Positions 1-64,000 of a stretch of DNA of 64,000 nt are shown here, one piece after another. Where the stretch lies: assembly GCF_003287895.1 (NCBI RefSeq), contig NZ_CP030280.1:751501-815500 (forward strand). Reading direction: 5' to 3'. Origin of the DNA: Blautia argi. Its GTDB lineage: Bacteria > Bacillota > Clostridia > Lachnospirales > Lachnospiraceae. Under the pieces are notes generated by a model. The model had not been told where the DNA came from and did not search any database. It worked only from the letters and a program-made list of their open reading frames with translations. The position numbers were made by a program, and so were the translations under genes. Numbering within the stretch: the first letter of the stretch is position 1; each line of letters opens with the position of its first letter.

Positions 1-1343
1 ATGGTTACCGTCGACTGATTGCACCTGCTATTGAAAGAGAAATTCGCAATGATTTGACAGAAAAGGCAGAAGACGGGGCAATTAAGGTCTTTAAAAAGAA
101 TCTGGAACAGCTTCTTATGCAGCCTCCTATTGTAGGGCAGGTGGTACTTGGCTGGGACCCGGCATTCCGTACAGGTTGTAAACTGGCAGTTGTGGACGCT
201 ACAGGGAAAGTTCTGGATACAGCTGTGATTTATCCTACTGCGCCTACCACTCCTGCTAAGATTGCGGCAGCCAAGGAAACCTTAAAAGCTATGATCGAGA
301 AATACGGCATTACCCTGTTTTCTGTGGGAAACGGAACAGCCAGCAGAGAGTCTGAGCAGATTATTGTAGAATTATTAAAGGAAATCCCCCAGAAGGTGCA
401 GTATGTCATTACTAATGAGGCAGGAGCGTCTGTATATTCTGCAAGTAAGCTTGCCACAGAAGAATTTCCGAATTTTGACGTGGGACAGAGAAGTGCGGCT
501 TCTATTGCCAGAAGATTGCAGGACCCTTTGGCAGAGCTGGTAAAAATTGATCCGAAATCCATTGGGGTAGGACAGTATCAGCATGATATGAACCAGAAAA
601 AACTGGGTGAGGCACTGTCCGGCGTGGTAGAGGACTGTGTGAATAAAGTAGGCGTGGACTTAAATACAGCATCTGTTTCTCTTTTGGAATATGTGTCCGG
701 TATCAGTAAGGCTATCGCCAAAAACATCGTGCTTTACAGAGAGGAAAACGGAGAATTTACAGACAGAAAAGAGCTTTTAAAGGTGGCAAAGCTGGGGCCG
801 AAGGCATTTGAACAGTGCGCTGGCTTCCTGCGTATCCGGGGTGGCAAAAATCCTCTGGACGCAACCAGCGTACACCCGGAAAGCTATGCAGCAGCAGAAA
901 AATTCCTGGAAAGTATGGGTATGAAGCCAGAAGATATTTTCGGCGGACACGGGGTGTATTTTGTAAAGGATTATGCCAAAACAGCAGAGAAGCTGGGAAT
1001 CGGTGAAATGACTCTCAGAGATATGGTAAAAGAGTTGACAAAGCCGGGGCGCGATCCTCGTGAGGAGATGCCAAAACCGATTCTTCGCACAGATGTACTG
1101 GATATGAAGGATTTAAAAGAAGGCATGGTTTTAAAAGGAACTGTGCGCAATGTAATTGATTTCGGCGCGTTTGTGGATATTGGTGTTCATCAGGACGGAC
1201 TGGTACATATTTCCCAGATGACAGAGCGCTATATCAAGCACCCACTGGAGGCAGTGAGTGTAGGAGATGTGGTTGATGTCATGGTTCTGGGTGTAGATAT
1301 GAAGAAAAAGAGAATCTCTCTTACCATGAAAGGGATTCAGTAA
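1..1343 (+). CDS. tex: Tex family RNA-binding transcription accessory protein (C-terminal part)
   Basis: The frame is open from base 3 with no start inside the window, so this is the C-terminal ~446 residues of a protein usually about 710-780 residues long. In order one sees the end of the N-terminal helical region (motif IEREIRNDLTEKAEDGAI), an YqgF/RuvC-like domain (GWDPAFRTG), tandem helix-hairpin-helix elements (LLEYVSGISKAIAKNIV) and a C-terminal S1 RNA-binding domain (FGAFVDIGVHQDGLVHIS). Tex proteins are cytoplasmic nucleic-acid-binding factors that influence transcription and RNA turnover. A TTG at 54 could be mistaken for a start, but the conserved sequence continues upstream of it. 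Aminopeptidase P follows after 17 bases and may be co-transcribed. Confidence 0.95.
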   Translation, partial: GYRRLIAPAIEREIRNDLTEKAEDGAIKVFKKNLEQLLMQPPIVGQVVLGWDPAFRTGCKLAVVDATGKVLDTAVIYPTAPTTPAKIAAAKETLKAMIEKYGITLFSVGNGTASRESEQIIVELLKEIPQKVQYVITNEAGASVYSASKLATEEFPNFDVGQRSAASIARRLQDPLAELVKIDPKSIGVGQYQHDMNQKKLGEALSGVVEDCVNKVGVDLNTASVSLLEYVSGISKAIAKNIVLYREENGEFTDRKELLKVAKLGPKAFEQCAGFLRIRGGKNPLDATSVHPESYAAAEKFLESMGMKPEDIFGGHGVYFVKDYAKTAEKLGIGEMTLRDMVKELTKPGRDPREEMPKPILRTDVLDMKDLKEGMVLKGTVRNVIDFGAFVDIGVHQDGLVHISQMTERYIKHPLEAVSVGDVVDVMVLGVDMKKKRISLTMKGIQ

Positions 1344-1360
1344 AGAAAGGCGGGTTTATC

Positions 1361-3163
1361 ATGAATGTAAATCAGGAAAGAATCAAACAACTGCAGCAGG
1401 AGATGAAAGCAGCAGGTATGGACATGTATCTGGTCCCTACAGCAGATTTTCATCAGTCAGAATATGTGGGAACATATTTTAAGGTTCGTGCCTGGCTGTC
1501 TGGATTTTCCGGTTCTGCAGGAACTTTGCTGGTAACAGCAGATAAAGCATATCTCTGGACAGATGGTCGGTACTTTATTCAGGCTGCAAAGCAGCTGGAG
1601 GACACAGGTGTTGTCCTGATGAAAATGGGAGAAGAAGGCGTTCCCACAGTGGAAGAATTTCTGGAAGAACAGCTTCCTGAAAATGGCTGTCTGGGCTGTG
1701 ATGGAAGAACCATTCATGTAGCAGAGGGGAAAGCCTTTGAAGAAATGCTGGCAAAGAAAAACGGAATCTTAAAATGTGACAAGGATCTGGGCGGAAAAAT
1801 CTGGACAGACCGTCCGGAGATGTCCAGGGAACCGGTGTATTTGCTGGATATTAAATATACAGGAAAGAGCAGAGAAGAAAAGATAGAGGCTGTACGGGAA
1901 GAGATGAAAAAAGCAGGGGCAAATACTCATATTATCAGCAGCCTGGACGATATTGTATGGCTTCTGAATATCCGCGGAAATGATATTATGTACAATCCGG
2001 TGGTGCTTTCCTATGTCATGATAACCATGGACAAGGTGTATTTCTATGTACAGGAAGAAGCAGTTTCCGAAGAAGTGAGAGGAGAACTGGAAAAGGCAGG
2101 TATAGAGATTTGCCCGTACTTTGCAGTTTATGAAGATGTAAAAGGCTTGAAAGCTTCCGATAAGGTGCTTCTGGAGGATATCTGCACGAATTATACCTTG
2201 TATAAAGCTATTCCGGAACATACAGAGGTTGTATTTGAAGCAAATCCGGCAGCGATTATGAAGGGAAATAAAAATCAGACGGAAATGGAAAATATTCGTA
2301 TTGCCCATATCAAAGATGCAAAAGCCATGTGTCGTTTCATTTACTGGCTGAAACAAAATGTGGGAAGCGGCGAGGTGACAGAGTACAGCGCTGCCGAGAA
2401 GAGCCTGGAACTTCGTAAGGAAGATCCGGACTGTCTGGATTTAAGCTTTGAAACTATCTGTGCTTACGGACCGAATGCAGCGATGTGCCATTATGCACCC
2501 ACAGAAACCGAATACGCAAAAGTTGAGCCAAAAGGCTTTTTCCTTATTGACTCTGGTGGACAGTACTGGCAGGGGACTACAGATATTACCAGAACCATTG
2601 CAGTAGGAGTGTTGACACAGGAACAGAAGGAGCATTTCACTCTGGTATTGCAGGGACATATCCGTCTTGCTATGGCAAAATTCCAGTATGGCTGCAGCGG
2701 TGCAAATCTGGATCCTCTGGTAAGAGGACCTTTGTGGGAAAGAGGATTGGATTTTAATCACGGAACAGGACATGGAGTAGGATATCTTCTGAATGTACAC
2801 GAAGGACCCCAGAACATTAACTGGAGAATGAGAGCAAATGGCAGAAGAGGCAATATGACACCTTTTGAAGAGGGTATGCTGACTTCCAATGAGCCAGGAT
2901 TGTATCTGGAAGGAAAATATGGTATTCGTACAGAAAATCTGCTTTTATGCAGAAAAGCTGAGAAAAATGGATACGGACAATTTATGGAATTTGAAAACGT
3001 AACCTGGGTGCCGTATGAAAGGGAGGCAATTTTACCGGAAATGCTTACAAAGGCAGAGCGTCAGTGGTTAAATGAGTATCACAAACGGGTTTATGAAATT
3101 GTGGGACCCATGTTAGATGAAAAAGAACGTGCATGGCTTCTTGAGGCAACAGCAGAAATTTAA
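1361..3163 (+). CDS. Aminopeptidase P family protein (Xaa-Pro aminopeptidase, M24B)
   Basis: A 600-residue cytoplasmic metallopeptidase expected to remove an N-terminal residue when proline is in second position. The first ~300 residues are two creatinase-like N-terminal domains (FHQSEYVGTYFK, YLWTDGRYF). The C-terminal pita-bread catalytic domain carries the expected metal ligands: two Asp in FLIDSGGQYWQGTTDITR, His in HGTGHGVGYLLNVHEGP, and two Glu in SNEPGLYLE and MEFENVTWV. The length matches the long three-domain eukaryotic-type APP1 class rather than the ~440-residue E. coli PepP type. The start ATG has an AAAGGCGG-type site upstream. The preceding tex gene is 17 bases away and the MarR gene follows after 28 bases. 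Confidence 0.95.
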   Translation: MNVNQERIKQLQQEMKAAGMDMYLVPTADFHQSEYVGTYFKVRAWLSGFSGSAGTLLVTADKAYLWTDGRYFIQAAKQLEDTGVVLMKMGEEGVPTVEEFLEEQLPENGCLGCDGRTIHVAEGKAFEEMLAKKNGILKCDKDLGGKIWTDRPEMSREPVYLLDIKYTGKSREEKIEAVREEMKKAGANTHIISSLDDIVWLLNIRGNDIMYNPVVLSYVMITMDKVYFYVQEEAVSEEVRGELEKAGIEICPYFAVYEDVKGLKASDKVLLEDICTNYTLYKAIPEHTEVVFEANPAAIMKGNKNQTEMENIRIAHIKDAKAMCRFIYWLKQNVGSGEVTEYSAAEKSLELRKEDPDCLDLSFETICAYGPNAAMCHYAPTETEYAKVEPKGFFLIDSGGQYWQGTTDITRTIAVGVLTQEQKEHFTLVLQGHIRLAMAKFQYGCSGANLDPLVRGPLWERGLDFNHGTGHGVGYLLNVHEGPQNINWRMRANGRRGNMTPFEEGMLTSNEPGLYLEGKYGIRTENLLLCRKAEKNGYGQFMEFENVTWVPYEREAILPEMLTKAERQWLNEYHKRVYEIVGPMLDEKERAWLLEATAEI

Positions 3164-3191
3164 GTCCGGCACAGATAAATGAGGTGACGAA

Positions 3192-3662
3192 ATGGAAAGG
3201 GAAGAGGCTTTTTTGGAGGGAAGCTCAAAGCGGGAAGACACAGGAAGACTGATTCATATTGTGTCTCATCAGTTAAAGAGAACCATTTTTCTGTCTTCGC
3301 ATCAGGACAGCGGTCTGACTAGTATGCAAAACAGGATTCTGAATTTTATTCTGCTGCATACCCTGGAAAAACCGCTGTACCAAAAGGATATTGAAAAGGA
3401 ATTTAATATTCGCAAGTCTACGGCTACAGAAATTTTAAAGCTCATGGAGAAAAATGGTTTTATCTGCCGGGAATGTTCCCCAAAGGACGCCAGGCTAAAA
3501 GAAATCATTCCCACAAAAAAGGCTCTTGCTATGCGCCAGAACGTTATGGAAAATATCCGTGTTACAGAGGCAAAGCTCAGACAGGGCGTTTCAGAGGAGG
3601 ACTATGAAACCTTCATGCGGGTTTTGAAAAAGATGTCAGATAATCTGGGCGCAAGGGAATGA
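3192..3662 (+). CDS. MarR family transcriptional regulator
   Basis: A 156-residue winged-helix DNA-binding protein. The centre shows the MarR helix-turn-helix (LYQKDIEKEFNIRKSTATEI, then LMEKNGFICRECSPKDAR, the wing), flanked by helices typical of the dimerisation region. MarR proteins are usually repressors released by small molecules. It follows the aminopeptidase gene closely (GAGGTGACGA site before ATG) and sits just upstream of the FMN riboswitch, but nothing shows it controls ribU. Its target and ligand cannot be told from sequence. Confidence 0.9.
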   Translation: MEREEAFLEGSSKREDTGRLIHIVSHQLKRTIFLSSHQDSGLTSMQNRILNFILLHTLEKPLYQKDIEKEFNIRKSTATEILKLMEKNGFICRECSPKDARLKEIIPTKKALAMRQNVMENIRVTEAKLRQGVSEEDYETFMRVLKKMSDNLGARE

Positions 3663-3720
3663 GAAAACAGTTGCAGGAAGAGCTTTCAGCGTATATAATA
3701 AAAGCAATAAAAAGAAATTC

Positions 3721-3830
3721 TTCGGGGCAGGGTGTGATTCCCTACCGGCGGTGACAGTCCGCGACCCGTAATTTACGGCTGAACCGGTGCAATTCCGGTA
3801 CCGACAGTATAGTCTGGACGAGAGAAGAAG
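3721..3830 (+). promoter_or_regulatory. FMN riboswitch (RFN element)
   Basis: The conserved blocks of the RFN aptamer occur in order: TTCGGGGCAGGGTG, ATTCCCTACCGGCGGTGA, GTCCGCGACCC, GGTGCAATTCCGGTACCGAC and AGTCTGGACGAGAGAAG. Family knowledge: it binds flavin mononucleotide and switches off riboflavin synthesis or uptake genes. Here it lies upstream of ribU with an intrinsic terminator between aptamer and gene, which implies control by transcription termination. Confidence 0.97.
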
Positions 3831-3852
3831 GTTATGATTTTTGTGGCTTTCC

Positions 3853-3897
3853 AGGAGAGGACTCCCCGAATTTATACGGTGGCGTCCTCTCCTTTTT
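3853..3897 (+). terminator. Riboswitch-controlled intrinsic terminator upstream of ribU
   Basis: AGGAGAGGAC (3853-3862) pairs with GTCCTCTCCT (3884-3893) and is followed by a T run, about 20 bases after the FMN aptamer. It is the likely off-state expression platform when FMN is bound. Confidence 0.9.
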
Positions 3898-4029
3898 GCT
3901 TTTCAGGAAACGGGATTTCCTATAAAGCAAAACCCTTGGGGGGAGCGCATTGCGGCGAAAGGGAAAGAAAAATCATACAAGAAGAATTTCCTTTTATGAA
4001 AAATTATTCATGAAAAGGAGAATGAAACT

Positions 4030-4668
4030 ATGAGTCAGGAAGCAGTTGTAAACAGAAAAATCCAGGGAACACAGAGCAGATCCAGATTGAGGACTACCAT
4101 ACAAATTGCCATGCTGAGCGCAATTTCCGCTGTGTTGATGATGTTTGAATTTCCGCTGCCTTTTCTTGCACCGCCTTTTGTGCAGATGGATTTTTCAGAG
4201 ATTCCGGTCATTGTAGGAACCTTTGCCATGGGACCTCTGGCAGGAGTTATCATTGAATTTTTGAAAAACCTGCTGCATATTGTGCTTCACGGTACTATGA
4301 CAGCAGGGGTGGGGGAATTTTCCAATTTCCTCATTGGCTGTGCTTTTGCAGTTCCGGCAGGACTGCTTTACAGAAAGAAAAAAACAGCAAAAAATGCGCT
4401 GCTTGGTATGTCTGTGGGAACCATGTGTATGGCAGCAGCGGGCTGTCTGACAAATGCATTTGTCATGTTTCCTCTGTACAGCAAAGCCATGGGAATTCCA
4501 ATGGACAGCTTTATTGCCATGGGAAAGGAGATTATTCCGGCAGTAGATAATATGCTGACCTTTGTTTTGCTGTGCATGGTGCCTTTTAATCTGATAAAGG
4601 GCGCTTTGATTTCAGGTATTACCATGCTTTCTTATAAACGTCTGAAGGTTTTGCTGAAAGGAGAATAA
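4030..4668 (+). CDS. ribU: Riboflavin ECF transporter S component RibU
   Basis: A 212-residue membrane protein with about six hydrophobic segments and a basic N-terminus (RSRLRTTIQIAMLSAISAVL), the usual shape of an ECF transporter substrate-binding S subunit. The motif FEFPLPFLAPPFVQMDFSEI and the FMN riboswitch directly upstream identify it as RibU. It works with a shared energising module (EcfA, EcfA', EcfT) not encoded here. ATG is preceded by GAAAAGGAG. The NUDIX gene starts one base after its stop, so the two are probably co-transcribed. Confidence 0.95.
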   Translation: MSQEAVVNRKIQGTQSRSRLRTTIQIAMLSAISAVLMMFEFPLPFLAPPFVQMDFSEIPVIVGTFAMGPLAGVIIEFLKNLLHIVLHGTMTAGVGEFSNFLIGCAFAVPAGLLYRKKKTAKNALLGMSVGTMCMAAAGCLTNAFVMFPLYSKAMGIPMDSFIAMGKEIIPAVDNMLTFVLLCMVPFNLIKGALISGITMLSYKRLKVLLKGE

Positions 4669-4669
4669 T

Positions 4670-5281
4670 GTGGCAAAGATAACAGGAATTACCCGTAAAA
4701 CAGAAAATCCCTTTGTGAATCTCTATGAGTTGGGCAGAGAAAGTAAGACAGGAAAAAAAGGAATCTATTATGTGGCTTCCAGGGCAAAGGAAGAGGGAGA
4801 GCTGAAACTGAAAACCCGGAATATGCACCCGGACGGCGTGGTGATATACAGCTTGTACGGAGAAGCTCAGGATAAAATCGTGCTGATTCGTCAGTATCGG
4901 TACAGCATTGACAATTATGTGTATGAATTTCCGGCAGGACTGGTAGAAAAGGGAGAGGATTACCGGGAGTGTGCAGTCCGGGAAATGAGAGAGGAAACAG
5001 GGCTGACTTTTTCTCCCCTTCCGGTTCATAAAGCGTATGAAAAGCCGGCATTTACTACCGTAGGCCTGACGGATGAGTGTTGCGCTACCGTGTTTGGCGT
5101 ATCATCAGGAGAGGTTTCTGCGGAATTTCAGGAGGATACAGAAGAAATCGAAGTGGTTCTTGCGGATAGAGAAGAGGCAAAGAGGATTTTGAAGGAGGAG
5201 AATACAGCCATTATGTGTGCCTATATGCTGATGCACTTTATTCATGATGAAGAGCCCTTTGCATTTCTGAAAGAATTGTAA
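4670..5281 (+). CDS. NUDIX hydrolase, ADP-ribose pyrophosphatase-like
   Basis: A 203-residue protein with a complete Nudix box (GLVEKGEDYRECAVREMREE continuing into TGL), supplying the Mg-binding Glu residues. The fold and the upstream block FPAGLVEKGE resemble ADP-ribose pyrophosphatases (NudF/YqkG type), which split ADP-ribose to AMP and ribose 5-phosphate; the exact nucleotide is not proven by sequence. The start is GTG at 4670, within the ribU stop region, and the ribU tail GAAAGGAG serves as its binding site. Translational coupling with ribU is likely. Downstream lies the gene-free structured stretch at 5.3-5.6 kb. Confidence 0.88.
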   Translation: MAKITGITRKTENPFVNLYELGRESKTGKKGIYYVASRAKEEGELKLKTRNMHPDGVVIYSLYGEAQDKIVLIRQYRYSIDNYVYEFPAGLVEKGEDYRECAVREMREETGLTFSPLPVHKAYEKPAFTTVGLTDECCATVFGVSSGEVSAEFQEDTEEIEVVLADREEAKRILKEENTAIMCAYMLMHFIHDEEPFAFLKEL

Positions 5282-5318
5282 AAATTTCATATAATTGGTT
5301 TTCAGGGGGAGAACATGT

Positions 5319-5392
5319 GGTATAATAATTGCACGAAGTGCAATTCAAGCCGATAGAATCGGCTTGCTGCCACTTTGGTGGCAGATTATACC
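5319..5392. repeat. Perfect four-way-junction (cloverleaf) inverted-repeat element
   Basis: Four stems abut with no unpaired base between them. The closing stem is GGTATAAT (5319-5326) with ATTATACC (5385-5392). Inside it: arm 1 AATTGCAC/GTGCAATT (5327-5345, loop GAA), arm 2 CAAGCCGAT/ATCGGCTTG (5346-5366, loop AGA), arm 3 CTGCCAC/GTGGCAG (5367-5384, loop TTTG). Every pair is Watson-Crick. The 5' closing arm also forms an extended -10 box (TGGTATAAT), so it may double as a promoter. No coding frame of note crosses it. Function unknown. Confidence 0.8.
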
Positions 5393-5450
5393 CGGCAAGC
5401 CACGGCTGGAAAAGTAAATACCCTTTGGGGGCTTTCTTTTCTGCGCACGT

Positions 5451-5545
5451 GGTATAATAATTGCATTACATGCGCTCCGAACTGGGAACTCATAAATTTG
5501 TCCATATGTGCGGAAGTGGCATGTATGGACAAATTTGCTTTATAC
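5451..5545. repeat. Second, degenerate cloverleaf-like element sharing the same left end
   Basis: The bases GTGGTATAATAATTGCA at about 5449-5465 repeat the left end of the element at 5317-5333 exactly. GTATAA (5452-5457) can pair with TTATAC (5540-5545). Inside are a short hairpin GCAT-TAC-ATGC, a weak middle arm, and a long 13-bp perfect stem AAATTTGTCCATA/TATGGACAAATTT with TGC/GCA pairing inside it. The layout mirrors the first element but only the left end and the long arm are strongly paired. It ends about 60 bases before the next gene. Confidence 0.55.
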
Positions 5546-5607
5546 AGGGAAAAGCAGGTTTTCATTTGTTTGGAAATGTGAAATTTTCTATGGCAGGAGT
5601 TTTGAAA

Positions 5608-6765
5608 ATGAAGTGGAAAAAATATGCAAAAAGTATCTTGGTGTTTTTGATAACTGTCCTTGGCATTGGAGTAGGAGTTTTTCTGGGAATTCAGTTTCTG
5701 GGATTTTTTATGCCTTTTGTCATTGGCTGGCTGATTGCGCTGATTGCGAATCCTCTGGTGCGTATGCTGGAGCGAAGACTGAAGGTAGCGCGCAAGCACA
5801 CCTCCATGCTGTTGATTATCGGAGTGCTTGCAGGGATTATCGTAGGTATTTATTTTATTGGTGTAAAGACTGTAGAAGAAACCAGATCTTTGGTAGATCA
5901 GGCGCCTGAGATCTATATGGAAGTCAAAGGGGAATTTGAAAATGCAGGAGAAAATCTGTCCAAGCTGATAGACGAGATGCCGGACAGTGTACAGAAAGCC
6001 ATTGCGGATCTGCAGGACAGAATTGGTGCCATTACCGGAAAAGCAGTGGGAAAAATCAGTCAGATTACAGTAGACCAGGCAAGCAGTCTTGCCAAAAATC
6101 TGCCCAGTATTTTGATTTCTATAATTTTTACTATTCTGTCCGCGTATTTTTTCATTGCAGACAGAGATCGGATTCTGGAATTCGGAAGAGCCAATACCCC
6201 GGGAATTATCCAGGAAAAGTGGAGAATTCTTTCCGACAGCTTTAAACAGGTTTTCGGCGGCTATTTCAAAGCACAGTTTAAAATTATGGGCGTTATCGGT
6301 GTTATTTTATTTGTAGGATTTTTAATCATGCGGGTAAAATTTGCTGCCCTGGTGGCAATTCTCATTGCTTTTCTGGATATGCTGCCGTTTTTTGGAACGG
6401 GTACAGCGCTGATTCCATGGGCCTTGTTTAAACTTATTTCAGGGGACTTGAAATATGCAGTGGAATTGATTATTCTATATCTGGTGACACAGCTTGTGCG
6501 AAGAGTGATTGAGCCGAAAATGGTAGGGGATTCCATAGGGGTAAATCCGCTTCTGACTCTGGTTTTTATGTATATCGGATACCGCATCAGCGGTGTGATA
6601 GGAATGATTCTGGCAGTACCTATTGGCGCTATTGTCATTAATTTTTACCGTATGGGCGTTTTTGACGGGGTACTGAACGGACTGAAAGAGGTGACAGACG
6701 ATGTGCTGAAATGGCTGTATCGGGACGAAGAAACTTCGGAGGATACGGATTTAAAAGCAAAATAA
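5608..6765 (+). CDS. AI-2E family membrane protein, YtvI-like
   Basis: A 385-residue integral membrane protein with 7-8 hydrophobic segments. The N-terminal pair (ILVFLITVLGIGVGVFLG, FVIGWLIALIANPLVRMLE), a long soluble amphipathic middle (about residues 95-160) and the C-terminal block DMLPFFGTGTALIPWALFKL are typical of the AI-2E/PerM superfamily. Length and N-terminus fit YtvI, a sporulation-associated member in Firmicutes; transport substrate is unknown for this branch. The ATG at 5608 is chosen because AGGAG lies 8 bases upstream. In-frame ATG and TTG codons further upstream would translate the structured repeat region and lack a good site. ktrB follows after 16 bases. Confidence 0.88.
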   Translation: MKWKKYAKSILVFLITVLGIGVGVFLGIQFLGFFMPFVIGWLIALIANPLVRMLERRLKVARKHTSMLLIIGVLAGIIVGIYFIGVKTVEETRSLVDQAPEIYMEVKGEFENAGENLSKLIDEMPDSVQKAIADLQDRIGAITGKAVGKISQITVDQASSLAKNLPSILISIIFTILSAYFFIADRDRILEFGRANTPGIIQEKWRILSDSFKQVFGGYFKAQFKIMGVIGVILFVGFLIMRVKFAALVAILIAFLDMLPFFGTGTALIPWALFKLISGDLKYAVELIILYLVTQLVRRVIEPKMVGDSIGVNPLLTLVFMYIGYRISGVIGMILAVPIGAIVINFYRMGVFDGVLNGLKEVTDDVLKWLYRDEETSEDTDLKAK

Positions 6766-6781
6766 GAAGGCGGAATATGTT

Positions 6782-8128
6782 TTGAGTAAGATAAGAAAAA
6801 TAAAATGGACGACAACTAAGATTATTGCAGCAGGTTATCTGGTGGTGATTGCTCTGGGAACCCTGCTTCTGATGCTGCCGTTTTCCAACCGGGAGGGTAC
6901 GGCAACGACCTTTATGGACGCATGGTTTACAGCTACTTCAGCAACCTGTGTGACAGGACTGGTAACGAATGATACCTATACCTTCTGGTCAGAATTCGGG
7001 CAGGTGGTTATCCTGATTCTGATTCAGATAGGCGGTATCGGATTTATGACCATTGCCATATCTGCTCTGACACTGACCAGAAAAAAGATAGGTCTGTCAG
7101 AGCGTATGTTGATGCAGGAAAGTGTAGCAGCGCCCCAGATAGGGGGAATTGTAAGAATGTCCAAATTTGTGTTGTCAGGAACGCTCTTTTTTGAAGGAAT
7201 CGGAGCCGTGCTTCTGGCATTTTACTTTGTGCCCAGATTAGGACTGGGAAAGGGTATTTACTATGCTGTTTTTCATTCTATCTCCGCATTTTGTAATGCC
7301 GGAATTGACCTTATGGGATACTACAGTCCGAGTTCTTCCCTGATTACAGCAGGGGACAGTTATCTGGTGAGCCTTACTATAGCCGGACTGATTATTATCG
7401 GCGGTATTGGTTTTCTGGTCTGGGAAGATCTAAAAAAATGTAAATGGAAATTTCGGTACTACAGACTGCATACAAAAATGGTGATTTTTGCTACAGGAGT
7501 TCTCATTATCGGCGGTACGCTGCTGATGTTTCTTTTTGAGTGGGGACAGCCTTCTATGGAAGGAAAAACCCTGGGACAGCAGATACTCAGTGCTTTTTTT
7601 CAGGCAGTTACCCCCAGAACGGCAGGTTTTAATACCGTGGATTTGAACGCGTTGACGGACAGCAGCCAGATGCTGATGGTATGTCTGATGTTTATCGGCG
7701 GTTCCCCGGGGTCTACTGCAGGGGGAATTAAGACTACGACCATACTGGTTCTGATGCTGACAATCTGGACAGAACTTCGGAAACGAAAGGATTTGGAATT
7801 ATTCCGGCGCAGAGTGGAGGGAGAAGCAATCCGCCATGCCTGCTGTCTGATGATGTTTTATGGTTTATTGAGTATAGGTTCTTCTATGGCGATTGCCACT
7901 ATAGAAAATCTGGGAATAAAGCAGACACTTTTTGAAACCGTGTCTGCACTTTGTACGGTGGGACTTTCTCTTGGAATTACTTCCAGTCTGGGAATGGTGT
8001 CACAGGTGATTTTGATTCTGCTGATGTTTATCGGAAGAGTGGGCGGTATTACCATACTGATTGCATTTACAAACCATATATCCACAATTCCGTCAAAGCT
8101 TCCGGTAGAAAAGATTTCTGTAGGATAA
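6782..8128 (+). CDS. ktrB: Potassium uptake membrane subunit, TrkH/KtrB family
   Basis: A 448-residue channel-like membrane protein. The four pore-loop repeats of the Trk/Ktr/HKT family are visible as TCVTGLVT, SAFCNAGIDL, PRTAGFNTV and LCTVGLSLG. Length fits KtrB (about 450) and it lacks the longer N-terminus of TrkH. It forms the K+ (often Na+-coupled) pathway in the cytoplasmic membrane, gated by the RCK subunit encoded immediately downstream. The start appears to be TTG at 6782 with GAAGGCGG upstream; the nearby ATG at 6777 is out of frame. Confidence 0.95.
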   Translation: MSKIRKIKWTTTKIIAAGYLVVIALGTLLLMLPFSNREGTATTFMDAWFTATSATCVTGLVTNDTYTFWSEFGQVVILILIQIGGIGFMTIAISALTLTRKKIGLSERMLMQESVAAPQIGGIVRMSKFVLSGTLFFEGIGAVLLAFYFVPRLGLGKGIYYAVFHSISAFCNAGIDLMGYYSPSSSLITAGDSYLVSLTIAGLIIIGGIGFLVWEDLKKCKWKFRYYRLHTKMVIFATGVLIIGGTLLMFLFEWGQPSMEGKTLGQQILSAFFQAVTPRTAGFNTVDLNALTDSSQMLMVCLMFIGGSPGSTAGGIKTTTILVLMLTIWTELRKRKDLELFRRRVEGEAIRHACCLMMFYGLLSIGSSMAIATIENLGIKQTLFETVSALCTVGLSLGITSSLGMVSQVILILLMFIGRVGGITILIAFTNHISTIPSKLPVEKISVG

Positions 8129-8152
8129 AATGATTTAAGGAGGAAAACAGAA

Positions 8153-8803
8153 ATGAAATCAGTGCTTCTGATAGGGCTTGGCCGTTTTGGAAGGCATATG
8201 GCAGAGCGATTAATCGCAGAAGGAAATGAGGTCCTTGCAGTGGACATTAATGAGGAGAGAGTCAATGATGCCATAGATATGGTGACAGACGCCCAGATAG
8301 GCGATGCTACCAATGAACATTTTGTAGAATCTCTGGGAGTGAGAAATTTTGATTTATGTGTGGTTGCCATTGGCGATAATTTCCAGAGTTCTCTGGAAGC
8401 CACAGCGCTTTTAAAGGACTGCGGGGCTTCCATGGTGCTGGCAAGAGCCAACCGGGATGTGCATGCAAAATTTCTTTTGAGAAATGGTGCAGACGATGTA
8501 GTGTATCCGGAAAAGGAAATGGCACAGCGTCTGGCCGTTAAATACGGTAATGACAATATTTTTGACTACATTAAGTTGACCGATGAATATGCAATTTATG
8601 AGATTCCGGTTCCTCAGTCCTGGGTAGGAAGTTCTATCCTGGAGAAAGAGGTCAGAAGAAAGCATCACATCAGTATTCTGGCAACAAAGGAAGACGGAAA
8701 AATGTTTCCGCTTCCCGGTGCGGAATATGTGTTTAAGAGCACAGAAACCTTGATTGTTATGGGACATTTTCAGGACGTGCGTACGGTTGCGAAAATGAAA
8801 TAA
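8153..8803 (+). CDS. ktrA: Potassium uptake regulatory subunit, TrkA/KtrA (RCK) family
   Basis: A 216-residue cytoplasmic protein: N-terminal RCK Rossmann domain (LLIGLGRFGRHMAERL, VLAVDINEERV, IGDATNEHFVESLGV) that binds nucleotide, and a C-terminal RCK_C domain (about residues 135-216). Family role: an octameric ring that gates KtrB in response to ATP/ADP or c-di-AMP. An AAGGAGG site precedes ATG and the gene lies 24 bases after ktrB, so the pair is an operon. Confidence 0.95.
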   Translation: MKSVLLIGLGRFGRHMAERLIAEGNEVLAVDINEERVNDAIDMVTDAQIGDATNEHFVESLGVRNFDLCVVAIGDNFQSSLEATALLKDCGASMVLARANRDVHAKFLLRNGADDVVYPEKEMAQRLAVKYGNDNIFDYIKLTDEYAIYEIPVPQSWVGSSILEKEVRRKHHISILATKEDGKMFPLPGAEYVFKSTETLIVMGHFQDVRTVAKMK

Positions 8804-8924
8804 TTCTGGTTTCAATAGAAAAATTCGGGAAAGATATGTGGAAATGTTGCATGAAAAAGGAAAAAAAGCTATAATGCACATTAAAGCAACAAGAAGTAAA
8901 GTGATGAGAAAGAGAGTAGGAAAC

Positions 8925-9891
8925 ATGTGTAAAAAATTTGATGTAATCGCATTAGGCGAGCTTTTGATTGATTTTACAGAAAACGGAGTAAGCGGACAGG
9001 GAAATTCTATGTTTGAGGCGAATCCGGGCGGAGCGCCGTGTAATGTACTGGCAATGTTAAACAAGCTGGGGAAAAAGACCTCTTTTCTGGGAGTTGTAGG
9101 AAAAGACCAGTTTGGAACAGCTCTCCGCAGTACCCTGGACTCCATTGGTATTGATACCAGCCACTTATATGAAGATGAAGAAGTGCATACAACACTTGCA
9201 TTTGTTCATACATTTGAGGATGGGGACAGAGATTTTGCATTTTACAGAAATCCGGGGGCGGATATGAATGCTTCAGGAGGAGCAGATTGACGAAGAATAT
9301 ATCCGTTCTGCAAAAGCCTTTCATTATGGAACGTTGTCCATGACACATGAAGGAGTAAGAAAGGCAACGTATAAAGCCATTGATGTGGCAAAAGAAGCCG
9401 GACTTCTGATTTCCTTTGACCCGAACTTAAGACCTCCTCTCTGGAAATCTATGGAAGAGGCAAAAGAACAGATTGCATATGGCTTGTCCAAATGCGACCT
9501 TCTGAAAATTTCCGAAGAAGAACTGGAATTTATGACAGGGACAAAGGACGTAAAAGAAGGCGCACACAGACTGTTAAAGGAATATCCAAACTTAAAGCTC
9601 ATGAATGTGACCATGGGAAAAGAGGGAAGTATTGCTTTCCATGAGGGAAAGGAAGTTTTCCAGGTACCGTTTTTGCAGGAAAATACCATTGAAACCACAG
9701 GTGCGGGTGATACCTTTGGAGCATGTGCGCTGAATTATGTACTGGAACATGGCATTACGGGTCTGACAGAAGAAAATCTGCAGGAAATGCTGCGTTTTGC
9801 CAACGGTGCTTCATCCCTTATTACAACAAAAAAAGGCGCTTTAAGAGTGATGCCAGAGAAGGAAGAAGTACTTTCCTTTATTGGCGCATAA
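8925..9891 (+). pseudogene. PfkB-family fructokinase, broken by a one-base insertion
   Basis: Two frames together make one complete ~321-residue PfkB sugar kinase. The first (from ATG 8925) gives ALGELLIDF, NPGGAPCNVLAML and FYRNPGADM, then stops at 9290. The second (from 9268) continues with EQIDEEYIRSAKAFHYGTLS, SFDPNLRPPLW and the catalytic motif ETTGAGDTFGACALNY with the Asp base. The sequence ATGAATG at 9264-9270 contains one base too many; removing one A restores a single frame. Family role: phosphorylates fructose to fructose 6-phosphate with ATP. Whether this is a true pseudogene or a sequencing error is undecided; the rest of the gene shows no decay. A second peptide starting at ATG 9268 could be made but would lack the sugar-binding half. 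Confidence 0.85.
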
Positions 9892-9960
9892 GTACTTGTG
9901 AGGTTTGTATAGAAAAGAAAATAAAATTGGTAAAAATTTCACAAACTTTATTGAAGTAGA

Positions 9961-9988
9961 TTGACATCAAGATAATTTTGTGTTAGAT
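9961..9988 (+). promoter_or_regulatory. Probable promoter of the ZTP riboswitch-fhs unit
   Basis: TTGACA at 9961-9966 followed by TTAGAT/TAGATT at 9983-9989 (spacer 16-17), about 60 bases upstream of the riboswitch aptamer. The -10 match is imperfect. Confidence 0.55.
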
Positions 9989-10045
9989 TATAACCATAGT
10001 TCTGTGACAGATAAATATTTAAATATCTGCTGCAAAACAACAGGT

Positions 10046-10117
10046 TCTGATTACTGACGGATAAATGTGGAGTACCACAGGGGAATCAGAATAAGATAAT
10101 AAGCCGACCGTCTGGGC
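10046..10117 (+). promoter_or_regulatory. ZTP (pfl) riboswitch upstream of fhs
   Basis: The aptamer shows paired TCTGATT (10046-10052) and AATCAGA (10084-10090), the conserved ACTGACGG block, an internal hairpin TGTGG/CCACA, GGGG, and after a linker the strongly conserved CCGACCGTCTGGGC (10104-10117). These are the hallmarks of the pfl motif, which binds ZTP/ZMP, the alarmone signalling shortage of 10-formyl-tetrahydrofolate, and turns on one-carbon genes such as fhs. The last bases of the aptamer are also the first bases of the terminator stem, giving a simple switch mechanism. Confidence 0.95.
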
Positions 10118-10150
10118 AACATTTGTAGCGTACAAGTGTTGCCCTTTTTT
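10114..10150 (+). terminator. ZTP-riboswitch terminator
   Basis: GGGCAACATTTGTA (10114-10127) pairs with TACAAGTGTTGCCC (10131-10144) across a GCG loop with one G-U pair, followed by six T. It overlaps the GGGC of the aptamer pseudoknot, so ligand binding and termination exclude each other. Confidence 0.93.
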
Positions 10151-10267
10151 CAGCCAGGAAGCTTTTTGACTCATACACATGCAGGACAAAAGCATAGAAA
10201 TGAGAGAGAAAAAAAGGTTGGGAAAAGGGCGAGGAAAATTATTATTTCTTTTAAGGAGGATATGATT

Positions 10268-11953
10268 ATGGGATTCAAATCAGACATCGAAATTGCACAG
10301 GAATGTACCATGGAGCCGATTACAAACATTGCAGAGAAAGCAGGTATTGATGACAAATATCTGGAACAGTACGGAAAGTACAAAGCAAAAATCGACTACA
10401 ACTTATTAAAAGAATCCGACGCGCCAAACGGAAAATTAATCCTGGTAACAGCAATTAACCCAACACCGGCAGGAGAAGGAAAGACAACAACAACCGTTGG
10501 TCTGGCAGACGGTATGCAAAGACTTGGCAAAAAGGTTATGGTTGCTCTTCGTGAGCCTTCTCTTGGACCGGTATTCGGTGTAAAGGGCGGAGCAGCAGGC
10601 GGCGGATATGCACAGGTCGTTCCAATGGAGGACATCAACCTGCACTTCACCGGTGACTTCCATGCAATCGGCGCAGCAAACAACCTCTTAGCAGCAATGC
10701 TGGATAACCATATTTATCAGGGAAATGAATTAAACATTGACCCAAGAAAGATTACCTGGAGAAGATGTGTGGATATGAATGACCGCCAGCTCCGTTTTGT
10801 TGTAGACGGTATGGGCGGAAAGACAAACGGAATGCCAAGAGAAGACGGCTATGACATTACCGTAGCATCTGAGATCATGGCTGTTCTGTGTCTGGCAAGA
10901 GATATCACAGACTTAAAGGAAAGACTGGGACGTATTATTGTTGGTTATACATACGGAAAGGTTTCCGAACAGAAACCGGTAACTGCCCATGACTTACATG
11001 CAGAAGGCGCGATGTGCGCACTGTTAAAAGACGCCCTGAAACCAAATCTGGTACAGACTCTGGAGCATGTACCTGCAATCGTACACGGCGGACCATTCGC
11101 AAATATCGCTCATGGCTGTAACTCTGTCATTGCAACAAAGATGGCATTGAAATTAGGGGATTATGCAATCACAGAGGCAGGTTTCGGAGCTGACCTGGGA
11201 GCAGAGAAATTCCTGGATATCAAATGCCGTATGGCAGACCTGCACCCAAGCGCAGTCGTTATCGTAGCAACGGTTCGTGCATTAAAATACAATGGCGGCG
11301 TAGCGAAGGCTGACTTAAACAATGAAAACCTGGAAGCACTGGAAAAGGGACTTCCAAACCTGTTAAAACATGTAAGCAACATCAAAAACGTATACAAACT
11401 GCCATGTGTGGTTGCTATTAACGCATTCCCAACAGATACAAAGGCAGAGCTTGACCTGGTAGAGCAGAAATGTAAAGAGCTGGGCGTAAACGTAGCCCTG
11501 TCCGAAGTATGGGCAAAAGGCGGTGAAGGCGGTATTGCCCTTGCAAAAGAGGTTATCCGTCTGGTAGAAGAGCCAAATGACTTTACATTCTCCTATGAAC
11601 TGGAAGGAAGCATTGAAGATAAACTGAACCAGATTGTACAGAAGGTATACGGAGGAAAGAGAGTGGTTCTGACTGCAAATGCACAGAAACAGGCAGCACA
11701 GTTAGAGGCCCTGGGCTATGGAAACTGCCCAATCTGTGTAGCGAAGACACAGTACAGCTTAACCGATGACCAGACCAAACTGGGAGCGCCTACAGATTTT
11801 GAAGTAACGGTAAGAAACTTAAAGATTTCTGCAGGTGCAGGCTTTATCGTAGCGCTGACAGGAGAAATCATGACCATGCCAGGACTTCCGAAGGTTCCGG
11901 CTGCTGAGAAGATTGACGTAGACGAAACAGGAAAGATTACAGGGCTGTTCTAA
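10268..11953 (+). CDS. fhs: Formate-tetrahydrofolate ligase
   Basis: A 561-residue enzyme that makes 10-formyl-THF from formate, THF and ATP, the first methyl-branch step after formate in the Wood-Ljungdahl pathway and a source of purine one-carbon units. Family motifs include the P-loop [35 protein letters not shown], the [12 protein letters not shown] block and the C-terminal [15 protein letters not shown]. Length is normal (about 556-560). The ATG at 10268 is chosen over 10262 because AAGGAGG then lies 8 bases away. It is controlled by the ZTP riboswitch and followed after 31 bases by the formate channel gene. Confidence 0.98.
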
Positions 11954-11984
11954 AAAAGTTTGGGCTTGAAGGGAGCAATGAAGT

Positions 11985-12749
11985 ATGTATAAAGACGAAT
12001 ATAAGGCTGTGTGCAATTCTGCGGCAGCAAAATTGAATTTACTGAAAAACAATCCGCTGGGATATTTTGTAGCCTCTATCTTAGCTGGTATGTTTGTTGC
12101 AATGGGTAGCTTTGTAGCGTTTACATTGGCAGGTCATCTGTCAGGCTCAGAAGCAGCGGCGATCTGGGCAAAACCGGCACAAAGCGCGGCTTTTGCAGCA
12201 GCTCTTAGCTTAGTTATTATGGCAGGGGCAGACTTATTTACAGGAAATAATTTTGTCATGTCAGCGGCTATATTCAGAAAAACAGCTACCGTGGGTGATG
12301 CCTGCAAACTGTGGTGTGTATGCTGGATCGGAAACCTGGTTGGTTCTCTTTTATCATCTGCTCTTTTCGTGGCTGCAAAAGTTCCTACAGGCGGAATCGG
12401 TGATTACTTTGAAAATCTTGCAATTACCAAAACTACTACAGCTCCGGTGCCATTGTTTATCAAAGCAATCTTGTGTAACATTTTGGTATGTCTTGCAGTA
12501 TGGTGCGGAATAAAAATGAAATCTGAATCAGGGAAGTTGATCATGATTTTCTGGTGTATTTTCGTATTCATGGTGTGTGGATTTGAACATAGTATTGCAA
12601 ACATGAGCAGTATCGGTGTTTCACTTATTACAGGAAAGGTTGGAATCGGTGCATATTTCTATAATGTAATTATAGTAACCTTGGGAAATATGGTTGGTGG
12701 TGTTTTAGGCGTAGCGCTTCCATATCATCTGATTTCAAAAGAAAAATAG
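11985..12749 (+). CDS. Formate/nitrite transporter family channel (FocA-like)
   Basis: A 254-residue membrane protein with six hydrophobic segments. It carries FNT signatures ASILAGMFVAMGSFV near the start and GADLFTGNNFVMSAA, plus ANMSSI in the C-terminal half. FNT proteins form pentameric channels for formate and related small anions. Its place directly behind fhs, before a shared terminator, argues for formate as the substrate, bringing formate to Fhs or letting it out. ATG is preceded by a GGGAGC site. Confidence 0.92.
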   Translation: MYKDEYKAVCNSAAAKLNLLKNNPLGYFVASILAGMFVAMGSFVAFTLAGHLSGSEAAAIWAKPAQSAAFAAALSLVIMAGADLFTGNNFVMSAAIFRKTATVGDACKLWCVCWIGNLVGSLLSSALFVAAKVPTGGIGDYFENLAITKTTTAPVPLFIKAILCNILVCLAVWCGIKMKSESGKLIMIFWCIFVFMVCGFEHSIANMSSIGVSLITGKVGIGAYFYNVIIVTLGNMVGGVLGVALPYHLISKEK

Positions 12750-12776
12750 AAAGATAAAGAGAATTTGAGGGGAGAT

Positions 12777-12811
12777 AGGCTGTCGCACCAATATGGTGCG
12801 GCAGCCTTTTT
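12777..12811 (+). terminator. Intrinsic terminator after fhs-focA
   Basis: AGGCTGTCGCACC pairs with GGTGCGGCAGCCT, then a T run. The outer stem sequence recurs in the terminator at 46612. Confidence 0.92.
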
Positions 12812-12928
12812 GGCTTTATGGGAAAATATGTCTTATGAAGAAATCAAGAAGCTTTATGAAGCATGTGATGCTTCGGAATATTTTGAAAAAGAGAAGAGTA
12901 GACTGAAAGAAAAACGCAGGAACAAAAA

Positions 12929-14675
12929 ATGGAAAATCAGAAGCTGGAAAATCTTCTAAATCTTGCTTTAGATGCAACAGCAGCGGAACGGGAGCAGTCA
13001 CCGGAACTGAATATAGGATATAATCAGTCAGAAAACACCTGGGACTTGATTATTAAGTATACGGGAAATCTTTCAGACATTCTGGGGAGAAGATGTGCCA
13101 AGGGCAGAGCTCTTAAACGGTTTTGCAGTGATTACACTGGAGGAGAGTCGGATTGAGGCATTGTCCCGGATTCCGGGCATCGAATATATAGAGAAACCCA
13201 AGCGTTTGTTTTTTGCTGTGCAGCAGGGAAGAAGCGCCTCTTGTATGACTTCTGTGCAAAGCGCTTTCTCCCCTTTGGGAGAGCCGCTTACCGGAAAAGG
13301 GATTTTGGTGGCATGTATTGATTCAGGTGTAGACTATGCTCACCCGGATTTTAGAGATCCGGACGGCAGCACACGGATTTTGCGGCTCTGGGATCAGAGT
13401 ATACCGGGAAGACCTCCCAGGGGCTATTCTATTGGAACAGAGTATACACAGGAAGAAATCAATCAGGCACTTTTGGCAGAGAACCGGGCAGACAGAGAAA
13501 AAATAGTGCCCAGCAGAGATTTAAGCGGACATGGCACAGGCGTACTTGGAATTGCTGCAGGAAACGGCAGAGCGTCAGACGGGGTCTATAGAGGAGTTGC
13601 CTATGAAAGTGAGCTTTTGGTAGTAAAGCTGGGAACAGCAAGGGAAGGGGGCTTTCCCAGAACCACTGAGCTTTTGCAGGGGATTGACTATGCTATTCGT
13701 CTGGCAGCAGACAGAGGGCAGCCTGTGGCTCTGAATCTTAGTTTTGGGAATAATTATGGTTCTCACAGCGGGGAATCTCTTTTGGAAACCTATCTGGATA
13801 ATGCGGCTCTGAACGGTCGGAGTGTTATCTGCGTGGGTATGGGAAATGAGGGGAATCAGGCACTGCATACTTCAGGGAGAGTTTCGATAGCGGAGGCAAC
13901 AGAAATCCTTTTAAATGTAGGGGAGTATGAGCCTGGTTTTAATATCCAGTTCTGGAAGCATTATGTAGATGAAATGGAGATAGAGCTTTTACTTCCCGGG
14001 GGACAGCGAATTGGGCCTTTTCAGGAGATTTTAGGCGCTCAGAGGTTTTCTGTGGGAAATATGGAGCTTTTGTTGTATTATGGAGAGCCTGCTCCCTATA
14101 GTTTATCCCAGGAAATTTATATAGAGCTTTTGCCTAAAAGGGGATATGTAGACAGCGGAACGTGGAAAATCCGATTGATTCCTGTAAAGATTGTGGACGG
14201 GGATTATGATTTGTGGCTCCCGGGAGGGGGTATTTTAAATGAAGATACGCATTTCCTTTTTCCCACACCTCAGACAACACAAACCATTCCCTCCACAGCG
14301 CAAAGAGTGATTTCTGTGGGTGCGTATGATTCCCGTTATCTGGCATATGCGGATTTTTCAGGGAGGGGTTATACCAGGGTGACTAATGAGATTAAGCCGG
14401 ATTTGGTGGCACCGGGGGTGGGGATTGTCACAGCAGCGCTGGGAGGAGGATATGAAAGCCGCACAGGAACCTCCTTTGCCACACCTTTTGTCACCGGTGC
14501 GGCTGCACTCTTGATGGAGTGGGGAATTGTGAGGGAAAATGATCCTTTTTTGTACGGAGAGAAGGTAAAGGCCTATTTAAGAAGAGGAGCAAGACCGCTT
14601 TTAGGCGGGGAATATCCTAATAATCGTATTGGATATGGGGCGTTGTGTCTTTCCGATAGCTTCCCTAAGAAATGA
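12929..14675 (+). pseudogene. Csp-like S8 (subtilisin family) protease, frameshifted near the N-terminus
   Basis: The N-terminal 50-odd residues (MENQKLENLLNLALDAT and WDLIIKYTGNLSDIL) lie in one frame from ATG 12929; the rest is in another frame from about 13090. Deleting one G from the GGGG run at 13084-13087 joins them into a ~581-residue protein reading SDILGEDVPRAELLNGFAV. The catalytic triad is complete: Asp in ACIDSGVDYAHPDF, His in GHGTGVLGIAAGN, Ser in GTSFATPFVTGAAAL. About 130 residues between the oxyanion Asn region (VGMGNEGNQ) and the Ser motif match the jellyroll insertion of clostridial Csp germination proteases. No signal peptide is seen. Function in this organism is not known; the break may be an assembly error. 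GTG 13095 with GGGGAG upstream could allow a shortened product lacking the N-terminal segment. Confidence 0.8.
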
Positions 14676-14796
14676 AGTTAAAATAAAAAAGCATAAAAAT
14701 GCTGTTGGTGGGACAAAGGTTTAAGAAAAAACTTAATTTTCAGTGGACTGGAAAAGTCAATTAAAGTCGCTAAATATGTTGGAACGGATAAATGGT

Positions 14797-14815
14797 CGCA
14801 CCCTTCGCGGGTGCG
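14797..14815. terminator. GC-rich hairpin between the S8 protease and DUF134 genes
   Basis: CGCACCC pairs with GGGTGCG across TTCGC. It is followed by TAGATTT rather than a clean T run, so it may be a weak terminator or only a structure. The remaining ~250 bases of this gap hold the promoter at 14844 and nothing else I recognise. Confidence 0.45.
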
Positions 14816-14843
14816 TAGATTTAATTCTATTTGAAAAAAGATA

Positions 14844-14872
14844 TTGACATATGTTCATAATGGTAGTATTCT
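14844..14872 (+). promoter_or_regulatory. Probable promoter of the DUF134 regulator/sulfur oxidoreductase unit
   Basis: TTGACA at 14844-14849 and TATTCT at 14867-14872 with a 17-base spacer, 56 bases upstream of the DUF134 start. The spacer contains the near-palindrome ATATGTTCATAAT, a possible operator. Confidence 0.6.
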
Positions 14873-14927
14873 GAAAGCGCAAAAGAAAAAATCACTATCT
14901 TAAATCTATATGAGGAAAGGGGGACAT

Positions 14928-15272
14928 ATGGCCAGGCCACAGAAAAGCAGATGTATCTGTTCCAAACCGAAAATCACCAGCTTTGCACCGCAGGGCTGTG
15001 TTGCTGACGGAAGCGTCAATCTTACCTATGATGAATATGAGGTGATTCGTATTCTGGATTTTCTGAAAATGACACAGGAGGAGTGTGCAGCAAAGATGGA
15101 TATTTCCAGACCGACAGTGACTCGCATCTATGACTCAGCCAGACAGAAAATAGCAGACGCTATGGTTCATGGCCGCAGTCTGACCATAAGTGGGGGAGAT
15201 GTGGTTGTATGCGAAAAGATGAAGCCGGAGTGTGCAGGTATGTTGTACTGTTGCCACAGACAGCAGGAATAA
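14928..15272 (+). CDS. DUF134 family helix-turn-helix protein
   Basis: A 114-residue protein of the PF02001 family: Cys-rich N-terminus (RCICSKP), the conserved block VNLTYDEYEVIRILDF, then a sigma-70 region 4-like HTH (TQEECAAKMDISRPTVTRIY) and a Cys-containing tail (CEKMKPEC, CCHRQQ). Family members are predicted DNA-binding proteins often found beside Fe-S or redox genes. The Cys residues suggest metal or redox sensing, but this is inference. ATG 14928 is chosen because AGGAAAGGGGG lies just upstream; an ATG 18 bases earlier has no site. It is followed 55 bases later by the fused flavoprotein, which it may regulate. Confidence 0.88.
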   Translation: MARPQKSRCICSKPKITSFAPQGCVADGSVNLTYDEYEVIRILDFLKMTQEECAAKMDISRPTVTRIYDSARQKIADAMVHGRSLTISGGDVVVCEKMKPECAGMLYCCHRQQE

Positions 15273-15327
15273 GCAACACAGAACAGGTAAACCAAAGTAC
15301 CAGTAAAAGAAGAACAGGAGAGGTAGA

Positions 15328-17910
15328 ATGAAAGTATTAATCATTGGAGGCGTTGCTGCGGGAACAAAAACAGCAGCTAAACTGAAACGTGAAGACAGAA
15401 GTGCAAAAATTACAGTTATTACCAGAGATAAAGATATTTCCTATGCAGGCTGCGGACTCCCGTATTATGTAGGCGGACTGATTGAAAGCAGAGAAGAGCT
15501 TATTGTAAATACGCCTCAGAAATATGCCAAAATGACAGGGGTAGAGGTAAAGACCGGAAAAGAAGCTACTGCGCTTTGGGCAGATAAAAAGCAGGTTCTT
15601 GTAAAAGATTTGTTTACAGGAGAAGAAGAGGTCTGTTCCTATGATAAGTTGGTTCTGGCGGTAGGGGCATCTCCGGTAGAATTGCCCGTTCCGGGAATGA
15701 AACAGCAGGGTGTCTTTAAAATGCGCACTCCTGATGATGCTACAGCCATTCGGGCATATGCAGAAGAAAATCAGGTAAAGAAGGCGGTAGTAATCGGCGC
15801 CGGATTTATTGGGCTGGAGGCAGCTGAAAATCTGAAGACCAGAGGAATACAGGTGACGGTGATTGACTTTGCCGCCCAGGTACTTCCGAATATTTTAGAT
15901 AAAGAAATGGCAGGCTATGTAAAGAAACATCTGCTGAAGGAAGGAATTCGCGTGATTACCGGAACCAAAGCAGAGGAAGTGGTTGGCAATGGAAAGGTAA
16001 CAGGTGTAAAGACTTCTGCTGGATTTTTGGGCTGTGACCTTTTGATTACAGCAGCAGGAATTCGTCCGAATACAGAATTTTTGCAGGACAGCGGCCTGGA
16101 AATGTTTAAAGGAACCATTTTGGTGGACAATACCATGAAGACAAATCTGGAAGGAGTCTATGCAGCAGGTGACTGTGTAATGGTGACAAACCGTATCACC
16201 GGAAAGCCTCAGTGGTCACCAATGGGTTCTTCTGCAAACATGGAGGGAAGAACTCTGGCACAGTTACTTTCAGGGAAAAACAAGACGTATCCAGGTGTCT
16301 TGGGAACCGGCATTGTAAAGCTGCCAGGTCTGAATGTAGGACGTACAGGTCTTACAGAAGAACAGGCGAAAGCAGCAGGATATGAGGTTGTGAGCGTTCT
16401 GGCGCCTACAGACGACAAGGCTCACTATTATCCAGGTGCTGGCTTCTTTATTACAAAGCTGATTGCAGAAAAGAATACCCATAAATTGCTGGGTGTGCAG
16501 GTTATGGGACCAGGCGCAGTAGACAAAATGATAGATATCGCGGTCATGGGATTAAATATGGGGGCAGCTCTGGAAGATTTTGAAAATGCGGATTTTGCCT
16601 ATGCACCGCCGTTTTCCACAGCAATCCACCCCTTTGTACAGGCTGTTTATGTGCTACTTAATAAATTAAGCGGAGATTTGGTGAGCATGACTCCGGCAGA
16701 GTATGCAGAAGGAAAAGCAAAAGGTTATAAGGTAATCGATGCAGGTCTGACTCCTTCCATTCACGGTGCACAGTATGTAGATCCATTTGCTGTAAATGGA
16801 GAAATAGAAGGTCTGGATAAGGAAGAAAAATTACTGTTGGTATGTGCAAAGGGAAAACGTGCGTACTTCCTGCAGAACCGTATGCGTTTTTACGGATACA
16901 AAAATACGGTGGTATTAGAGGGCTCTACATTTTTCAATGATGTGAAGGTGGAAAATCCGGAAGGCGCGGTATCACCTGAAGAAGAAAAGAGAGTAAAGGC
17001 TCTGGGATTCTTAAAAGACAAAAATACTTTGGATAGATTTAATGGACGAGTGATTACAAGGAACGGAAAAATTACGGCAGAGGAAGCCAGAACCATTGCA
17101 GAGGCAGCAGAGCTTTTCGGAAGCGGGGAAGTAACCATGACCTCCCGTCTTACCATGGAAATCCAGGGAGTGCCTTTTGCCAATATCGAGCCTCTCCGTG
17201 AGTATTTAATGCAGGCAGGACTGGAAACAGGAGGAACCGGCTCCAAGGTACGTCCGGTTGTGTCCTGTAAAGGGACTACCTGTCAGTATGGTTTGATTGA
17301 TACCTTTGCATTGTCCGAAGAAATTCATGAGAGATTTTTCCATGGATATGCGAATGTGAAGCTGCCCCATAAGTTTAAAATCGCAGTAGGCGGCTGTCCA
17401 AATAACTGTGTAAAACCGGATTTGAATGACCTGGGTATTATCGGACAGAGAATTCCTTTGGTGGATATGGAGAAATGCCGCGGTTGTAAGGTGTGCCGTG
17501 TGGAAAATAACTGTCCGATTAAAGTGGCGAAGGTGGTAGACGGAAAGATTGTGATTCCGGAAAATGAATGTAACCACTGCGGACGCTGCATTGGCAAATG
17601 TCCATTTAAAGCCTTTGAAGAGTATACCAATGGATACCGTATTTACATTGGCGGACGCTGGGGTAAAAAGGTGGCACAGGGACGTTACCTGGATAAGGTC
17701 TTCACAGACAAAGAAGAAGTTCTCGCTATTGTGGAAAAAGCCATTCTGCTGTTCAGGGAGCAGGGAATTACAGGAGAACGTTTTGCAGATACGGTTGCAA
17801 GGCTGGGCTTTGAAAATGTGCAGGAACAGCTTCTGACAGATGATTTACTGGGACGGAAAGAAGAAAATATAAAAGCCCAGAAGCATTTAACAGGTGGCGC
17901 AACCTGCTAA
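15328..17910 (+). CDS. Fused CoA-disulfide reductase / rhodanese / sulfite-reductase-like / ferredoxin protein
   Basis: An 860-residue multidomain cytoplasmic protein. Residues 1-440: FAD/NAD(P) pyridine nucleotide-disulfide oxidoreductase with GGVAAGTKTAAKL and the single active-site Cys of the CoA-disulfide reductase/NADH oxidase branch (SYAGCGLPYY). About 460-545: rhodanese domain with the catalytic Cys in LLVCAKGKRA. About 570-710: nitrite/sulfite reductase-type domain with CKGTTC and CPNNC, which would bind an Fe-S cluster and possibly siroheme. About 715-770: two 4Fe-4S ferredoxin motifs (CRGCKVCRVENNCPIK, CNHCGRCIGKCPFK). This predicts electron flow from NAD(P)H through FAD and Fe-S clusters to a sulfur substrate carried as persulfide. 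The exact reaction is unknown. The frame is intact and the RBS is AGGAGAGG. Confidence 0.88.
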   Translation: MKVLIIGGVAAGTKTAAKLKREDRSAKITVITRDKDISYAGCGLPYYVGGLIESREELIVNTPQKYAKMTGVEVKTGKEATALWADKKQVLVKDLFTGEEEVCSYDKLVLAVGASPVELPVPGMKQQGVFKMRTPDDATAIRAYAEENQVKKAVVIGAGFIGLEAAENLKTRGIQVTVIDFAAQVLPNILDKEMAGYVKKHLLKEGIRVITGTKAEEVVGNGKVTGVKTSAGFLGCDLLITAAGIRPNTEFLQDSGLEMFKGTILVDNTMKTNLEGVYAAGDCVMVTNRITGKPQWSPMGSSANMEGRTLAQLLSGKNKTYPGVLGTGIVKLPGLNVGRTGLTEEQAKAAGYEVVSVLAPTDDKAHYYPGAGFFITKLIAEKNTHKLLGVQVMGPGAVDKMIDIAVMGLNMGAALEDFENADFAYAPPFSTAIHPFVQAVYVLLNKLSGDLVSMTPAEYAEGKAKGYKVIDAGLTPSIHGAQYVDPFAVNGEIEGLDKEEKLLLVCAKGKRAYFLQNRMRFYGYKNTVVLEGSTFFNDVKVENPEGAVSPEEEKRVKALGFLKDKNTLDRFNGRVITRNGKITAEEARTIAEAAELFGSGEVTMTSRLTMEIQGVPFANIEPLREYLMQAGLETGGTGSKVRPVVSCKGTTCQYGLIDTFALSEEIHERFFHGYANVKLPHKFKIAVGGCPNNCVKPDLNDLGIIGQRIPLVDMEKCRGCKVCRVENNCPIKVAKVVDGKIVIPENECNHCGRCIGKCPFKAFEEYTNGYRIYIGGRWGKKVAQGRYLDKVFTDKEEVLAIVEKAILLFREQGITGERFADTVARLGFENVQEQLLTDDLLGRKEENIKAQKHLTGGATC

Positions 17911-17937
17911 ATAAGAGGATTATGTAATTATAAAAGA

Positions 17938-17998
17938 GCAGCGATACAAAAAGTCGGGAAGGATTCCGGGGTGACATTTGTATCGCTGCCTTTCTGTT
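17938..17998. terminator. Bidirectional terminator between convergent genes
   Basis: GCAGCGATACAAA (17938-17950) pairs with TTTGTATCGCTGC (17977-17989), followed by a T-rich stretch. It separates the fused oxidoreductase from the convergent LysR gene. Confidence 0.85.
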
Positions 17999-18063
17999 TT
18001 GTAAGAAAATGTATCATGTCGCGGATATGACCTGTGGCAAAATAGGAAGGATTTATTTGTGGT

Positions 18064-18954
18064 TTAAATAACCGGTATTTCCGTAAATTCCCGAAAGATT
18101 TCTTCATATTCACCGGAGAATACGCTGTCTTTGTTCCAGAGAAAGGTAAAATCATGAGTAATCTGGAAATCTTCCAGTGGAATCTGGCGCAGTGTGCCGC
18201 GGGCAATTTCATCCTCCACAGCAGCTTTATATAAGAATGCAATTCCACAGTCCTGAAGCAGTAGGGATACAATGGTATGAATATTTTCTACCTCTACTAC
18301 ATTCTTAAAGTCTTCTACAGACATGTTTTTCAGTGCCAGTGTTTTGGTCAGAATGGCTCGAGTGCCGGAGCCATGCTCCCGAAGCAGAAGATGCTCGCAG
18401 GTTAAATCCTTTAGGCAGCGGACAGGTTTTGAAAAAATATGGTCTGTACTGCAGACAGCAATGTATTCCTCTTCCTTGAAAATGCGGGTGCTGTAATGGT
18501 CTGACTTAAAATACCCTTCCACCAGGGCAAAATCAATGTTCCCTTCCTGAAGACAGGTTAAAAGTGTCTGGGTGTTGGCATAGCGGATATAAAAGTCTGT
18601 GTTTGGGTGAGCCTTAATAAAACGGGTTAAAGAGGGGATAATAGCATATTCTCCAATGGTCATGGTTACACCAAAGGTTAGAATCTTTTTTTGTGTCTGA
18701 CTTTCCTTCAGACGCTTCTTTAAGGTGTTTTCATCATTTCTCATAGTTTCCAGAGCTGTACGCAGAATTTCCCCGGCAGGTGTCAGATGTAGCTTTTTTT
18801 TATCCCTCTGAAAAAGTGGGGTGTCATACTCCTGTTCCAGGTGTTTGACATGCTGAGAAACGGCTGGTTGTGTCAGACCCAGAGCCTCTGCAGCATGAGT
18901 AAAATTCATATATTCACATACTGTCAGAAAAGTTTCCATACGAAAATCAAGCAT
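18064..18954 (-). CDS. LysR family transcriptional regulator
   Basis: A 296-residue protein with the N-terminal LysR winged HTH (MNFTHAAEALGLTQPAVSQH, then HLEQEYDTPLFQRDKKKL) and a C-terminal two-lobed effector domain (about 90-296). It is divergent from a flavoprotein gene and a YeiH-type exporter gene, 150 bases apart, the classic layout for a LysR protein controlling its neighbours. In E. coli the LysR protein YeiE sits beside yeiH, so a sulfite or related anion effector is a reasonable guess but is not visible in the sequence. Confidence 0.93.
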   Translation of the reverse strand: MLDFRMETFLTVCEYMNFTHAAEALGLTQPAVSQHVKHLEQEYDTPLFQRDKKKLHLTPAGEILRTALETMRNDENTLKKRLKESQTQKKILTFGVTMTIGEYAIIPSLTRFIKAHPNTDFYIRYANTQTLLTCLQEGNIDFALVEGYFKSDHYSTRIFKEEEYIAVCSTDHIFSKPVRCLKDLTCEHLLLREHGSGTRAILTKTLALKNMSVEDFKNVVEVENIHTIVSLLLQDCGIAFLYKAAVEDEIARGTLRQIPLEDFQITHDFTFLWNKDSVFSGEYEEIFREFTEIPVI

Positions 18955-19104
18955 AATAGATACCTCCTGAAAATATCATAACAAATATTTATGATTATAT
19001 CAATATTTATAATTTTACAAAATGATTCTGGGAAGATATAGTATAAATGTAAAGAAGAACAGGAAACATAAGAAAAATAAGTGGAAAAGAAGGAGGAAAT
19101 TCAA
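18955..19104. promoter_or_regulatory. Divergent LysR/flavoprotein promoter region
   Basis: A very AT-rich intergenic stretch with repeated AATATT and TATTTAT units at about 18983-19015 (AAATATTTATG and CAATATTTATAA), the type of site LysR proteins bind, and a probable -10 (TATAAA) near 19041 for the plus-strand genes. Exact operators are uncertain. Confidence 0.5.
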
Positions 19105-20001
19105 ATGTATGATGTAGTTATTATCGGAGCAGGACCAGCAGGAATCAGCGCAGCAATTTATGCAGTAAGTCGTGGAAAAAAGACCTTAGTTATTGAAAGA
19201 ACTCAGGTGGGCGGGCTGATTGGAAGAGTTTCTGCAGTCACACATTATGCCGGAATTACAGAAGGAGAAACAGGCGTTACTTTTTCTGAGAAACTAAAAG
19301 CCCAGGCAGAACGTGCTAATATAGAGCTTGTATATGAAACAGTTGTTTCTGTAAAGTTGTCAGGAGAAAAAAAGGAAATTCAGACCAAGCAGCATACTTA
19401 CGAAGCAGCAAAGGTGATTCTGGCAAATGGAACTTCTCCGAGAAAACTGGGGATTGTAGGAGAGGCAGAACTTTGCGGAAAAGGTATGAGTATGAATGCA
19501 GCACAGCATGGAATGCTTTACAGAGGAAAAAATGTATATGTAGTAGGTGGTGCAGACGGGGCGGTCAAGGAGGCTTTATATTTGGCGCAGTATGCGGCGC
19601 AGGTAACCATTATTCATTTTGAAGAAACGCTGGGTTGTATTGCAGAATTTAAGGAAAAGGTGGTAAAAACACCCAATATAAAATTACGGTTAAATTCCAG
19701 ACTGCATGGAGTGTACGGGACAGAGAAGGTGAACTCTCTTGAAATTTCCAATGAAAGGACAGGGGCGATTGAAACCATAGAAGATTCCGGATGTGGCATT
19801 TTTGTCTATGCAGGGACTGTGCCAAATACAGAATTGTATACAGAGCTAAGACTGGAAAACGGTTTTATACCAGTAGATGAAAATATGGAAACAGAGCTTC
19901 CGGGAGTGTATGCAGCAGGAGATATTCGGGTAAAACAGGTGCGCCAGGTGTCAACAGCAGTTGCCGACGGAACCATTGCGGCTGTGCATGCGGCAAGATA
20001 G
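19105..20001 (+). CDS. FAD-dependent oxidoreductase, thioredoxin-reductase fold without CxxC
   Basis: A 298-residue flavoprotein with FAD motif IIGAGPAGISAAIYA, a second nucleotide motif VYVVGGADGAVKEALYLA and the C-terminal GVYAAGDIR motif. The fold is that of thioredoxin reductase, but where the redox-active CxxC would lie (near CATCDG in TrxR) the sequence reads MSMNAAQHG, so it cannot reduce thioredoxin in the usual way. It may be a ferredoxin/flavodoxin-NAD(P) reductase-like enzyme or act on another sulfur compound. ATG 19105 has AAGGAGG upstream. The YeiH gene follows 9 bases later. Confidence 0.87.
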   Translation: MYDVVIIGAGPAGISAAIYAVSRGKKTLVIERTQVGGLIGRVSAVTHYAGITEGETGVTFSEKLKAQAERANIELVYETVVSVKLSGEKKEIQTKQHTYEAAKVILANGTSPRKLGIVGEAELCGKGMSMNAAQHGMLYRGKNVYVVGGADGAVKEALYLAQYAAQVTIIHFEETLGCIAEFKEKVVKTPNIKLRLNSRLHGVYGTEKVNSLEISNERTGAIETIEDSGCGIFVYAGTVPNTELYTELRLENGFIPVDENMETELPGVYAAGDIRVKQVRQVSTAVADGTIAAVHAAR

Positions 20002-20010
20002 GAGGAAAGA

Positions 20011-21042
20011 GTGGAATTTTTGAAAGAAAATGGAAAAGGGCTTTTGCTCTGTTTGGGTCTGGCGCTTCCGGCCTTTTTTCTGGGAAAAGTTTTTCCGGTT
20101 ATCGGCGGTCCTGTGTTTGCTATTTTGGGAGGTATTGTGCTAGCTCTTTTCTTAAAAGAGCGGAGTGCTTTTGATGCGGGAATTAAATTTACATCTAAGA
20201 AAATTTTACAGTATGCAGTAGTGCTTCTGGGGTTTGGCATGAATCTGGAGGTGGTTATGGAAACCGGTAAACAATCTCTTCCTATTATTGTCTGTACGAT
20301 TACAACTTCATTGGTCATTGCCTATGTACTGCACAGAATCATGCACATTCCGGGCAAGATTTCCACTTTAGTGGGTGTGGGCTCCTCAATTTGCGGGGGT
20401 TCTGCCATTGCAGCTACAGCGCCGGTGATTGATGCAGATGAGGAGGAGGTTGCCCAGGCAATTTCAGTTATCTTTCTCTTCAATATTCTGGCAGCGCTGA
20501 TTTTTCCGGCGCTGGGTGGTGTGTTGGGATTTTCTACTGCGTCTGGGGAAACCTTTGGAATCTTTGCCGGGACAGCGGTAAACGACACGTCCTCTGTTAC
20601 GGCTGCAGCCTCTACCTGGGACAGTATGTATCAACTTGGCAATCAGACATTGGACAAGGCAGTGACAGTAAAGCTTACCAGAACGCTGGCGATTATTCCA
20701 ATTACTCTGGTACTGGCCTTTTTAAGAGCCAGAAAAGCAGAGGGAGAAAATGGGGACAAGGTATCGCTGAAACAAGTGTTTCCGTTCTTTATTCTGTTTT
20801 TCATTGGAGCCAGTGTGATCACAACATTGGCAGCTTCAGCAGGCGCACCAATGGAAGTATTTCGGCCTTTAAAAACACTGTCCAAGTTTTTTATTGTTAT
20901 GGCCATGGGGGCGATTGGGCTGAACACAGATGTGGTGAAGCTGATAAAAACAGGAGGACGTCCTTTGCTTATGGGACTGGCATGCTGGATTGGCATTACG
21001 GGAGTGACACTTGGTATGCAGCATATGATGGGAATTTGGTAA
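20011..21042 (+). CDS. YeiH family putative sulfate/sulfite exporter
   Basis: A 343-residue membrane protein with about ten hydrophobic segments of the UPF0324/YeiH (PSE) family. Recognisable blocks are [13 protein letters not shown], the conserved [27 protein letters not shown] and the C-terminal [10 protein letters not shown]. The family is described as putative anion (sulfate, possibly sulfite) exporters. GTG start at 20011 after AGGAGG. With the divergent LysR and adjacent flavoprotein it forms a likely operon; the upstream sulfite-reductase-like fusion supports a sulfur oxyanion role (inference). Confidence 0.88.
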
Positions 21043-21071
21043 AATAAGGAAAAAGAAAAATCAAATCATGC

Positions 21072-21118
21072 GGGAATGTTTCTGTGATTTAAAAAAGACA
21101 GAAATATTTCCGTTTTTT
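21072..21118 (+). terminator. Intrinsic terminator after the YeiH gene
   Basis: GGGAATGTTTCTGT pairs with ACAGAAATATTTCC with two G-U pairs, followed by six T. Confidence 0.85.
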
Positions 21119-21244
21119 GTTTCATAGGAAAATTTTTATTATTACAGAATTTTTATTAAGAAACTATCTTTTAGCCTGTCTTCTGCGTTAGATATAATAG
21201 AAGGACAAGCGTTTGGACTTTCAAAAGTGAGAAAGGAGGAAACT

Positions 21245-21760
21245 GTGGATTCTGATTTTAGACTGATATGGAAAATGAAGCAGGGCAGGGAAGATGCCAT
21301 GGAACTTTTTATACGAAAATATTATGATGAAATTTTTAGATACTGTACCTGCCACTGTCACGATACGCAGTATGGAGAGGATTTGACACAGGAGGTTTTT
21401 ATTCGTTTTTTTACAGGTCTTTCGTCCTATGAATACAGAGGAAAAACGAAAAACTATCTTTATACCATTGCCGGAAATCTTGTGTGTGATTTTCATCGCA
21501 GAAGACGAGAGATGCCTGTAGAGCGACAACTCTTTGAGCAGAAAAGCGGAGAAGGGGAAGCGCTGGAACAGGCAGCCGAACGAGTGGATATGGAGCATGC
21601 TTTGGCACAATTACCGGAAGAATTTCGGGAGGTCCTGATTTTATATTATTTTCAGGGGCTGAAATTAAGAGAGATAGCGGAGGTGCTTCAAATCGGACTT
21701 CCTTTGGTAAAATACAGGATAAAAAAGGCAAAAAAGGAGCTACAGGAACTGTTATGTTAG
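21245..21760 (+). CDS. ECF-type RNA polymerase sigma factor
   Basis: A 171-residue sigma-70 group 4 factor. Region 2 is visible as AMELFIRKYYDEIFRYC and DLTQEVFIRFF, and region 4 as LPEEFREVLILYYFQGLKL followed by an HTH (REIAEVLQIGLPLVKYRIKK). GTG 21245 is chosen because AAAGGAGG lies 5 bases upstream; GTG 21227 has no site. A TATAAT at 21193-21198 may be its -10. Downstream genes encode a membrane protein and an ABC exporter in tight succession, suggesting an envelope-stress or antimicrobial-response unit. Confidence 0.92.
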   Translation: MDSDFRLIWKMKQGREDAMELFIRKYYDEIFRYCTCHCHDTQYGEDLTQEVFIRFFTGLSSYEYRGKTKNYLYTIAGNLVCDFHRRRREMPVERQLFEQKSGEGEALEQAAERVDMEHALAQLPEEFREVLILYYFQGLKLREIAEVLQIGLPLVKYRIKKAKKELQELLC

Positions 21761-21776
21761 AAGGGAGGAAGCATTT

Positions 21777-22542
21777 GTGGAGGTAGAGGAAAAATTAAAC
21801 CGATATAAAGAAACGTTCCGGGTGCAGGCAAAAGAAAGCAGTGTAAAAAAAACCGTAGAGCAGTGTAAGCAGGTTTTTTATGAGCAGGAACAGGACCGCC
21901 TTTTATCAGGAAAAGAATTTCTGTATATACAACTTGGATATATTCGAAAACGCTGGTGGATTTTACAGGGGGCTGTTACTTGTAGCATTGTGGGAATTTC
22001 TTTCCTGTACCAAAGAACCTTTGTATGTACAGCGCGGTATGGGAGTGGCCGGGGCTTTATTTGTAATTCTTTGGATTCCGGAACTTTGGAAAAACAGGAA
22101 TTGCAATGCGATGGAGATAGAAGCAGCTGCTTATTATTCTTTGCATCAGATTTATGCGGCGAGAATGCTGTTGTTTGGCTTTGCAGATGTATTTTTGCTG
22201 ACTGTTTTTTGCCTGGTATCTTCCTTTGGGCTACAAATTACTTTGATAGAATTGGCAACGCAGTTTTTATTTCCGGCAGTCGTAACAGCAGGTATTTGTT
22301 TTGAAATTTTATCCGGAAAAAAAGGCTGGAGTGAGGCTGCTGCCATGGGAGGCTGTTGTGCCTGGGGGATTTTATGGTGGTGTATCGTATTAAATGAAAA
22401 AATTTACAGTGCGATTACCGTGCCTGTATGGTGCGTTCTGTTTGGGGCTGCATTTGCAGGACTTTGCTTTGCTGTAAAACATTTGCTGGAGGACAACCAG
22501 GAAATTTGGGAGGAAAACTGGAATGGAATTGGAAATGAATAA
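21777..22542 (+). pseudogene. Membrane protein, possible anti-sigma factor, frameshifted
   Basis: Two frames make one ~254-residue protein. The soluble N-terminus (VEEKLNRYKETFRVQAKES, then FEYIQ-type FLYIQLGYIRKRWWILQG) is in the first frame; the hydrophobic remainder (GLLLVALWEFLSCT, RMLLFGFADVFLLTVFCL and further segments) is in the second. Removing one G from the run of five at 21968-21972 merges them. The pattern of a short cytoplasmic head with about six membrane segments, directly after an ECF sigma gene, suggests an anti-sigma/sensor role (inference). I do not recognise a named family. It overlaps the next gene by 20 bases. GTG start with GGGAGG upstream. Confidence 0.7.
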
Positions 22543-23411
22543 ACTTACAAAAAAATTCGGAGATGTTACAGCCGTAAAACAATTAAATCTGTCTATGACA
22601 GGAGGCGTTTACGGATTACTGGGAAAAAACGGAGCGGGGAAGACCACCCTTATGCGTATGCTTTGTACGCTTCTTAGACCTACAGAGGGAGAAATTCTAT
22701 GTAATGGGAGAGATATTTTTAAAATGGCGGGAGAGTATCGGAGATTTTTAGGATATTTACCTCAGGATTTTGGGTTCTATCCGGAATTTACCGTGGAGGA
22801 TTATCTTCTGTATATAGGAGCTATAAAAGGACTTCCGCCGTCTGTAGCAAAAAAAAAGGACAAAGGAGCTGTTGGCTGCTGTGGGACTTGAAAAATATGC
22901 AGGCAGAAAGATGAAAAAACTTTCCGGAGGTATGAAACGCAGAACGGGCATTGCCCAGGCCATGATGAATCAGCCTGAGATTTTGATTTTAGATGAACCG
23001 ACAGCTGGGCTTGACCCCAATGAGCGCATTCGCTTTCGAAATCTTATCAGTGAGTTTTCAGAAGACAGATTGGTGCTTTTGTCCACCCATATTGTATCAG
23101 ATGTGGAGTATATTGCCCATGATATCTGGCTGATGAATGAGGGAAAGATTGTACGGCAGGGAACACCGAAGCAGATAACAGAATCCATGAAACAGAGGGT
23201 TTGGGAATTTTGTGCAGACAGGAAAGAGATTTCCCGGCTGGCTGCAAAATATAAAATTTCCAATATAAAAACAGAAAATCAGAGAGTGCAGGTGCGTCTT
23301 CTGGCAGGGGAAAAACCGGCAGAAGGTGCAAGAGAGGTGACCCCTTCCTTAGAAGATGCCTTTTTATATTATTTTGGAGAGGAAGCAGGTGAAATGCATG
23401 GTCTTTTATGA
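22523..23411 (+). pseudogene. ABC transporter ATP-binding protein, frameshifted at an A9 run
   Basis: Walker A (GLLGKNGAGKTTLMRM) and the Q-loop region (YLPQDFGFYPEFTVEDY) are in the first frame, which ends at 22891. The signature (KLSGGMKRRTGIAQAM), Walker B (ILILDEPTAGLDP) and switch His (LLSTHIVSDVEYI) are in the second. The frames meet at nine A residues (22849-22857); with eight the protein reads SVAKKRTKELLAAVGLEKY and is a normal ~295-residue ATPase. It pairs with the permease that follows (14-base overlap) and presumably with the membrane protein before it. A run of nine A can also cause polymerase slippage, so some full-length product may still be made. Confidence 0.85.
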
Positions 23412-24633
23412 GATAAAGAAAATATTTTCCAAAAGCAGCAGTAAGGCAGCTCTTGTTTTTGGGGGCTTCATGCTATGTCTTACCATTTATTTTGCTATAG
23501 GAGAAGTGTCATATGTTGACACAGAAGGAGAAGGAACAAAGGGAATTGTAGCAGCCCGTAGTTTGGAAAAGGAGAAGGAAAAGTGGAAAGGAGAGTTGAA
23601 TGTTGAGCATCTGCAGCAGGTGATTCGGGAAAATCATAGAGTGAATCAGACTCCTCAGGCGCAGTCTGAAAATGTCAGGGAGAATAATCAGGCCTTTGGC
23701 TGGAAACAGGGATTTTCGGATATTCGAGAACTGCTTAATAAAGCCTTTGCAGGATTTCAGGAATATGATTATTTTCGTGCAGATTCTCTAACTGAGGAAG
23801 AGGTGGCACAGTTTTATGAGAAAAGAACGAAAAGTTTAAAAGTATGGTTAGAGGAGGAAGGCGGAGGTGCAGAGCAGTTTACAACAGCAGAAAAGGACTT
23901 TCTTATCCGTCAGTATGAGCGTATGGCAACACCTTGGTATTATGAGAGTTCAGATGGTTTTGAGGCCTGGTTTACCTGGTCCCCTACGGTGTGTATGCTG
24001 GTGGTGCTTATGATAGGATTTCTGGTTTCCGGTATTTTTTCCGGTGAAAAGCGTTATCATGCAGCTTCTGTTTATTTTGCGTCTTATCATGGCAGAAAGA
24101 AAGCGGTACTGGCAAAAATAGAGGCAGGTATTTTTACTGTCACGTTGCTTTACTGGGGGACCATGTTACTTTATAGCGGAATTGTTCTGGGGGGTCTGGG
24201 GGTACAGGGAAGCCAGTGTTTGATACAGACCCAATTCGGAAACTGGAAAAGCTTTTATGAGATGACCATAGGACAGGAATTTTTGTGTATTTTGTTGGGT
24301 GGATATATAGGCTGTCTGTTTTTTGGAAGCTTAACTATGCTGATTTCTGCATGGAGCAATTCCGGTACAGCGGCAGCGGTAGTTCCTTTTATACTGATCC
24401 TGGCGCCTTCTTTTCTGGTAGGAACACAGATACACTTTCTGGATAAAATTCTGGGACTTTTACCAGACCAGATGCTGCAGATGGAAGGTGTGATTTCCGG
24501 ATTCAGTCTATATTCCATAGGTGGAACAATTGTAGAAGCGCTGCCAATATTGCTGATTTTTTACAGTGCCCTGTCTGTAGGACTTTTGCCTGCTATCTAC
24601 AGAATCTACAGAACAAAAGAAGTACGGGAGTAA
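23398..24633 (+). CDS. ABC transporter permease, ABC-2 type
   Basis: A 411-residue membrane protein: first membrane helix near residues 15-35, a long extracytoplasmic segment of about 150 residues rich in charged residues (EKEKEKWKGELNVEHL), then five hydrophobic helices (about 200-411). This is the ABC-2 exporter layout. ATG 23398 overlaps the ATPase gene by 14 bases, so they are translationally coupled. Substrate unknown; control by the ECF sigma factor upstream is likely from operon order. Confidence 0.85.
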   Translation: MVFYEIKKIFSKSSSKAALVFGGFMLCLTIYFAIGEVSYVDTEGEGTKGIVAARSLEKEKEKWKGELNVEHLQQVIRENHRVNQTPQAQSENVRENNQAFGWKQGFSDIRELLNKAFAGFQEYDYFRADSLTEEEVAQFYEKRTKSLKVWLEEEGGGAEQFTTAEKDFLIRQYERMATPWYYESSDGFEAWFTWSPTVCMLVVLMIGFLVSGIFSGEKRYHAASVYFASYHGRKKAVLAKIEAGIFTVTLLYWGTMLLYSGIVLGGLGVQGSQCLIQTQFGNWKSFYEMTIGQEFLCILLGGYIGCLFFGSLTMLISAWSNSGTAAAVVPFILILAPSFLVGTQIHFLDKILGLLPDQMLQMEGVISGFSLYSIGGTIVEALPILLIFYSALSVGLLPAIYRIYRTKEVRE

Positions 24634-25796
24634 AGAACTGCCGCAAATAGAATTCCTGCCCCAAGACACCATAAACCGGAAAAATGCAGATAATTTATGA
24701 GGAATCCGGCAAAAATACTGAACAACAGAGCGCCAAGCTGAACCGTCAGGGAGGACAGGGAGAGAATACTGGCTCGCATGTTGTTGGGGAGAATGCGGTT
24801 CAAAAGTGCATTTTCCGATACGCTGCCATATCCAAGTACAAAATAAATCAGACTGTATTTTGCAGCATAGAGAAACAGACCCTGCTGGAAGGAAAAGAGG
24901 ACAACGGAAGCAGCCAGAAGAAATTTTCCTGCAAAGAAAACAGACCACCAGCGGGACTGTGTGCGACAGGAAGGGCGGTTTAAAAGAACAGCCCCTAGTT
25001 GGCTTCCAAGGGCAGTACAGAAAAATCCGGAAAAGGGAAGAAGTCCCAAAATCCAGCCCTTTATCTGAGGAAAGGTCGTAGTAAGAGCTGGCTGCCAATA
25101 AGTTTCTACGGTAAAGAGTACCATGCCGGTACACAGAGATAAGAATAATAATTTACGAAGACCGGGAGAATTTCGGGTGTAGAGAAGACTTTTCTGCACC
25201 TGATTTTTTAATTCCCGGAGGATTGAACCCTCTTTTGCGGATACCGGTGTTTCGTTTACCCACAGGAAAGTAAGAAGCATGAGCAGGAGAGATAAGGCGA
25301 GCATGCTCAGAAGATTATGGTTGTATTTTATATCAGTTTGTGAGAGAAATCCACCCAGAAGGGAACCAAGACCAATTCCAAGGCACTGAAAAAGATTGAT
25401 TTGATTGCTGACTTTGGCAAGGGCAGATTCCCCTTTGGAGGAAAGAGCCTGTTCCATGCACAGAGCTTCCAGACTGCCGGAAGCAAAGGCTTTCTCCAGT
25501 CCATGCAATATCAGAGCAGCAGCACAGCCCAAAACAGTGGGAAACAGAAGAAAGAGAAGTAAAGACAACACGGAAAACAGGCAGGAGAGAAGAAAAGTCC
25601 TTTTTCTGCCAAAGAGGTCGCAAAAAGCACCGCTGGGAAATTCCATGCAGATGGCGGTAAAAGAATAAAGTCCCATAAGCCAGGCTATGTCAGAAAGCTG
25701 CGCTCCCCGGGAGAGCAGCAGCAAACTGGCAACAGGCATAAAAATTCCTCTGGAAAGGTTTTGAAGAAAAAGAATCAGTCCAAATGAAAAATTCAA
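24606..25796 (-). CDS. MFS transporter
   Basis: A 396-residue protein with about twelve hydrophobic helices. The MFS loop 2-3 motif is present as EFPSGAFCDLFGRKRT, and the central loop is charged (EGSILRELKNQVQKS). Likely a drug or metabolite exporter; substrate unknown. It converges on the ABC permease and overlaps its 3' end by 28 bases. A winged-helix regulator lies 23 bases upstream on the same strand, probably the same transcript. Confidence 0.9.
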   Translation of the reverse strand: MNFSFGLILFLQNLSRGIFMPVASLLLLSRGAQLSDIAWLMGLYSFTAICMEFPSGAFCDLFGRKRTFLLSCLFSVLSLLLFLLFPTVLGCAAALILHGLEKAFASGSLEALCMEQALSSKGESALAKVSNQINLFQCLGIGLGSLLGGFLSQTDIKYNHNLLSMLALSLLLMLLTFLWVNETPVSAKEGSILRELKNQVQKSLLYTRNSPGLRKLLFLSLCTGMVLFTVETYWQPALTTTFPQIKGWILGLLPFSGFFCTALGSQLGAVLLNRPSCRTQSRWWSVFFAGKFLLAASVVLFSFQQGLFLYAAKYSLIYFVLGYGSVSENALLNRILPNNMRASILSLSSLTVQLGALLFSIFAGFLINYLHFSGLWCLGAGILFAAVLYSRTSFVL

Positions 25797-25819
25797 GAAA
25801 ATTCCTCCTTGTGCGTATA

Positions 25820-26368
25820 TTAGTCCTCTGCCCGGCAGGCAAGAATGCCGTATTCCCAGGGTTTGGTGCCGTCTTTTTTCTGGTTGTGATTTTTTAAATA
25901 GCTGCGTATGATGGCAGACAACTCCTGAACTTCATCATCAGTGAGAAAGGCAACGCCGGTAAAGACATTGGTTTCTTTGGAGAAAACTTCTTTGTCTTCC
26001 AAAGCTGTCCTCTGTCTTTTTTTTCCTAGCGAATCCAGTAGTTTTCCAAAATAACTTTCCATTAAAAGGAGCTGTCTATCCTGGGTATTGTTGTTACTTC
26101 CAAGGAGAGTTACTTCTGTGTCTGCAGCTATGTAAAAACGGGCATGGATTCCACGGATTATTTCCGTATGGTCTAGAAGAACCAGACCCAACCCTTCCAG
26201 TTTCTTGATATGGAACTGTATGGAGGAAGGAGAAATGCCGATTTTGTCTGCCAGAAATTTGGGTGTAACAGGTTTTCCTGCAACGGCCAGGGTACGCAAA
26301 ATTTCCTGCCGTGTGGGATTCATAAAAATTTCCAGTTCTTCTTTTGTCTGTAATTTGATTTCGCTCAT
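25820..26368 (-). CDS. Winged-helix transcriptional regulator (ArsR-like HTH)
   Basis: A 182-residue protein with an N-terminal HTH (MNPTRQEILRTLAVAG, then ADKIGISPSSIQFHIKKLEG), continuing into a wing and a C-terminal helical region of unknown fold. It resembles ArsR/HTH_20-type regulators. It precedes the MFS gene and is divergent from a MATE exporter, so it may control both. Its own promoter contains the direct repeats described at 26388. Confidence 0.87.
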   Translation of the reverse strand: MSEIKLQTKEELEIFMNPTRQEILRTLAVAGKPVTPKFLADKIGISPSSIQFHIKKLEGLGLVLLDHTEIIRGIHARFYIAADTEVTLLGSNNNTQDRQLLLMESYFGKLLDSLGKKRQRTALEDKEVFSKETNVFTGVAFLTDDEVQELSAIIRSYLKNHNQKKDGTKPWEYGILACRAED

Positions 26369-26387
26369 ATCTTTTACCTCTGTCTAT

Positions 26388-26426
26388 ATTACATGAATTA
26401 TAACATTACATGATATGAAACGTCAA
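26388..26426 (-). promoter_or_regulatory. Promoter of the winged-helix regulator with flanking direct repeats
   Basis: On the minus strand TTGACG (26421-26426) and TATAAT (26397-26402) are 18 bases apart. Exact 9-base repeats ATTACATGA (plus strand, 26388-26396 and 26405-26413) flank the -10 box, 17 bases start to start, a likely autoregulatory operator. Confidence 0.65.
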
Positions 26427-26457
26427 GGGGATTTTAGTTTTGTCAGAAAGAGAGCAG

Positions 26458-26486
26458 TTGTCTTTTAAAAGAAAGTTCGTTATAAT
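26458..26486 (+). promoter_or_regulatory. Promoter of the MATE exporter gene
   Basis: TTGTCT (26458-26463), 17-base spacer, TATAAT (26481-26486), ending 34 bases before the MATE start codon. Confidence 0.7.
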
Positions 26487-26520
26487 CAGCAGATAGAATA
26501 ATATAAGGGGGCATTTTCAC

Positions 26521-27858
26521 ATGCAGAAAAGTCTGACTCAGGGAGCTGTAGGGAAAACATTGATTTTATTCTCTCTGCCCATGATAGCGGGAAATCTGCT
26601 GCAGCAGCTTTATAATATTGCAGATACTTTAATTGTAGGAAAGTTTTTAGGCTCAGGCGCATTGGCGGCAGTGGGGTCTTCGTATACCTTGATGACGTTT
26701 CTCACCTCTGTGTTTCTGGGGCTTTGTATGGGAAGCGGTGCAGTATTTTCCATACGGTTCGGGGAAGGGGAAAAGGAGAAGCTTCAGGAAAGTATTACAG
26801 CGGCTTTTCTATTGATTTTTACAGTGACGGCAGTGCTGAATATACTGGTCTTTTTATTCATAGACCCGATTTTGGTACTTTTACAGGTACCCGGGGAAAT
26901 TTACCAAATGATGAGAGAATATCTATGGGTGATTTTCTGGGGGATTCCTGCAGTATTTCTCTATAATTTTTATGCCTCTCTTTTGCGGGCAGTGGGAAAC
27001 TCAGTAGTACCGCTGGTATTTCTGGCAGCCTGCGCGGTTTTGAATATTGTGCTGGACTTGTGGTTTGTCTTGGGATTGTCCTGGGGCGTGGAGGGCGCTG
27101 CAGCGGCAACTGTGCTTTCCCAGTATGTTTCCGGCGTGGGGATTGCTCTTTACACCTGGATAAAGTGGAAAGACTTCCGGTTTAGAAAGAAATATCTGCG
27201 GCCGGGAAAGGGCATTTTAAAAGAGCTGGCGCAGTTTTCCTTTCTCACTTCTGTGCAGCAGTCAGTTATGAATCTGGGAATTTTAATGGTGCAGGGACTG
27301 GTAAACAGTTTTGGAACCGTGATTATGGCAGCCTTTGCCGCTGCAGTGAAGATTGATTCCTTTGCATACATGCCTGTGCAAGATTTCGGGAATGCGTTTT
27401 CTACTTTTGTGGCACAGAATTTTGGAGCGAAGAAGGAGGAACGTATTCGGGAGGGAATCCGAAAAGCCGTGCTTACGGCATTTGTTTTTTGTCTGGTGAT
27501 TTCCTTTGGCGTCTTCCTGTTTGCAAAGCCCCTGATGCTGATTTTTGTCCAGCCGCAGGAAACGGAAATTCTGGCAGCAGGAGTGCAGTACTTACACATC
27601 GAAGGGGTTTTTTACTGCGGAATCGGTTTTCTGTTTCTGCTGTACGGATATTATCGGGCAGTGAAGCTGCCTGGTATGTCTGTTGTGCTGACTGTGATTT
27701 CCCTGGGAACCAGAGTGGCTCTGGCATATCTTTTGTCTTCTTTTGAGAGCATCGGTGTGTTAGGTATCTGGTGGTCTGTACCCATTGGCTGGGCTCTGGC
27801 AGATATTGCAGGCTTTTGGTATTATAGGAAAATGCGGAAGAAATCTCCGTGCAGATGA
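26521..27858 (+). CDS. MATE family efflux transporter
   Basis: A 445-residue protein with twelve hydrophobic helices and MATE features: LFSLPMIAGNLLQQLYNIAD at the N-terminus, the symmetric second-half counterpart LAQFSFLTSVQQSVMNLGIL, and the motif ALAAVGSSYTLMTF. These are Na+ or H+-coupled drug/toxin exporters. ATG follows AAGGGGG. Divergent from the winged-helix regulator. Confidence 0.94.
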   Translation: MQKSLTQGAVGKTLILFSLPMIAGNLLQQLYNIADTLIVGKFLGSGALAAVGSSYTLMTFLTSVFLGLCMGSGAVFSIRFGEGEKEKLQESITAAFLLIFTVTAVLNILVFLFIDPILVLLQVPGEIYQMMREYLWVIFWGIPAVFLYNFYASLLRAVGNSVVPLVFLAACAVLNIVLDLWFVLGLSWGVEGAAAATVLSQYVSGVGIALYTWIKWKDFRFRKKYLRPGKGILKELAQFSFLTSVQQSVMNLGILMVQGLVNSFGTVIMAAFAAAVKIDSFAYMPVQDFGNAFSTFVAQNFGAKKEERIREGIRKAVLTAFVFCLVISFGVFLFAKPLMLIFVQPQETEILAAGVQYLHIEGVFYCGIGFLFLLYGYYRAVKLPGMSVVLTVISLGTRVALAYLLSSFESIGVLGIWWSVPIGWALADIAGFWYYRKMRKKSPCR

Positions 27859-27885
27859 GAGAATCCATGTTTTTATCGACCGAAT

Positions 27886-27930
27886 CCCTTTTCTATGCTA
27901 TGATTAAGGAAAACACAGCATAGAAAGGGG
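27886..27930. promoter_or_regulatory. Inverted repeat over the promoter and ribosome binding site of the GTPase-nuclease gene
   Basis: CCCTTTTCTATGCT (27886-27899) is complementary to AGCATAGAAAGGGG (27917-27930) with one mismatch near the end. The right arm contains the ribosome binding site AAAGGGG. An extended -10 (TGCTATGAT, 27896-27904) overlaps the left arm; if that is the promoter the repeat is a DNA operator, otherwise an RNA hairpin hiding the binding site. Confidence 0.6.
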
Positions 27931-27939
27931 TATTTTCAT

Positions 27940-30657
27940 ATGGAGAATACGTCTGAACAGAAAACAGAAGGAACAGACACAATAGAAACCAAAAACGTCA
28001 GTCTTGCTCTCCTTGCTCATGTAGACGCAGGGAAAACTACGCTGGCGGAGAGTATTCTTTATCATACAGGCAGTATCCGCAAAATGGGAAGGGTGGACCA
28101 CAGAGACGCTTTTTTGGACACAGATTCCATGGAACGGGCAAGAGGTATTACGATTTTTTCCAAGCAGGCAGGTTTTTCCCTGGGAGAAAAGAACTTTACT
28201 CTTCTGGATACGCCGGGACATGTGGATTTTTCTGCGGAAATGGAAAGAACACTGCAGGTTCTGGATTACGCAGTGCTTCTCATCAGCGGTGCAGATGGGA
28301 TTCAGGGGCATGTACAGACTTTATGGCGGCTTTTAAAGCAATACAAGATTCCGGTTTTCCTTTTTATTAATAAAATGGATCAGGAAGGTACAGACAGGCG
28401 CGTGTTGCTTTTGGAACTGCAGAAAAAACTGGACGAGCGGTGCGTGGATTTCGGAGGGGACAGAAAGCGGGAGGAAGTTCTGGAGGAAATCGCCATGTGC
28501 GAGGAAAGCGTTTTGGAACATTATCTGGAAGAAGGAGAGATTTCCACGCCGGTTATCCAAAGTCTGATTGCCGAGCGCAGGCTTTTTCCGTGTTATTTTG
28601 GTTCTGCACTGAAATCTTTTGGAATAAAGGAATTTCTGGAAGGCATGGAAACCTATATACAATGTCCGAAATACAGTGCAGATTTTGGGGCAAGGATTTT
28701 TAAAATTTCCAGAGATGATAAAGGAAACCGGTTGACCCACATGAAAATCACAGGGGGAACGCTGAAGGTCAAACAGGTGCTCCAGGGAAAGGACTGGGAA
28801 GAAAAGGCAGACCAGATACGAGTATATGCAGGAGCCGGTTTCCGCACAGTAAGCGAAGCACCTGCAGGGACGGTCTGTGCAGTCACCGGTCTTACAAAAA
28901 CCTTTGCAGGAGAAGGGCTCGGCATGGAAAAGGAAGCGGTCAGTCCTCTTTTGGCGCCGGTTCTGACCTATGAGATTCAGCTTCCAAAGGGCTGTGACGT
29001 ACATAGAATGCTTTTGCAGCTCAGACAGCTGGAAGAGGAAGAGCCGCAGCTTCATATTGTGTGGAACGAGGCTTTGGGAGAAATTCATGCACAGGTTATG
29101 GGAGAAGTGCAGATTGAAATTTTAAAAAGCCTGATACAGGAGCGTTTTGGTGTAAACGTAGAGTTTGGTTCAGGGAGTATTGTATATAAAGAAACCATTA
29201 CAGAGCCTGTGGAGGGAATCGGACATTTTGAACCTTTACGTCATTATGCGGAGGTACATCTTCTTTTGGAGCCTCTGGAAAGAGGAAAGGGGCTGCAGTT
29301 TGCATCAGACTGCAGCGAGGATATGCTGGATCGAAACTGGCAGAGGCTGGTTCTGACCCATCTGGCAGAGAAAAACCACAGGGGTGTTCTGGCAGGTGCT
29401 GATATTACGGATATGAAAATTACTCTTATTACAGGAAAGGCCCATATCAAGCATACAGAGGGAGGGGATTTCAGACAGGCTACCTACCGGGCTGTGCGTC
29501 AGGGCCTGAAGAAAGCAAAAAGTATTCTTTTAGAGCCGGTTTATGAATACAGACTGGAAATCCCTCAGGAAGCTGTTGGAAGGGCTATGACGGATATTCA
29601 GAAGCTGTGCGGAACCTTTCAGGGACCGGAGTTGGAAGAAGATATGGCAGTGCTTACCGGAACAGCGCCAGTGGTTACCATGAGTGGTTATCAGAGAGAG
29701 GTCATTTCCTATACGGGCGGACAGGGAAGACTGTTTTGCACTTTAAAAGGCTATGAACCCTGTCACAATCAGGAGGAGGTTCTGGCAGAGCTGGCCTATG
29801 ATTCTGAGGCAGATGTGGAGAATCCCACAGGATCTGTATTTTGCGCCCATGGTGCAGGGTTCAACGTAAGCTGGGATAAGGTAGAGGAATATGCACACCT
29901 GGAATCTGCAAAGCAAAAGCAGGAGGCACAGGAGGCGGCAGTGAGAATGCCGGGACAGAGCTTTTCCAAGCTTCGCCTGGATGAAAAGGAATTAGAGGAA
30001 ATCTTTGCCAGAACCTATGGACCTGTCAAAAGAGAGAGAAATGCCTTTCAGAAAACCGTGCGCCGTGCCTCTTTTGATTCTGCACAAGCCAAAACAGGCA
30101 AAAAGAAGCAGGAGAAGGAAAAAGAATATCTTCTTGTAGACGGGTATAACATTATTTTTGCCTGGGAGGATTTAAACGAGCTTGCAAAGGTGAATTTAGA
30201 AGGAGCCAGAAGCAAGCTTATGGATATTTTATGCAATTATCAGGGATACAAAAAATGCACTCTGATTCTGGTTTTTGACGCTTATAAGGTTGAGGGTGGA
30301 CAGGGTGCTGTGCAGAAATATCACAATATTCATGTAGTTTATACAAAGGAAGCGGAAACAGCGGACCAGTATATCGAAAAAACAGTACATGAAATCGGAA
30401 AAAAACATCATGTGACAGTGGCTACTTCTGACGCCATGGAGCAGGTGATTATTCTGGGGCAGGGAGCGACCAGAATGTCTGCCCAGAATCTTCGGGAAGA
30501 GGTGGAGCTGATAAAGCAGGAAATCCGGGAGTATTATATCGAAAATCAGAAGAAAAGCGGGAGCTATCTGTTTGAGCATGCGTCTGAAGATCTGGCGGAG
30601 GTTCTGGAAGAGGTCAGACTTGGCAGAAGAAAAGAAATAGAAGAAAAGACGCAGTAA
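27940..30657 (+). CDS. TetM-like translational GTPase fused to a YacP/Rae1-type NYN endonuclease domain
   Basis: A 905-residue protein. Residues ~20-660 form an EF-G/ribosomal-protection GTPase: G1 AHVDAGKTT, G2 region RGITIFSKQ, G3 DTPGHVD, G4 NKMD, then domains II-V (HYAEVHLLLEPL, GRAMTDIQKLCG). A charged linker follows. Residues ~728-870 match YacP/Rae1: LLVDGYNIIFAW, LVFDAYKVEGG, EAETADQYIEK and TVATSDAMEQVIILGQGA, including the acidic catalytic residues. B. subtilis Rae1 is known to cut mRNA in the ribosomal A site. The GTPase lacks the TetM loop SPVSTP (it reads KHTEGGD there), so tetracycline resistance is doubtful. Inference: a one-piece factor that enters stalled ribosomes and cleaves mRNA. 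ATG follows AAAGGGG. Confidence 0.9.
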   Translation: MENTSEQKTEGTDTIETKNVSLALLAHVDAGKTTLAESILYHTGSIRKMGRVDHRDAFLDTDSMERARGITIFSKQAGFSLGEKNFTLLDTPGHVDFSAEMERTLQVLDYAVLLISGADGIQGHVQTLWRLLKQYKIPVFLFINKMDQEGTDRRVLLLELQKKLDERCVDFGGDRKREEVLEEIAMCEESVLEHYLEEGEISTPVIQSLIAERRLFPCYFGSALKSFGIKEFLEGMETYIQCPKYSADFGARIFKISRDDKGNRLTHMKITGGTLKVKQVLQGKDWEEKADQIRVYAGAGFRTVSEAPAGTVCAVTGLTKTFAGEGLGMEKEAVSPLLAPVLTYEIQLPKGCDVHRMLLQLRQLEEEEPQLHIVWNEALGEIHAQVMGEVQIEILKSLIQERFGVNVEFGSGSIVYKETITEPVEGIGHFEPLRHYAEVHLLLEPLERGKGLQFASDCSEDMLDRNWQRLVLTHLAEKNHRGVLAGADITDMKITLITGKAHIKHTEGGDFRQATYRAVRQGLKKAKSILLEPVYEYRLEIPQEAVGRAMTDIQKLCGTFQGPELEEDMAVLTGTAPVVTMSGYQREVISYTGGQGRLFCTLKGYEPCHNQEEVLAELAYDSEADVENPTGSVFCAHGAGFNVSWDKVEEYAHLESAKQKQEAQEAAVRMPGQSFSKLRLDEKELEEIFARTYGPVKRERNAFQKTVRRASFDSAQAKTGKKKQEKEKEYLLVDGYNIIFAWEDLNELAKVNLEGARSKLMDILCNYQGYKKCTLILVFDAYKVEGGQGAVQKYHNIHVVYTKEAETADQYIEKTVHEIGKKHHVTVATSDAMEQVIILGQGATRMSAQNLREEVELIKQEIREYYIENQKKSGSYLFEHASEDLAEVLEEVRLGRRKEIEEKTQ

Positions 30658-30683
30658 ACTGCAATGGGGAAAAGGAGAAGGAA

Positions 30684-32689
30684 ATGGATAAGAAGACATA
30701 TTTTGAAAAACAGAGGAACCGCTATAAAAAGGGAGAACTTGCCTGGTGTGCAAAAATGGCGCGGAAATGGCATGAAGAGGAGTGCAGTCACATTCTGCGG
30801 ATTGCAGACGAAGCAGTGCGTCTGGAATTTCTGTTTGATTTATCCTGGGATATGGAACGTACTTATAAAAAAGAAACTTTTGCCTATCCCATTTGCTGGA
30901 CTTATATGCCGGCAGAGGACGAGGAATTTGTTTACCAGATGAACCGGCACAGATATTTTATCTGTCTGGGACAGGCCTATGCCATGACAGGAGATGAAAA
31001 ATACGCAGAAGCGTTTGTTCAGATAACAAAGGACTGGATAGGGCATGTTCCGTTAAATGAGGAGAGCAAAAAGATAACCTGGAGAGAGATTGAGGCAGGC
31101 ATCAGAGGTGAAAACTGGGTCAAAAGTATTTTGTATTTTGAGAACAGTCCTCTGATTGACGATGCCTTTATGGAATTGTTTACCAAGAGTCTGGAGGAGC
31201 ATGGGGAGTATCTTTTGCATGCACACAGGGGCTTTCAGATCTCCAGTAACTGGGGCGTAATTGAAAATCATGGTTTGCTGTTTATCGGCCTTGCACTGGA
31301 CAATTCATTGTATGTGGAAACAGCTCTGAAACGTCTGGAGCAGGAAGCCGGGATTCAGGTGTTTTCTGACGGGGTGCATTGGGAGCAGTCCTGTATGTAT
31401 CACAACGAGGTTCTCCACTGCTTCCTGGAATCTCTGCGTCTTTTAAAAATCTGGGGAAAGAGCTTGCCGAAAAAATTGCTGGAAACAACAGTACGTATGG
31501 CAATGGCAAATGTTGCCTGGAAAAAACCTGATGGTTGTCAGCCCATAACAGGGGATAGCGATGAAACACCTCTGGCAGATATGCTGTCAGCTTCTGCCAT
31601 TCTTCTGGCAGGGGAAGGAAGAGAGAAAGCAGAGATTTTAAAGGGGTGTGCAGAATCATATCCAGACTATGAGAGCATTTGGGACTGGGGACAGGAAGGT
31701 GTTTCGTTATATGAAGGAATTTCGTCCCATGTTCCAGAAGAAAGGAATTTTTTCCTGGAGGAGAGCGGAAATTATTATCTTCGCAGCAGTTGGGAAAAAA
31801 GACGGGGAATATCTCCATTTCCGAAACGGCTGTCAGGGCGGAGGTCATGGACATAACGACAAACTTCATATTGATGTGGTGTGTCAGGGGGAAGATGTGC
31901 TGGTGGATTCCGGAAGATATAGTTATAACTTTGAGCAGGAAAACCGCATATGGCTGAAAAGCGCTCACGCACATAATACCATACTGGTAGATAAAAAAGG
32001 ATTATCTGGAATATCCTGATGCATGGGGAACCAAAAACACAATGCCGGAACTTCCTATGAGAGTAAGAGAAAAAGAGGACTGTGTGCTTTTGGAAGGCGC
32101 CCATACCGGGTATCTGCAAAACGAAACGCAGGTGCTTTTAAGAAGGAAAATCCTGGTGCTGGAGCCAGGGGTGTATGTGCTGGCAGATACTGCCTATAGC
32201 GAAGAAAGCCATACCTACAGCCGTCTCTTCCATTTTAATAATCAGGGAATGGTAAGCGCCAAAGAAGGCAGGATTCTCTATCATGGAAAGCGGGCAGACA
32301 TGGAACTTATCTTTCCTCAGGAAGAAACCTGCTTTTATATAGAAGAAAGCAAGTTGTCACGGCATTATAATCTGTGTGAGAAAAATGAAATGGTGGCTGC
32401 AGATACAAAAGGAGAAGGAAAGACCTTTATGCTGGCTGTGCTGGCTGGAAATCAGAAAAAGCCTGTGAAGGTTTGTATGAATCCGGTCTATAATCCGGTC
32501 CGCGGCTGTTTACTGGCAGATGAGGCAGCACAGGCAGTTCGCATCTGCACAGATGCTCATGAATATGAGCTGATATTCCGGCACGGGGATTTGGCAGGTC
32601 CTCAGGATTTACTGCAGGCAGGTTCCTGTATGGGAATCGGAAGTGTGCTGGTATGTGCGGACTCCGGAGAAACTCTTTGTTTTGCATAG
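30684..32689 (+). pseudogene. Heparinase II/III family protein, two frameshifts
   Basis: Three frames join into one ~667-residue protein. Part 1 (from ATG 30684) is an all-helical alpha/alpha toroid (YPICWTYMPAEDEEFVYQMN, QISSNWGVIENHGLLFIGLA). Part 2 carries the heparinase II/III-type motif GGGHGHNDKLHIDVVCQGED with the His and Tyr (GRYSYNFEQ) expected in the lyase family. Part 3 is the C-terminal beta domain (RLFHFNNQG). Removing one A at 31795-31800 and one at 31993-31998 gives SSWEKDGEYLHF and VDKKDYLEYPDAWG. Family role: beta-elimination of uronic-acid polysaccharides. No signal peptide is seen, so it would act inside the cell on imported oligosaccharides, unless wrongly started. Confidence 0.82.
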
Positions 32690-32731
32690 AAAACTAAAAA
32701 GCATAAAAAAGCAAATTTTGTAAAAAAGTCC

Positions 32732-32760
32732 TTGCATTCTTTGCAGAGAGGTGCTAATAT
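32732..32760 (+). promoter_or_regulatory. Promoter of the alpha operon
   Basis: TTGCAT (32732-32737), 17-base spacer, TAATAT (32755-32760), 38 bases before the rpmJ start. This operon is therefore independent of the gene upstream. Confidence 0.8.
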
Positions 32761-32798
32761 ATAAAGCGTACTTTTATGCTCAGAAAGGAGGAAGAACA

Positions 32799-32912
32799 GT
32801 GAAAGTAAGATCATCTGTAAAACCAATTTGCGAAAAGTGCAAGGTTATTAAAAGAAAGGGAAGCATCAGAATTATCTGTGAAAACCCAAAACACAAACAG
32901 CGTCAGGGCTAA
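32799..32912 (+). CDS. rpmJ: Ribosomal protein L36
   Basis: A 37-residue protein from GTG 32799 reading [19 protein letters not shown] and ending [11 protein letters not shown], with the four zinc ligands (CEKC, C, H) of the classic zinc-binding L36. AAAGGAGG lies upstream. Part of the large ribosomal subunit. It leads the alpha operon here; the usual partner infA is not upstream. Confidence 0.97.
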
Positions 32913-33240
32913 TATCTGAAATTTATATCAGAGTTAGGACGTTGGTTTGTGTAAATTTTAGTGCGGCTGCAGTATGAAACGCAAGGACGCGTTGTCCATA
33001 CTGATTAAATATAGTGATATTGAATACAGAGTAAAAAATACTCTGTCAGAATCGTTTACCGAGGACGGTTCCTGTTGCTGAAAATCCTTCGGCAACCATA
33101 GAATATTGCTTAATACCGGTATCCGCCAAATGCCGGAAAGGCTGCGTAAAATTATTTTTGCGGCTGGATACAGAAGACCCCGTCAGTTTTTTGTATCTCA
33201 ATTAGGAACAATATTAACAGAAAAATGGAGGAACAAATAC
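32913..33240 (+). promoter_or_regulatory. Structured leader between rpmJ and rpsM
   Basis: 328 bases with no convincing gene. Several stems are visible: GTATG+AACGC with GCGTT+CATAC (about 32975-33003), ACAGAGTA/TACTCTGT (about 33028-33050), ACCG/CGGT, and GTTGC/GCAAC (about 33074-33097). Such a gap inside the normally tight alpha operon suggests an autoregulatory RNA, probably bound by an operon protein such as S4 (family precedent; not shown here). An open frame runs into rpsM from 33106 but rpsM clearly starts at 33241 after AATGGAGG. Confidence 0.6.
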
Positions 33241-33612
33241 ATGGCTCGTATAGCTGGTGTAGACTTACCAAGAGAAAAACGTATTGAAATCGGCTTGACA
33301 TATATCTACGGAATTGGTAGAGCAAGCTCAAACCGTATCTTAGAAAAGGCAGGCGTAAATCCTGACACTCGTGTCAGAGATGTTACTGACGAAGAAGTAG
33401 GAAAAATCCGTGACGCAATTGAAGAGCTTCAGATTCCTGTAGAAGGTGATTTGAGAAGAGAAATCGCTCTGAACATCAAAAGACTTCAGGAAATCGGCTG
33501 CTACAGAGGAATCCGTCATCGTAAAGGACTTCCTGTTCGTGGACAGAAAACAAAAACAAATGCAAGAACAAGAAAAGGTCCTAAGAGAACTGTTGCTAAT
33601 AAGAAGAAATAA
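33241..33612 (+). CDS. rpsM: Ribosomal protein S13
   Basis: A 123-residue 30S subunit head protein with [20 protein letters not shown] at the start, [14 protein letters not shown] (helix-two turns-helix) and the basic tail [18 protein letters not shown]. Length normal. TGGAGG lies upstream of ATG. Second gene of the alpha operon. Confidence 0.98.
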
Positions 33613-33697
33613 TTTCTTTTCGGACATACAGGCAGCAGCCTGAATTTTGAAAATTACAGTTGAGTTTAAATATTAGAGAAAGTAGGTTAGTTTAAAA

Positions 33698-34090
33698 ATG
33701 GCTAAAGTTACCAAAAAAGTGACAAAAAAGCGTGTTAAGAAAAACGTTGAACGCGGACAGGCACATATCCAGTCTTCTTTCAATAACACAATCGTTACAT
33801 TGACAGATGCTGAAGGAAATGCTTTATCATGGGCAAGTGCCGGTGGTCTGGGATTTAAAGGTTCAAGGAAATCTACTCCATATGCAGCTCAGATGGCTGC
33901 AGAAACTGCTGCAAAGGCTGCAGTTATCCATGGTCTGAAGACTGTTGACGTTTTTGTAAAAGGACCTGGTTCAGGAAGAGAAGCAGCAATCCGTGCATTG
34001 GCAGCTTGCGGTATTGAAGTTACAAGCATCAAAGATGTAACTCCGGTTCCACACAACGGTTGTCGTCCACCAAAACGCAGAAGAGTCTAA
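33698..34090 (+). CDS. rpsK: Ribosomal protein S11
   Basis: A 130-residue 30S platform protein with [34 protein letters not shown] and the C-terminal [18 protein letters not shown]. Normal length; in the usual alpha operon position. Confidence 0.98.
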
Positions 34091-34108
34091 TTAGGAGGTC
34101 AATGAATC

Positions 34109-34702
34109 ATGGCAGTAAATAGAGTACCAGTTCTGAAAAGATGTAGAGCATTAGGTCTTGACCCGGTATATCTGGGAATTGACAAAAAATCTACCAGACA
34201 GTTAAAGAGAGCAAACAGAAAAATGTCCGAATACGGACTTCAGTTAAGAGAAAAACAGAAAGCAAAATTCATCTACGGCGTTCTGGAAAAACCTTTCCGT
34301 AACTACTACAAGAAGGCAGACCAGAGACCGGGACAGACAGGTGAAAACCTGATGGTTATGCTGGAAACTCGCCTTGACAACGTAGTATTCCGTCTTGGAC
34401 TTGCTAGAACAAGAAAAGAAGCAAGACAGATTGTTGACCACAAGCATGTACTTGTAAATGGAAAACAGGTTAATATCCCATCTTACTTAGTAAAAGCTGG
34501 CGATATTATTGAAATTAAAGAAAAATGCAAAGGTTCTCAGAGATATAAAGATATCCTTGAAGTAACTGGCGGACGTCTGGTTCCGGCTTGGTTAGATGTA
34601 GACCAGGAAGCATTAAAGGGCGAAGTAAAAGCACTTCCTACAAGAGAAGAAATCGACGTACCGGTTAACGAAGTGTTAATTGTCGAGTTGTATTCTAAAT
34701 AA
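34109..34702 (+). CDS. rpsD: Ribosomal protein S4
   Basis: A 197-residue 30S assembly protein with the S4 RNA-binding domain ([35 protein letters not shown]). The N-terminus lacks the four-Cys zinc site of some homologues (it reads [19 protein letters not shown]). In many bacteria S4 binds its own operon leader, which makes the rpmJ-rpsM gap interesting. AGGAGG precedes ATG. Confidence 0.98.
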
Positions 34703-34742
34703 TTAAAGAAGTGAATTGTGCGCGTAGCAAGGAGGGCTTTGC

Positions 34743-35702
34743 ATGTTCGATTTTAACAAACCCAAAATTCAAATCACAGAAATGTCTGATGATAAGAGAT
34801 ATGGGAAATTCGTGGTAGAACCACTGGAAAGAGGATATGGTATTACACTGGGTAACTCTCTTAGAAGAATTATGCTTTCTTCTTTACCGGGTGCCGCTGT
34901 AAGCCAGGTGAAAATTGACGGTGTTCTCCATGAATTCAGTTCTATGCCGGGAGTTAAGGAAGATGTGACAGAAATCATCATGAACCTTAAAAATCTGGCA
35001 ATCAAGAACGTAAGCGACAGCAATGAGCCGAAAACCGCATATATCGAGTTTGAAGGCGAAGGCGTTGTGACAGGTGCAGATATCCAGGTTGACCAGGATT
35101 TGGAAATCTTAAATCCGGAGCAGGTAATTGCTACCTTAAATGGCGGTACAGGATGCAAATTCAATGCAGAACTGACCATTACCAAAGGCCGCGGATATGT
35201 AAGCGCAGATAAAGGAAAATCAGATGACATGCCAATCGGCATGATTGCAGTTGATGCAATTTATACTCCGGTTGAGCGTGTAAATATGTCCGTTGAGAAT
35301 ACCCGTGTGGGTCAGGTTACAGACTTTGACAAACTGACACTGGATATTTACACAAACGGAACACTGGACGCAGATGAGGCTGTCAGCCTTGCTGCTAAGG
35401 TATTAAGCGAGCATTTAAGCCTCTTCATTGACCTTTCTGAAAGTGCAAAGACTGCAGAAGTCATGATTGAGAAGGAAGACAATGAGAAAGAAAAAGTTCT
35501 GGAAATGAACATTGATGAACTGGAATTGTCTGTTCGTTCCTACAACTGCTTAAAACGTGCTGGTATTAATACCGTGGAAGAGCTTTGCAACCGTACTTCC
35601 GAAGACATGATGAAGGTTCGTAATCTGGGCCGTAAGTCATTAGAAGAAGTTTTGGCAAAATTAAAAGAATTAGGCTTACAGTTGAATCCTAGCGAGGAGT
35701 AA
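34743..35702 (+). CDS. rpoA: RNA polymerase alpha subunit
   Basis: A 319-residue protein with the N-terminal dimerisation domain ([19 protein letters not shown]) and the C-terminal domain that binds UP elements and activators ([35 protein letters not shown]). Length normal. AAGGAGG site upstream; fifth gene of the operon. Confidence 0.99.
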
Positions 35703-35792
35703 GCCTTTAGGACAAATTTATGGAAAAAAGCAATGCGTCAGTAAGACCGAAGAGAGCATGGCGCATTGTTCCACAAATGGAGGAAATCTAAA

Positions 35793-36329
35793 ATGGCAAA
35801 ATATAGAAAATTGGGCAGAACTGCTGACCAGAGAAAAGCTTTACTTAGAAACCAGGTAACAAATCTGTTATACCACGGAAAAATTGTTACAACTGAAACA
35901 AAAGCAAAAGAAGTTCGTAAAATTGCTGACGGTCTGATCGCTATGGCTGTTCGTGAAAAAGACAACTTCGAAACAGTAACTGTTACAGCTAAAGTTGCTC
36001 GCAAAGACGAAAATGGCAAGAGAGTAAAAGAAGTTGTTGACGGAAAGAAAGTTACTGTATACGATGAAGTACAGAAAGAAATCAAGAAGGACGCTCCTTC
36101 CAGATTACATGCCAGAAGACAGATGTTAAAAGTTCTTTACCCAGTGAAAGAAGTTCCGACAGCTGCTGCTGGAAAGAAGAAAAGCACTAAAGAAGTTGAT
36201 TTAGTAGATAAATTATTCACAGAAATCGCACCAAAATACGCTGACCGTAATGGTGGTTATACAAGAATCATCAAAATCGGACCTCGTAAAGGTGATGCAG
36301 CTATGGAAGTAGTTCTTGAATTAGTATAA
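35793..36329 (+). CDS. rplQ: Ribosomal protein L17 with an internal insertion
   Basis: 178 residues against about 113-127 in most bacteria. The core is typical ([63 protein letters not shown]). An extra ~45-residue basic, beta-rich segment (about 58-102, including [19 protein letters not shown]) is inserted before LHARRQ, plus a shorter one ([12 protein letters not shown]). The same style of long L17 is known to me from Lachnospiraceae. ATG 35793 has TGGAGG upstream. Last gene of the alpha operon. Confidence 0.97.
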
Positions 36330-36354
36330 TTTGAGAATGCAGAGATAGAGGAGA

Positions 36355-36412
36355 GAAGGTGAGCCAAAAGTAAAACCATTGCGGTGCTGCTTTTGGAACA
36401 CCTTCTTTTTTT
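36355..36412 (+). terminator. Terminator of the alpha operon
   Basis: GAAGGTG and CCAAAAG pair with CTTTTGG and CACCTTC, followed by seven T. Confidence 0.9.
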
Positions 36413-36426
36413 CGGGAGGTTCTGAA

Positions 36427-37353
36427 ATGAGTAAAAAAATGCTTTTTATATTTAATCCCCGGTCCGGGAAAGGCAGTATTAAAAACCGTCTTATGGACAT
36501 TTTGGATATTTTTGTAAAAGGCGGGTACGAGGTAACGGTTCATCCTACACAAGCTTATATGGATGGCTTAAAGGTAACAAGACGCAAGGCCGCAGAATAT
36601 GATATTGTGGTGGCAAGCGGCGGGGACGGCACCTTGGACGAAATTGTAACAGGGATTCTGATGGAAGGGTATAAAAATCCCATTGGATATATTCCGTCAG
36701 GAAGTACCAATGATTTTGCCAACAGCTTTCATATATCGAAAAATATGCTCCAGGCAGCCACAGATATTGTGGAGGGTCTGCCTCACGCCTTTGATGTGGG
36801 ACGTTTTAATGATGATTATTTCGTATATATTGCAGCCTTTGGTCTGTTTACGGACGTATCCTATGAAACGAATCAGGACATGAAAAACATTTTAGGACAT
36901 GCAGCCTATATATTGGAAGGAACACAGAGGCTGTTTAACATAAAATCCTATAATCTGAACGTAAAAAGTGATGAAGGAGAATTTTCCGGAGAGTTTATTT
37001 TTGGAATGGTGAGCAATGCCACCTCTGTCGGTGGATTTAAGCGTCTGACAGGACCGGACGTTATGCTGGACGATGGGGTATTTGAGGTTATGCTTATTCG
37101 CAAGCCTAAAAATATTCTGGAATTAAACGAAATTATTGCGTCCCTGGTAGGTCCCGGTGATTCCAAGATGATAGAGATTTTTAAGACCACAACACTTCGC
37201 ATAAGCTGTGAAGAAGAAATTTCATGGACTTTGGACGGAGAATTTGGGGGAGAGCACAGTGTTGTGGAAATTGAAAATATAAAGCATGCGGTACAGATTA
37301 TGCTGCCGCGCAACCAGGAAATTCCTCTGATTAACCCACCGGAGGAAGAATAG
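36427..37353 (+). CDS. Diacylglycerol kinase family lipid kinase (DgkB/YegS-like)
   Basis: A 308-residue protein with the catalytic domain motifs FNPRSGKGS, ASGGDGTLDEIVTG and GYIPSGSTNDFANS and the C-terminal ELDGE-type motif SWTLDGEFGGEH. Family role: ATP-dependent phosphorylation of diacylglycerol or a related lipid at the membrane surface, recycling it to phosphatidate. ATG 36427 has GGGAGG 7 bases upstream. Confidence 0.93.
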   Translation: MSKKMLFIFNPRSGKGSIKNRLMDILDIFVKGGYEVTVHPTQAYMDGLKVTRRKAAEYDIVVASGGDGTLDEIVTGILMEGYKNPIGYIPSGSTNDFANSFHISKNMLQAATDIVEGLPHAFDVGRFNDDYFVYIAAFGLFTDVSYETNQDMKNILGHAAYILEGTQRLFNIKSYNLNVKSDEGEFSGEFIFGMVSNATSVGGFKRLTGPDVMLDDGVFEVMLIRKPKNILELNEIIASLVGPGDSKMIEIFKTTTLRISCEEEISWTLDGEFGGEHSVVEIENIKHAVQIMLPRNQEIPLINPPEEE

Positions 37354-37415
37354 CAGGAACCGGATTTACCTGTTTCTTCATATGATATAGAGAAACAGAA
37401 AAATTGGGTTATGCA

Positions 37416-37970
37416 ATGGGTGAAATAAAAATCATTGATGAGCTTTTATTGCTTCTTGCACTGACCACAGATTCGTTTGTGGTCAGTTTTGCATATGGCA
37501 TGACAAGGACAAAGATGCCTTTTTGGATTGTAGCGGGAATGAATCTGATTATGAGTGCGCTTCTGGGTATGGCTGTTCTGGCAGGGAACTTTTTGTATAC
37601 GGTTCTGCCCAAAAGCCTGCCCCAGTGGCTTGGAATTTTGCTGCTGACTCTTTTGGGCATGTACCGGATTTTGGGATTTTTTTTGAAAAAGGAGAAAAAT
37701 ACGGGCAGCATAAAACTCCTTACGCCGGGAGAGGGCTTTATTCTTGCTTTTGTCCTGTCTGCTGACAGTCTTGCAGCAGGAATTGGAACTGGACTTTTGC
37801 AGTCCGGCGAGCTTTTGCTTGCAGTGGGGGCATTTTTCGCTGGGATTGCCATGATGAAGGCGGGCTGGTTTTTGGGAAGCCGGATTCAAAAAACAGCAAA
37901 AAGGGATTTTTCCTGGATAAGCGGCGTGTGCCTTTTGCTGCTGGCACTTGGCATTTTTTGCAGGGCATAG
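37416..37970 (+). CDS. MntP/YtaF family membrane protein
   Basis: A 184-residue protein with six hydrophobic helices in two halves, each starting with an Asp-Ser motif in the membrane (TTDSFVVSFAYG and SADSLAAGIGTG), the hallmark of MntP-type manganese exporters and the sporulation protein YtaF. Which of the two it is cannot be decided; length fits both. The ATG 37416 has only a weak binding site; TTG 37404 is an alternative. Confidence 0.85.
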   Translation: MGEIKIIDELLLLLALTTDSFVVSFAYGMTRTKMPFWIVAGMNLIMSALLGMAVLAGNFLYTVLPKSLPQWLGILLLTLLGMYRILGFFLKKEKNTGSIKLLTPGEGFILAFVLSADSLAAGIGTGLLQSGELLLAVGAFFAGIAMMKAGWFLGSRIQKTAKRDFSWISGVCLLLLALGIFCRA

Positions 37971-37979
37971 AAAAAATAC

Positions 37980-38008
37980 TTGCATTCTGGAAAATTTTGC
38001 GGTATCTT
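37980..38008 (+). promoter_or_regulatory. Promoter of the glutamine synthetase gene
   Basis: TTGCAT (37980-37985), 17-base spacer, TATCTT (38003-38008), about 68 bases before the start codon. Confidence 0.65.
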
Positions 38009-38075
38009 AGAAACAGTTTCAGGCTATAAAATGTTTGGGAAGATTCTATACCGTATGAGAGGAAGGAACACAAAG

Positions 38076-40190
38076 ATGAGTGAATATATCAATGTATCTG
38101 ATATTTTTGGTGAAGATGTTTTTGATGACGAGGTTATGCAGCAGCGTCTTCCGAAAAAAGTCTACAGGGATTTAAAGCAGACCATATTAGAGGGAAAGGA
38201 ACTGTCTTTGGAGATGGCGGATGTCATTGCTCATGAGATGAAGGAGTGGGCAATTGAGAAAGGTGCGACTCATTATACACACTGGTTCCAGCCCCTTACC
38301 GGAGTGACGGCAGAAAAGCATGATTCTTTTATTACGGCACCTCTTCCCAATGGAAAGGTTCTCATGAGCTTTTCCGGAAAAGAACTGATTAAGGGAGAGC
38401 CAGATGCGTCTTCCTTCCCTTCCGGAGGTCTTCGCGCAACCTTTGAGGCAAGAGGCTATACGGCATGGGACTGCACATCACCGGCCTTTGTCCGCCACGA
38501 TGCAGCAGGCGCAACCTTATGTATTCCTACTGCATTCTGTTCTTACACAGGAGAGGCTCTTGATCAGAAAACGCCGCTTCTGCGTTCCATGCAGGCAATT
38601 AATACCCAGGCGCTTCGTCTGCTTCGTCTGTTCGGCGATACTACGGCAAAGAAGGTCATTCCGTCTGTAGGTGCAGAGCAGGAATATTTCCTGGTAAGCA
38701 ATGAAAAATTTAGAAAGAGAAAAGACCTGGTATTTACCGGAAGAACCCTTTTTGGCGCTATGCCTCCAAAGGGACAGGAGTTAGATGACCATTATCTGGG
38801 AACCATTCGTCAGAAGGTTTCTGCTTATATGAAGCAGGTAAACGAAGAACTTTGGAAGCTGGGAGTAACCTCTAAAACACAGCACAATGAAGCAGCGCCA
38901 GCACAGCATGAGCTTGCGCCTATTTATGCAGAGGCAAATGTGGAGGTAGACCACAATCAGATTGTGATGCAGACTTTAAAGCGTGTGGCTTCTCAGCACG
39001 GTATGAAATGTCTGCTTCATGAAAAGCCTTTTGCAGGAGTAAATGGTTCCGGTAAGCACAACAACTGGTCCCTGACAACTGATACAGGACACAATCTTTT
39101 AGAGCCTGGTGTGACCCCTCATGAGAATATTCAGTTTCTTCTGGTGTTAAGCTGTGTTTTGAAGGCTGTGGATACTCATGCAGACCTGCTGAGAGAATCT
39201 GCGGCAGATGTGGGAAATGACCACCGCCTGGGGGCAAATGAAGCGCCGCCAGCTATTATTTCCGTATTTTTAGGCGACCAGTTGACCGATGTCATGAATC
39301 AGCTTATTACCACCGGTATGGCAGACCACAGCATTGAGAGTGAAAAGCTGGAAACAGGTGTTAAGGCAATTCCGGAGTTTATGCGCGATACCACAGATCG
39401 AAACCGCACCTCACCTTTTGCCTTTACAGGAAATAAGTTTGAATTTCGTATGGTAGGATCCAGAGATTCTATTGCCCCTGCCAATGTGGTGTTAAATACC
39501 ATTGTGGCACAGGCATTTAAGGAGGCCTGCGATTTTCTGGAGCAGGCAGAGGATTTTGACAGAGCAGTACATGATCTGATGAAAAAGAATTTTACAGAGC
39601 ATCAGAGAATCGTGTTTAACGGAAACGGATATTCTAAGGAATGGGTAAAGGAAGCAGAGAGAAGGGGTCTTCCGAACCTGACCTGTATGGTGGAAACCAT
39701 AGATACCCTGACTACAGAAAAAGCGGTAAAACTGTTTGAGGAGTTTGGGGTTTTTACAAGAGCAGAACTGGAATCCAGAAGAGAAATCAAGTATGAGGCC
39801 TATGCAAAGGCAATTAATATCGAAGCCAGAACCATGCTGGATGTGGCAGGCAAACAGATTATTCCGGCGGTTATCCGCTATGCAAAGCAGCTGGCAGATT
39901 CCATTAATGCCATTGTAGCTGCCGGAGTTTTAGATGTGGACGTCCAGACCGGACTTCTGCGGGAAACCTCAGCGCTTTTAAAGGAAACAAAAGAGGCTTT
40001 AGACGCGCTTCACAAGGTGACAGAGGAAGCCTGGGCAATGGAGGACGGAAAGGACAAGGCGTTCTATTACCGCCGTCAGGTCATTCCGGCTATGGAAAAT
40101 TTAAGAAAACCAGTCGATGAACTGGAAATGATTGTAGATAAGGAAATCTGGCCAATGCCATCTTATGGCGACCTGCTGTTTGAGGTATAG
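38076..40190 (+). CDS. glnN: Glutamine synthetase type III
   Basis: A 704-residue GSIII enzyme, which makes glutamine from glutamate, ammonia and ATP as a large dodecamer. It shows the GSIII N-terminal signature (FPSGGLRATFEARGYTAWD), the catalytic GAEQEYF motif, KTQHNEAAPAQHELAPIY, NGSGKHNNWS and GNKFEFRMVGS. Length is typical of GSIII (about 700) and far above GSI (about 450). ATG 38076 is the first in-frame Met with conserved sequence after it (MSEYINVSDIFGEDVF). Own promoter upstream and terminator downstream, so monocistronic. Confidence 0.97.
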   Translation: MSEYINVSDIFGEDVFDDEVMQQRLPKKVYRDLKQTILEGKELSLEMADVIAHEMKEWAIEKGATHYTHWFQPLTGVTAEKHDSFITAPLPNGKVLMSFSGKELIKGEPDASSFPSGGLRATFEARGYTAWDCTSPAFVRHDAAGATLCIPTAFCSYTGEALDQKTPLLRSMQAINTQALRLLRLFGDTTAKKVIPSVGAEQEYFLVSNEKFRKRKDLVFTGRTLFGAMPPKGQELDDHYLGTIRQKVSAYMKQVNEELWKLGVTSKTQHNEAAPAQHELAPIYAEANVEVDHNQIVMQTLKRVASQHGMKCLLHEKPFAGVNGSGKHNNWSLTTDTGHNLLEPGVTPHENIQFLLVLSCVLKAVDTHADLLRESAADVGNDHRLGANEAPPAIISVFLGDQLTDVMNQLITTGMADHSIESEKLETGVKAIPEFMRDTTDRNRTSPFAFTGNKFEFRMVGSRDSIAPANVVLNTIVAQAFKEACDFLEQAEDFDRAVHDLMKKNFTEHQRIVFNGNGYSKEWVKEAERRGLPNLTCMVETIDTLTTEKAVKLFEEFGVFTRAELESRREIKYEAYAKAINIEARTMLDVAGKQIIPAVIRYAKQLADSINAIVAAGVLDVDVQTGLLRETSALLKETKEALDALHKVTEEAWAMEDGKDKAFYYRRQVIPAMENLRKPVDELEMIVDKEIWPMPSYGDLLFEV

Positions 40191-40202
40191 GCACAGATGA
40201 AG

Positions 40203-40254
40203 AGAGGGCTGTTTCACAGGAATAGGAGTTTTGTGCAACAGCCCTCTGGTTTTT
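40203..40254 (+). terminator. Terminator after glutamine synthetase
   Basis: GAGGGCTGTT + CACA pairs with TGTG + AACAGCCCTC, then TGGTTTTT. It precedes the MoxR gene start by about 23 bases. Confidence 0.85.
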
Positions 40255-40277
40255 GGAAGAGCAGAGAAAGGGAAAAT

Positions 40278-41195
40278 ATGGAGCAGACATTACAGTTTCT
40301 GGAAGAACAGAACATAGAGAAAAGTCTTATAAAGGGAATCCGGGAATTTCGGAGGAAATATACCGTGCCGGAAGAGGAAAAGGGAAGGATTGTAAAGCCC
40401 GATATGCCTTTTTATGGAAAAGAGGTGCTGGAAATGTCCATTGCAGCTCTTTTGGAGGGCGAAAACCTTTTGCTTACAGGGGCAAAGGCAACAGGAAAAA
40501 ATGTGCTGGCAGAGAATCTGGCATGGATTTTTGGACGTCCGGTGTATAATGTGTCTTTTCATGTGAATACAGACAGTGGAGATTTAATTGGGACGGACAC
40601 CTTTGTAGACAATGAGGTAAAGCTTAGAAAGGGCAGTATTTACCGTTGCGCCCAGTACGGGGGGTTCGGGATTTTAGACGAAGTGAATATGGCAAAAAAC
40701 GATGCGGTTTCTGTGCTTCATGCGACGTTGGATTATCGTCGTTGCATTGATGTGCCGGGTTATGACAAGCTGGATATCCACCCTGCCTCCAGATTTATCG
40801 GAACCATGAATTACGGCTATGCAGGAACAAAGGAACTAAATGAAGCGCTGGTGTCCAGATTTCTGGTGATTGATATGCCAAATCAGGACCAGGAAACACT
40901 GGAATTTATTTTTAAATCCCGTTTTCCAGAGTTAAAGGAATCTGCCATGAAGCAGTGGATTGGGCTGTTTATGGATCTTCAGCTAAAGGCGCAGAACGGG
41001 GAAATTACCACTAAAGCTCTGGATTTAAGAGGTATGCTGGGGGCATTAAAAACCATACGTCAGGGACTTTCTCCGGCGCTCGCGGTGAAGATGGGCGTGG
41101 TAAACAAGTGCTTTGACGTATTTGAAAAGGAAATTGTACAGGACGTGGTTATGACAAGGATTCCGGATACCTGGACACCGGAAGATGTATTTTGA
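40278..41195 (+). CDS. MoxR-type AAA+ ATPase
   Basis: A 305-residue AAA+ ATPase with Walker A (LLTGAKATGKNVLAE), Walker B (GFGILDEVNMAK), sensor 1 (SRFIGTMNYGYAGTKELNEA) and sensor 2/arginine region (VSRFLVIDMP). MoxR ATPases work as chaperone-like remodelers with VWA-domain partners such as CobT, NorD and ViaA. The next gene, 11 bases on, encodes just such a partner. ATG 40278 follows AGAAAGGGA. Confidence 0.92.
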   Translation: MEQTLQFLEEQNIEKSLIKGIREFRRKYTVPEEEKGRIVKPDMPFYGKEVLEMSIAALLEGENLLLTGAKATGKNVLAENLAWIFGRPVYNVSFHVNTDSGDLIGTDTFVDNEVKLRKGSIYRCAQYGGFGILDEVNMAKNDAVSVLHATLDYRRCIDVPGYDKLDIHPASRFIGTMNYGYAGTKELNEALVSRFLVIDMPNQDQETLEFIFKSRFPELKESAMKQWIGLFMDLQLKAQNGEITTKALDLRGMLGALKTIRQGLSPALAVKMGVVNKCFDVFEKEIVQDVVMTRIPDTWTPEDVF

Positions 41196-41206
41196 AGAGG
41201 AGCGCT

Positions 41207-42973
41207 ATGGACGAATTAGAACTGGAACGGGAAAACAGAATAAAAAATCTTATGTGGACCGTCAGCGGAGATTATGCCCTGGATTTTAAGCCGGATTTGG
41301 CAGCCTTTGACCGCTCTGGTTTTGTGGCTCTGTATGATGGGATCAAGCAGGGGGCTTTTGCAAAATATTTTGACAGAGAAGCATTTTCCCTGTATCTGGT
41401 GAAGAAAATTTACCTGCATGGCATGGAAGCGCCTTTGATGACTCTTGCGCAGCTTTGTATTGAATTTGCTGTTTCCGGTAAGATTATAAAGGAGAGGGAA
41501 GGAGTTTCCAATATCCGTAGAAGAGCCTGCGAGGATATTCTGGAATTGGATTTTGCCCGTTTGCAGGAAAACCTTCCCGGCAGATTAAAACTTGCCCTGC
41601 TTCAGGAAGTGCTAAGGGGCAGACAGCCGGCAACAACACAGATGAGGGCCTGGATTGACCGGGTGGAGGGACTGGAACATGCAGAAAGTACCATGGAGCT
41701 TATCCGGGCAACGGACGAGTTGTATAACGAGATTGCAGATCCGTATTTTGAGCAGAAACATGGAACCCTGGAGCAGGTGTTGGCGGTCACGCTGGAAGAA
41801 CTTGCCGAGTTTTCCTGGAAGGATTATTTAAACGAGGAAGAACTGGAGGAAACTCTGGAAACCTATTTAAACCAGGTAGTGCAGAACATGACAAATCTGG
41901 ACATGCTGGAAACAGTAAAAAAAGAGGAAAAGCCAGAGCAGACACAGGAGAAAAAGCAGGTTTTAGTGGTGGACGAAAAAGCCCTTGCCCGTATGTATTC
42001 CTATGTGGAGCGAAATTATGGAAAGACCTTTTTATCAGAAACAGAAGAAAAGCGCAGAAATCGTCTGTTGTGCAGAGGAATCCACGGGGACTGCAGCCTG
42101 TATTTTACAAAAGGTATCCTGAAAAGCTCTGTAATGCGGAATTATCAGTACGAATATGCCAGAAAGCAAAAGGATAAGAACCTTTATGAATATTATGACA
42201 ATCACAGAATTGTGAAAAACAATATCCGCATTTTAACAGATATGCTGAAAAAGACCCTGGCGATGCGGGCAGAGGATGAAGAGATTCTGTCAGACAGAGG
42301 TCGGATCCTGCCCAAAAGGCTCTGGAGAATCGGGCGCTCCGGGGAGGCCAGAGTGTTTGAGAGAAGGCTCTGGCAGGATAAGGGCAGCTTTGTAGTTGAT
42401 GTGCTGATTGATGCCAGTGGCTCTCAGCGGAGCAGGCAGGGGCAGGTGGCAATTCAGGCCTATATTTTAAGCGAGGCGCTGAGTAATGTGGGAATTGCCC
42501 ATCGGGTGATGAGCTTTTGTACTTTTTGGGATTATACCATTCTTCATGAGTTTCGGGATTATGATGCGCCGAGAACCGAGAACAGCAATATTTTTGAGTA
42601 TGTGACCTCCTCGAATAATAGGGACGGACTTGCCATTAAGGCAGCGGGATACGGGCTTTTGGCAAGAGAAGAGGAGCATAAGATCCTGATTGTGTTAAGC
42701 GATGGGCGCCCTTATGATGTGATTTTAAACCGTCCAAATGCCAGAAATCCCCAGCCATATTACGGGGAATATGCCATAAAAGATACAGGATTTGAGGTGC
42801 GGAAGTTAAGAAGTCAGGGGATTTGTGTGCTGGGGGTCTTTGCCGGGGAGGAGAGAGATCTGGCAGCAGAAAAGAAAATTTTCGGCAAGGATTTTGCATA
42901 TATTCGGGATATTTCAGGGTTTTCTCCTGTTGTAGGACGGTATCTTATGAAACAATTGGAAAAAGATACTTGA
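41207..42973 (+). CDS. VWA-domain partner of the MoxR ATPase (CobT/NorD-like)
   Basis: A 588-residue soluble protein. The N-terminal ~350 residues are helical and charged; the C-terminal ~220 form a von Willebrand factor A domain with the MIDAS motif DVLIDASGSQRSRQ and a later ILIVLSDGRPYDVI. Paired with the upstream MoxR ATPase, it likely forms a metal-binding remodeling complex whose target is unknown. The start is ATG 41207 with GAGGAG upstream. Confidence 0.88.
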   Translation: MDELELERENRIKNLMWTVSGDYALDFKPDLAAFDRSGFVALYDGIKQGAFAKYFDREAFSLYLVKKIYLHGMEAPLMTLAQLCIEFAVSGKIIKEREGVSNIRRRACEDILELDFARLQENLPGRLKLALLQEVLRGRQPATTQMRAWIDRVEGLEHAESTMELIRATDELYNEIADPYFEQKHGTLEQVLAVTLEELAEFSWKDYLNEEELEETLETYLNQVVQNMTNLDMLETVKKEEKPEQTQEKKQVLVVDEKALARMYSYVERNYGKTFLSETEEKRRNRLLCRGIHGDCSLYFTKGILKSSVMRNYQYEYARKQKDKNLYEYYDNHRIVKNNIRILTDMLKKTLAMRAEDEEILSDRGRILPKRLWRIGRSGEARVFERRLWQDKGSFVVDVLIDASGSQRSRQGQVAIQAYILSEALSNVGIAHRVMSFCTFWDYTILHEFRDYDAPRTENSNIFEYVTSSNNRDGLAIKAAGYGLLAREEEHKILIVLSDGRPYDVILNRPNARNPQPYYGEYAIKDTGFEVRKLRSQGICVLGVFAGEERDLAAEKKIFGKDFAYIRDISGFSPVVGRYLMKQLEKDT

Positions 42974-43028
42974 TATTAGGGGGATTTTCTGCTATATTGA
43001 TAGAATATGTGTGGAGCGGAGAATGTAT

Positions 43029-43716
43029 ATGAGTGAAAAGATAGAAATTATGGGGATTTCCGTAGAGAAGTGCTACGCAGAAGACATTTATGGAGAGCAT
43101 TAACCAGCATTGGTATGAAGATACGCTGGCAACCTACGGGGTAATTACAATGAAACTGCTGATTGCAGCGCAGAAAGATGAAGAACTGAAGGAGTATATT
43201 GAAACTCTGGATAAGGCGGTAGCAGATGAACCTGAAATTGTAGAGGCAGCCGGATTGCAGGACGAGGCATGGGAAAAGGAAATTTCCGAGCATGGATTTT
43301 TCGGAACTCTCTTCTGGCTTCTGAATCTTTACAAGAATCGTATTTTTATTCTGGGTGAAAGAGAAGAGGATACGGAGAAATTCTGTACTTATCTGAAGGA
43401 GCAGTATCCGGACATTATGATTCTGGGAAAAGACAGTCTGACTGGCATGGAAGCAGACCAGACGGACCGGGTGATTAATGAGATTAACAATCAGAATCCC
43501 CAGGCGGTTTTGAGCTGTTCCAGAGAGTACAATGCAGAACGATTTGTAAAGCGCTACCGGAAGATGATTAATACAAAGGTGTGGTTCAGCCTGGGAAGTT
43601 CCCTTCCGGTCTTTCAGGAAACAGGGATAAAGTCAAACTGGCTCAACCGCCTTATGGAAAAAAACAATTTTAAAAAGCTGGTATCCAGGTACCAGGAAGA
43701 AATGGAGAAAATGTGA
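43029..43716 (+). pseudogene. Degenerate WecG/TagA-like protein, frameshifted near the N-terminus
   Basis: The N-terminus MSEKIEIMGISVEKCYAED lies in one frame (ATG 43029, GGAG upstream, stop at 43103). The body (NQHWYEDTLATYGVITMKLL, FILGEREEDTEKFCTYLKEQ, KSNWLNRLMEKNNFKKLVSR) is one frame over, open from 43090. One base too many near 43080-43091 explains it. The fold order (VTMKLL, ILGERE, the NxQNPQAVL strand, SLGSSLPVFQ, WLNRL) recalls WecG/TagA glycosyltransferases, but the catalytic DG and PKQE-type residues are missing, so it may be a non-enzymatic relative. Confidence in the family is low; in the frameshift, moderate. Confidence 0.55.
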
Positions 43717-43721
43717 ATAAA

Positions 43722-43751
43722 TTGTTACATTTTGAAAAAAGTATGTAATAT
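43722..43751 (+). promoter_or_regulatory. Probable promoter of the CdaR-type regulator
   Basis: TTGTTA (43722-43727), 18-base spacer, TAATAT (43746-43751), about 115 bases upstream of the start. The region between is T-rich and unremarkable. Confidence 0.5.
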
Positions 43752-43864
43752 TTTACGTTTTCTCTTTATTTTTTTTCCATTTTGTATTAGTATATATGGT
43801 AGGGTTTTTATTTTATGGGATTGGTAACGTATCAACAGACTATATGATGAAAGAAGGAGAAAGC

Positions 43865-44953
43865 ATGATATCAAACCAGATATTACAAAATACCCTGGAC
43901 GGTTTAAAGGGAATCTCCAGGACAGATTTTTGTGTAACAGATATGGACGGAAAGGTTCTGGCAAGTACATTTTCCGGAAACATATGCGGGGAAGAGGAGG
44001 TCTGTGAATTTGCAAATTCTCAGGCAGACAGCCAGGTAGTAAAAGGAAATCAGTATTTTAAAATTTATGATGACCATCAGCTGGAGTATATACTGATTGT
44101 GGACAGTGCAGGGGACGATGCCTATACATTGGGAAAACTGGTGGTATTCCAGATACAGGGACTCCTGATTGCATATAAGGAAAGATTTAACAAGGATAAC
44201 TTTATTAAGAATCTTTTGCTGGACAACCTGCTTCTGGTAGACATTCACAACCGTGCGAAAAAACTTCACATTGAGGTGGATGTCCGCAGAGTGGTATACA
44301 TACTGGAAAACAGTGCGGACAGAGATTACGGATCGCTGGAAAATATTAAAAATGTTGTAGGCGGAAAAGCCGGGGATTTTGTGACTGCAGTAGATGAAAA
44401 GAGCATTATTATTGTAAAGGAATTAAGTCCTTCTGATGATTATGCACAGCTTGAAAAAACTGCAAATGGTATTTTATCAGCTTTAGGTGTAGAAAGAGAT
44501 GGAAGAACCCATATCGCATATGGAACCATTGTAAAGGAACTGAAGGAGGTTTCCCGTTCCTACAAGGAGGCAAGAATGGCTCTGGACGTAGGAAAGATTT
44601 TCTTTGGAGAAAAAGATGTGATTGCATACAGTTCTCTTGGTATCGGGCGACTGATCTATCAGCTTCCCATTCCTCTTTGTAAAATGTTTATCCGGGAGAT
44701 TTTTGACAATCATTCACCGGACGATTTTGATGAGGAAACGCTTACTACTATTAACAAATTCTTTGAAAACAGCCTGAATGTGTCTGAAACCTCCAGACAG
44801 CTTTATATTCACAGAAATACACTGGTTTACAGACTGGATAAGCTGCAGAAAAGTACAGGGCTGGATCTGCGTGTCTTTGAGGACGCCATTACCTTTAAGA
44901 TTGCCCTGATGGTAGTAAAATATATGAAATACATGGAAACACTTGATTACTAA
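43865..44953 (+). CDS. PucR/CdaR family transcriptional regulator
   Basis: A 362-residue protein with an N-terminal sugar-diacid recognition-like domain (about 1-135, FCVTDMDGKVLASTF), a GGDEF-like middle domain (about 150-290) and a C-terminal PucR-type HTH (NVSETSRQLYIHRNTLVYRL, DKLQKSTGLDLRVFEDA). CdaR regulators usually respond to sugar acids such as glycerate or glucarate. A glycerate kinase gene lies 15 kb away but there is no direct link. The gene sits before ftsE. ATG 43865 has GAAGGAGAAAGC upstream. Confidence 0.9.
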   Translation: MISNQILQNTLDGLKGISRTDFCVTDMDGKVLASTFSGNICGEEEVCEFANSQADSQVVKGNQYFKIYDDHQLEYILIVDSAGDDAYTLGKLVVFQIQGLLIAYKERFNKDNFIKNLLLDNLLLVDIHNRAKKLHIEVDVRRVVYILENSADRDYGSLENIKNVVGGKAGDFVTAVDEKSIIIVKELSPSDDYAQLEKTANGILSALGVERDGRTHIAYGTIVKELKEVSRSYKEARMALDVGKIFFGEKDVIAYSSLGIGRLIYQLPIPLCKMFIREIFDNHSPDDFDEETLTTINKFFENSLNVSETSRQLYIHRNTLVYRLDKLQKSTGLDLRVFEDAITFKIALMVVKYMKYMETLDY

Positions 44954-44997
44954 AGAGTACAGCCAGGCTGTATTTGATAGGAAAACAGGAGGTTATT

Positions 44998-45684
44998 ATG
45001 ATTGATTTGAAGGACGTGAGCAAGTCATACAGCAAGGGCCAGCCGGCTATTGACCATATGAATCTTCACGTGGAGAAGGGTGAATTTGTGTTTATCGTAG
45101 GAAACAGCGGTTCAGGAAAGTCAACACTGATTAAACTGCTTTTAAAGGAGCTGGATCCAACCAGTGGAACCATTACGGTAAACGGACAGGTACTCAATAA
45201 ATTGAGACGGAGAAAGGTAGCAAAATACCGCAGGGGAGTAGGTGTTGTGTTCCAGGATTTCCGTTTGTTAAAGGACAGAAATGTATATGAAAATGTAGCG
45301 TTTGCCCAGCGTGTGATACAGCGGCCTACCCGCATTATTAAAAAGAGAGTTCCCGAAATGCTGACCCTGGTAGGTCTGGCAGAAAAATATAAATCAAAAC
45401 CAGACCAGCTTTCCGGTGGTGAACAGCAGAGAGTTGCGCTTGCCAGGGCGCTGGTCAACAGACCAAGTATTCTTCTGGCTGACGAGCCTACCGGTAATCT
45501 TGACCCGAAAAATTCTTTTGAAATTATGAGGCTTTTGGAAGAGATTAATGAGCGCGGCACAACAGTTCTTGTCGTTACTCATAACAGAGAAATCGTAAAT
45601 GCATTTAAAAAGCGTGTGGTTACGATGAAGAAAGGCGTCATTGTAAGCGACGAACAAGAAGGTGAATATCTGAATGAGAATTAG
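44998..45684 (+). CDS. ftsE: Cell division ABC transporter ATP-binding protein FtsE
   Basis: A 228-residue ATPase with Walker A ([17 protein letters not shown]), signature ([16 protein letters not shown]), Walker B ([13 protein letters not shown]) and switch region ([13 protein letters not shown]). With FtsX it couples to a periplasmic hydrolase to split the septum. It overlaps ftsX by 11 bases. ATG follows AGGAGG. Confidence 0.97.
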
Positions 45685-46591
45685 TACAATCGCATATGTA
45701 TTGAAACAGGGATTTAAAAATATCTGGCGTAATCTGCGTTTTTCCCTGGCATCAGTGGCAACCATGTCCGCATGTATTTTTCTGTTCGGACTGTTTTTGT
45801 CCATTGTCATGAACTTTAATTACATTGTGGACACTGCAGAAGAGGGTGTTGCAGTTCTGGTGTACTTTGATAAGGGAGCCAAGCAGGAACAGATTGACCA
45901 GATTGGCGAGGAAATCAGAAACCGTCCGGAGGTGTCTGAGGTAGAATATATTTCCGCAGATGAAGCCTGGGAGGATTTCAGTAAGGTATATCTGGGGGAA
46001 GAAAACGAGGAAATGGCAGATGGCTTTAAGGAGCAGCAGGACAATCCTCTTGCCAATTCCGCGCGTTATGATGTGTATTTAACTGATGTGGAGAGCCAAG
46101 GCGATTTTGTGGCATTTGCAGAGAGTCTGGATGGTGTCCGCAAGGTAGATGAATCCAAGGAAGCAGCAGATATGCTGACAAATATAAACAAACTGATTGG
46201 TTATGTGTCTATTGTCATTATTCTGATTCTTCTGGCTGTTGCATTTTTCCTGATCAGCAATACCATTACCATGGGTATTTCCATACGTCAGGAAGAAATT
46301 GGAATTATGAAGCTCATAGGTGCTACAGACTTTTTTGTAAGAGTGCCTTTTGTAATCGAAGGTATACTGCTGGGTACCATAGGTGCAGCAGTTCCCCTGG
46401 GCATTCTTTATGTGGTATATGAAAAAGCAGTGGCTTATATTATCGGCAGATTCGGTGTTCTTGGAAACTTACTGCAGTTTTTGAATGTATGGGACGTATT
46501 CCGCTATCTTCTGCCAATCGGCATTGGCCTTGGTGTGGGAATCGGCTTTTTAGGAAGTATGTTCTCACTGAGAAAACATCTGAGAGTGTAG
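45674..46591 (+). CDS. ftsX: Cell division ABC transporter permease FtsX
   Basis: A 305-residue membrane protein: first helix at ~24-45 (ASVATMSACIFLFGLFLS), extracellular domain of ~130 residues with the binding loop (VSEVEYISADEAWEDFSK), then three C-terminal helices (SIVIILILLAVAFFLIS, then MGISIRQEEIGIMKLIGA). This is the classic FtsX layout. It overlaps ftsE and is followed by a terminator, then the ctpA gene. Confidence 0.96.
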   Translation: MRISTIAYVLKQGFKNIWRNLRFSLASVATMSACIFLFGLFLSIVMNFNYIVDTAEEGVAVLVYFDKGAKQEQIDQIGEEIRNRPEVSEVEYISADEAWEDFSKVYLGEENEEMADGFKEQQDNPLANSARYDVYLTDVESQGDFVAFAESLDGVRKVDESKEAADMLTNINKLIGYVSIVIILILLAVAFFLISNTITMGISIRQEEIGIMKLIGATDFFVRVPFVIEGILLGTIGAAVPLGILYVVYEKAVAYIIGRFGVLGNLLQFLNVWDVFRYLLPIGIGLGVGIGFLGSMFSLRKHLRV

Positions 46592-46611
46592 AGAATATAA
46601 AAGTTCAGGGA

Positions 46612-46642
46612 AGGCTGTCGCAGAAGATGCGGCAGCCTTTTT
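46612..46642 (+). terminator. Intrinsic terminator after ftsEX
   Basis: AGGCTGTCGCA pairs with TGCGGCAGCCT, then five T. The stem is nearly identical to the outer stem of the terminator at 12777. Confidence 0.92.
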
Positions 46643-46708
46643 ACAATACAAAGGATTGCAGAGAAAATCAGGCATAGAATTTAGAAAATGGGAAGTCAGG
46701 AGTAAAAT

Positions 46709-47911
46709 ATGGGACAGAAAAAATTTGCAAAAGGATTTATCCTGGGAATGGCAGTGACCCTTGCAGCAGGGGGTGTTGGATTAAAGGTTTATGATGTGGC
46801 AGAAGACAAAAAAGAAAGCAAAAATGCAGTGAATGATGTTTCCATGGAGAAGGCAAAGCTCATTGAGGAAATCATTGACGAGAGATATACCGGGGAAGTA
46901 GACAAAGAGCTTATGGAAGCAGATATGTACAAGGGTATGATGATTAGCCTTGGAGATCCTTATTCTGCCTACTATACAGCAGAAGAATATGAAGAATTAA
47001 ATACAGAAACCACAGGGGCATATAAGGGAATCGGAGTAGTTATGCAGATGCAGATGGACACAGGTATGGTGAAGGTGGTTCGCTGTTATGAAGGAGCGCC
47101 GGGAGCCAAGGCAGGTCTTTTGCCGGAGGATATACTGGTGCAGGTCAATGGAGAGGATATCAGCGGTCTGGAACTCTCTGAAGTGGTGGACCGGGTGAAG
47201 GGGTCTAAAGATGAGGTAGCCCATCTGACTGTGGTAAGAGAGGGTGAAGAGGATTATCTGGAATTTGATGTGCCTCTGGAAGAAGTAAATATTCCGGTGG
47301 TGGCTCATGAAATGCTGGAAGATAATATTGGATATATTTCTCTTTACGAGTTTACAGAGCAGACAGAGCCACAGTATCTGGAGGCTTTTGAGGATTTAAA
47401 GAATCAGGGTATGGAGCGTTTGATTATTGACGTGCGTAACAATCCCGGAGGATTGCTCACCTCTGTATGCGGAATCTTAAATGATATTTTGCCGGAAGGA
47501 CTGATTGTGTATACAGAAGATAAGGAAGGCACAAGAGAGGAAATAGACAGCGACGGCAAAAATGAACTGGATATCCCTCTGGCAGTTCTGGTAAACGGAA
47601 ACAGCGCCAGTGCATCAGAAATCTTTGCAGGTGCAATCCAGGATTATGAGAAAGGAACTATTGTGGGAACCACTACCTTTGGAAAGGGAATTGTACAGAG
47701 CGTCCTGCCTCTTTCTGATGGAAGTGCAGTAAAAACTACCACTGCAAAATACTATACGCCAAAAGGAAGATGTATTCATGGTACAGGAATTACCCCGGAC
47801 GTAGAGGTCGAACTGACAAAAGGGCTGGAACAGAAGGCAGAGCTGACCCGTCAAGAGGATAATCAGCTTCAGAAAGCAGTGGAAACCGTGAAATCTATAA
47901 AGGAGAAATAA
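46709..47911 (+). CDS. S41 family C-terminal processing peptidase
   Basis: A 400-residue membrane-anchored protease. An N-terminal membrane helix (FILGMAVTLAAGGVGLKV), a PDZ domain (AKAGLLPEDILVQVNGEDI) and the S41 core with catalytic Ser in NGNSASASEIFAG and Lys in TTTFGKGIVQS. CtpA/CtpB proteases cut envelope or sporulation proteins. The order ftsE-ftsX-ctp is common in Firmicutes. A GGAAGTCAGGAG site lies upstream of ATG 46709. Confidence 0.95.
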   Translation: MGQKKFAKGFILGMAVTLAAGGVGLKVYDVAEDKKESKNAVNDVSMEKAKLIEEIIDERYTGEVDKELMEADMYKGMMISLGDPYSAYYTAEEYEELNTETTGAYKGIGVVMQMQMDTGMVKVVRCYEGAPGAKAGLLPEDILVQVNGEDISGLELSEVVDRVKGSKDEVAHLTVVREGEEDYLEFDVPLEEVNIPVVAHEMLEDNIGYISLYEFTEQTEPQYLEAFEDLKNQGMERLIIDVRNNPGGLLTSVCGILNDILPEGLIVYTEDKEGTREEIDSDGKNELDIPLAVLVNGNSASASEIFAGAIQDYEKGTIVGTTTFGKGIVQSVLPLSDGSAVKTTTAKYYTPKGRCIHGTGITPDVEVELTKGLEQKAELTRQEDNQLQKAVETVKSIKEK

Positions 47912-47926
47912 AAAAGGAGGAGTGTT

Positions 47927-48544
47927 ATGACACAGAGAGAACGTATGGATAAGGGCATGCTGTATAATCCGGGAGCAGATGAGATTATGAACGAACAGTT
48001 TCCATATCTGGACAGATTGGGAGAGTTTAACAACTGCAGCTCCAGTGATGTGAAAGGAAGAGAAGCACTGATGAAGGAGTTGTTTGCAGAGTGCGGAGAG
48101 AACTGTTATATTCAGCCGCCTTTTTATGCAAACTGGAGCGGACATCATATTCACATGGGAAAAAATGTATATGTCAACTTTAATTTTACTGTGGTTGATG
48201 ACGGAGAGGTTTATATTGGCGATTATGTTATGATTGGGCCAAATGTAACCATTGCCACGGCCGGTCACCCGGTACAGCCGGATTTGCGGAAAAAGGGTAT
48301 TCAGTTCAACCTTCCGGTGCATATTGGAAACAATGTGTGGATTGGTGCAGGGGCGATTCTTTTGCCAGGGGTTACTATTGGGGATAATTCTGTTATCGGA
48401 GCAGGCAGCATTGTGACAAAGGATATTCCGGCAAACGTAGTGGCTGTGGGAAATCCCTGCAGAGTGCTGAGAGAGATTGGAGAAAAGGACGAGAAATATT
48501 ATTACCGGGACAGAGAAATTGATGTGCGGGCAGAGGATTTTTAG
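47927..48544 (+). CDS. LacA/Maa-like O-acetyltransferase
   Basis: A 205-residue left-handed beta-helix acetyltransferase of the galactoside/maltose O-acetyltransferase family. The N-terminal helical part (REALMKELFAECGENCYIQP) is followed by hexapeptide repeats (YVNFNFTVVDDGEVYIGDYV) with the catalytic His (TAGHPV) and NNVWIGAGAILLPGVTIG. It resembles E. coli LacA closely in order and length. It transfers acetyl from acetyl-CoA to a sugar hydroxyl; acceptor unknown. RBS AAGGAGG; 15 bases after ctp, probably co-transcribed. Confidence 0.93.
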   Translation: MTQRERMDKGMLYNPGADEIMNEQFPYLDRLGEFNNCSSSDVKGREALMKELFAECGENCYIQPPFYANWSGHHIHMGKNVYVNFNFTVVDDGEVYIGDYVMIGPNVTIATAGHPVQPDLRKKGIQFNLPVHIGNNVWIGAGAILLPGVTIGDNSVIGAGSIVTKDIPANVVAVGNPCRVLREIGEKDEKYYYRDREIDVRAEDF

Positions 48545-48655
48545 GAGCATATGAACGATAAGTATACAATTTCAGAAATACATACAGACAAAAGATGTAT
48601 GGTATCTGGAAAAAAATAAATGCGCAATAAGAACTTAAAAATATTTTATACAAGG

Positions 48656-48716
48656 GACTGTTGCATCTGGCGAACTGCTTTCTGTCAAACAGTTCACCAG
48701 ATGGGCGGTCTTTTTT
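48656..48716 (+). terminator. Terminator after the acetyltransferase
   Basis: GACTG pairs with CGGTC outside, CATCTGG and GAACTG pair with CAGTTC and CCAGATG inside, then six T. The rest of the 48545-48898 gap holds a promoter (48838) and no convincing gene. Confidence 0.88.
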
Positions 48717-48837
48717 CTTTATTTCCATAGAAAAATGCGTCCTATTGTTGATGTGACTAAATCCAGGTGGCAAATCCCGCAGACGAGAGCCTTTTCCTGA
48801 TAAAAAGGGAAATTCTGAGAAATACAGGAAAAACAGA

Positions 48838-48865
48838 TTGACATTTTTAGGGAACGTTGCATAAT
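48838..48865 (+). promoter_or_regulatory. Promoter of the glycerolipid cluster
   Basis: TTGACA (48838-48843), 16-base spacer, CATAAT (48860-48865), 33 bases upstream of the pgsA-like start. Confidence 0.75.
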
Positions 48866-48898
48866 TAGAATATGAAAAAGAATGAAAGGGGAGAGAAA

Positions 48899-49474
48899 AT
48901 GAAAATCAAAAAACAAGAACTGTGGTCTATACCAAACTGTATGGGATATTTCCGAATTTTACTGATACCTTTCTTTTGTGTGATTTATCTGCAGGCAGAT
49001 ACCATAAAGGACTATTATCTTGCGGCAGGAATTGTGCTGATTTCTACAATTACGGATTTCCTGGACGGAAAGGTAGCCAGAAAATTCAATATGATAACCG
49101 AGTTCGGAAAATTTCTGGACCCCTTTGCAGATAAGCTGACCCACGGCGCCATTGCCCTGTGCCTTGCTTTTCGCTATGAAGCCATGCGCTATCTGGTGGC
49201 GCTTATGATTGTAAAGGAAGGATTTATGGCAATTATGGGACTGATTCATCTTCGCCATGGTGTAAAGCTGGACGGAGCAAAATGGTTCGGAAAGGTTTGT
49301 ACAGCCAGCTTGTTTGTAGTGCTGTGTATTCTGGTTCTGGTTCCCGGGATTTCCCCAAATGCAGCCAATCTTCTGATTTATCTGGAAATTTTTATTATGA
49401 CGGTAACGCTGGTTCTTTATATTCCGGAGTTTTGGAAAATGCGCCAGAGCTGGAAAAAGGAAGAAAACAGGTGA
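48899..49474 (+). CDS. CDP-alcohol phosphatidyltransferase (PgsA-like)
   Basis: A 191-residue membrane protein with the complete CDP-alcohol motif DG-x2-AR-x8-G-x3-D-x3-D, seen as DGKVARKFNMITEFGKFLDP and the next FADK. Six hydrophobic helices. Likely makes phosphatidylglycerol phosphate or another CDP-diacylglycerol-derived lipid. ATG 48899 has AAAGGGGAGAG upstream and lies 33 bases after the -10; the ATG at 48872 would leave almost no leader. plsY follows 4 bases after its stop. Confidence 0.92.
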   Translation: MKIKKQELWSIPNCMGYFRILLIPFFCVIYLQADTIKDYYLAAGIVLISTITDFLDGKVARKFNMITEFGKFLDPFADKLTHGAIALCLAFRYEAMRYLVALMIVKEGFMAIMGLIHLRHGVKLDGAKWFGKVCTASLFVVLCILVLVPGISPNAANLLIYLEIFIMTVTLVLYIPEFWKMRQSWKKEENR

Positions 49475-49478
49475 GCAT

Positions 49479-50102
49479 ATGGCAATGGAAGTGATTTTTT
49501 ACAGTGTTCTGGGATATTTCCTGGGAAGCTTGATGTTTGGGTATCTCATACCCAGGATTTTTAAAGGAATTGATGTCCGAAGCTTAAGCAGCGACGGAAA
49601 TCCGGGGACTGCCAATGCCTTCTTTTATGGAGGCGCTGCCTGCGGAAGCGCTGTATTGGTCTGTGACCTTTTAAAGGGGTTTCTGCCTGTACATTTGGCT
49701 TATCAGGCCATGGGAGGTATGAGGGAAGGGCTGGGCTTTGCCCTTATTATGGCTGCACCCGTTTTAGGGCATGCATTTCCATTTTTGGGTGGAAGAAAAA
49801 AGGGCGGAAAGGGAATTGCCGTGACCTTTGGCGTTCTTCTGGGGTTATATCCCATGCTTACTGGGCTTTGGATTTTGGTCTTCTGGTATCTTCTGTTTAC
49901 GGTTGTAATTGTGCTGGAACCTCATGGATACAGAACTATGATCACCTATCTGTGTTGGATTATCAGCGGTCTGGTATTTCACTTGAGCCCCGCAGTGGTG
50001 GCAGGAAGCATTCTGATTTCCTGTATTGTACTGGATAAACATATGGCAGAGTTAAAAGACAGAGGAGCAAGGCAGATACGCTTTGGACTTAGGAGAAATT
50101 AA
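49479..50102 (+). CDS. plsY: Glycerol-3-phosphate acyltransferase PlsY
   Basis: A 207-residue integral membrane protein with the PlsY signature SSDGNPGTANAFFYGG, FLGGRKKGGKGIAVTFG and about five helices. It transfers acyl from acyl-phosphate to glycerol 3-phosphate, the first acylation step of phospholipid synthesis. The spacing to neighbours (4 and 3 bases) indicates an operon. Confidence 0.93.
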   Translation: MAMEVIFYSVLGYFLGSLMFGYLIPRIFKGIDVRSLSSDGNPGTANAFFYGGAACGSAVLVCDLLKGFLPVHLAYQAMGGMREGLGFALIMAAPVLGHAFPFLGGRKKGGKGIAVTFGVLLGLYPMLTGLWILVFWYLLFTVVIVLEPHGYRTMITYLCWIISGLVFHLSPAVVAGSILISCIVLDKHMAELKDRGARQIRFGLRRN

Positions 50103-50105
50103 TAT

Positions 50106-51245
50106 ATGAAAATTTTGATATTATCCTGTAAAACAGGAGGAGGACATGATGCAGCAGGCTTTGCTGTAAAAGAAGCACTGGAAAAACAAGGACATGAAGC
50201 AGTCATGTTTGATTATCTGACCCTGGCAGGGCAGAAGGTATCTGATACTGTAGGAGATGTGTATGTCAACACTGTAAAAAAGATGCCCCATGTCTTTGGG
50301 GCAGTGTATCAGATAGGAATGGCTGCCAGCAGAATTATGAGGAAATCCCCCGTTTATTATGTAAATGGAAAAATGGGAAAGTATCTGGGCGCTTATCTGG
50401 AAGCAGAGCATTTTGACGCCATATTGATGCCCCATTTATATCCGGCAGAAACCATTACCTATATGAAAAGGCATGGATTTCACATACCCTTTACTGCAGC
50501 CATTATGACAGATTATACCTGTATTCCCTTCTGGGAGGAAACGGATTGTGATTATTATGTGGTTGCCCATGAAGAAATGGTGGATAAATGTGTGAAAAGG
50601 GGGATACCCAGAGAAAAGCTGTTGCCTTTAGGAATCCCTGTCAGTGAAAAATTTTCCAAAAAAGCAGATAAGAGAAAGGCAAGAGAGTATCTGCATCTGC
50701 CTTTGGAGGGAATCCATTATCTTCTAATAGGTGGAAGCATGGGGGCAGGTGATTTGGAAAAGCTGACACAGCAGTTTTGCAGGACAAGAGAAGAGGGAGA
50801 GTTTCTGACTGTTGTCTGCGGAAACAATAAGAAAATTTTCCAGAAAATGAAAAAGAATTTCAGGGAAGAAGAAGCTGTTTTTCTTGTGGGGCAGACCCGG
50901 CAGATGGCGCTTTATATGAAAGCCTGCGATATGATTTACACAAAACCCGGAGGGCTGACATCCACAGAGGCAGCGGTATCCGGGATTCCTATTGTGCATA
51001 CTGCACCCATACCAGGGTGTGAAACTGCCAATAAGAAGTTTTTTGTAAAGCATGGACTTTCTCTGGCGCCAAGAAGCATGGAGGCACAGATGCGGAAGGG
51101 CAGAGCGCTTTTAAAGGACAGGGAAAAAACAGCGGAAATGAAAAAAGCGCAAAAGCAGGTGATACCGGCAGACAGTGCGGAAAAAATTGTGGAGCTTTTG
51201 GAAGCAGGGACAGCGGGACAGGAGGTCTGCAGAAAAGAGGCATAA
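50106..51245 (+). CDS. GT28 family glycosyltransferase, MGDG synthase/UgtP-like
   Basis: A 379-residue GT-B enzyme. The N-terminal MGDG synthase domain starts SCKTGGGHDAAGFAVKEAL and the C-terminal donor domain has the UDP-sugar motif IYTKPGGLTSTEAAVSGIP. It likely glycosylates diacylglycerol to make glycolipid for membrane or lipoteichoic acid anchor. Membrane-associated, no strong transmembrane helix. It closes the lipid cluster pgsA-plsY-GT28. Confidence 0.9.
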   Translation: MKILILSCKTGGGHDAAGFAVKEALEKQGHEAVMFDYLTLAGQKVSDTVGDVYVNTVKKMPHVFGAVYQIGMAASRIMRKSPVYYVNGKMGKYLGAYLEAEHFDAILMPHLYPAETITYMKRHGFHIPFTAAIMTDYTCIPFWEETDCDYYVVAHEEMVDKCVKRGIPREKLLPLGIPVSEKFSKKADKRKAREYLHLPLEGIHYLLIGGSMGAGDLEKLTQQFCRTREEGEFLTVVCGNNKKIFQKMKKNFREEEAVFLVGQTRQMALYMKACDMIYTKPGGLTSTEAAVSGIPIVHTAPIPGCETANKKFFVKHGLSLAPRSMEAQMRKGRALLKDREKTAEMKKAQKQVIPADSAEKIVELLEAGTAGQEVCRKEA

Positions 51246-51295
51246 GGAAAGGTGTCAGGCTTTGAAAAAATAAGGCTTTAGAAGAAAGGACGTTT

Positions 51296-52051
51296 ATGGC
51301 AGAAATTTTGTTTCTTATTTTAGGGATTCTTTGTCTGGGATATTTTATGGGGATTGTGTGGTATGCAGGATTGTCTTCCAGATTTCCTTTGCTGTGGATG
51401 CTGCTGGGAATGGTCTTTCTGGCTTTAGGGGGAGCATTGCATTTTGAAATCTTTCTTCCTCCTTTTCTCTGTAAAATTTTATTGCTTTTAACTGCTTTGT
51501 TTCTGTGTCTGTTTTTCTTTGTGGAAGCCCGGATTGCAAAGGCCATGATTCAAAAGGCTGAGAAAAATCTGGACTATCTGATTGTGCTGGGCGCACAGGT
51601 AAAAGGAGCACGTCCCAGTTTATCTCTGGCATACAGAATTTCGGAGGCAGAGAAGTATTTAAAGGAAAATCCGGAAACAAAAGCCGTTCTTTCCGGTGGG
51701 AAAGGGGCAAATGAAGAAATCTCGGAGGCTGCGTGTATGTATCAGGAGCTGGTACATAGGGGAATCGTGCCTCTTCGTCTGATACAAGAGAACCAGTCCA
51801 TCAATACACAGCAGAATATTGCTTTTTCTTATCAGCTTTTAGAGCAGGATTGGAAAAAAGCAAAGCAGCCGTGCCGGGTTGGCATTGTTACCAGCAATTT
51901 TCATCTGTATCGGGGAACTGCCATAGCAAAGAAAAAGACAGACCTTCTGATATATGGGATTGCGGCGAAGAGCAGCGGATTTTTACAGGTAAATTATTTG
52001 GTGCGGGAGTTTTTTGGGGTTTTGAAGGACTGGGCAGCGGGAAATCTGTAA
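51296..52051 (+). CDS. YdcF family (DUF218) membrane protein
   Basis: A 251-residue protein: three N-terminal hydrophobic helices (about 1-85), then a DUF218 domain (DYLIVLGAQVKGARPSLSL, VLSGGKGANEEISEA, ENQSINTQQNIAFS, RVGIVTSNFHLYRG). SanA/ElyC/YdcF relatives affect envelope integrity; the ligand is unknown. ATG follows GAAAGGACG. It precedes the thrS T-box and lies after the lipid cluster. Confidence 0.9.
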   Translation: MAEILFLILGILCLGYFMGIVWYAGLSSRFPLLWMLLGMVFLALGGALHFEIFLPPFLCKILLLLTALFLCLFFFVEARIAKAMIQKAEKNLDYLIVLGAQVKGARPSLSLAYRISEAEKYLKENPETKAVLSGGKGANEEISEAACMYQELVHRGIVPLRLIQENQSINTQQNIAFSYQLLEQDWKKAKQPCRVGIVTSNFHLYRGTAIAKKKTDLLIYGIAAKSSGFLQVNYLVREFFGVLKDWAAGNL

Positions 52052-52066
52052 AAAAGCAAAAAGAGG

Positions 52067-52094
52067 TTGACAAAGCCGAAAAGAAGGTTATAAT
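52067..52094 (+). promoter_or_regulatory. Promoter of thrS
   Basis: TTGACA (52067-52072), 16-base spacer, TATAAT (52089-52094), 54 bases upstream of T-box stem I. Confidence 0.85.
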
Positions 52095-52147
52095 ATGAAA
52101 ACATAAAAGATATCAAAACACGTTGACGAGAAGAGTAAAATGTGAAA

Positions 52148-52359
52148 GGTCACAGAGAGGAGCGCATAGGCTGAGAGCGTTCTGTCACAGAAGCATTTGA
52201 AAACTACCTCTGAGTGACCCCAATCCGGTCCGGTGATTCCGTTATCATCAAAATGAAGTGGTTTCCAGGTATTTCCTGAACAAGAAGGGTGGAACCGCGG
52301 GCAAAGACATTACGCCCGTCCCTTGCAGTCAAATGGACTGCAGGGGGGCGGGATTTTTT
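52148..52359 (+). promoter_or_regulatory. T-box leader of thrS
   Basis: Stem I closes with GGTCAC (52148-52153) and GTGACC (52212-52217 region), with the AGAGAGG/CCTCT pair and the bulge expected of a T-box. The T-box sequence AGGGTGGAACCGCG is at 52286-52299. ACC at 52206-52208 is positioned as the threonine specifier codon. A terminator (CCCGTCCCTTGCAGTC/GACTGCAGGGGGGCGGG, 52314-52359) follows with six T. Uncharged tRNA-Thr would stabilise the antiterminator and switch on thrS. Confidence 0.95.
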
Positions 52360-52445
52360 GATTCACAGAAAAAGGCGTTCTTGATGCGACTCGCCGCAGG
52401 CGGAGAATGAAAGCCTTCTGCAGCAGCTAAGAAAGGAGAAGAAAG

Positions 52446-54422
52446 ATGATTATTACATTAAAAGACGGTTCAAAAAAAGAGTATGCAGAGAGTAAATCCG
52501 TGTATGAAATTGCTCTGGATATCAGCGAAGGGCTTGCACGGGCAGCCTGTGCAGGTGAAGTAGACGGTGAGGTTGTGGATTTGAGAACAGTTGTGGAGAA
52601 GGACAGTGAAGTAAATATTCTCACAGCAAATGATGAAAGAGGTCTTGCAGCTCTTCGCCATACAGCTTCTCATGTGCTGGCAGAGGCAGTGAAGCATCTG
52701 TACCCGGAAGCTAAGCTGGCAATCGGACCTTCTATTGACACTGGTTTTTACTATGACTTTGACCATGAGTCCTTCAGCCGTGAGGAATTGGACGCACTGG
52801 AAAAGGAAATGAAGAAAATCATCAAAAAAGGCGCTAAAATTGAGCGTTATACCCTTCCAAGAGAAGAAGCTATTAAATTCATGGAAGAAAAAGGGGAGCC
52901 TTACAAAGTAGAATTAATTAAAGATCTTCCTGAAGGAGAAGAGATTTCTTTCTATACACAAGGAGATTTTGTAGACCTGTGTGCAGGTCCTCACTTAATG
53001 AGTACAAAAGGTGTGAAGGCCTTTAAGCTTACATCTTCTTCAGGCGCTTACTGGAGAGGTGATGAGAAAAACAAAATGCTTTCCCGTATTTACGGAACAG
53101 CTTTTGGCAAAAAAGAAGAATTAAATGAATATCTGACCCAGATGGAGGAAGCAAAAAAGCGTGACCATAACAAACTGGGAAGAGAAATGGAATTATTCAC
53201 AACCGTAGATGTAATCGGACAGGGACTTCCTTTGATTATGCCAAAGGGTGTGATTATCTTAAAAGAGTTACAGAGATGGATTGAAGACCTGGAGGATAAC
53301 GAATGGGGTTATGTCCGTACAAAGACACCTCTTATGGCAAAAAGCGATTTATACAAGATTTCCGGTCACTGGGATCACTATAAAGACGGTATGTTTGTAC
53401 TGGGAGATGAGGAAAAGGACAAAGAAGTATTTGCTCTGCGTCCAATGACCTGTCCGTTTCAGTACTATGTATACAAAGCAACACAGCATTCCTACAGAGA
53501 TTTGCCGATTCGCTACGGAGAAACATCTACCTTGTTCAGAAACGAAGATTCCGGTGAAATGCATGGTCTGACCCGTGTGCGTCAGTTTACGATTTCCGAG
53601 GGGCATCTGATTATGCGTCCAGACCAGATGGTAGACGAGTTCAAGGGCTGTCTGGCTCTGGCTAAACACTGTCTGGAAACTCTGGGTGTGGAGGAAGACG
53701 TAACTTACCACCTTTCCAAATGGGATCCGGAGAATAAAGAGAAATACATCGGAGAACCAGATGTATGGGAGGAAACACAGAATCATATCCGTCAGATTCT
53801 TACAGAACTGAATATTCCGTTTGTAGAAGATGTAGGAGAAGCAGCTTTTTATGGACCAAAGGTAGATATCAATGCCAAGAATGTATACGGAAAAGAAGAT
53901 ACCATGATTACCATTCAGTGGGACGCTCTTTTGGCAGAACAGTTTGATATGTACTATATTGACGAAAACGGGGAAAAGAAACGTCCGGGTATTATCCACA
54001 GAACTGCTATGGGCTGCTATGAGAGAACTCTGGCATGGCTTATTGAAAAATATGCAGGTCTGTTTCCAACCTGGCTGTGTCCGGAACAGGTACGCGTACT
54101 GCCCATTTCCGAAAAATACGGGGATTATGCAGAAAAAGTACAGGCACAGTTAAAGGCAAACGGAATCCGGAGCAGTGTGGACAACCGTTCCGAGAAAATC
54201 GGATACAAAATCAGAGAGGCACGTCTGCAGAAGGTTCCGTATCTTCTGGTTGTAGGCGCCAAGGAAGAGGAAGAACAGGTTGTGTCTGTAAGAAGTCGCT
54301 ACCTGGGCGATGAAGGCCAGAAATCTCTGGATGAATTTATTGCTGCAATCTGTAAAGAAATTCGTACAAAAGAGATCCGTAAAATTGAAGTGGACGCAGA
54401 AGGAAAGAGAATCGAAAAATAA
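52446..54422 (+). CDS. thrS: Threonine-tRNA ligase
   Basis: A 658-residue class II synthetase. N-terminal TGS domain (YEIALDISEGLARAACAGEV), N2 editing domain (RHTASHVLAEAVKHLYP with the zinc-like His motif, and DLCAGPHLMS), catalytic core (MTCPFQYYVYK, FRNEDSGEMHGLTRVRQFTI), and C-terminal anticodon-binding domain (WLCPEQVRVLPISEKYGDYA). It charges tRNA-Thr and edits mis-charged serine. Normal length. AGAAAGGAGAAG site upstream; controlled by the T-box. Confidence 0.99.
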   Translation: MIITLKDGSKKEYAESKSVYEIALDISEGLARAACAGEVDGEVVDLRTVVEKDSEVNILTANDERGLAALRHTASHVLAEAVKHLYPEAKLAIGPSIDTGFYYDFDHESFSREELDALEKEMKKIIKKGAKIERYTLPREEAIKFMEEKGEPYKVELIKDLPEGEEISFYTQGDFVDLCAGPHLMSTKGVKAFKLTSSSGAYWRGDEKNKMLSRIYGTAFGKKEELNEYLTQMEEAKKRDHNKLGREMELFTTVDVIGQGLPLIMPKGVIILKELQRWIEDLEDNEWGYVRTKTPLMAKSDLYKISGHWDHYKDGMFVLGDEEKDKEVFALRPMTCPFQYYVYKATQHSYRDLPIRYGETSTLFRNEDSGEMHGLTRVRQFTISEGHLIMRPDQMVDEFKGCLALAKHCLETLGVEEDVTYHLSKWDPENKEKYIGEPDVWEETQNHIRQILTELNIPFVEDVGEAAFYGPKVDINAKNVYGKEDTMITIQWDALLAEQFDMYYIDENGEKKRPGIIHRTAMGCYERTLAWLIEKYAGLFPTWLCPEQVRVLPISEKYGDYAEKVQAQLKANGIRSSVDNRSEKIGYKIREARLQKVPYLLVVGAKEEEEQVVSVRSRYLGDEGQKSLDEFIAAICKEIRTKEIRKIEVDAEGKRIEK

Positions 54423-54435
54423 GTAAAACAGTGCT

Positions 54436-55767
54436 ATGAAGGATATGACAAAAGGAAGCATAGCACCGCAGATCGCCGGCTTTGCCGTTCCCCTGGTGCT
54501 GGGAAACCTGTTCCAGCTTTGCTACAATGCAGCAGACAGTATGATTGTGGGAAAGTTTGTGGGAACGAAAGCGTTGGCGGCTGTAGGAAGCAGTAACCCT
54601 CTTATGACTTTTGCCATTTTGTTTATTAACGGAATGTGTATGGGTGCCTCCATTCTCATGGGTATGCAGTTTGGAGGCGGGAGAATGCACCGCCTGAGAA
54701 GACAGATTAGTACAACAATGATAGGTGGCTGTGTGTTTTCTCTTGTGCTTTCTCTTTTCTGTATCGCAGGAGCGCCATGGCTTCTGAGGCTGATACAGGT
54801 GGAGGAGGGTTTGATTCCTCTGGCCTCTCAGTATCTGCGGATTGTGTTTTCCGGATTGATATTTACGTTTATTTATAATTTTTATGCAAATACCCTGCGG
54901 GCATTGGGCGACAGCAAAACACCAGTATATTTTCTGGTGTTTTCGTCTGTGCTTAATATTCTGGGGGATTTGTTTTTTGTGCTGGTGCTTCATATGGGCA
55001 GCGCAGGCTGTGCAGCGGCAACAGTCATCAGTCAGGCATGTTGCAGTCTTTTGTGCGGGCTGTATATTAAGAGAAAGGTCAGCATCTTGTGTCTGGGACG
55101 GGACTGGCTGGTATTTGACAAAGGACAGTTTGCGGAAACCATTCGCTACGGATGGGCCAGCGCTATGCAGCAGGCTTCCGTACAGCTTGGCAAAATCGGA
55201 ATCCAGGCAGTGGTAAATACCATGGGGGTTTCTGTGGTAGCTGCCTTTGCAGTTGTGAATAGGATTGATGATTTTGCTATTGTTCCCCAGCAGAGCATTG
55301 CCTCTGCCATGACCTCTTTTATGGCGCAGAATTACGGCGCAGGAGAAAAAGAGAGAATCTGGAAGGGATTTCGCTGGGGCATGGTGCTGGAAGTGATTTA
55401 CGGCATATTTATAGGTCTTGCCTGTGTGTTCGGAGCTGATTTTTTTATGGGATTGTTTGTTAATGATGCAAAGGTTCTGACTCTTGGAAAATCCTATCTT
55501 CACCTCATTGCATTTATCTATATCCTGCCGGCAGTTACCAACGGCGTACAGGGATATTTCAGAGGCATCGGGGATTTAAAAGTGACCCTGTGGAGCAGTA
55601 TGATGAACATGGGATTTCGTGTGCTTTCTGCTCTTTTCTTTGTGTATCTTTTCCATATGGGAATCCAGGGGCTTCCGGTGGCATATCTGGTGGGCTGGAT
55701 TGCCATGCTGGTATTTGAACTGCCTTTGCTTTTGAAAAAAATAAAAGAAAATAAAAAAGCAGAATAA
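54436..55767 (+). CDS. MATE family efflux transporter
   Basis: A 443-residue protein with twelve hydrophobic helices (KGSIAPQIAGFAVPLVLGNL start, ALAAVGSSNPLMTF motif, second-half RYGWASAMQQASVQLGKIG). About 14 bases after thrS, so probably co-transcribed; an exporter of unknown substrate. Similar overall to the MATE at 26521 but distinct in sequence. Confidence 0.92.
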   Translation: MKDMTKGSIAPQIAGFAVPLVLGNLFQLCYNAADSMIVGKFVGTKALAAVGSSNPLMTFAILFINGMCMGASILMGMQFGGGRMHRLRRQISTTMIGGCVFSLVLSLFCIAGAPWLLRLIQVEEGLIPLASQYLRIVFSGLIFTFIYNFYANTLRALGDSKTPVYFLVFSSVLNILGDLFFVLVLHMGSAGCAAATVISQACCSLLCGLYIKRKVSILCLGRDWLVFDKGQFAETIRYGWASAMQQASVQLGKIGIQAVVNTMGVSVVAAFAVVNRIDDFAIVPQQSIASAMTSFMAQNYGAGEKERIWKGFRWGMVLEVIYGIFIGLACVFGADFFMGLFVNDAKVLTLGKSYLHLIAFIYILPAVTNGVQGYFRGIGDLKVTLWSSMMNMGFRVLSALFFVYLFHMGIQGLPVAYLVGWIAMLVFELPLLLKKIKENKKAE

Positions 55768-55826
55768 AAACAGCAGAAGAGAAAATACTATCACTGAAAA
55801 TAAATTTTTATTCAGGAGGTAGTGTT

Positions 55827-56144
55827 ATGCCATTATTAAGCTGTACAGCCAGAAACTGTGTATATAACAAAGAAGAATACTGTTCCAAGGGAGATATTCT
55901 GGTAGACGGAAGAACTGCAGAAAAAGCAGATGAAACCTGCTGCAGAAGTTTTACAGAGCGAAAAGAAGGAGCATCTAACCGGGAAGAAACAGGCTGTGCC
56001 TGTAAGAGCATTGATGTGGACTGTAAGGCATGTGACTGTGTATTTAACAGCCAGGAACGTTGCAGCGCAGATAAAATTACCATTGCAGGATCTTCTGCAT
56101 GCAGATGCGACGATACCAAATGTGGAAGTTTTACAGCAAAATAA
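55827..56144 (+). CDS. Tandem DUF1540 Cys-rich small protein
   Basis: A 105-residue soluble protein with two DUF1540 repeats: C-x5-C-x5-YCSKGDI with CCRSF (about 6-43) and CDCVFNSQERCSADKI with CGSF (about 70-103). The linker and first-repeat flank contain further Cys (GCACKSIDVDC). DUF1540 domains are found in Firmicutes, often in sporulating species; metal binding is suspected from Cys spacing. GGAGG upstream of ATG. No clear operon partner. Confidence 0.9.
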   Translation: MPLLSCTARNCVYNKEEYCSKGDILVDGRTAEKADETCCRSFTERKEGASNREETGCACKSIDVDCKACDCVFNSQERCSADKITIAGSSACRCDDTKCGSFTAK

Positions 56145-56161
56145 ATCTATAAGATAAGAAA

Positions 56162-56207
56162 GGCGGTATACAGGAAAAGCATTTTTTCAGCTTTCCTGTA
56201 TACCGCC
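56162..56207. terminator. Bidirectional terminator
   Basis: GGCGGTATACAGGAAA (56162-56177) pairs perfectly with TTTCCTGTATACCGCC (56192-56207) between convergent genes, with T-rich flanks on both sides. Confidence 0.9.
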
Positions 56208-56237
56208 CTTTCTATACCTGCCACACCAGATTCGTCA

Positions 56238-57593
56238 TCAGACTTTAATCCAGCCCATGGCTTCGGATACAGCAAAGAAAAGAATCAGTACCAGGCAAAT
56301 AGGAGCAATCCATTTCAGCATAATTCTGTAGAATTTCTTCACTTTAAAAGCACCATTTATTTCCACTTCATCTTCCACGGTTTTAGAGCCTACAAAATGA
56401 CCGATGCAGATACAGGTGAGAATTGCCACAATCGGCATCAGCACACTGTTGCTGAGGAAATCGAAGAAGTCTAAAAGTCCCAGTCCCAGAAGCTTGATAA
56501 AGCTCAATGGTCCAAATCCCAGAGATACAATAGAGCCTAAAATTAATACATAAACAGTTACGACAACGGTAGATTTTTTTCTGCCCCATCCCAATTTATC
56601 CTGTATAATTGAAACATTGGTTTCCATTAAGGAAATGGAGGATGTCAGAGCTGCAAAAAGTACCAGAAGGAAAAATGCAGCGCCGATAACATTGCCAAGT
56701 GTCATATCTTCAAAAACTTTTGGAAGGGTGACAAACATCAGAGAAGGTCCTTTTCCAAGAGCTGCTTCGTCCCCACCGGAAAATACGAAGACAGAAGGAA
56801 TAATCATAAGACCTGCCAAGAAAGCAATGGCTGTGTCAAAAATTTCAATCTGGCGTACGGATTTTTCCAGACTGCTGTTTTTCTTCATATAAGAGCCGTA
56901 GGTAATCATAATACCCATGGCAAGGGACATGGAATAGAAAAGCTGTCCCATAGCTGCCAGCACCGTGGTAGCGGAAAATCTGGAAAAGTCAGGAAGGAGG
57001 TAATACTTCAGTCCCTCTCCGGCCCCGGGTCTGGTGATACAGAAAAGGGCAATTCCTATAGTCAGTACAATCAAAAGCGGCATCATAATCCGGCTGGCTT
57101 TTTCAATACCTTTTTCCACTCCGAAGATAACCACAACAGCGGTAATCATAATGTAGAGTGCAAACCAGAAAACCGGTGATACGGGCTGTGAAATAAAGCC
57201 GTTAAAATATTCATCTCCGGCAGCAGCAGCTCCCTGTCCGCTTAAGAATGCAGCAAAATATTTTACTACCCAGCCGCCGATGACACAATAGTACGGAGTG
57301 ATGATAAAAGGAACAATGCAGGCAAGATATCCCACAAAGCTGAACCGTTTATCCAGAGTCTTAAATGCGCCTACAGCGCTGAGCCCTGTTTTTCGTCCAA
57401 TGGCAATTTCTGTAATCATCAGGGTAAAGCCCAGAGTAACTGCCAAAATCAGATATACCAGCAGAAAAATACCGCCCCCGTATTTGGCTGCCAGATAGGG
57501 AAAGCGCCAGAGGTTTCCAAGCCCTACGGCTGAACCTGCTGCGGCAAGAACAAATCCCATTTTGTTAGAAAAGCTTCCTCTTTTTTTGTCCAT
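56238..57593 (-). CDS. Sodium:neurotransmitter symporter family protein (NSS)
   Basis: A 451-residue membrane protein with about eleven helices of the LeuT fold. The unwound helix 1 motif AAAGSAVGLGNLWRFPYLAA and the NSS block SLMETNVSIIQDKLG are clear. It should import an amino acid or related amine with Na+. The start at 57593 (MDKKRGSFSNKMG) has GAAGGAGAGG upstream; the ATG 27 bases earlier has no site. Length is shorter than eukaryotic NSS as usual for bacteria. Confidence 0.93.
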   Translation of the reverse strand: MDKKRGSFSNKMGFVLAAAGSAVGLGNLWRFPYLAAKYGGGIFLLVYLILAVTLGFTLMITEIAIGRKTGLSAVGAFKTLDKRFSFVGYLACIVPFIITPYYCVIGGWVVKYFAAFLSGQGAAAAGDEYFNGFISQPVSPVFWFALYIMITAVVVIFGVEKGIEKASRIMMPLLIVLTIGIALFCITRPGAGEGLKYYLLPDFSRFSATTVLAAMGQLFYSMSLAMGIMITYGSYMKKNSSLEKSVRQIEIFDTAIAFLAGLMIIPSVFVFSGGDEAALGKGPSLMFVTLPKVFEDMTLGNVIGAAFFLLVLFAALTSSISLMETNVSIIQDKLGWGRKKSTVVVTVYVLILGSIVSLGFGPLSFIKLLGLGLLDFFDFLSNSVLMPIVAILTCICIGHFVGSKTVEDEVEINGAFKVKKFYRIMLKWIAPICLVLILFFAVSEAMGWIKV

Positions 57594-57781
57594 AAACCTC
57601 TCCTTCTTTCTTAAAATCATAGTTTTTCAGATTATATTATGGTATATCCGCTTCTATACCACTTCAACGCGGTATTGAGACCGTAATATAAATTCCATTA
57701 TGCCATTGAATTTGAAAAAAAACAAGAATTTTCTGTAAAAAAATAAAGAAAATATAAAAACTATAAAAAAGAAAAAAACTA

Positions 57782-57810
57782 TTGCATTTCAAATATGGAT
57801 ATGTTATGAT
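57782..57810 (+). promoter_or_regulatory. Promoter of infC-rpmI-rplT
   Basis: TTGCAT (57782-57787), 17-base spacer, TATGAT (57805-57810), followed by the L20-type leader. Confidence 0.82.
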
Positions 57811-57814
57811 GTGT

Positions 57815-57972
57815 AGGTCTGAAGAAGAAAAAGAAAGCAGAGTATCCACTCTCACCTTAGCACGAGTAAGTGACTATGGTTTATATGAAGATAATGAGGC
57901 GCACAGCGTTTTCTTATGCGGATAAACAGTGGGTAGTATGCAGAACTTGCAGATTAGTCACTTTTTTTATAT
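57815..57972 (+). promoter_or_regulatory. L20-type leader of infC-rpmI-rplT
   Basis: A structured leader between promoter and infC. AGTGACTA (57869-57876) pairs with TAGTCACT (57955-57962) just before seven T, forming a terminator; GTTTAT/ATAAAC nests inside. In Firmicutes, L20 binds such leaders and stops transcription when in excess. The position and the terminator support this; the 23S-mimic details were not checked. The remaining ~110 bases to infC hold nothing else I recognise. Confidence 0.8.
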
Positions 57973-58081
57973 CTTTCTGCAATAGCAGGAAGGCACAGGA
58001 AACTGCTCTGTAGATTCTTATTCTTTCTTTAAAACAGGTTCAAAATATGTGGTTTATCAATATTTGTGGAGGTGCAATACT

Positions 58082-58588
58082 ATTAGCGATTTAATGATTA
58101 ACGAACAAATCAGAGACAGAGAAGTACGTCTTATAGGCGCAGACGGAGAACAGATGGGCATTATGTCCGCAAGAGATGCGCAGAAACATGCAATGGAAGC
58201 GGGCTTGGACCTTGTAAAAATTGCTCCTACAGCGAAGCCGCCGGTTTGTAAAATTATCGATTATGGCAAGTATAAGTACGAATTAGCAAGAAAAGAAAAA
58301 GAAGCTAAGAAGAAACAGAAAACCATAGAAATCAAAGAAGTGCGTTTATCCCCGAATATTGAGGAAAACGATTTGAACACGAAAGTCAATAATGCCAGAA
58401 AATTCCTGACCAAAGGAAATAAGGTAAAAGTTACTCTGCGTTTCCGGGGGAGAGAAATGGCACATATGCAAAGCAGCAAGCACATTTTAGAAGAGTTTGC
58501 TCAGGTTCTGTCTGACATTGCTGTTGTGGAAAAAGCACCAAAGGTAGAAGGCAGAAGCATGACTATGTTTTTGACAGAAAAACGTTAA
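58082..58588 (+). CDS. infC: Translation initiation factor IF-3, AUU start
   Basis: A 168-residue factor with the N-terminal domain (LMINEQIRDREVRLIGADGE, QMGIMSARDAQKHAMEAG), the helical linker and the C-terminal domain (VKVTLRFRGREMAHMQ). No ATG, GTG or TTG lies at the expected spot; instead ATT at 58082 is 7 bases after GGAGGTG (58068-58074), giving (M)SDLMINEQ, which aligns with the AUU-started IF-3 of Bacillus and E. coli. The rare AUU start allows IF-3 to repress its own synthesis. ATG at 58094 is the alternative but is 19 bases from the site. Confidence 0.93.
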   Translation: MSDLMINEQIRDREVRLIGADGEQMGIMSARDAQKHAMEAGLDLVKIAPTAKPPVCKIIDYGKYKYELARKEKEAKKKQKTIEIKEVRLSPNIEENDLNTKVNNARKFLTKGNKVKVTLRFRGREMAHMQSSKHILEEFAQVLSDIAVVEKAPKVEGRSMTMFLTEKR

Positions 58589-58618
58589 TAAGAAAAAGAG
58601 TTTAAGGAGGACATAAAC

Positions 58619-58816
58619 ATGCCAAAAATGAAAACAACGAAAGCAGCCGCAAAGCGCTTCAAATCAACAGGTACAGGTAAATTAAAAAGAAATAAAGCTT
58701 ACAAGAGCCATATCTTAACAAAGAAATCTCAGAAGAGAAAAAGAAATCTCAGAAAAGCAGCTATCACAGATGCAACTAATGTAAAGAACATGAAGAAAAT
58801 CTTACCTTACATCTAA
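58619..58816 (+). CDS. rpmI: Ribosomal protein L35
   Basis: A 65-residue basic 50S protein ([40 protein letters not shown]). AAGGAGG precedes ATG. Normal length and position between infC and rplT. Confidence 0.99.
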
Positions 58817-58858
58817 TCGTTTGTGTGTAAGTATGTTTAATATAGGAGGAAATTAAGA

Positions 58859-59215
58859 ATGGCAAGAATTAAAGGCGGATTAAACGCTAAGAAAAAACAC
58901 AATAGAGTATTAAAGCTGGCTAAAGGTTACAGAGGCGCTCGTTCCAAACAGTACAGAGTAGCAAAACAGTCTGTTATGAGAGCTTTGACAAGTTCTTATG
59001 CAGGTAGAAAACAGAGAAAACGTCAGTTCAGACAGTTATGGATTGCTCGTATCAATGCTGCTGCAAGAATGAACGGTTTATCCTATAGCAAATTTATGTA
59101 CGGATTAAAATTAGCAAATGTTGACCTGAACAGAAAAGTGTTAGCTGATATGGCTATCAACGATGCACAGGGATTTGCTTCTTTAGCAGAACTTGCGAAA
59201 TCCAAATTAGCTTAA
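58859..59215 (+). CDS. rplT: Ribosomal protein L20
   Basis: A 118-residue 50S assembly protein ([59 protein letters not shown]). In Firmicutes it controls its operon through the leader upstream of infC. AGGAGG before ATG. Confidence 0.99.
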
Positions 59216-59230
59216 TAAAGTGAGTGTCAG

Positions 59231-59267
59231 TACCCCCGTAAATGTGAAAGTTTACGGGGGTATTTTT
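59231..59267 (+). terminator. Terminator of infC-rpmI-rplT
   Basis: TACCCCCGTAAA (59231-59242) pairs perfectly with TTTACGGGGGTA (59251-59262), followed by five T. Confidence 0.95.
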
Positions 59268-59884
59268 AGACTATAAAAGATTTTTGCATACAGTCAGCAA
59301 GAATGGTACCGAGGATATACTTGATAAATGGAACAACGTCCTCAGTGCCGTCATGCCAGCTGTACTGTGACTGGTTTAGCGCATCATAATATAAGGCTTT
59401 ATTTTGGGCAATCAGTGGTTCCAGTTCAAAATTACTAATGCCTCTGGCGTTTCATAGGGCGGGAGCGGAGTAAAACGAATTTCGGTGTGTCCGTCAGGAT
59501 AGGTTGCACTAATATAATTCTGCACAGTTTTGTTCGTCCGCCCACAGGATTATTCATGTGGCGATACATGATTTTATGAAGCTGGAGAATATAATTCCGG
59601 GAAATGGAAATGGCGTCAAAGCTTTCATGTATGATATTCACTGCATCACGATAACCGGCTATTTCCTGTTCATTACGATTCCTGGGAGTGGTTTTTTCTT
59701 CCACCAGTTGTCTGAGACGAGTGTTCGTTGTAACAATACCTTCAATCGCATTGGAAGCCTCGGTACTTTGAATCTTTGCAATTTCCACTAGTTTTTCCAG
59801 CTCGTCAGGGCGCTGTTTCAGGTAAAGCTCCTGTTTGCCAGCTTCTTTATAATAAGAGAGTATGCCCTTATAATAGAGAAGGAT
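59266..59884 (-). pseudogene. Remnant of a Fic family protein lacking its catalytic core
   Basis: Read on the minus strand: KQELYLKQRPDELEKLVEIA, then IQSTEASNAIEGI (the inhibitory helix motif (S/T)xxxE(G/N)), DAVNIIHESFDAISISRNYI, NNPVGGR, then after a one-base loss QNYISATYPDGHTEIRFTP and YETPEAL, then a jump to ELEPLIAQNKALYYDALNQS, WHDGTEDVVPFIKYILGTIL. The segment that should carry HPFxDGNGRxxR, the AMPylation active site, is missing between about 59426 and 59440. There is no start codon before a GTG in the middle. So the gene has lost its start, its frame and its active site. Confidence 0.85.
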
Positions 59885-60007
59885 TCATTATTATTATTGC
59901 CACGCAAATTTTATGGATAATAATAGCATCAGTCGTTTTCTTTTAGATATGTTAAAATACAAACAGTTTGATTTTTATAATCAGAGTTAAAAAGGAGGAA
60001 CCCCACC

Positions 60008-61150
60008 ATGAAATTCGTATTTGCACCTGATTCCTTTAAGGGAACCCTTTCCTCAGAGCAGCAGATTGCCCTTTTAAAACAGGCAGCAGAAGAAATATTC
60101 CCGGGAGCAGAAACCGTAGGAGTCCCTATCGCAGATGGAGGCGAGGGAACCATAAGAGCAGTATACGGCACAGCCGGGGGACGGTTGAAATGTTGTCAGG
60201 TCACAGATCCTCTAGGGGAAACCATTGAGGCAGAATATCTGATTTTAGACAATGATTCAGTTCTCATTGAAATGGCGCAGGCGTCAGGAATCACCCTGAT
60301 TCCCTATAAAAGCGGAAACGCAGGGAAAACCACTTCCTACGGAACAGGAGAGCTGATAAAAGATGCCCTGAAGAACGGTTATCAAAACATTACGGTTTCC
60401 ATTGGCGGAAGCGCCACAAACGATGGCGGCGCAGGTATGCTGGCTGCCCTTGGGGTGAAGTTTTATGACAGAAACGGTAAGAGCTTCATTCCGGTAGGGG
60501 AAACCTTACAGGAGATAGAAAGAATAGACAGCAGCAATCTGATGTCAGAAGTGAAAAAGACTTCTTTTTGTGTCATGTGTGATGTGACAAACCCCCTTTT
60601 GGGAAGTCGGGGAGCAACATATGTCTTCGGACCGCAAAAAGGGGCGGACGAAAAGCAGTTGGAACGTCTGGAAACAGGAATGCGGCATTATGCTGCGCTC
60701 ATAGAGAAAATCTGCGGTTATGAGGTGTCCAAATGCAGCGGTGCAGGTGCGGCAGGCGGCATGGGCGCCGCTTTACTGGCGTTCTGCAATGCCCGGCTGC
60801 AGTCAGGAATCCGGACGATACTGAAAATGGTGGATTTTGAAGCCATAATTGCAGATGCAGATTTGATTCTTACAGGAGAAGGGCGGATTGACGGACAGTC
60901 TGCCTGTGGAAAGGTACTGGACGGCATCGGATTTTATGCAAAGAAACAGAACCTGCCTGTGCTGGCTCTTGCCGGTTCCATGGGAGAGGGAGCAGAAACT
61001 GTTTACGCATGTGGAATTGACAGTATTATGACAACACAGAACAGACCTATGGAGCTGGAAGAGGCGTTGGAACAGGCAGAAGACCTGTATAGGGACGCCG
61101 CAAAGCGCATGTTTCGTATTCTGAGAGCCGGAATTGCTGTAAAGAAGTAA
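60008..61150 (+). CDS. Glycerate kinase (GK1/GarK family)
   Basis: A 380-residue kinase of the glycerate kinase type 1 family (KFVFAPDSFKGTLSSEQ, GVPIADGGEGTIRAVYG, SIGGSATNDGGAGMLAALG, LTGEGRIDGQSACGKV). It phosphorylates D-glycerate to 2- or 3-phosphoglycerate. AAAAGGAGG before ATG. It stands alone with rnf genes starting 112 bases on under their own promoter. Confidence 0.95.
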   Translation: MKFVFAPDSFKGTLSSEQQIALLKQAAEEIFPGAETVGVPIADGGEGTIRAVYGTAGGRLKCCQVTDPLGETIEAEYLILDNDSVLIEMAQASGITLIPYKSGNAGKTTSYGTGELIKDALKNGYQNITVSIGGSATNDGGAGMLAALGVKFYDRNGKSFIPVGETLQEIERIDSSNLMSEVKKTSFCVMCDVTNPLLGSRGATYVFGPQKGADEKQLERLETGMRHYAALIEKICGYEVSKCSGAGAAGGMGAALLAFCNARLQSGIRTILKMVDFEAIIADADLILTGEGRIDGQSACGKVLDGIGFYAKKQNLPVLALAGSMGEGAETVYACGIDSIMTTQNRPMELEEALEQAEDLYRDAAKRMFRILRAGIAVKK

Positions 61151-61180
61151 AAAATACAGAAAATGGATAGAAAAATAATC

Positions 61181-61209
61181 TTGCCAAAATCTCTCCGATA
61201 TGTTATCTT
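61181..61209 (+). promoter_or_regulatory. Promoter of the rnf operon
   Basis: TTGCCA (61181-61186), 17-base spacer, TATCTT (61204-61209), 54 bases before rnfC. Confidence 0.7.
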
Positions 61210-61262
61210 ATGAAGGCATGTCAATTATTTAACGAATGAAAGTGACTGGAGGAAGACAGAAC

Positions 61263-62642
61263 ATGTGGAAGAAGAAGAAAAGCGGATTCCCCGGAGGAAT
61301 CCACCCCACAGACGGTTATGACAAAGCCATGACCATGCATCTGCCTGTCCGTGAATACTGGCCTGAAACAGTAACCATTCTGGCAGAACAGTCCTTTGGA
61401 GGCAAATGCTCTCTTTTGGTAAAGCCGGGAGATAAGGTCACCGCAGGAAGTCAGATTGGAAAGCCGGAGGCATTTATGGCAGCGCCTCTTCATGCAAGCG
61501 TAAGCGGAGAGGTACTGGAAGTAAAAGAGGTGTGCCAGCAAAATCGTATGGTTTTGGGGTGCATTGTGAAACGTGAAGGGGAAATGGAGAGAAAACCCCA
61601 GGCATATGAGTCAGAGATGGTAAGTCCGGAGAAGTATTCCAGAGAAGAGATTCTGGCAGGTGTCCGGGACGGCGGTCTTACCGGTATGGGCGGCGCAGGA
61701 TTTCCCACTCATAAAAAATATGAAACAGACAAGCCCATTGACAGCCTTTTGATTAACGGCGCAGAGTGTGAACCTTTTCTCACCTGTGATTACCGCTTAA
61801 TGTTAGAGCAGGGATACGGAATTTTAAATGGAATCTGTCTGCTTTTAAAGGCATCAGGAGCAAAGAAAGCCTATCTTTGTATTGAAGATAATAAACCGGA
61901 GGCTATCAGCAGTCTTCGGAAGATTTTGGAGGCTGCACGACAGGACGGAAAAATAAAAGAAGTCCGGAATCTGGAGATTGTAGAATTACCTGCAAAATAT
62001 CCTCAGGGTGGGGAACGGCAGCTTATCCAGGCTGTTTTGGGAAAAGAAGTACCTCAGGGCGGACTTCCGGCTGATGTAGGCGTGATTGTTTCCAATGTGG
62101 GAACTGCAAAGGCAGCCGCAGATATGGTTTTAGGAGGAATTCCTCTGATTCGCAGGACTGTTACAGTGACAGGCTGTGTAAAGGAGCCGGGCAATTATCT
62201 GGTACCTGTGGGCACTTCAGTAAAGGAATTAGTGGAACTTTGCGGTGGCGTTACAGTAAAAGAAAACCGGATTATTGCCGGCGGACCCATGACAGGGCCT
62301 TGTGTGGCTTCTGACTGGAATGGGGAAGAAGAACTTTTCTATGTGACAAAAAATACTTCCGGTATTCTGGTATTGCCTGACAGACAGGAAGAGGAGCAGC
62401 CTTGTATCCGCTGCTCAGGCTGCGCGAATGTATGTCCGGCAGGGTTGGTTCCTTATCAGATTGAATATGCCTTTTTGGAAGAAGATTATGATTTGTGCGA
62501 ACAGCTTCACGCCAGCGAATGTATTGCCTGTGGCTGTTGCTCTTACACCTGTCCGGCAAAAAGAGAACTTTCTGTACGGACCAGAATGGCAAGAGATATG
62601 GTGAAACAGAGAATGCGGGAAAGGGCGGTGAAGAAAGCATGA
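61263..62642 (+). CDS. rnfC: Rnf electron transport complex subunit RnfC
   Basis: A 459-residue peripheral subunit with the N-terminal barrel-sandwich-type domain (GFPGGIHPTDGYDKAM, FMAAPLHASVSGEVLEVKEV), the NADH/FMN-binding core (GGAGFPTHKKYETDKPIDSL, LLINGAECEPFLTCDYRLM) and two 4Fe-4S motifs (CIRCSGCANVCP and CIACGCCSYTCP). It takes electrons from or gives them to NAD. ATG 61263 is chosen for its GGAGG; ATG 61236 has none. Its stop overlaps the rnfD start. Confidence 0.96.
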   Translation: MWKKKKSGFPGGIHPTDGYDKAMTMHLPVREYWPETVTILAEQSFGGKCSLLVKPGDKVTAGSQIGKPEAFMAAPLHASVSGEVLEVKEVCQQNRMVLGCIVKREGEMERKPQAYESEMVSPEKYSREEILAGVRDGGLTGMGGAGFPTHKKYETDKPIDSLLINGAECEPFLTCDYRLMLEQGYGILNGICLLLKASGAKKAYLCIEDNKPEAISSLRKILEAARQDGKIKEVRNLEIVELPAKYPQGGERQLIQAVLGKEVPQGGLPADVGVIVSNVGTAKAAADMVLGGIPLIRRTVTVTGCVKEPGNYLVPVGTSVKELVELCGGVTVKENRIIAGGPMTGPCVASDWNGEEELFYVTKNTSGILVLPDRQEEEQPCIRCSGCANVCPAGLVPYQIEYAFLEEDYDLCEQLHASECIACGCCSYTCPAKRELSVRTRMARDMVKQRMRERAVKKA

Positions 62643-63607
62643 GTCAGACAAGAGTGATAAACGGACCTCATATCCGTACAGAGCGGACTACCAGAAATGT
62701 TATGATGAATGTGTCAATTTCTCTGGTTCCGGCGCTTCTTGGCGCGATTTACTTTTTTGGGATCAGAGCTTTATATTTGGCAGGGCTTTCCATTACCGTG
62801 TGTGTTCTTACAGAGTTTTTCTGGCAGAAATTAACGAAAAAACAGGTAACAGCAGGAGATTTCAGCGCTGTGGTTACCGGACTTTTACTGGTATTGAACA
62901 TGCCGGTTACGGTTCCTGTTTGGACGCTTGTGGCAGCAGATGTATTCAGTATTCTGGTTGTAAAGCAGATGTTTGGAGGAATCGGAAATAACTTTGTCAA
63001 TCCGGCATTAATGGGAAGACTTTTAACCATGGTTGCCTGGCCGGGTGCGGTTATGCAGTATGTTGCCCCAAGAACCTTAGAAACAGACGCCGTATCTGCG
63101 GCTACGGTTTTAGGCGCGGTAAAAACAGGAGGAGAGCAGAGCTACAGCTATCTGCAGATGTTCCTGGGAGAAACGCCGGGAGCTATGGGAGAAACCAGTA
63201 AACTATTGTTATTGGTTGGTTTTGCCTATATGTGTTATAAGGGAATTGTTAATGCGGAAGCATGCCTTACTTATATTGGAACAGTAGTAGTGCTGACCTT
63301 TATTTTTGGTCCGGAGGGACTATTTACAGGAGATATTCTTCTGAATCTTTTCGGAGGCGGACTGATTATGGGAGGGTGTTATATGTTATCTGACTATGCT
63401 TTTGTGTCCAGAAGAGGGAAACTGCTTTACGCAGTCACAGCAGGTATTATTACTGCGGCAATTCGAATTTTCAGCGTTTATCCGGAAGGAATCTGCTTTG
63501 GTATTTTAACAGCAAACTGTATGGCAGGAATGTTGTCCTTCGTGTATCAAAAGCATGTATATGGAATTTCAGAAAAAAGAGGCTTAAATTGGAGGAAGAA
63601 TCGATGA
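62639..63607 (+). CDS. rnfD: Rnf electron transport complex subunit RnfD
   Basis: A 322-residue membrane protein with about nine helices (GPHIRTERTTRNVMMNVSIS, GNNFVNPALMGRLL, EGICFGILTANCMAGML). RnfD holds covalent FMN through a Thr; the candidate lies in the SAATVLGAVKTGG region (about residue 150-160). The overlap ATGA with rnfC and rnfG indicates translational coupling. Confidence 0.95.
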   Translation: MSQTRVINGPHIRTERTTRNVMMNVSISLVPALLGAIYFFGIRALYLAGLSITVCVLTEFFWQKLTKKQVTAGDFSAVVTGLLLVLNMPVTVPVWTLVAADVFSILVVKQMFGGIGNNFVNPALMGRLLTMVAWPGAVMQYVAPRTLETDAVSAATVLGAVKTGGEQSYSYLQMFLGETPGAMGETSKLLLLVGFAYMCYKGIVNAEACLTYIGTVVVLTFIFGPEGLFTGDILLNLFGGGLIMGGCYMLSDYAFVSRRGKLLYAVTAGIITAAIRIFSVYPEGICFGILTANCMAGMLSFVYQKHVYGISEKRGLNWRKNR

Positions 63608-64000
63608 AAAATAAAAATGTAAAAGGGCTTCTTGCCCTGGTTGTTGTGACAGCTCTTTCTTTTGGAGTGATTTTAGGCTCAAAGGCACTGGCACAGGATA
63701 CAGGAGCAGGAGATGCGTCCAAGGAAGCAAAGGTTCTGGAAGAGCTGGATACGAAAGGCGCTGAAAATATTCAGAAAGCGGTAAAAACAGATAAGGGTTA
63801 TGTGGTTACTGTGAAGAAAAAAGGCTATGCCAGCGATATTGTGATGAAGGTTTCTTTTGATGAAAAAGGGGAAACCGTGACAAATGCAGAAGTGACAGAA
63901 CAGAATGAAACAGAGGGTCTGGGTGCGAAGATTGCAGATGCAGAATTTTTAAGCCAGTTTGAGGGTGTAAAAGCTCCAGTGGTTCTGCCGGGCATGAAGC
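63604..64000 (+). CDS. rnfG: Rnf electron transport complex subunit RnfG (5' part)
   Basis: The first 132 residues are present, the rest lies beyond the window. An N-terminal membrane helix (LLALVVVTALSFGVIL) is followed by the extracytoplasmic flavin-binding domain beginning (GYASDIVMKVSFDEKG, TEQNETEGLGAKI). The Thr that would carry covalent FMN (S(T)GAT motif) is further on. Starts with 4-base overlap ATGA with rnfD. Presumably continued by rnfE, rnfA and rnfB. Confidence 0.93.
   Translation, partial: MKNKNVKGLLALVVVTALSFGVILGSKALAQDTGAGDASKEAKVLEELDTKGAENIQKAVKTDKGYVVTVKKKGYASDIVMKVSFDEKGETVTNAEVTEQNETEGLGAKIADAEFLSQFEGVKAPVVLPGMK

Follow-up and report, generated by a model that had tools for sequence, protein, structure and literature searches.

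What does a protein do in which a translational GTPase akin to the tetracycline ribosomal protection proteins runs on into a nuclease-type domain of the Rae1/YacP kind? The question is raised by a gene of Blautia argi located at 27940..30657 (+) of the window, the 64,000-nucleotide stretch of DNA that was analysed (contig NZ_CP030280.1, positions 751,501 to 815,500 of the forward strand). The ORF check of the gene, which lies on a 3.3-Mb contig of the B. argi genome, returned an intact protein of 905 amino acids with an ATG start and zero internal stops. All features given below are on the plus strand of the window.

Architecture of the fusion protein

Pfam profiles placed EF-G/TetM-like domains at residues 20-611, comprising the GTP-binding domain (GTP_EFTU, residues 20-241, 27997..28662), domain II (EF-G_D2, residues 249-325, 28684..28914), domain III (EFG_III, residues 340-410, 28957..29169), domain IV (EFG_IV, residues 413-527, 29176..29520) and domain V (EFG_C, residues 530-611, 29527..29772). 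They are followed by a nuclease-type NYN_YacP (Rae1) domain at residues 731-893 (30130..30618), which is the layout, GTPase first and YacP/Rae1 NYN domain second, that the original prediction had read from this DNA. Between the two parts, alignments reveal a family-specific conserved tail (residues 604-655, 29749..29904; C608...SVFC.HGAGF.V.W...H), and alignment together with a structure model delimits a variable linker (residues 656-729, 29905..30126) containing a conserved short helix, E684-L-x-x-I688-F-x-R-T692-Y-G (29989..30021).

Conservation was assessed in an alignment of 112 fusion proteins (111 relatives and the window protein). The stretch from residue 656 to residue 731 is 64-139 residues long across the family, and within the linker helix E684 is present in 112 of 112 proteins and I688 and T692 in 109 each. 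In the predicted model (pTM 0.50) the GTPase and NYN parts are mostly confident and the linker is mostly of low confidence, so that the model gives no placement of the NYN domain against the GTPase. A structure look-up with the model returned a match list filled by residues 14-621, with the NYN part barely covered.

The NYN_YacP assignment scored 183.3 bits against a cut-off of 24.6, and the solved YacP chains 5mq8 and 5mq9 matched the same part of the protein with 98-99 bits. In the alignment to solved YacP, residues D7, D53, D81 and D104 correspond to D734 (30139..30141), D780 (30277..30279), D809 (30364..30366) and D831 (30430..30432) of the fusion; D7 and D81 are catalytic residues of YacP. 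All four acids, as well as N737, occur in 112 of 112 aligned fusion proteins, which bears out the earlier statement that the acidic residues of the domain are conserved.

A gene-prediction artefact or a chance join was considered and rejected in view of the single frame and the many relatives. The fusion is far beyond chance: 98 of the 108 domain-bearing Lachnospiraceae genomes carry the domain in a frame of at least 600 residues, and in the class sample all 53 NYN frames of fused length also match model A1, a query made of domains IV-V and the tail that was used for finding GTPase relatives. No operon partner emerged among the conserved gene neighbours at 111 fusion loci, many of them short; MATE relatives lie near 12 of the 111, and a ribosomal-protein cluster was seen only at two (L128 and L129).

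The GTPase half and its kinship to Tet proteins and EF-G

All 112 fusion proteins have the GTPase motif residues D90-T-P-G-H94, N144, K145 and D147, and 111 have K32 and T33 (one row is gapped there); by these G motifs and by EF-G domains II-V the fusion is assigned to the translational GTPase superfamily (EF2 branch). At the tip of domain IV the alignments place K504-H505-T506-E507-G508-G509-D510-F511 (29449..29472) where TetM has its SPVSTP loop. Of these residues H505, T506, D510 and F511 are found in 112 of 112 proteins, K504, G508 and G509 in 110-111 and E507 in 104, so the Tet tip is missing from the fusion, as the original prediction had stated, and its replacement is nearly invariant. 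TetM Pro509, which contacts C1054 of the 16S rRNA (PMC8161019), aligns with K504, and lysine occupies that position in 110 of 112 fusion proteins.

The best solved-structure sequence matches of the GTPase were TetO (269.6 bits) and TetM (245 bits), and its best NCBIfam match was tet_protect, with 420.6 bits against a cut-off of 775; the EF-G model TIGR00484 scored 293 bits against a cut-off of 659.4. In a quick maximum-likelihood GTPase tree of 65 rows, in which long branches near the root were flagged, five Tet-like rows form a branch of their own (SH-aLRT 88) and 58 fused and NYN-less rows form another (100). Two of the Tet-like rows (L280 and L278) score above the tet_protect cut-off and carry SPVSTP, two (L276 and L286) score below it, and L276, L286 and L277 have other tips, L277 being the one row without a tet_protect score. 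The conserved tail was not seen in the five Tet-like rows or in two EF-G-like rows of the alignment. The B. argi genome encodes a separate TetM/W/O/S-type protein (L280, G000:C1:87984-89903; 1272 bits against a cut-off of 1100) and two further GTPases of about 700 residues (L281 and L282), whose EF-G label is our own assignment. By sequence, the GTPase of the fusion is a family distinct from the Tet-like proteins. Tetracycline resistance was rejected as the main function on the grounds of the low family score, the other tip, the separate branch and the separate Tet-type gene in the genome, in line with the earlier judgement that classic tetracycline resistance is unlikely.

Distribution and origin of the fused form

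Fused and free forms were called by the length of the frame that contains the NYN match (at least 600 residues, fused; at most 240 residues, free). In the Lachnospiraceae sample with full listing, 108 of 120 genomes contain the domain, with fused length in 98, free length in seven (G048, G017, G082, G005, G043, G022 and G033) and a length between in three (G078, G054 and G081); a second piece in G030 (139 aa, located where a contig begins) and another in G061 (56 aa, below the cut-off) were left out. The many Lachnospiraceae relatives that had been suspected from the single sequence thus exist. The larger Lachnospiraceae search matched 270 of 298 genomes, the best 150 of the 270 being divided into 137 of fused length, 10 of free length and three between. 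The domain was found in 132 of 147 genomes of the order sample and in 100 of 147 of the class sample. Judged by frame length, the 226 domain-bearing genomes counted in these two samples comprise 96 with the fused form only, 125 with the free form only, two (G396 and G412) that keep a free-length Rae1 beside the fusion, and three that are unclear (pieces left out: G338, 48 aa; G313, 62 aa; G547, 163 aa, below the cut-off; and G423). Hardly any of these 226 genomes combine the fused with the free form. In the phylum sample the domain occurs in 72 of 119 genomes, eight of them with fused length, B. argi included (a 714-residue frame of G603, a partial match below the cut-off, was not counted).

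Of the 342 loci encoding relatives in a named scan, 80 were retained, and the nearest of these is from Blautia hansenii (85% identity). The expectation that such relatives are often labelled as tetracycline resistance proteins was confirmed in part: among the database names, which were taken from 120 proteins among the matches listed, P0024 is called Tet, but the name 'translation factor GTPase family protein' is attached to P0039 and P0100, and 'NYN domain-containing protein' to P0059. Of the 28 Lachnospiraceae genomes without NYN in the 298-genome search, 20 were tested for the GTPase and lack it too; this double absence carries no weight as a sign of a link, since loss of a single fused gene would remove both halves.

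A profile search of the B. argi genome returned a single NYN_YacP match, the fusion itself. Among 44 free-YacP loci (mostly the best-scoring ones of each sample, out of the 125 free-only genomes), 41 lie beside trmH and/or sigH, 31 of these beside both, and three (L008, L011 and L014) lie elsewhere. The corresponding gene order in B. argi is cysS-mrnC-trmH-sigH, where trmH was named by its TIGR00186 match and cysS, mrnC (Mini-III) and sigH from our own reading of the sequence; trmH and sigH overlap in ATGA, and no yacP was found between them on reading the locus. Among 31 fusion genomes (B. argi and 30 others), 17 show trmH and sigH without NYN between them, 13 have trmH and no NYN, no sigH being seen in the sequence read on either side (at most 1.5 kb each), and one, G412 with its two forms, keeps NYN between trmH and sigH. 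The slot is empty in 17 of the 18 fusion genomes in which both flanks were readable, B. argi included and G412 being the exception. The absence of a stand-alone yacP, put forward as a check in the original prediction, is supported for B. argi, in line with the near-exclusive forms and the empty slot elsewhere. Among all the observations, an empty slot in genomes that have only the fused form speaks most strongly for the view that the task of Rae1 falls to the fused domain.

The A1 search also recovered GTPase relatives of about 650-720 residues that lack NYN and carry the HTxGGD tip; those of full length also have the tail (C608, SVFC.HGAGF.V.W). The 40 fused rows of the 65-row GTPase tree form one clade (SH-aLRT 99) with the NYN-less relatives outside, and the sister of this clade (97) is L214, a NYN-less GTPase of a genome whose free yacP adjoins trmH. 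Ten Lachnospiraceae genomes with clearly free YacP (from the best 150 of 270; the free-length G022 and G033 lie outside this check) include eight with a full separate GTPase gene, one in which the GTPase is broken or cut (G082) and one without it (G005). In the class sample, G489, G533, G571 and G554 carry GTPase and YacP as separate genes, G497, G455, G458 and G483 carry a NYN-less GTPase and no NYN_YacP match, and 42 of 46 free-YacP genomes have no A1 match above 300 bits. Where a genome has both separate genes, they lie at different places.

The NYN tree was poorly resolved, with three changes of form in a quick 90-row tree and two in a careful tree from which four long rows (L106, L101, L111 and L072) had been dropped; a single origin was not rejected (p-AU 0.505), in a tree that is too short to settle one against two origins. 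The most economical history is a single fusion followed by loss of the original gene and vertical spread. We infer that in an ancestor the free rae1, by duplication or relocation, came to lie behind a NYN-less GTPase with the HTxGGD tip, after which the old copy disappeared; this move onto a Tet-related GTPase probably took place once and displaced the free enzyme from many Clostridia. The fusion has probably spread by transfer as well, one genus (g351) holding both states (G416 fused, G421 free).

Proposed role and comparison with known systems

The balance tips slightly towards a fusion that serves as the Rae1 of the cell, with the GTPase carrying the nuclease to stalled ribosomes and the mRNA predicted to be cut in the A site. 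Such targeting is the most likely task of the GTPase, and the A-site cut would come ahead of tmRNA rescue. Published descriptions present free Rae1 as an endoribonuclease of the ribosomal A site whose access is hypothesized to be raised by stalling (PMC6613710), and list it among the known nucleases that attack A-site mRNA, the cut freeing the site for tmRNA-SmpB (PMC12320835). S1025 is named as a substrate of Rae1 (PMC11780869). Both tmRNA (151 bits) and SmpB (212 bits) were found in the B. argi genome.

The position of Tet-type GTPases on the ribosome coincides in part with that of EF-G, and they extend into the A site (PMC8161019), so that GTPase tip and nuclease are probably not in the A site at once. 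If binding is TetM-like, domain IV would sterically fill that site, and simultaneous cutting is doubtful; the picture of a protein that lands on a stalled ribosome and cuts, as originally drawn, is likely to need two steps. Since tip and nuclease would compete for one place, a model of docking and probing, with entry of the nuclease after GTP hydrolysis, is favoured. The GTP-bound fusion would dock at the factor site of a ribosome with an open A site, the HTEGGD tip probing the decoding centre; GTP hydrolysis would withdraw domain IV; the NYN domain on its long linker would swing into the vacated A site and cut the codon there; and the truncated-mRNA complex would be passed on to tmRNA-SmpB. 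A bolder form of this proposal is put forward tentatively. The fusion would be an A-site endonuclease driven by GTP and the first translational GTPase to contain an mRNA-cutting domain; this one protein would recognise the stalled ribosome, hydrolysis would clear the site, the tethered nuclease would cut and open the way to tmRNA rescue, and the fusion would have replaced free Rae1 across much of Clostridia.

Delivery of the nuclease is not necessarily the task of the GTPase, as free Rae1 occurs without a fused GTPase, and the two halves might have unrelated jobs, the fusion tying only their expression and the NYN domain acting as free Rae1 does. Each half does occur alone: the four class-sample genomes with a GTPase and no NYN_YacP indicate an independent function of the GTPase, the free-YacP genomes without a GTPase (42 of 46) indicate that free Rae1 does not need it, and the linker is long and of low confidence in the model. 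This reading is nevertheless unlikely, as the fusion was retained across many families, the short linker element is nearly invariant, the separate genes lie at different places, so that expression was not already shared, and each half suggests action at the A site of the ribosome.

Less probable again is a factor in ribosome assembly or rRNA processing, whose GTPase would dock on immature or damaged ribosomes while the NYN domain cuts rRNA. An earlier proposal of rRNA and tRNA maturation for the NYN domain is stated in PMC4342817, free yacP adjoins the rRNA methyltransferase gene trmH and mrnC, and yacO (trmH) and rae1 mutations share one pathway in B. subtilis (PMC6613710); on the other side, published work on B. 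subtilis Rae1 describes cleavage of mRNA at the A site (PMC6613710, PMC12320835). The least probable alternative, a protection protein for tetracycline or another drug in which release of the drug is due to the GTPase and the RNase aids resistance (suggested by Atkinson 2015, PMC4342817), has in its favour the sequence matches to solved TetO and TetM, tet_protect as the best family match and the Tet label of P0024, but is opposed by the sub-threshold score, the replaced SPVSTP tip with lysine at the Pro509 position, the separation of the fused clade from the Tet-like rows, the separate Tet-type protein of the genome, and a location on a 3.3-Mb contig with fused length in 98 of 120 Lachnospiraceae, which is more core-like than expected of a mobile resistance gene.

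In many Clostridia, and in most Lachnospiraceae sampled (98 of 120), a Rae1 domain seems to be tethered to a ribosome-factor GTPase. If the fusion is indeed the Rae1 of its cell, a ribosome-rescue or mRNA-surveillance step in these bacteria would be GTP-controlled; the tetracycline resistance label that some databases give to such fusions would be wrong for the fusion family; and a single molecule would suffice for testing how Rae1 is admitted to the A site, by comparing forms that have or lack GTP hydrolysis, the linker or the tip.

The fusion architecture is already in print: Atkinson 2015 (PMC4342817) describes ten clostridial species whose Tet proteins bear an added RNase domain of the YacP-like NYN kind. 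The present family fits that description, a Tet/EF-G-like GTPase with a YacP-like NYN domain in Clostridiales. In the available text of that paper no treatment was found of the missing free yacP, of the vacant slot between trmH and sigH, of the relatives without NYN or of the tip that these members have. Among the available texts the fusion is mentioned only there and not in PMC6613710, PMC12320835, PMC11780869 or PMC8161019; a first report is not claimed. New here are the fusion as the sole NYN_YacP of its genome, the empty slot, the near-exclusive fused and free forms, and the fused clade beside same-tip NYN-less relatives.

The fusion shares with TetM and TetO the five-domain EF-G-like GTPase, with DTPGH and P-loop conserved, and finds its best solved-structure matches there, but it differs from them in tip, tail, family score and branch and in the extra linker and nuclease. 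From EF-G it is set apart by its score below the TIGR00484 cut-off. The nearest relatives of its GTPase half are the NYN-less HTxGGD-tip GTPases (such as L214, L221 and L267), which have the same tip and tail and, unlike the fusion, end after the tail. With Rae1/YacP (5mq8/5mq9; B. subtilis Rae1) it has in common the NYN_YacP domain and the four aligned acids; Rae1/YacP, however, is a free protein (about 170-200 residues in the free-YacP loci seen), usually encoded between trmH and sigH, whereas in the fusion the NYN domain is the C-terminal domain of a GTPase encoded at another locus.

Free and fused forms of the NYN domain

The fusion and a free Rae1 occur together in G412 (loci L110 and L111), one of two such genomes among those sampled. 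The free Rae1 of this genome still sits between trmH and sigH, and its NYN residues are intact. Three further free NYN proteins, L008 (genome G048), L011 (G269) and L014 (G182), are located outside the trmH-sigH slot, and these gave the best scores against the NYN domain of the window among the free forms examined; each may be a copy that was relocated or a domain that broke away from a fusion.

GTPases without the NYN domain

GTPases with the HTxGGD tip in domain IV that lack the NYN domain were found as L272 (G497), L274 (G455), L273 (G458) and L275 (G483), and a profile search of these four genomes yielded no NYN_YacP match. They are a GTPase family with a putative job of its own.

Linker, downstream gene and separate Tet protein

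The variable linker of the fusion contains a short, nearly invariant helix, ELxxIFxRTYG (window 29989-30021), which may be a docking element. Downstream, one apparent gene (window 30684-32689), which presumably encodes a heparinase II/III-type protein, looks broken, its reading being split across three frames (30684-31856, 31648-32019 and 32042-32689). Outside the window, the B. argi genome encodes a 639-residue ribosomal protection protein of the TetM/W/O/S type (L280, G000:C1:87984-89903), separate from the fusion, whose family score of 1272 bits exceeds the 1100-bit cut-off for this type.
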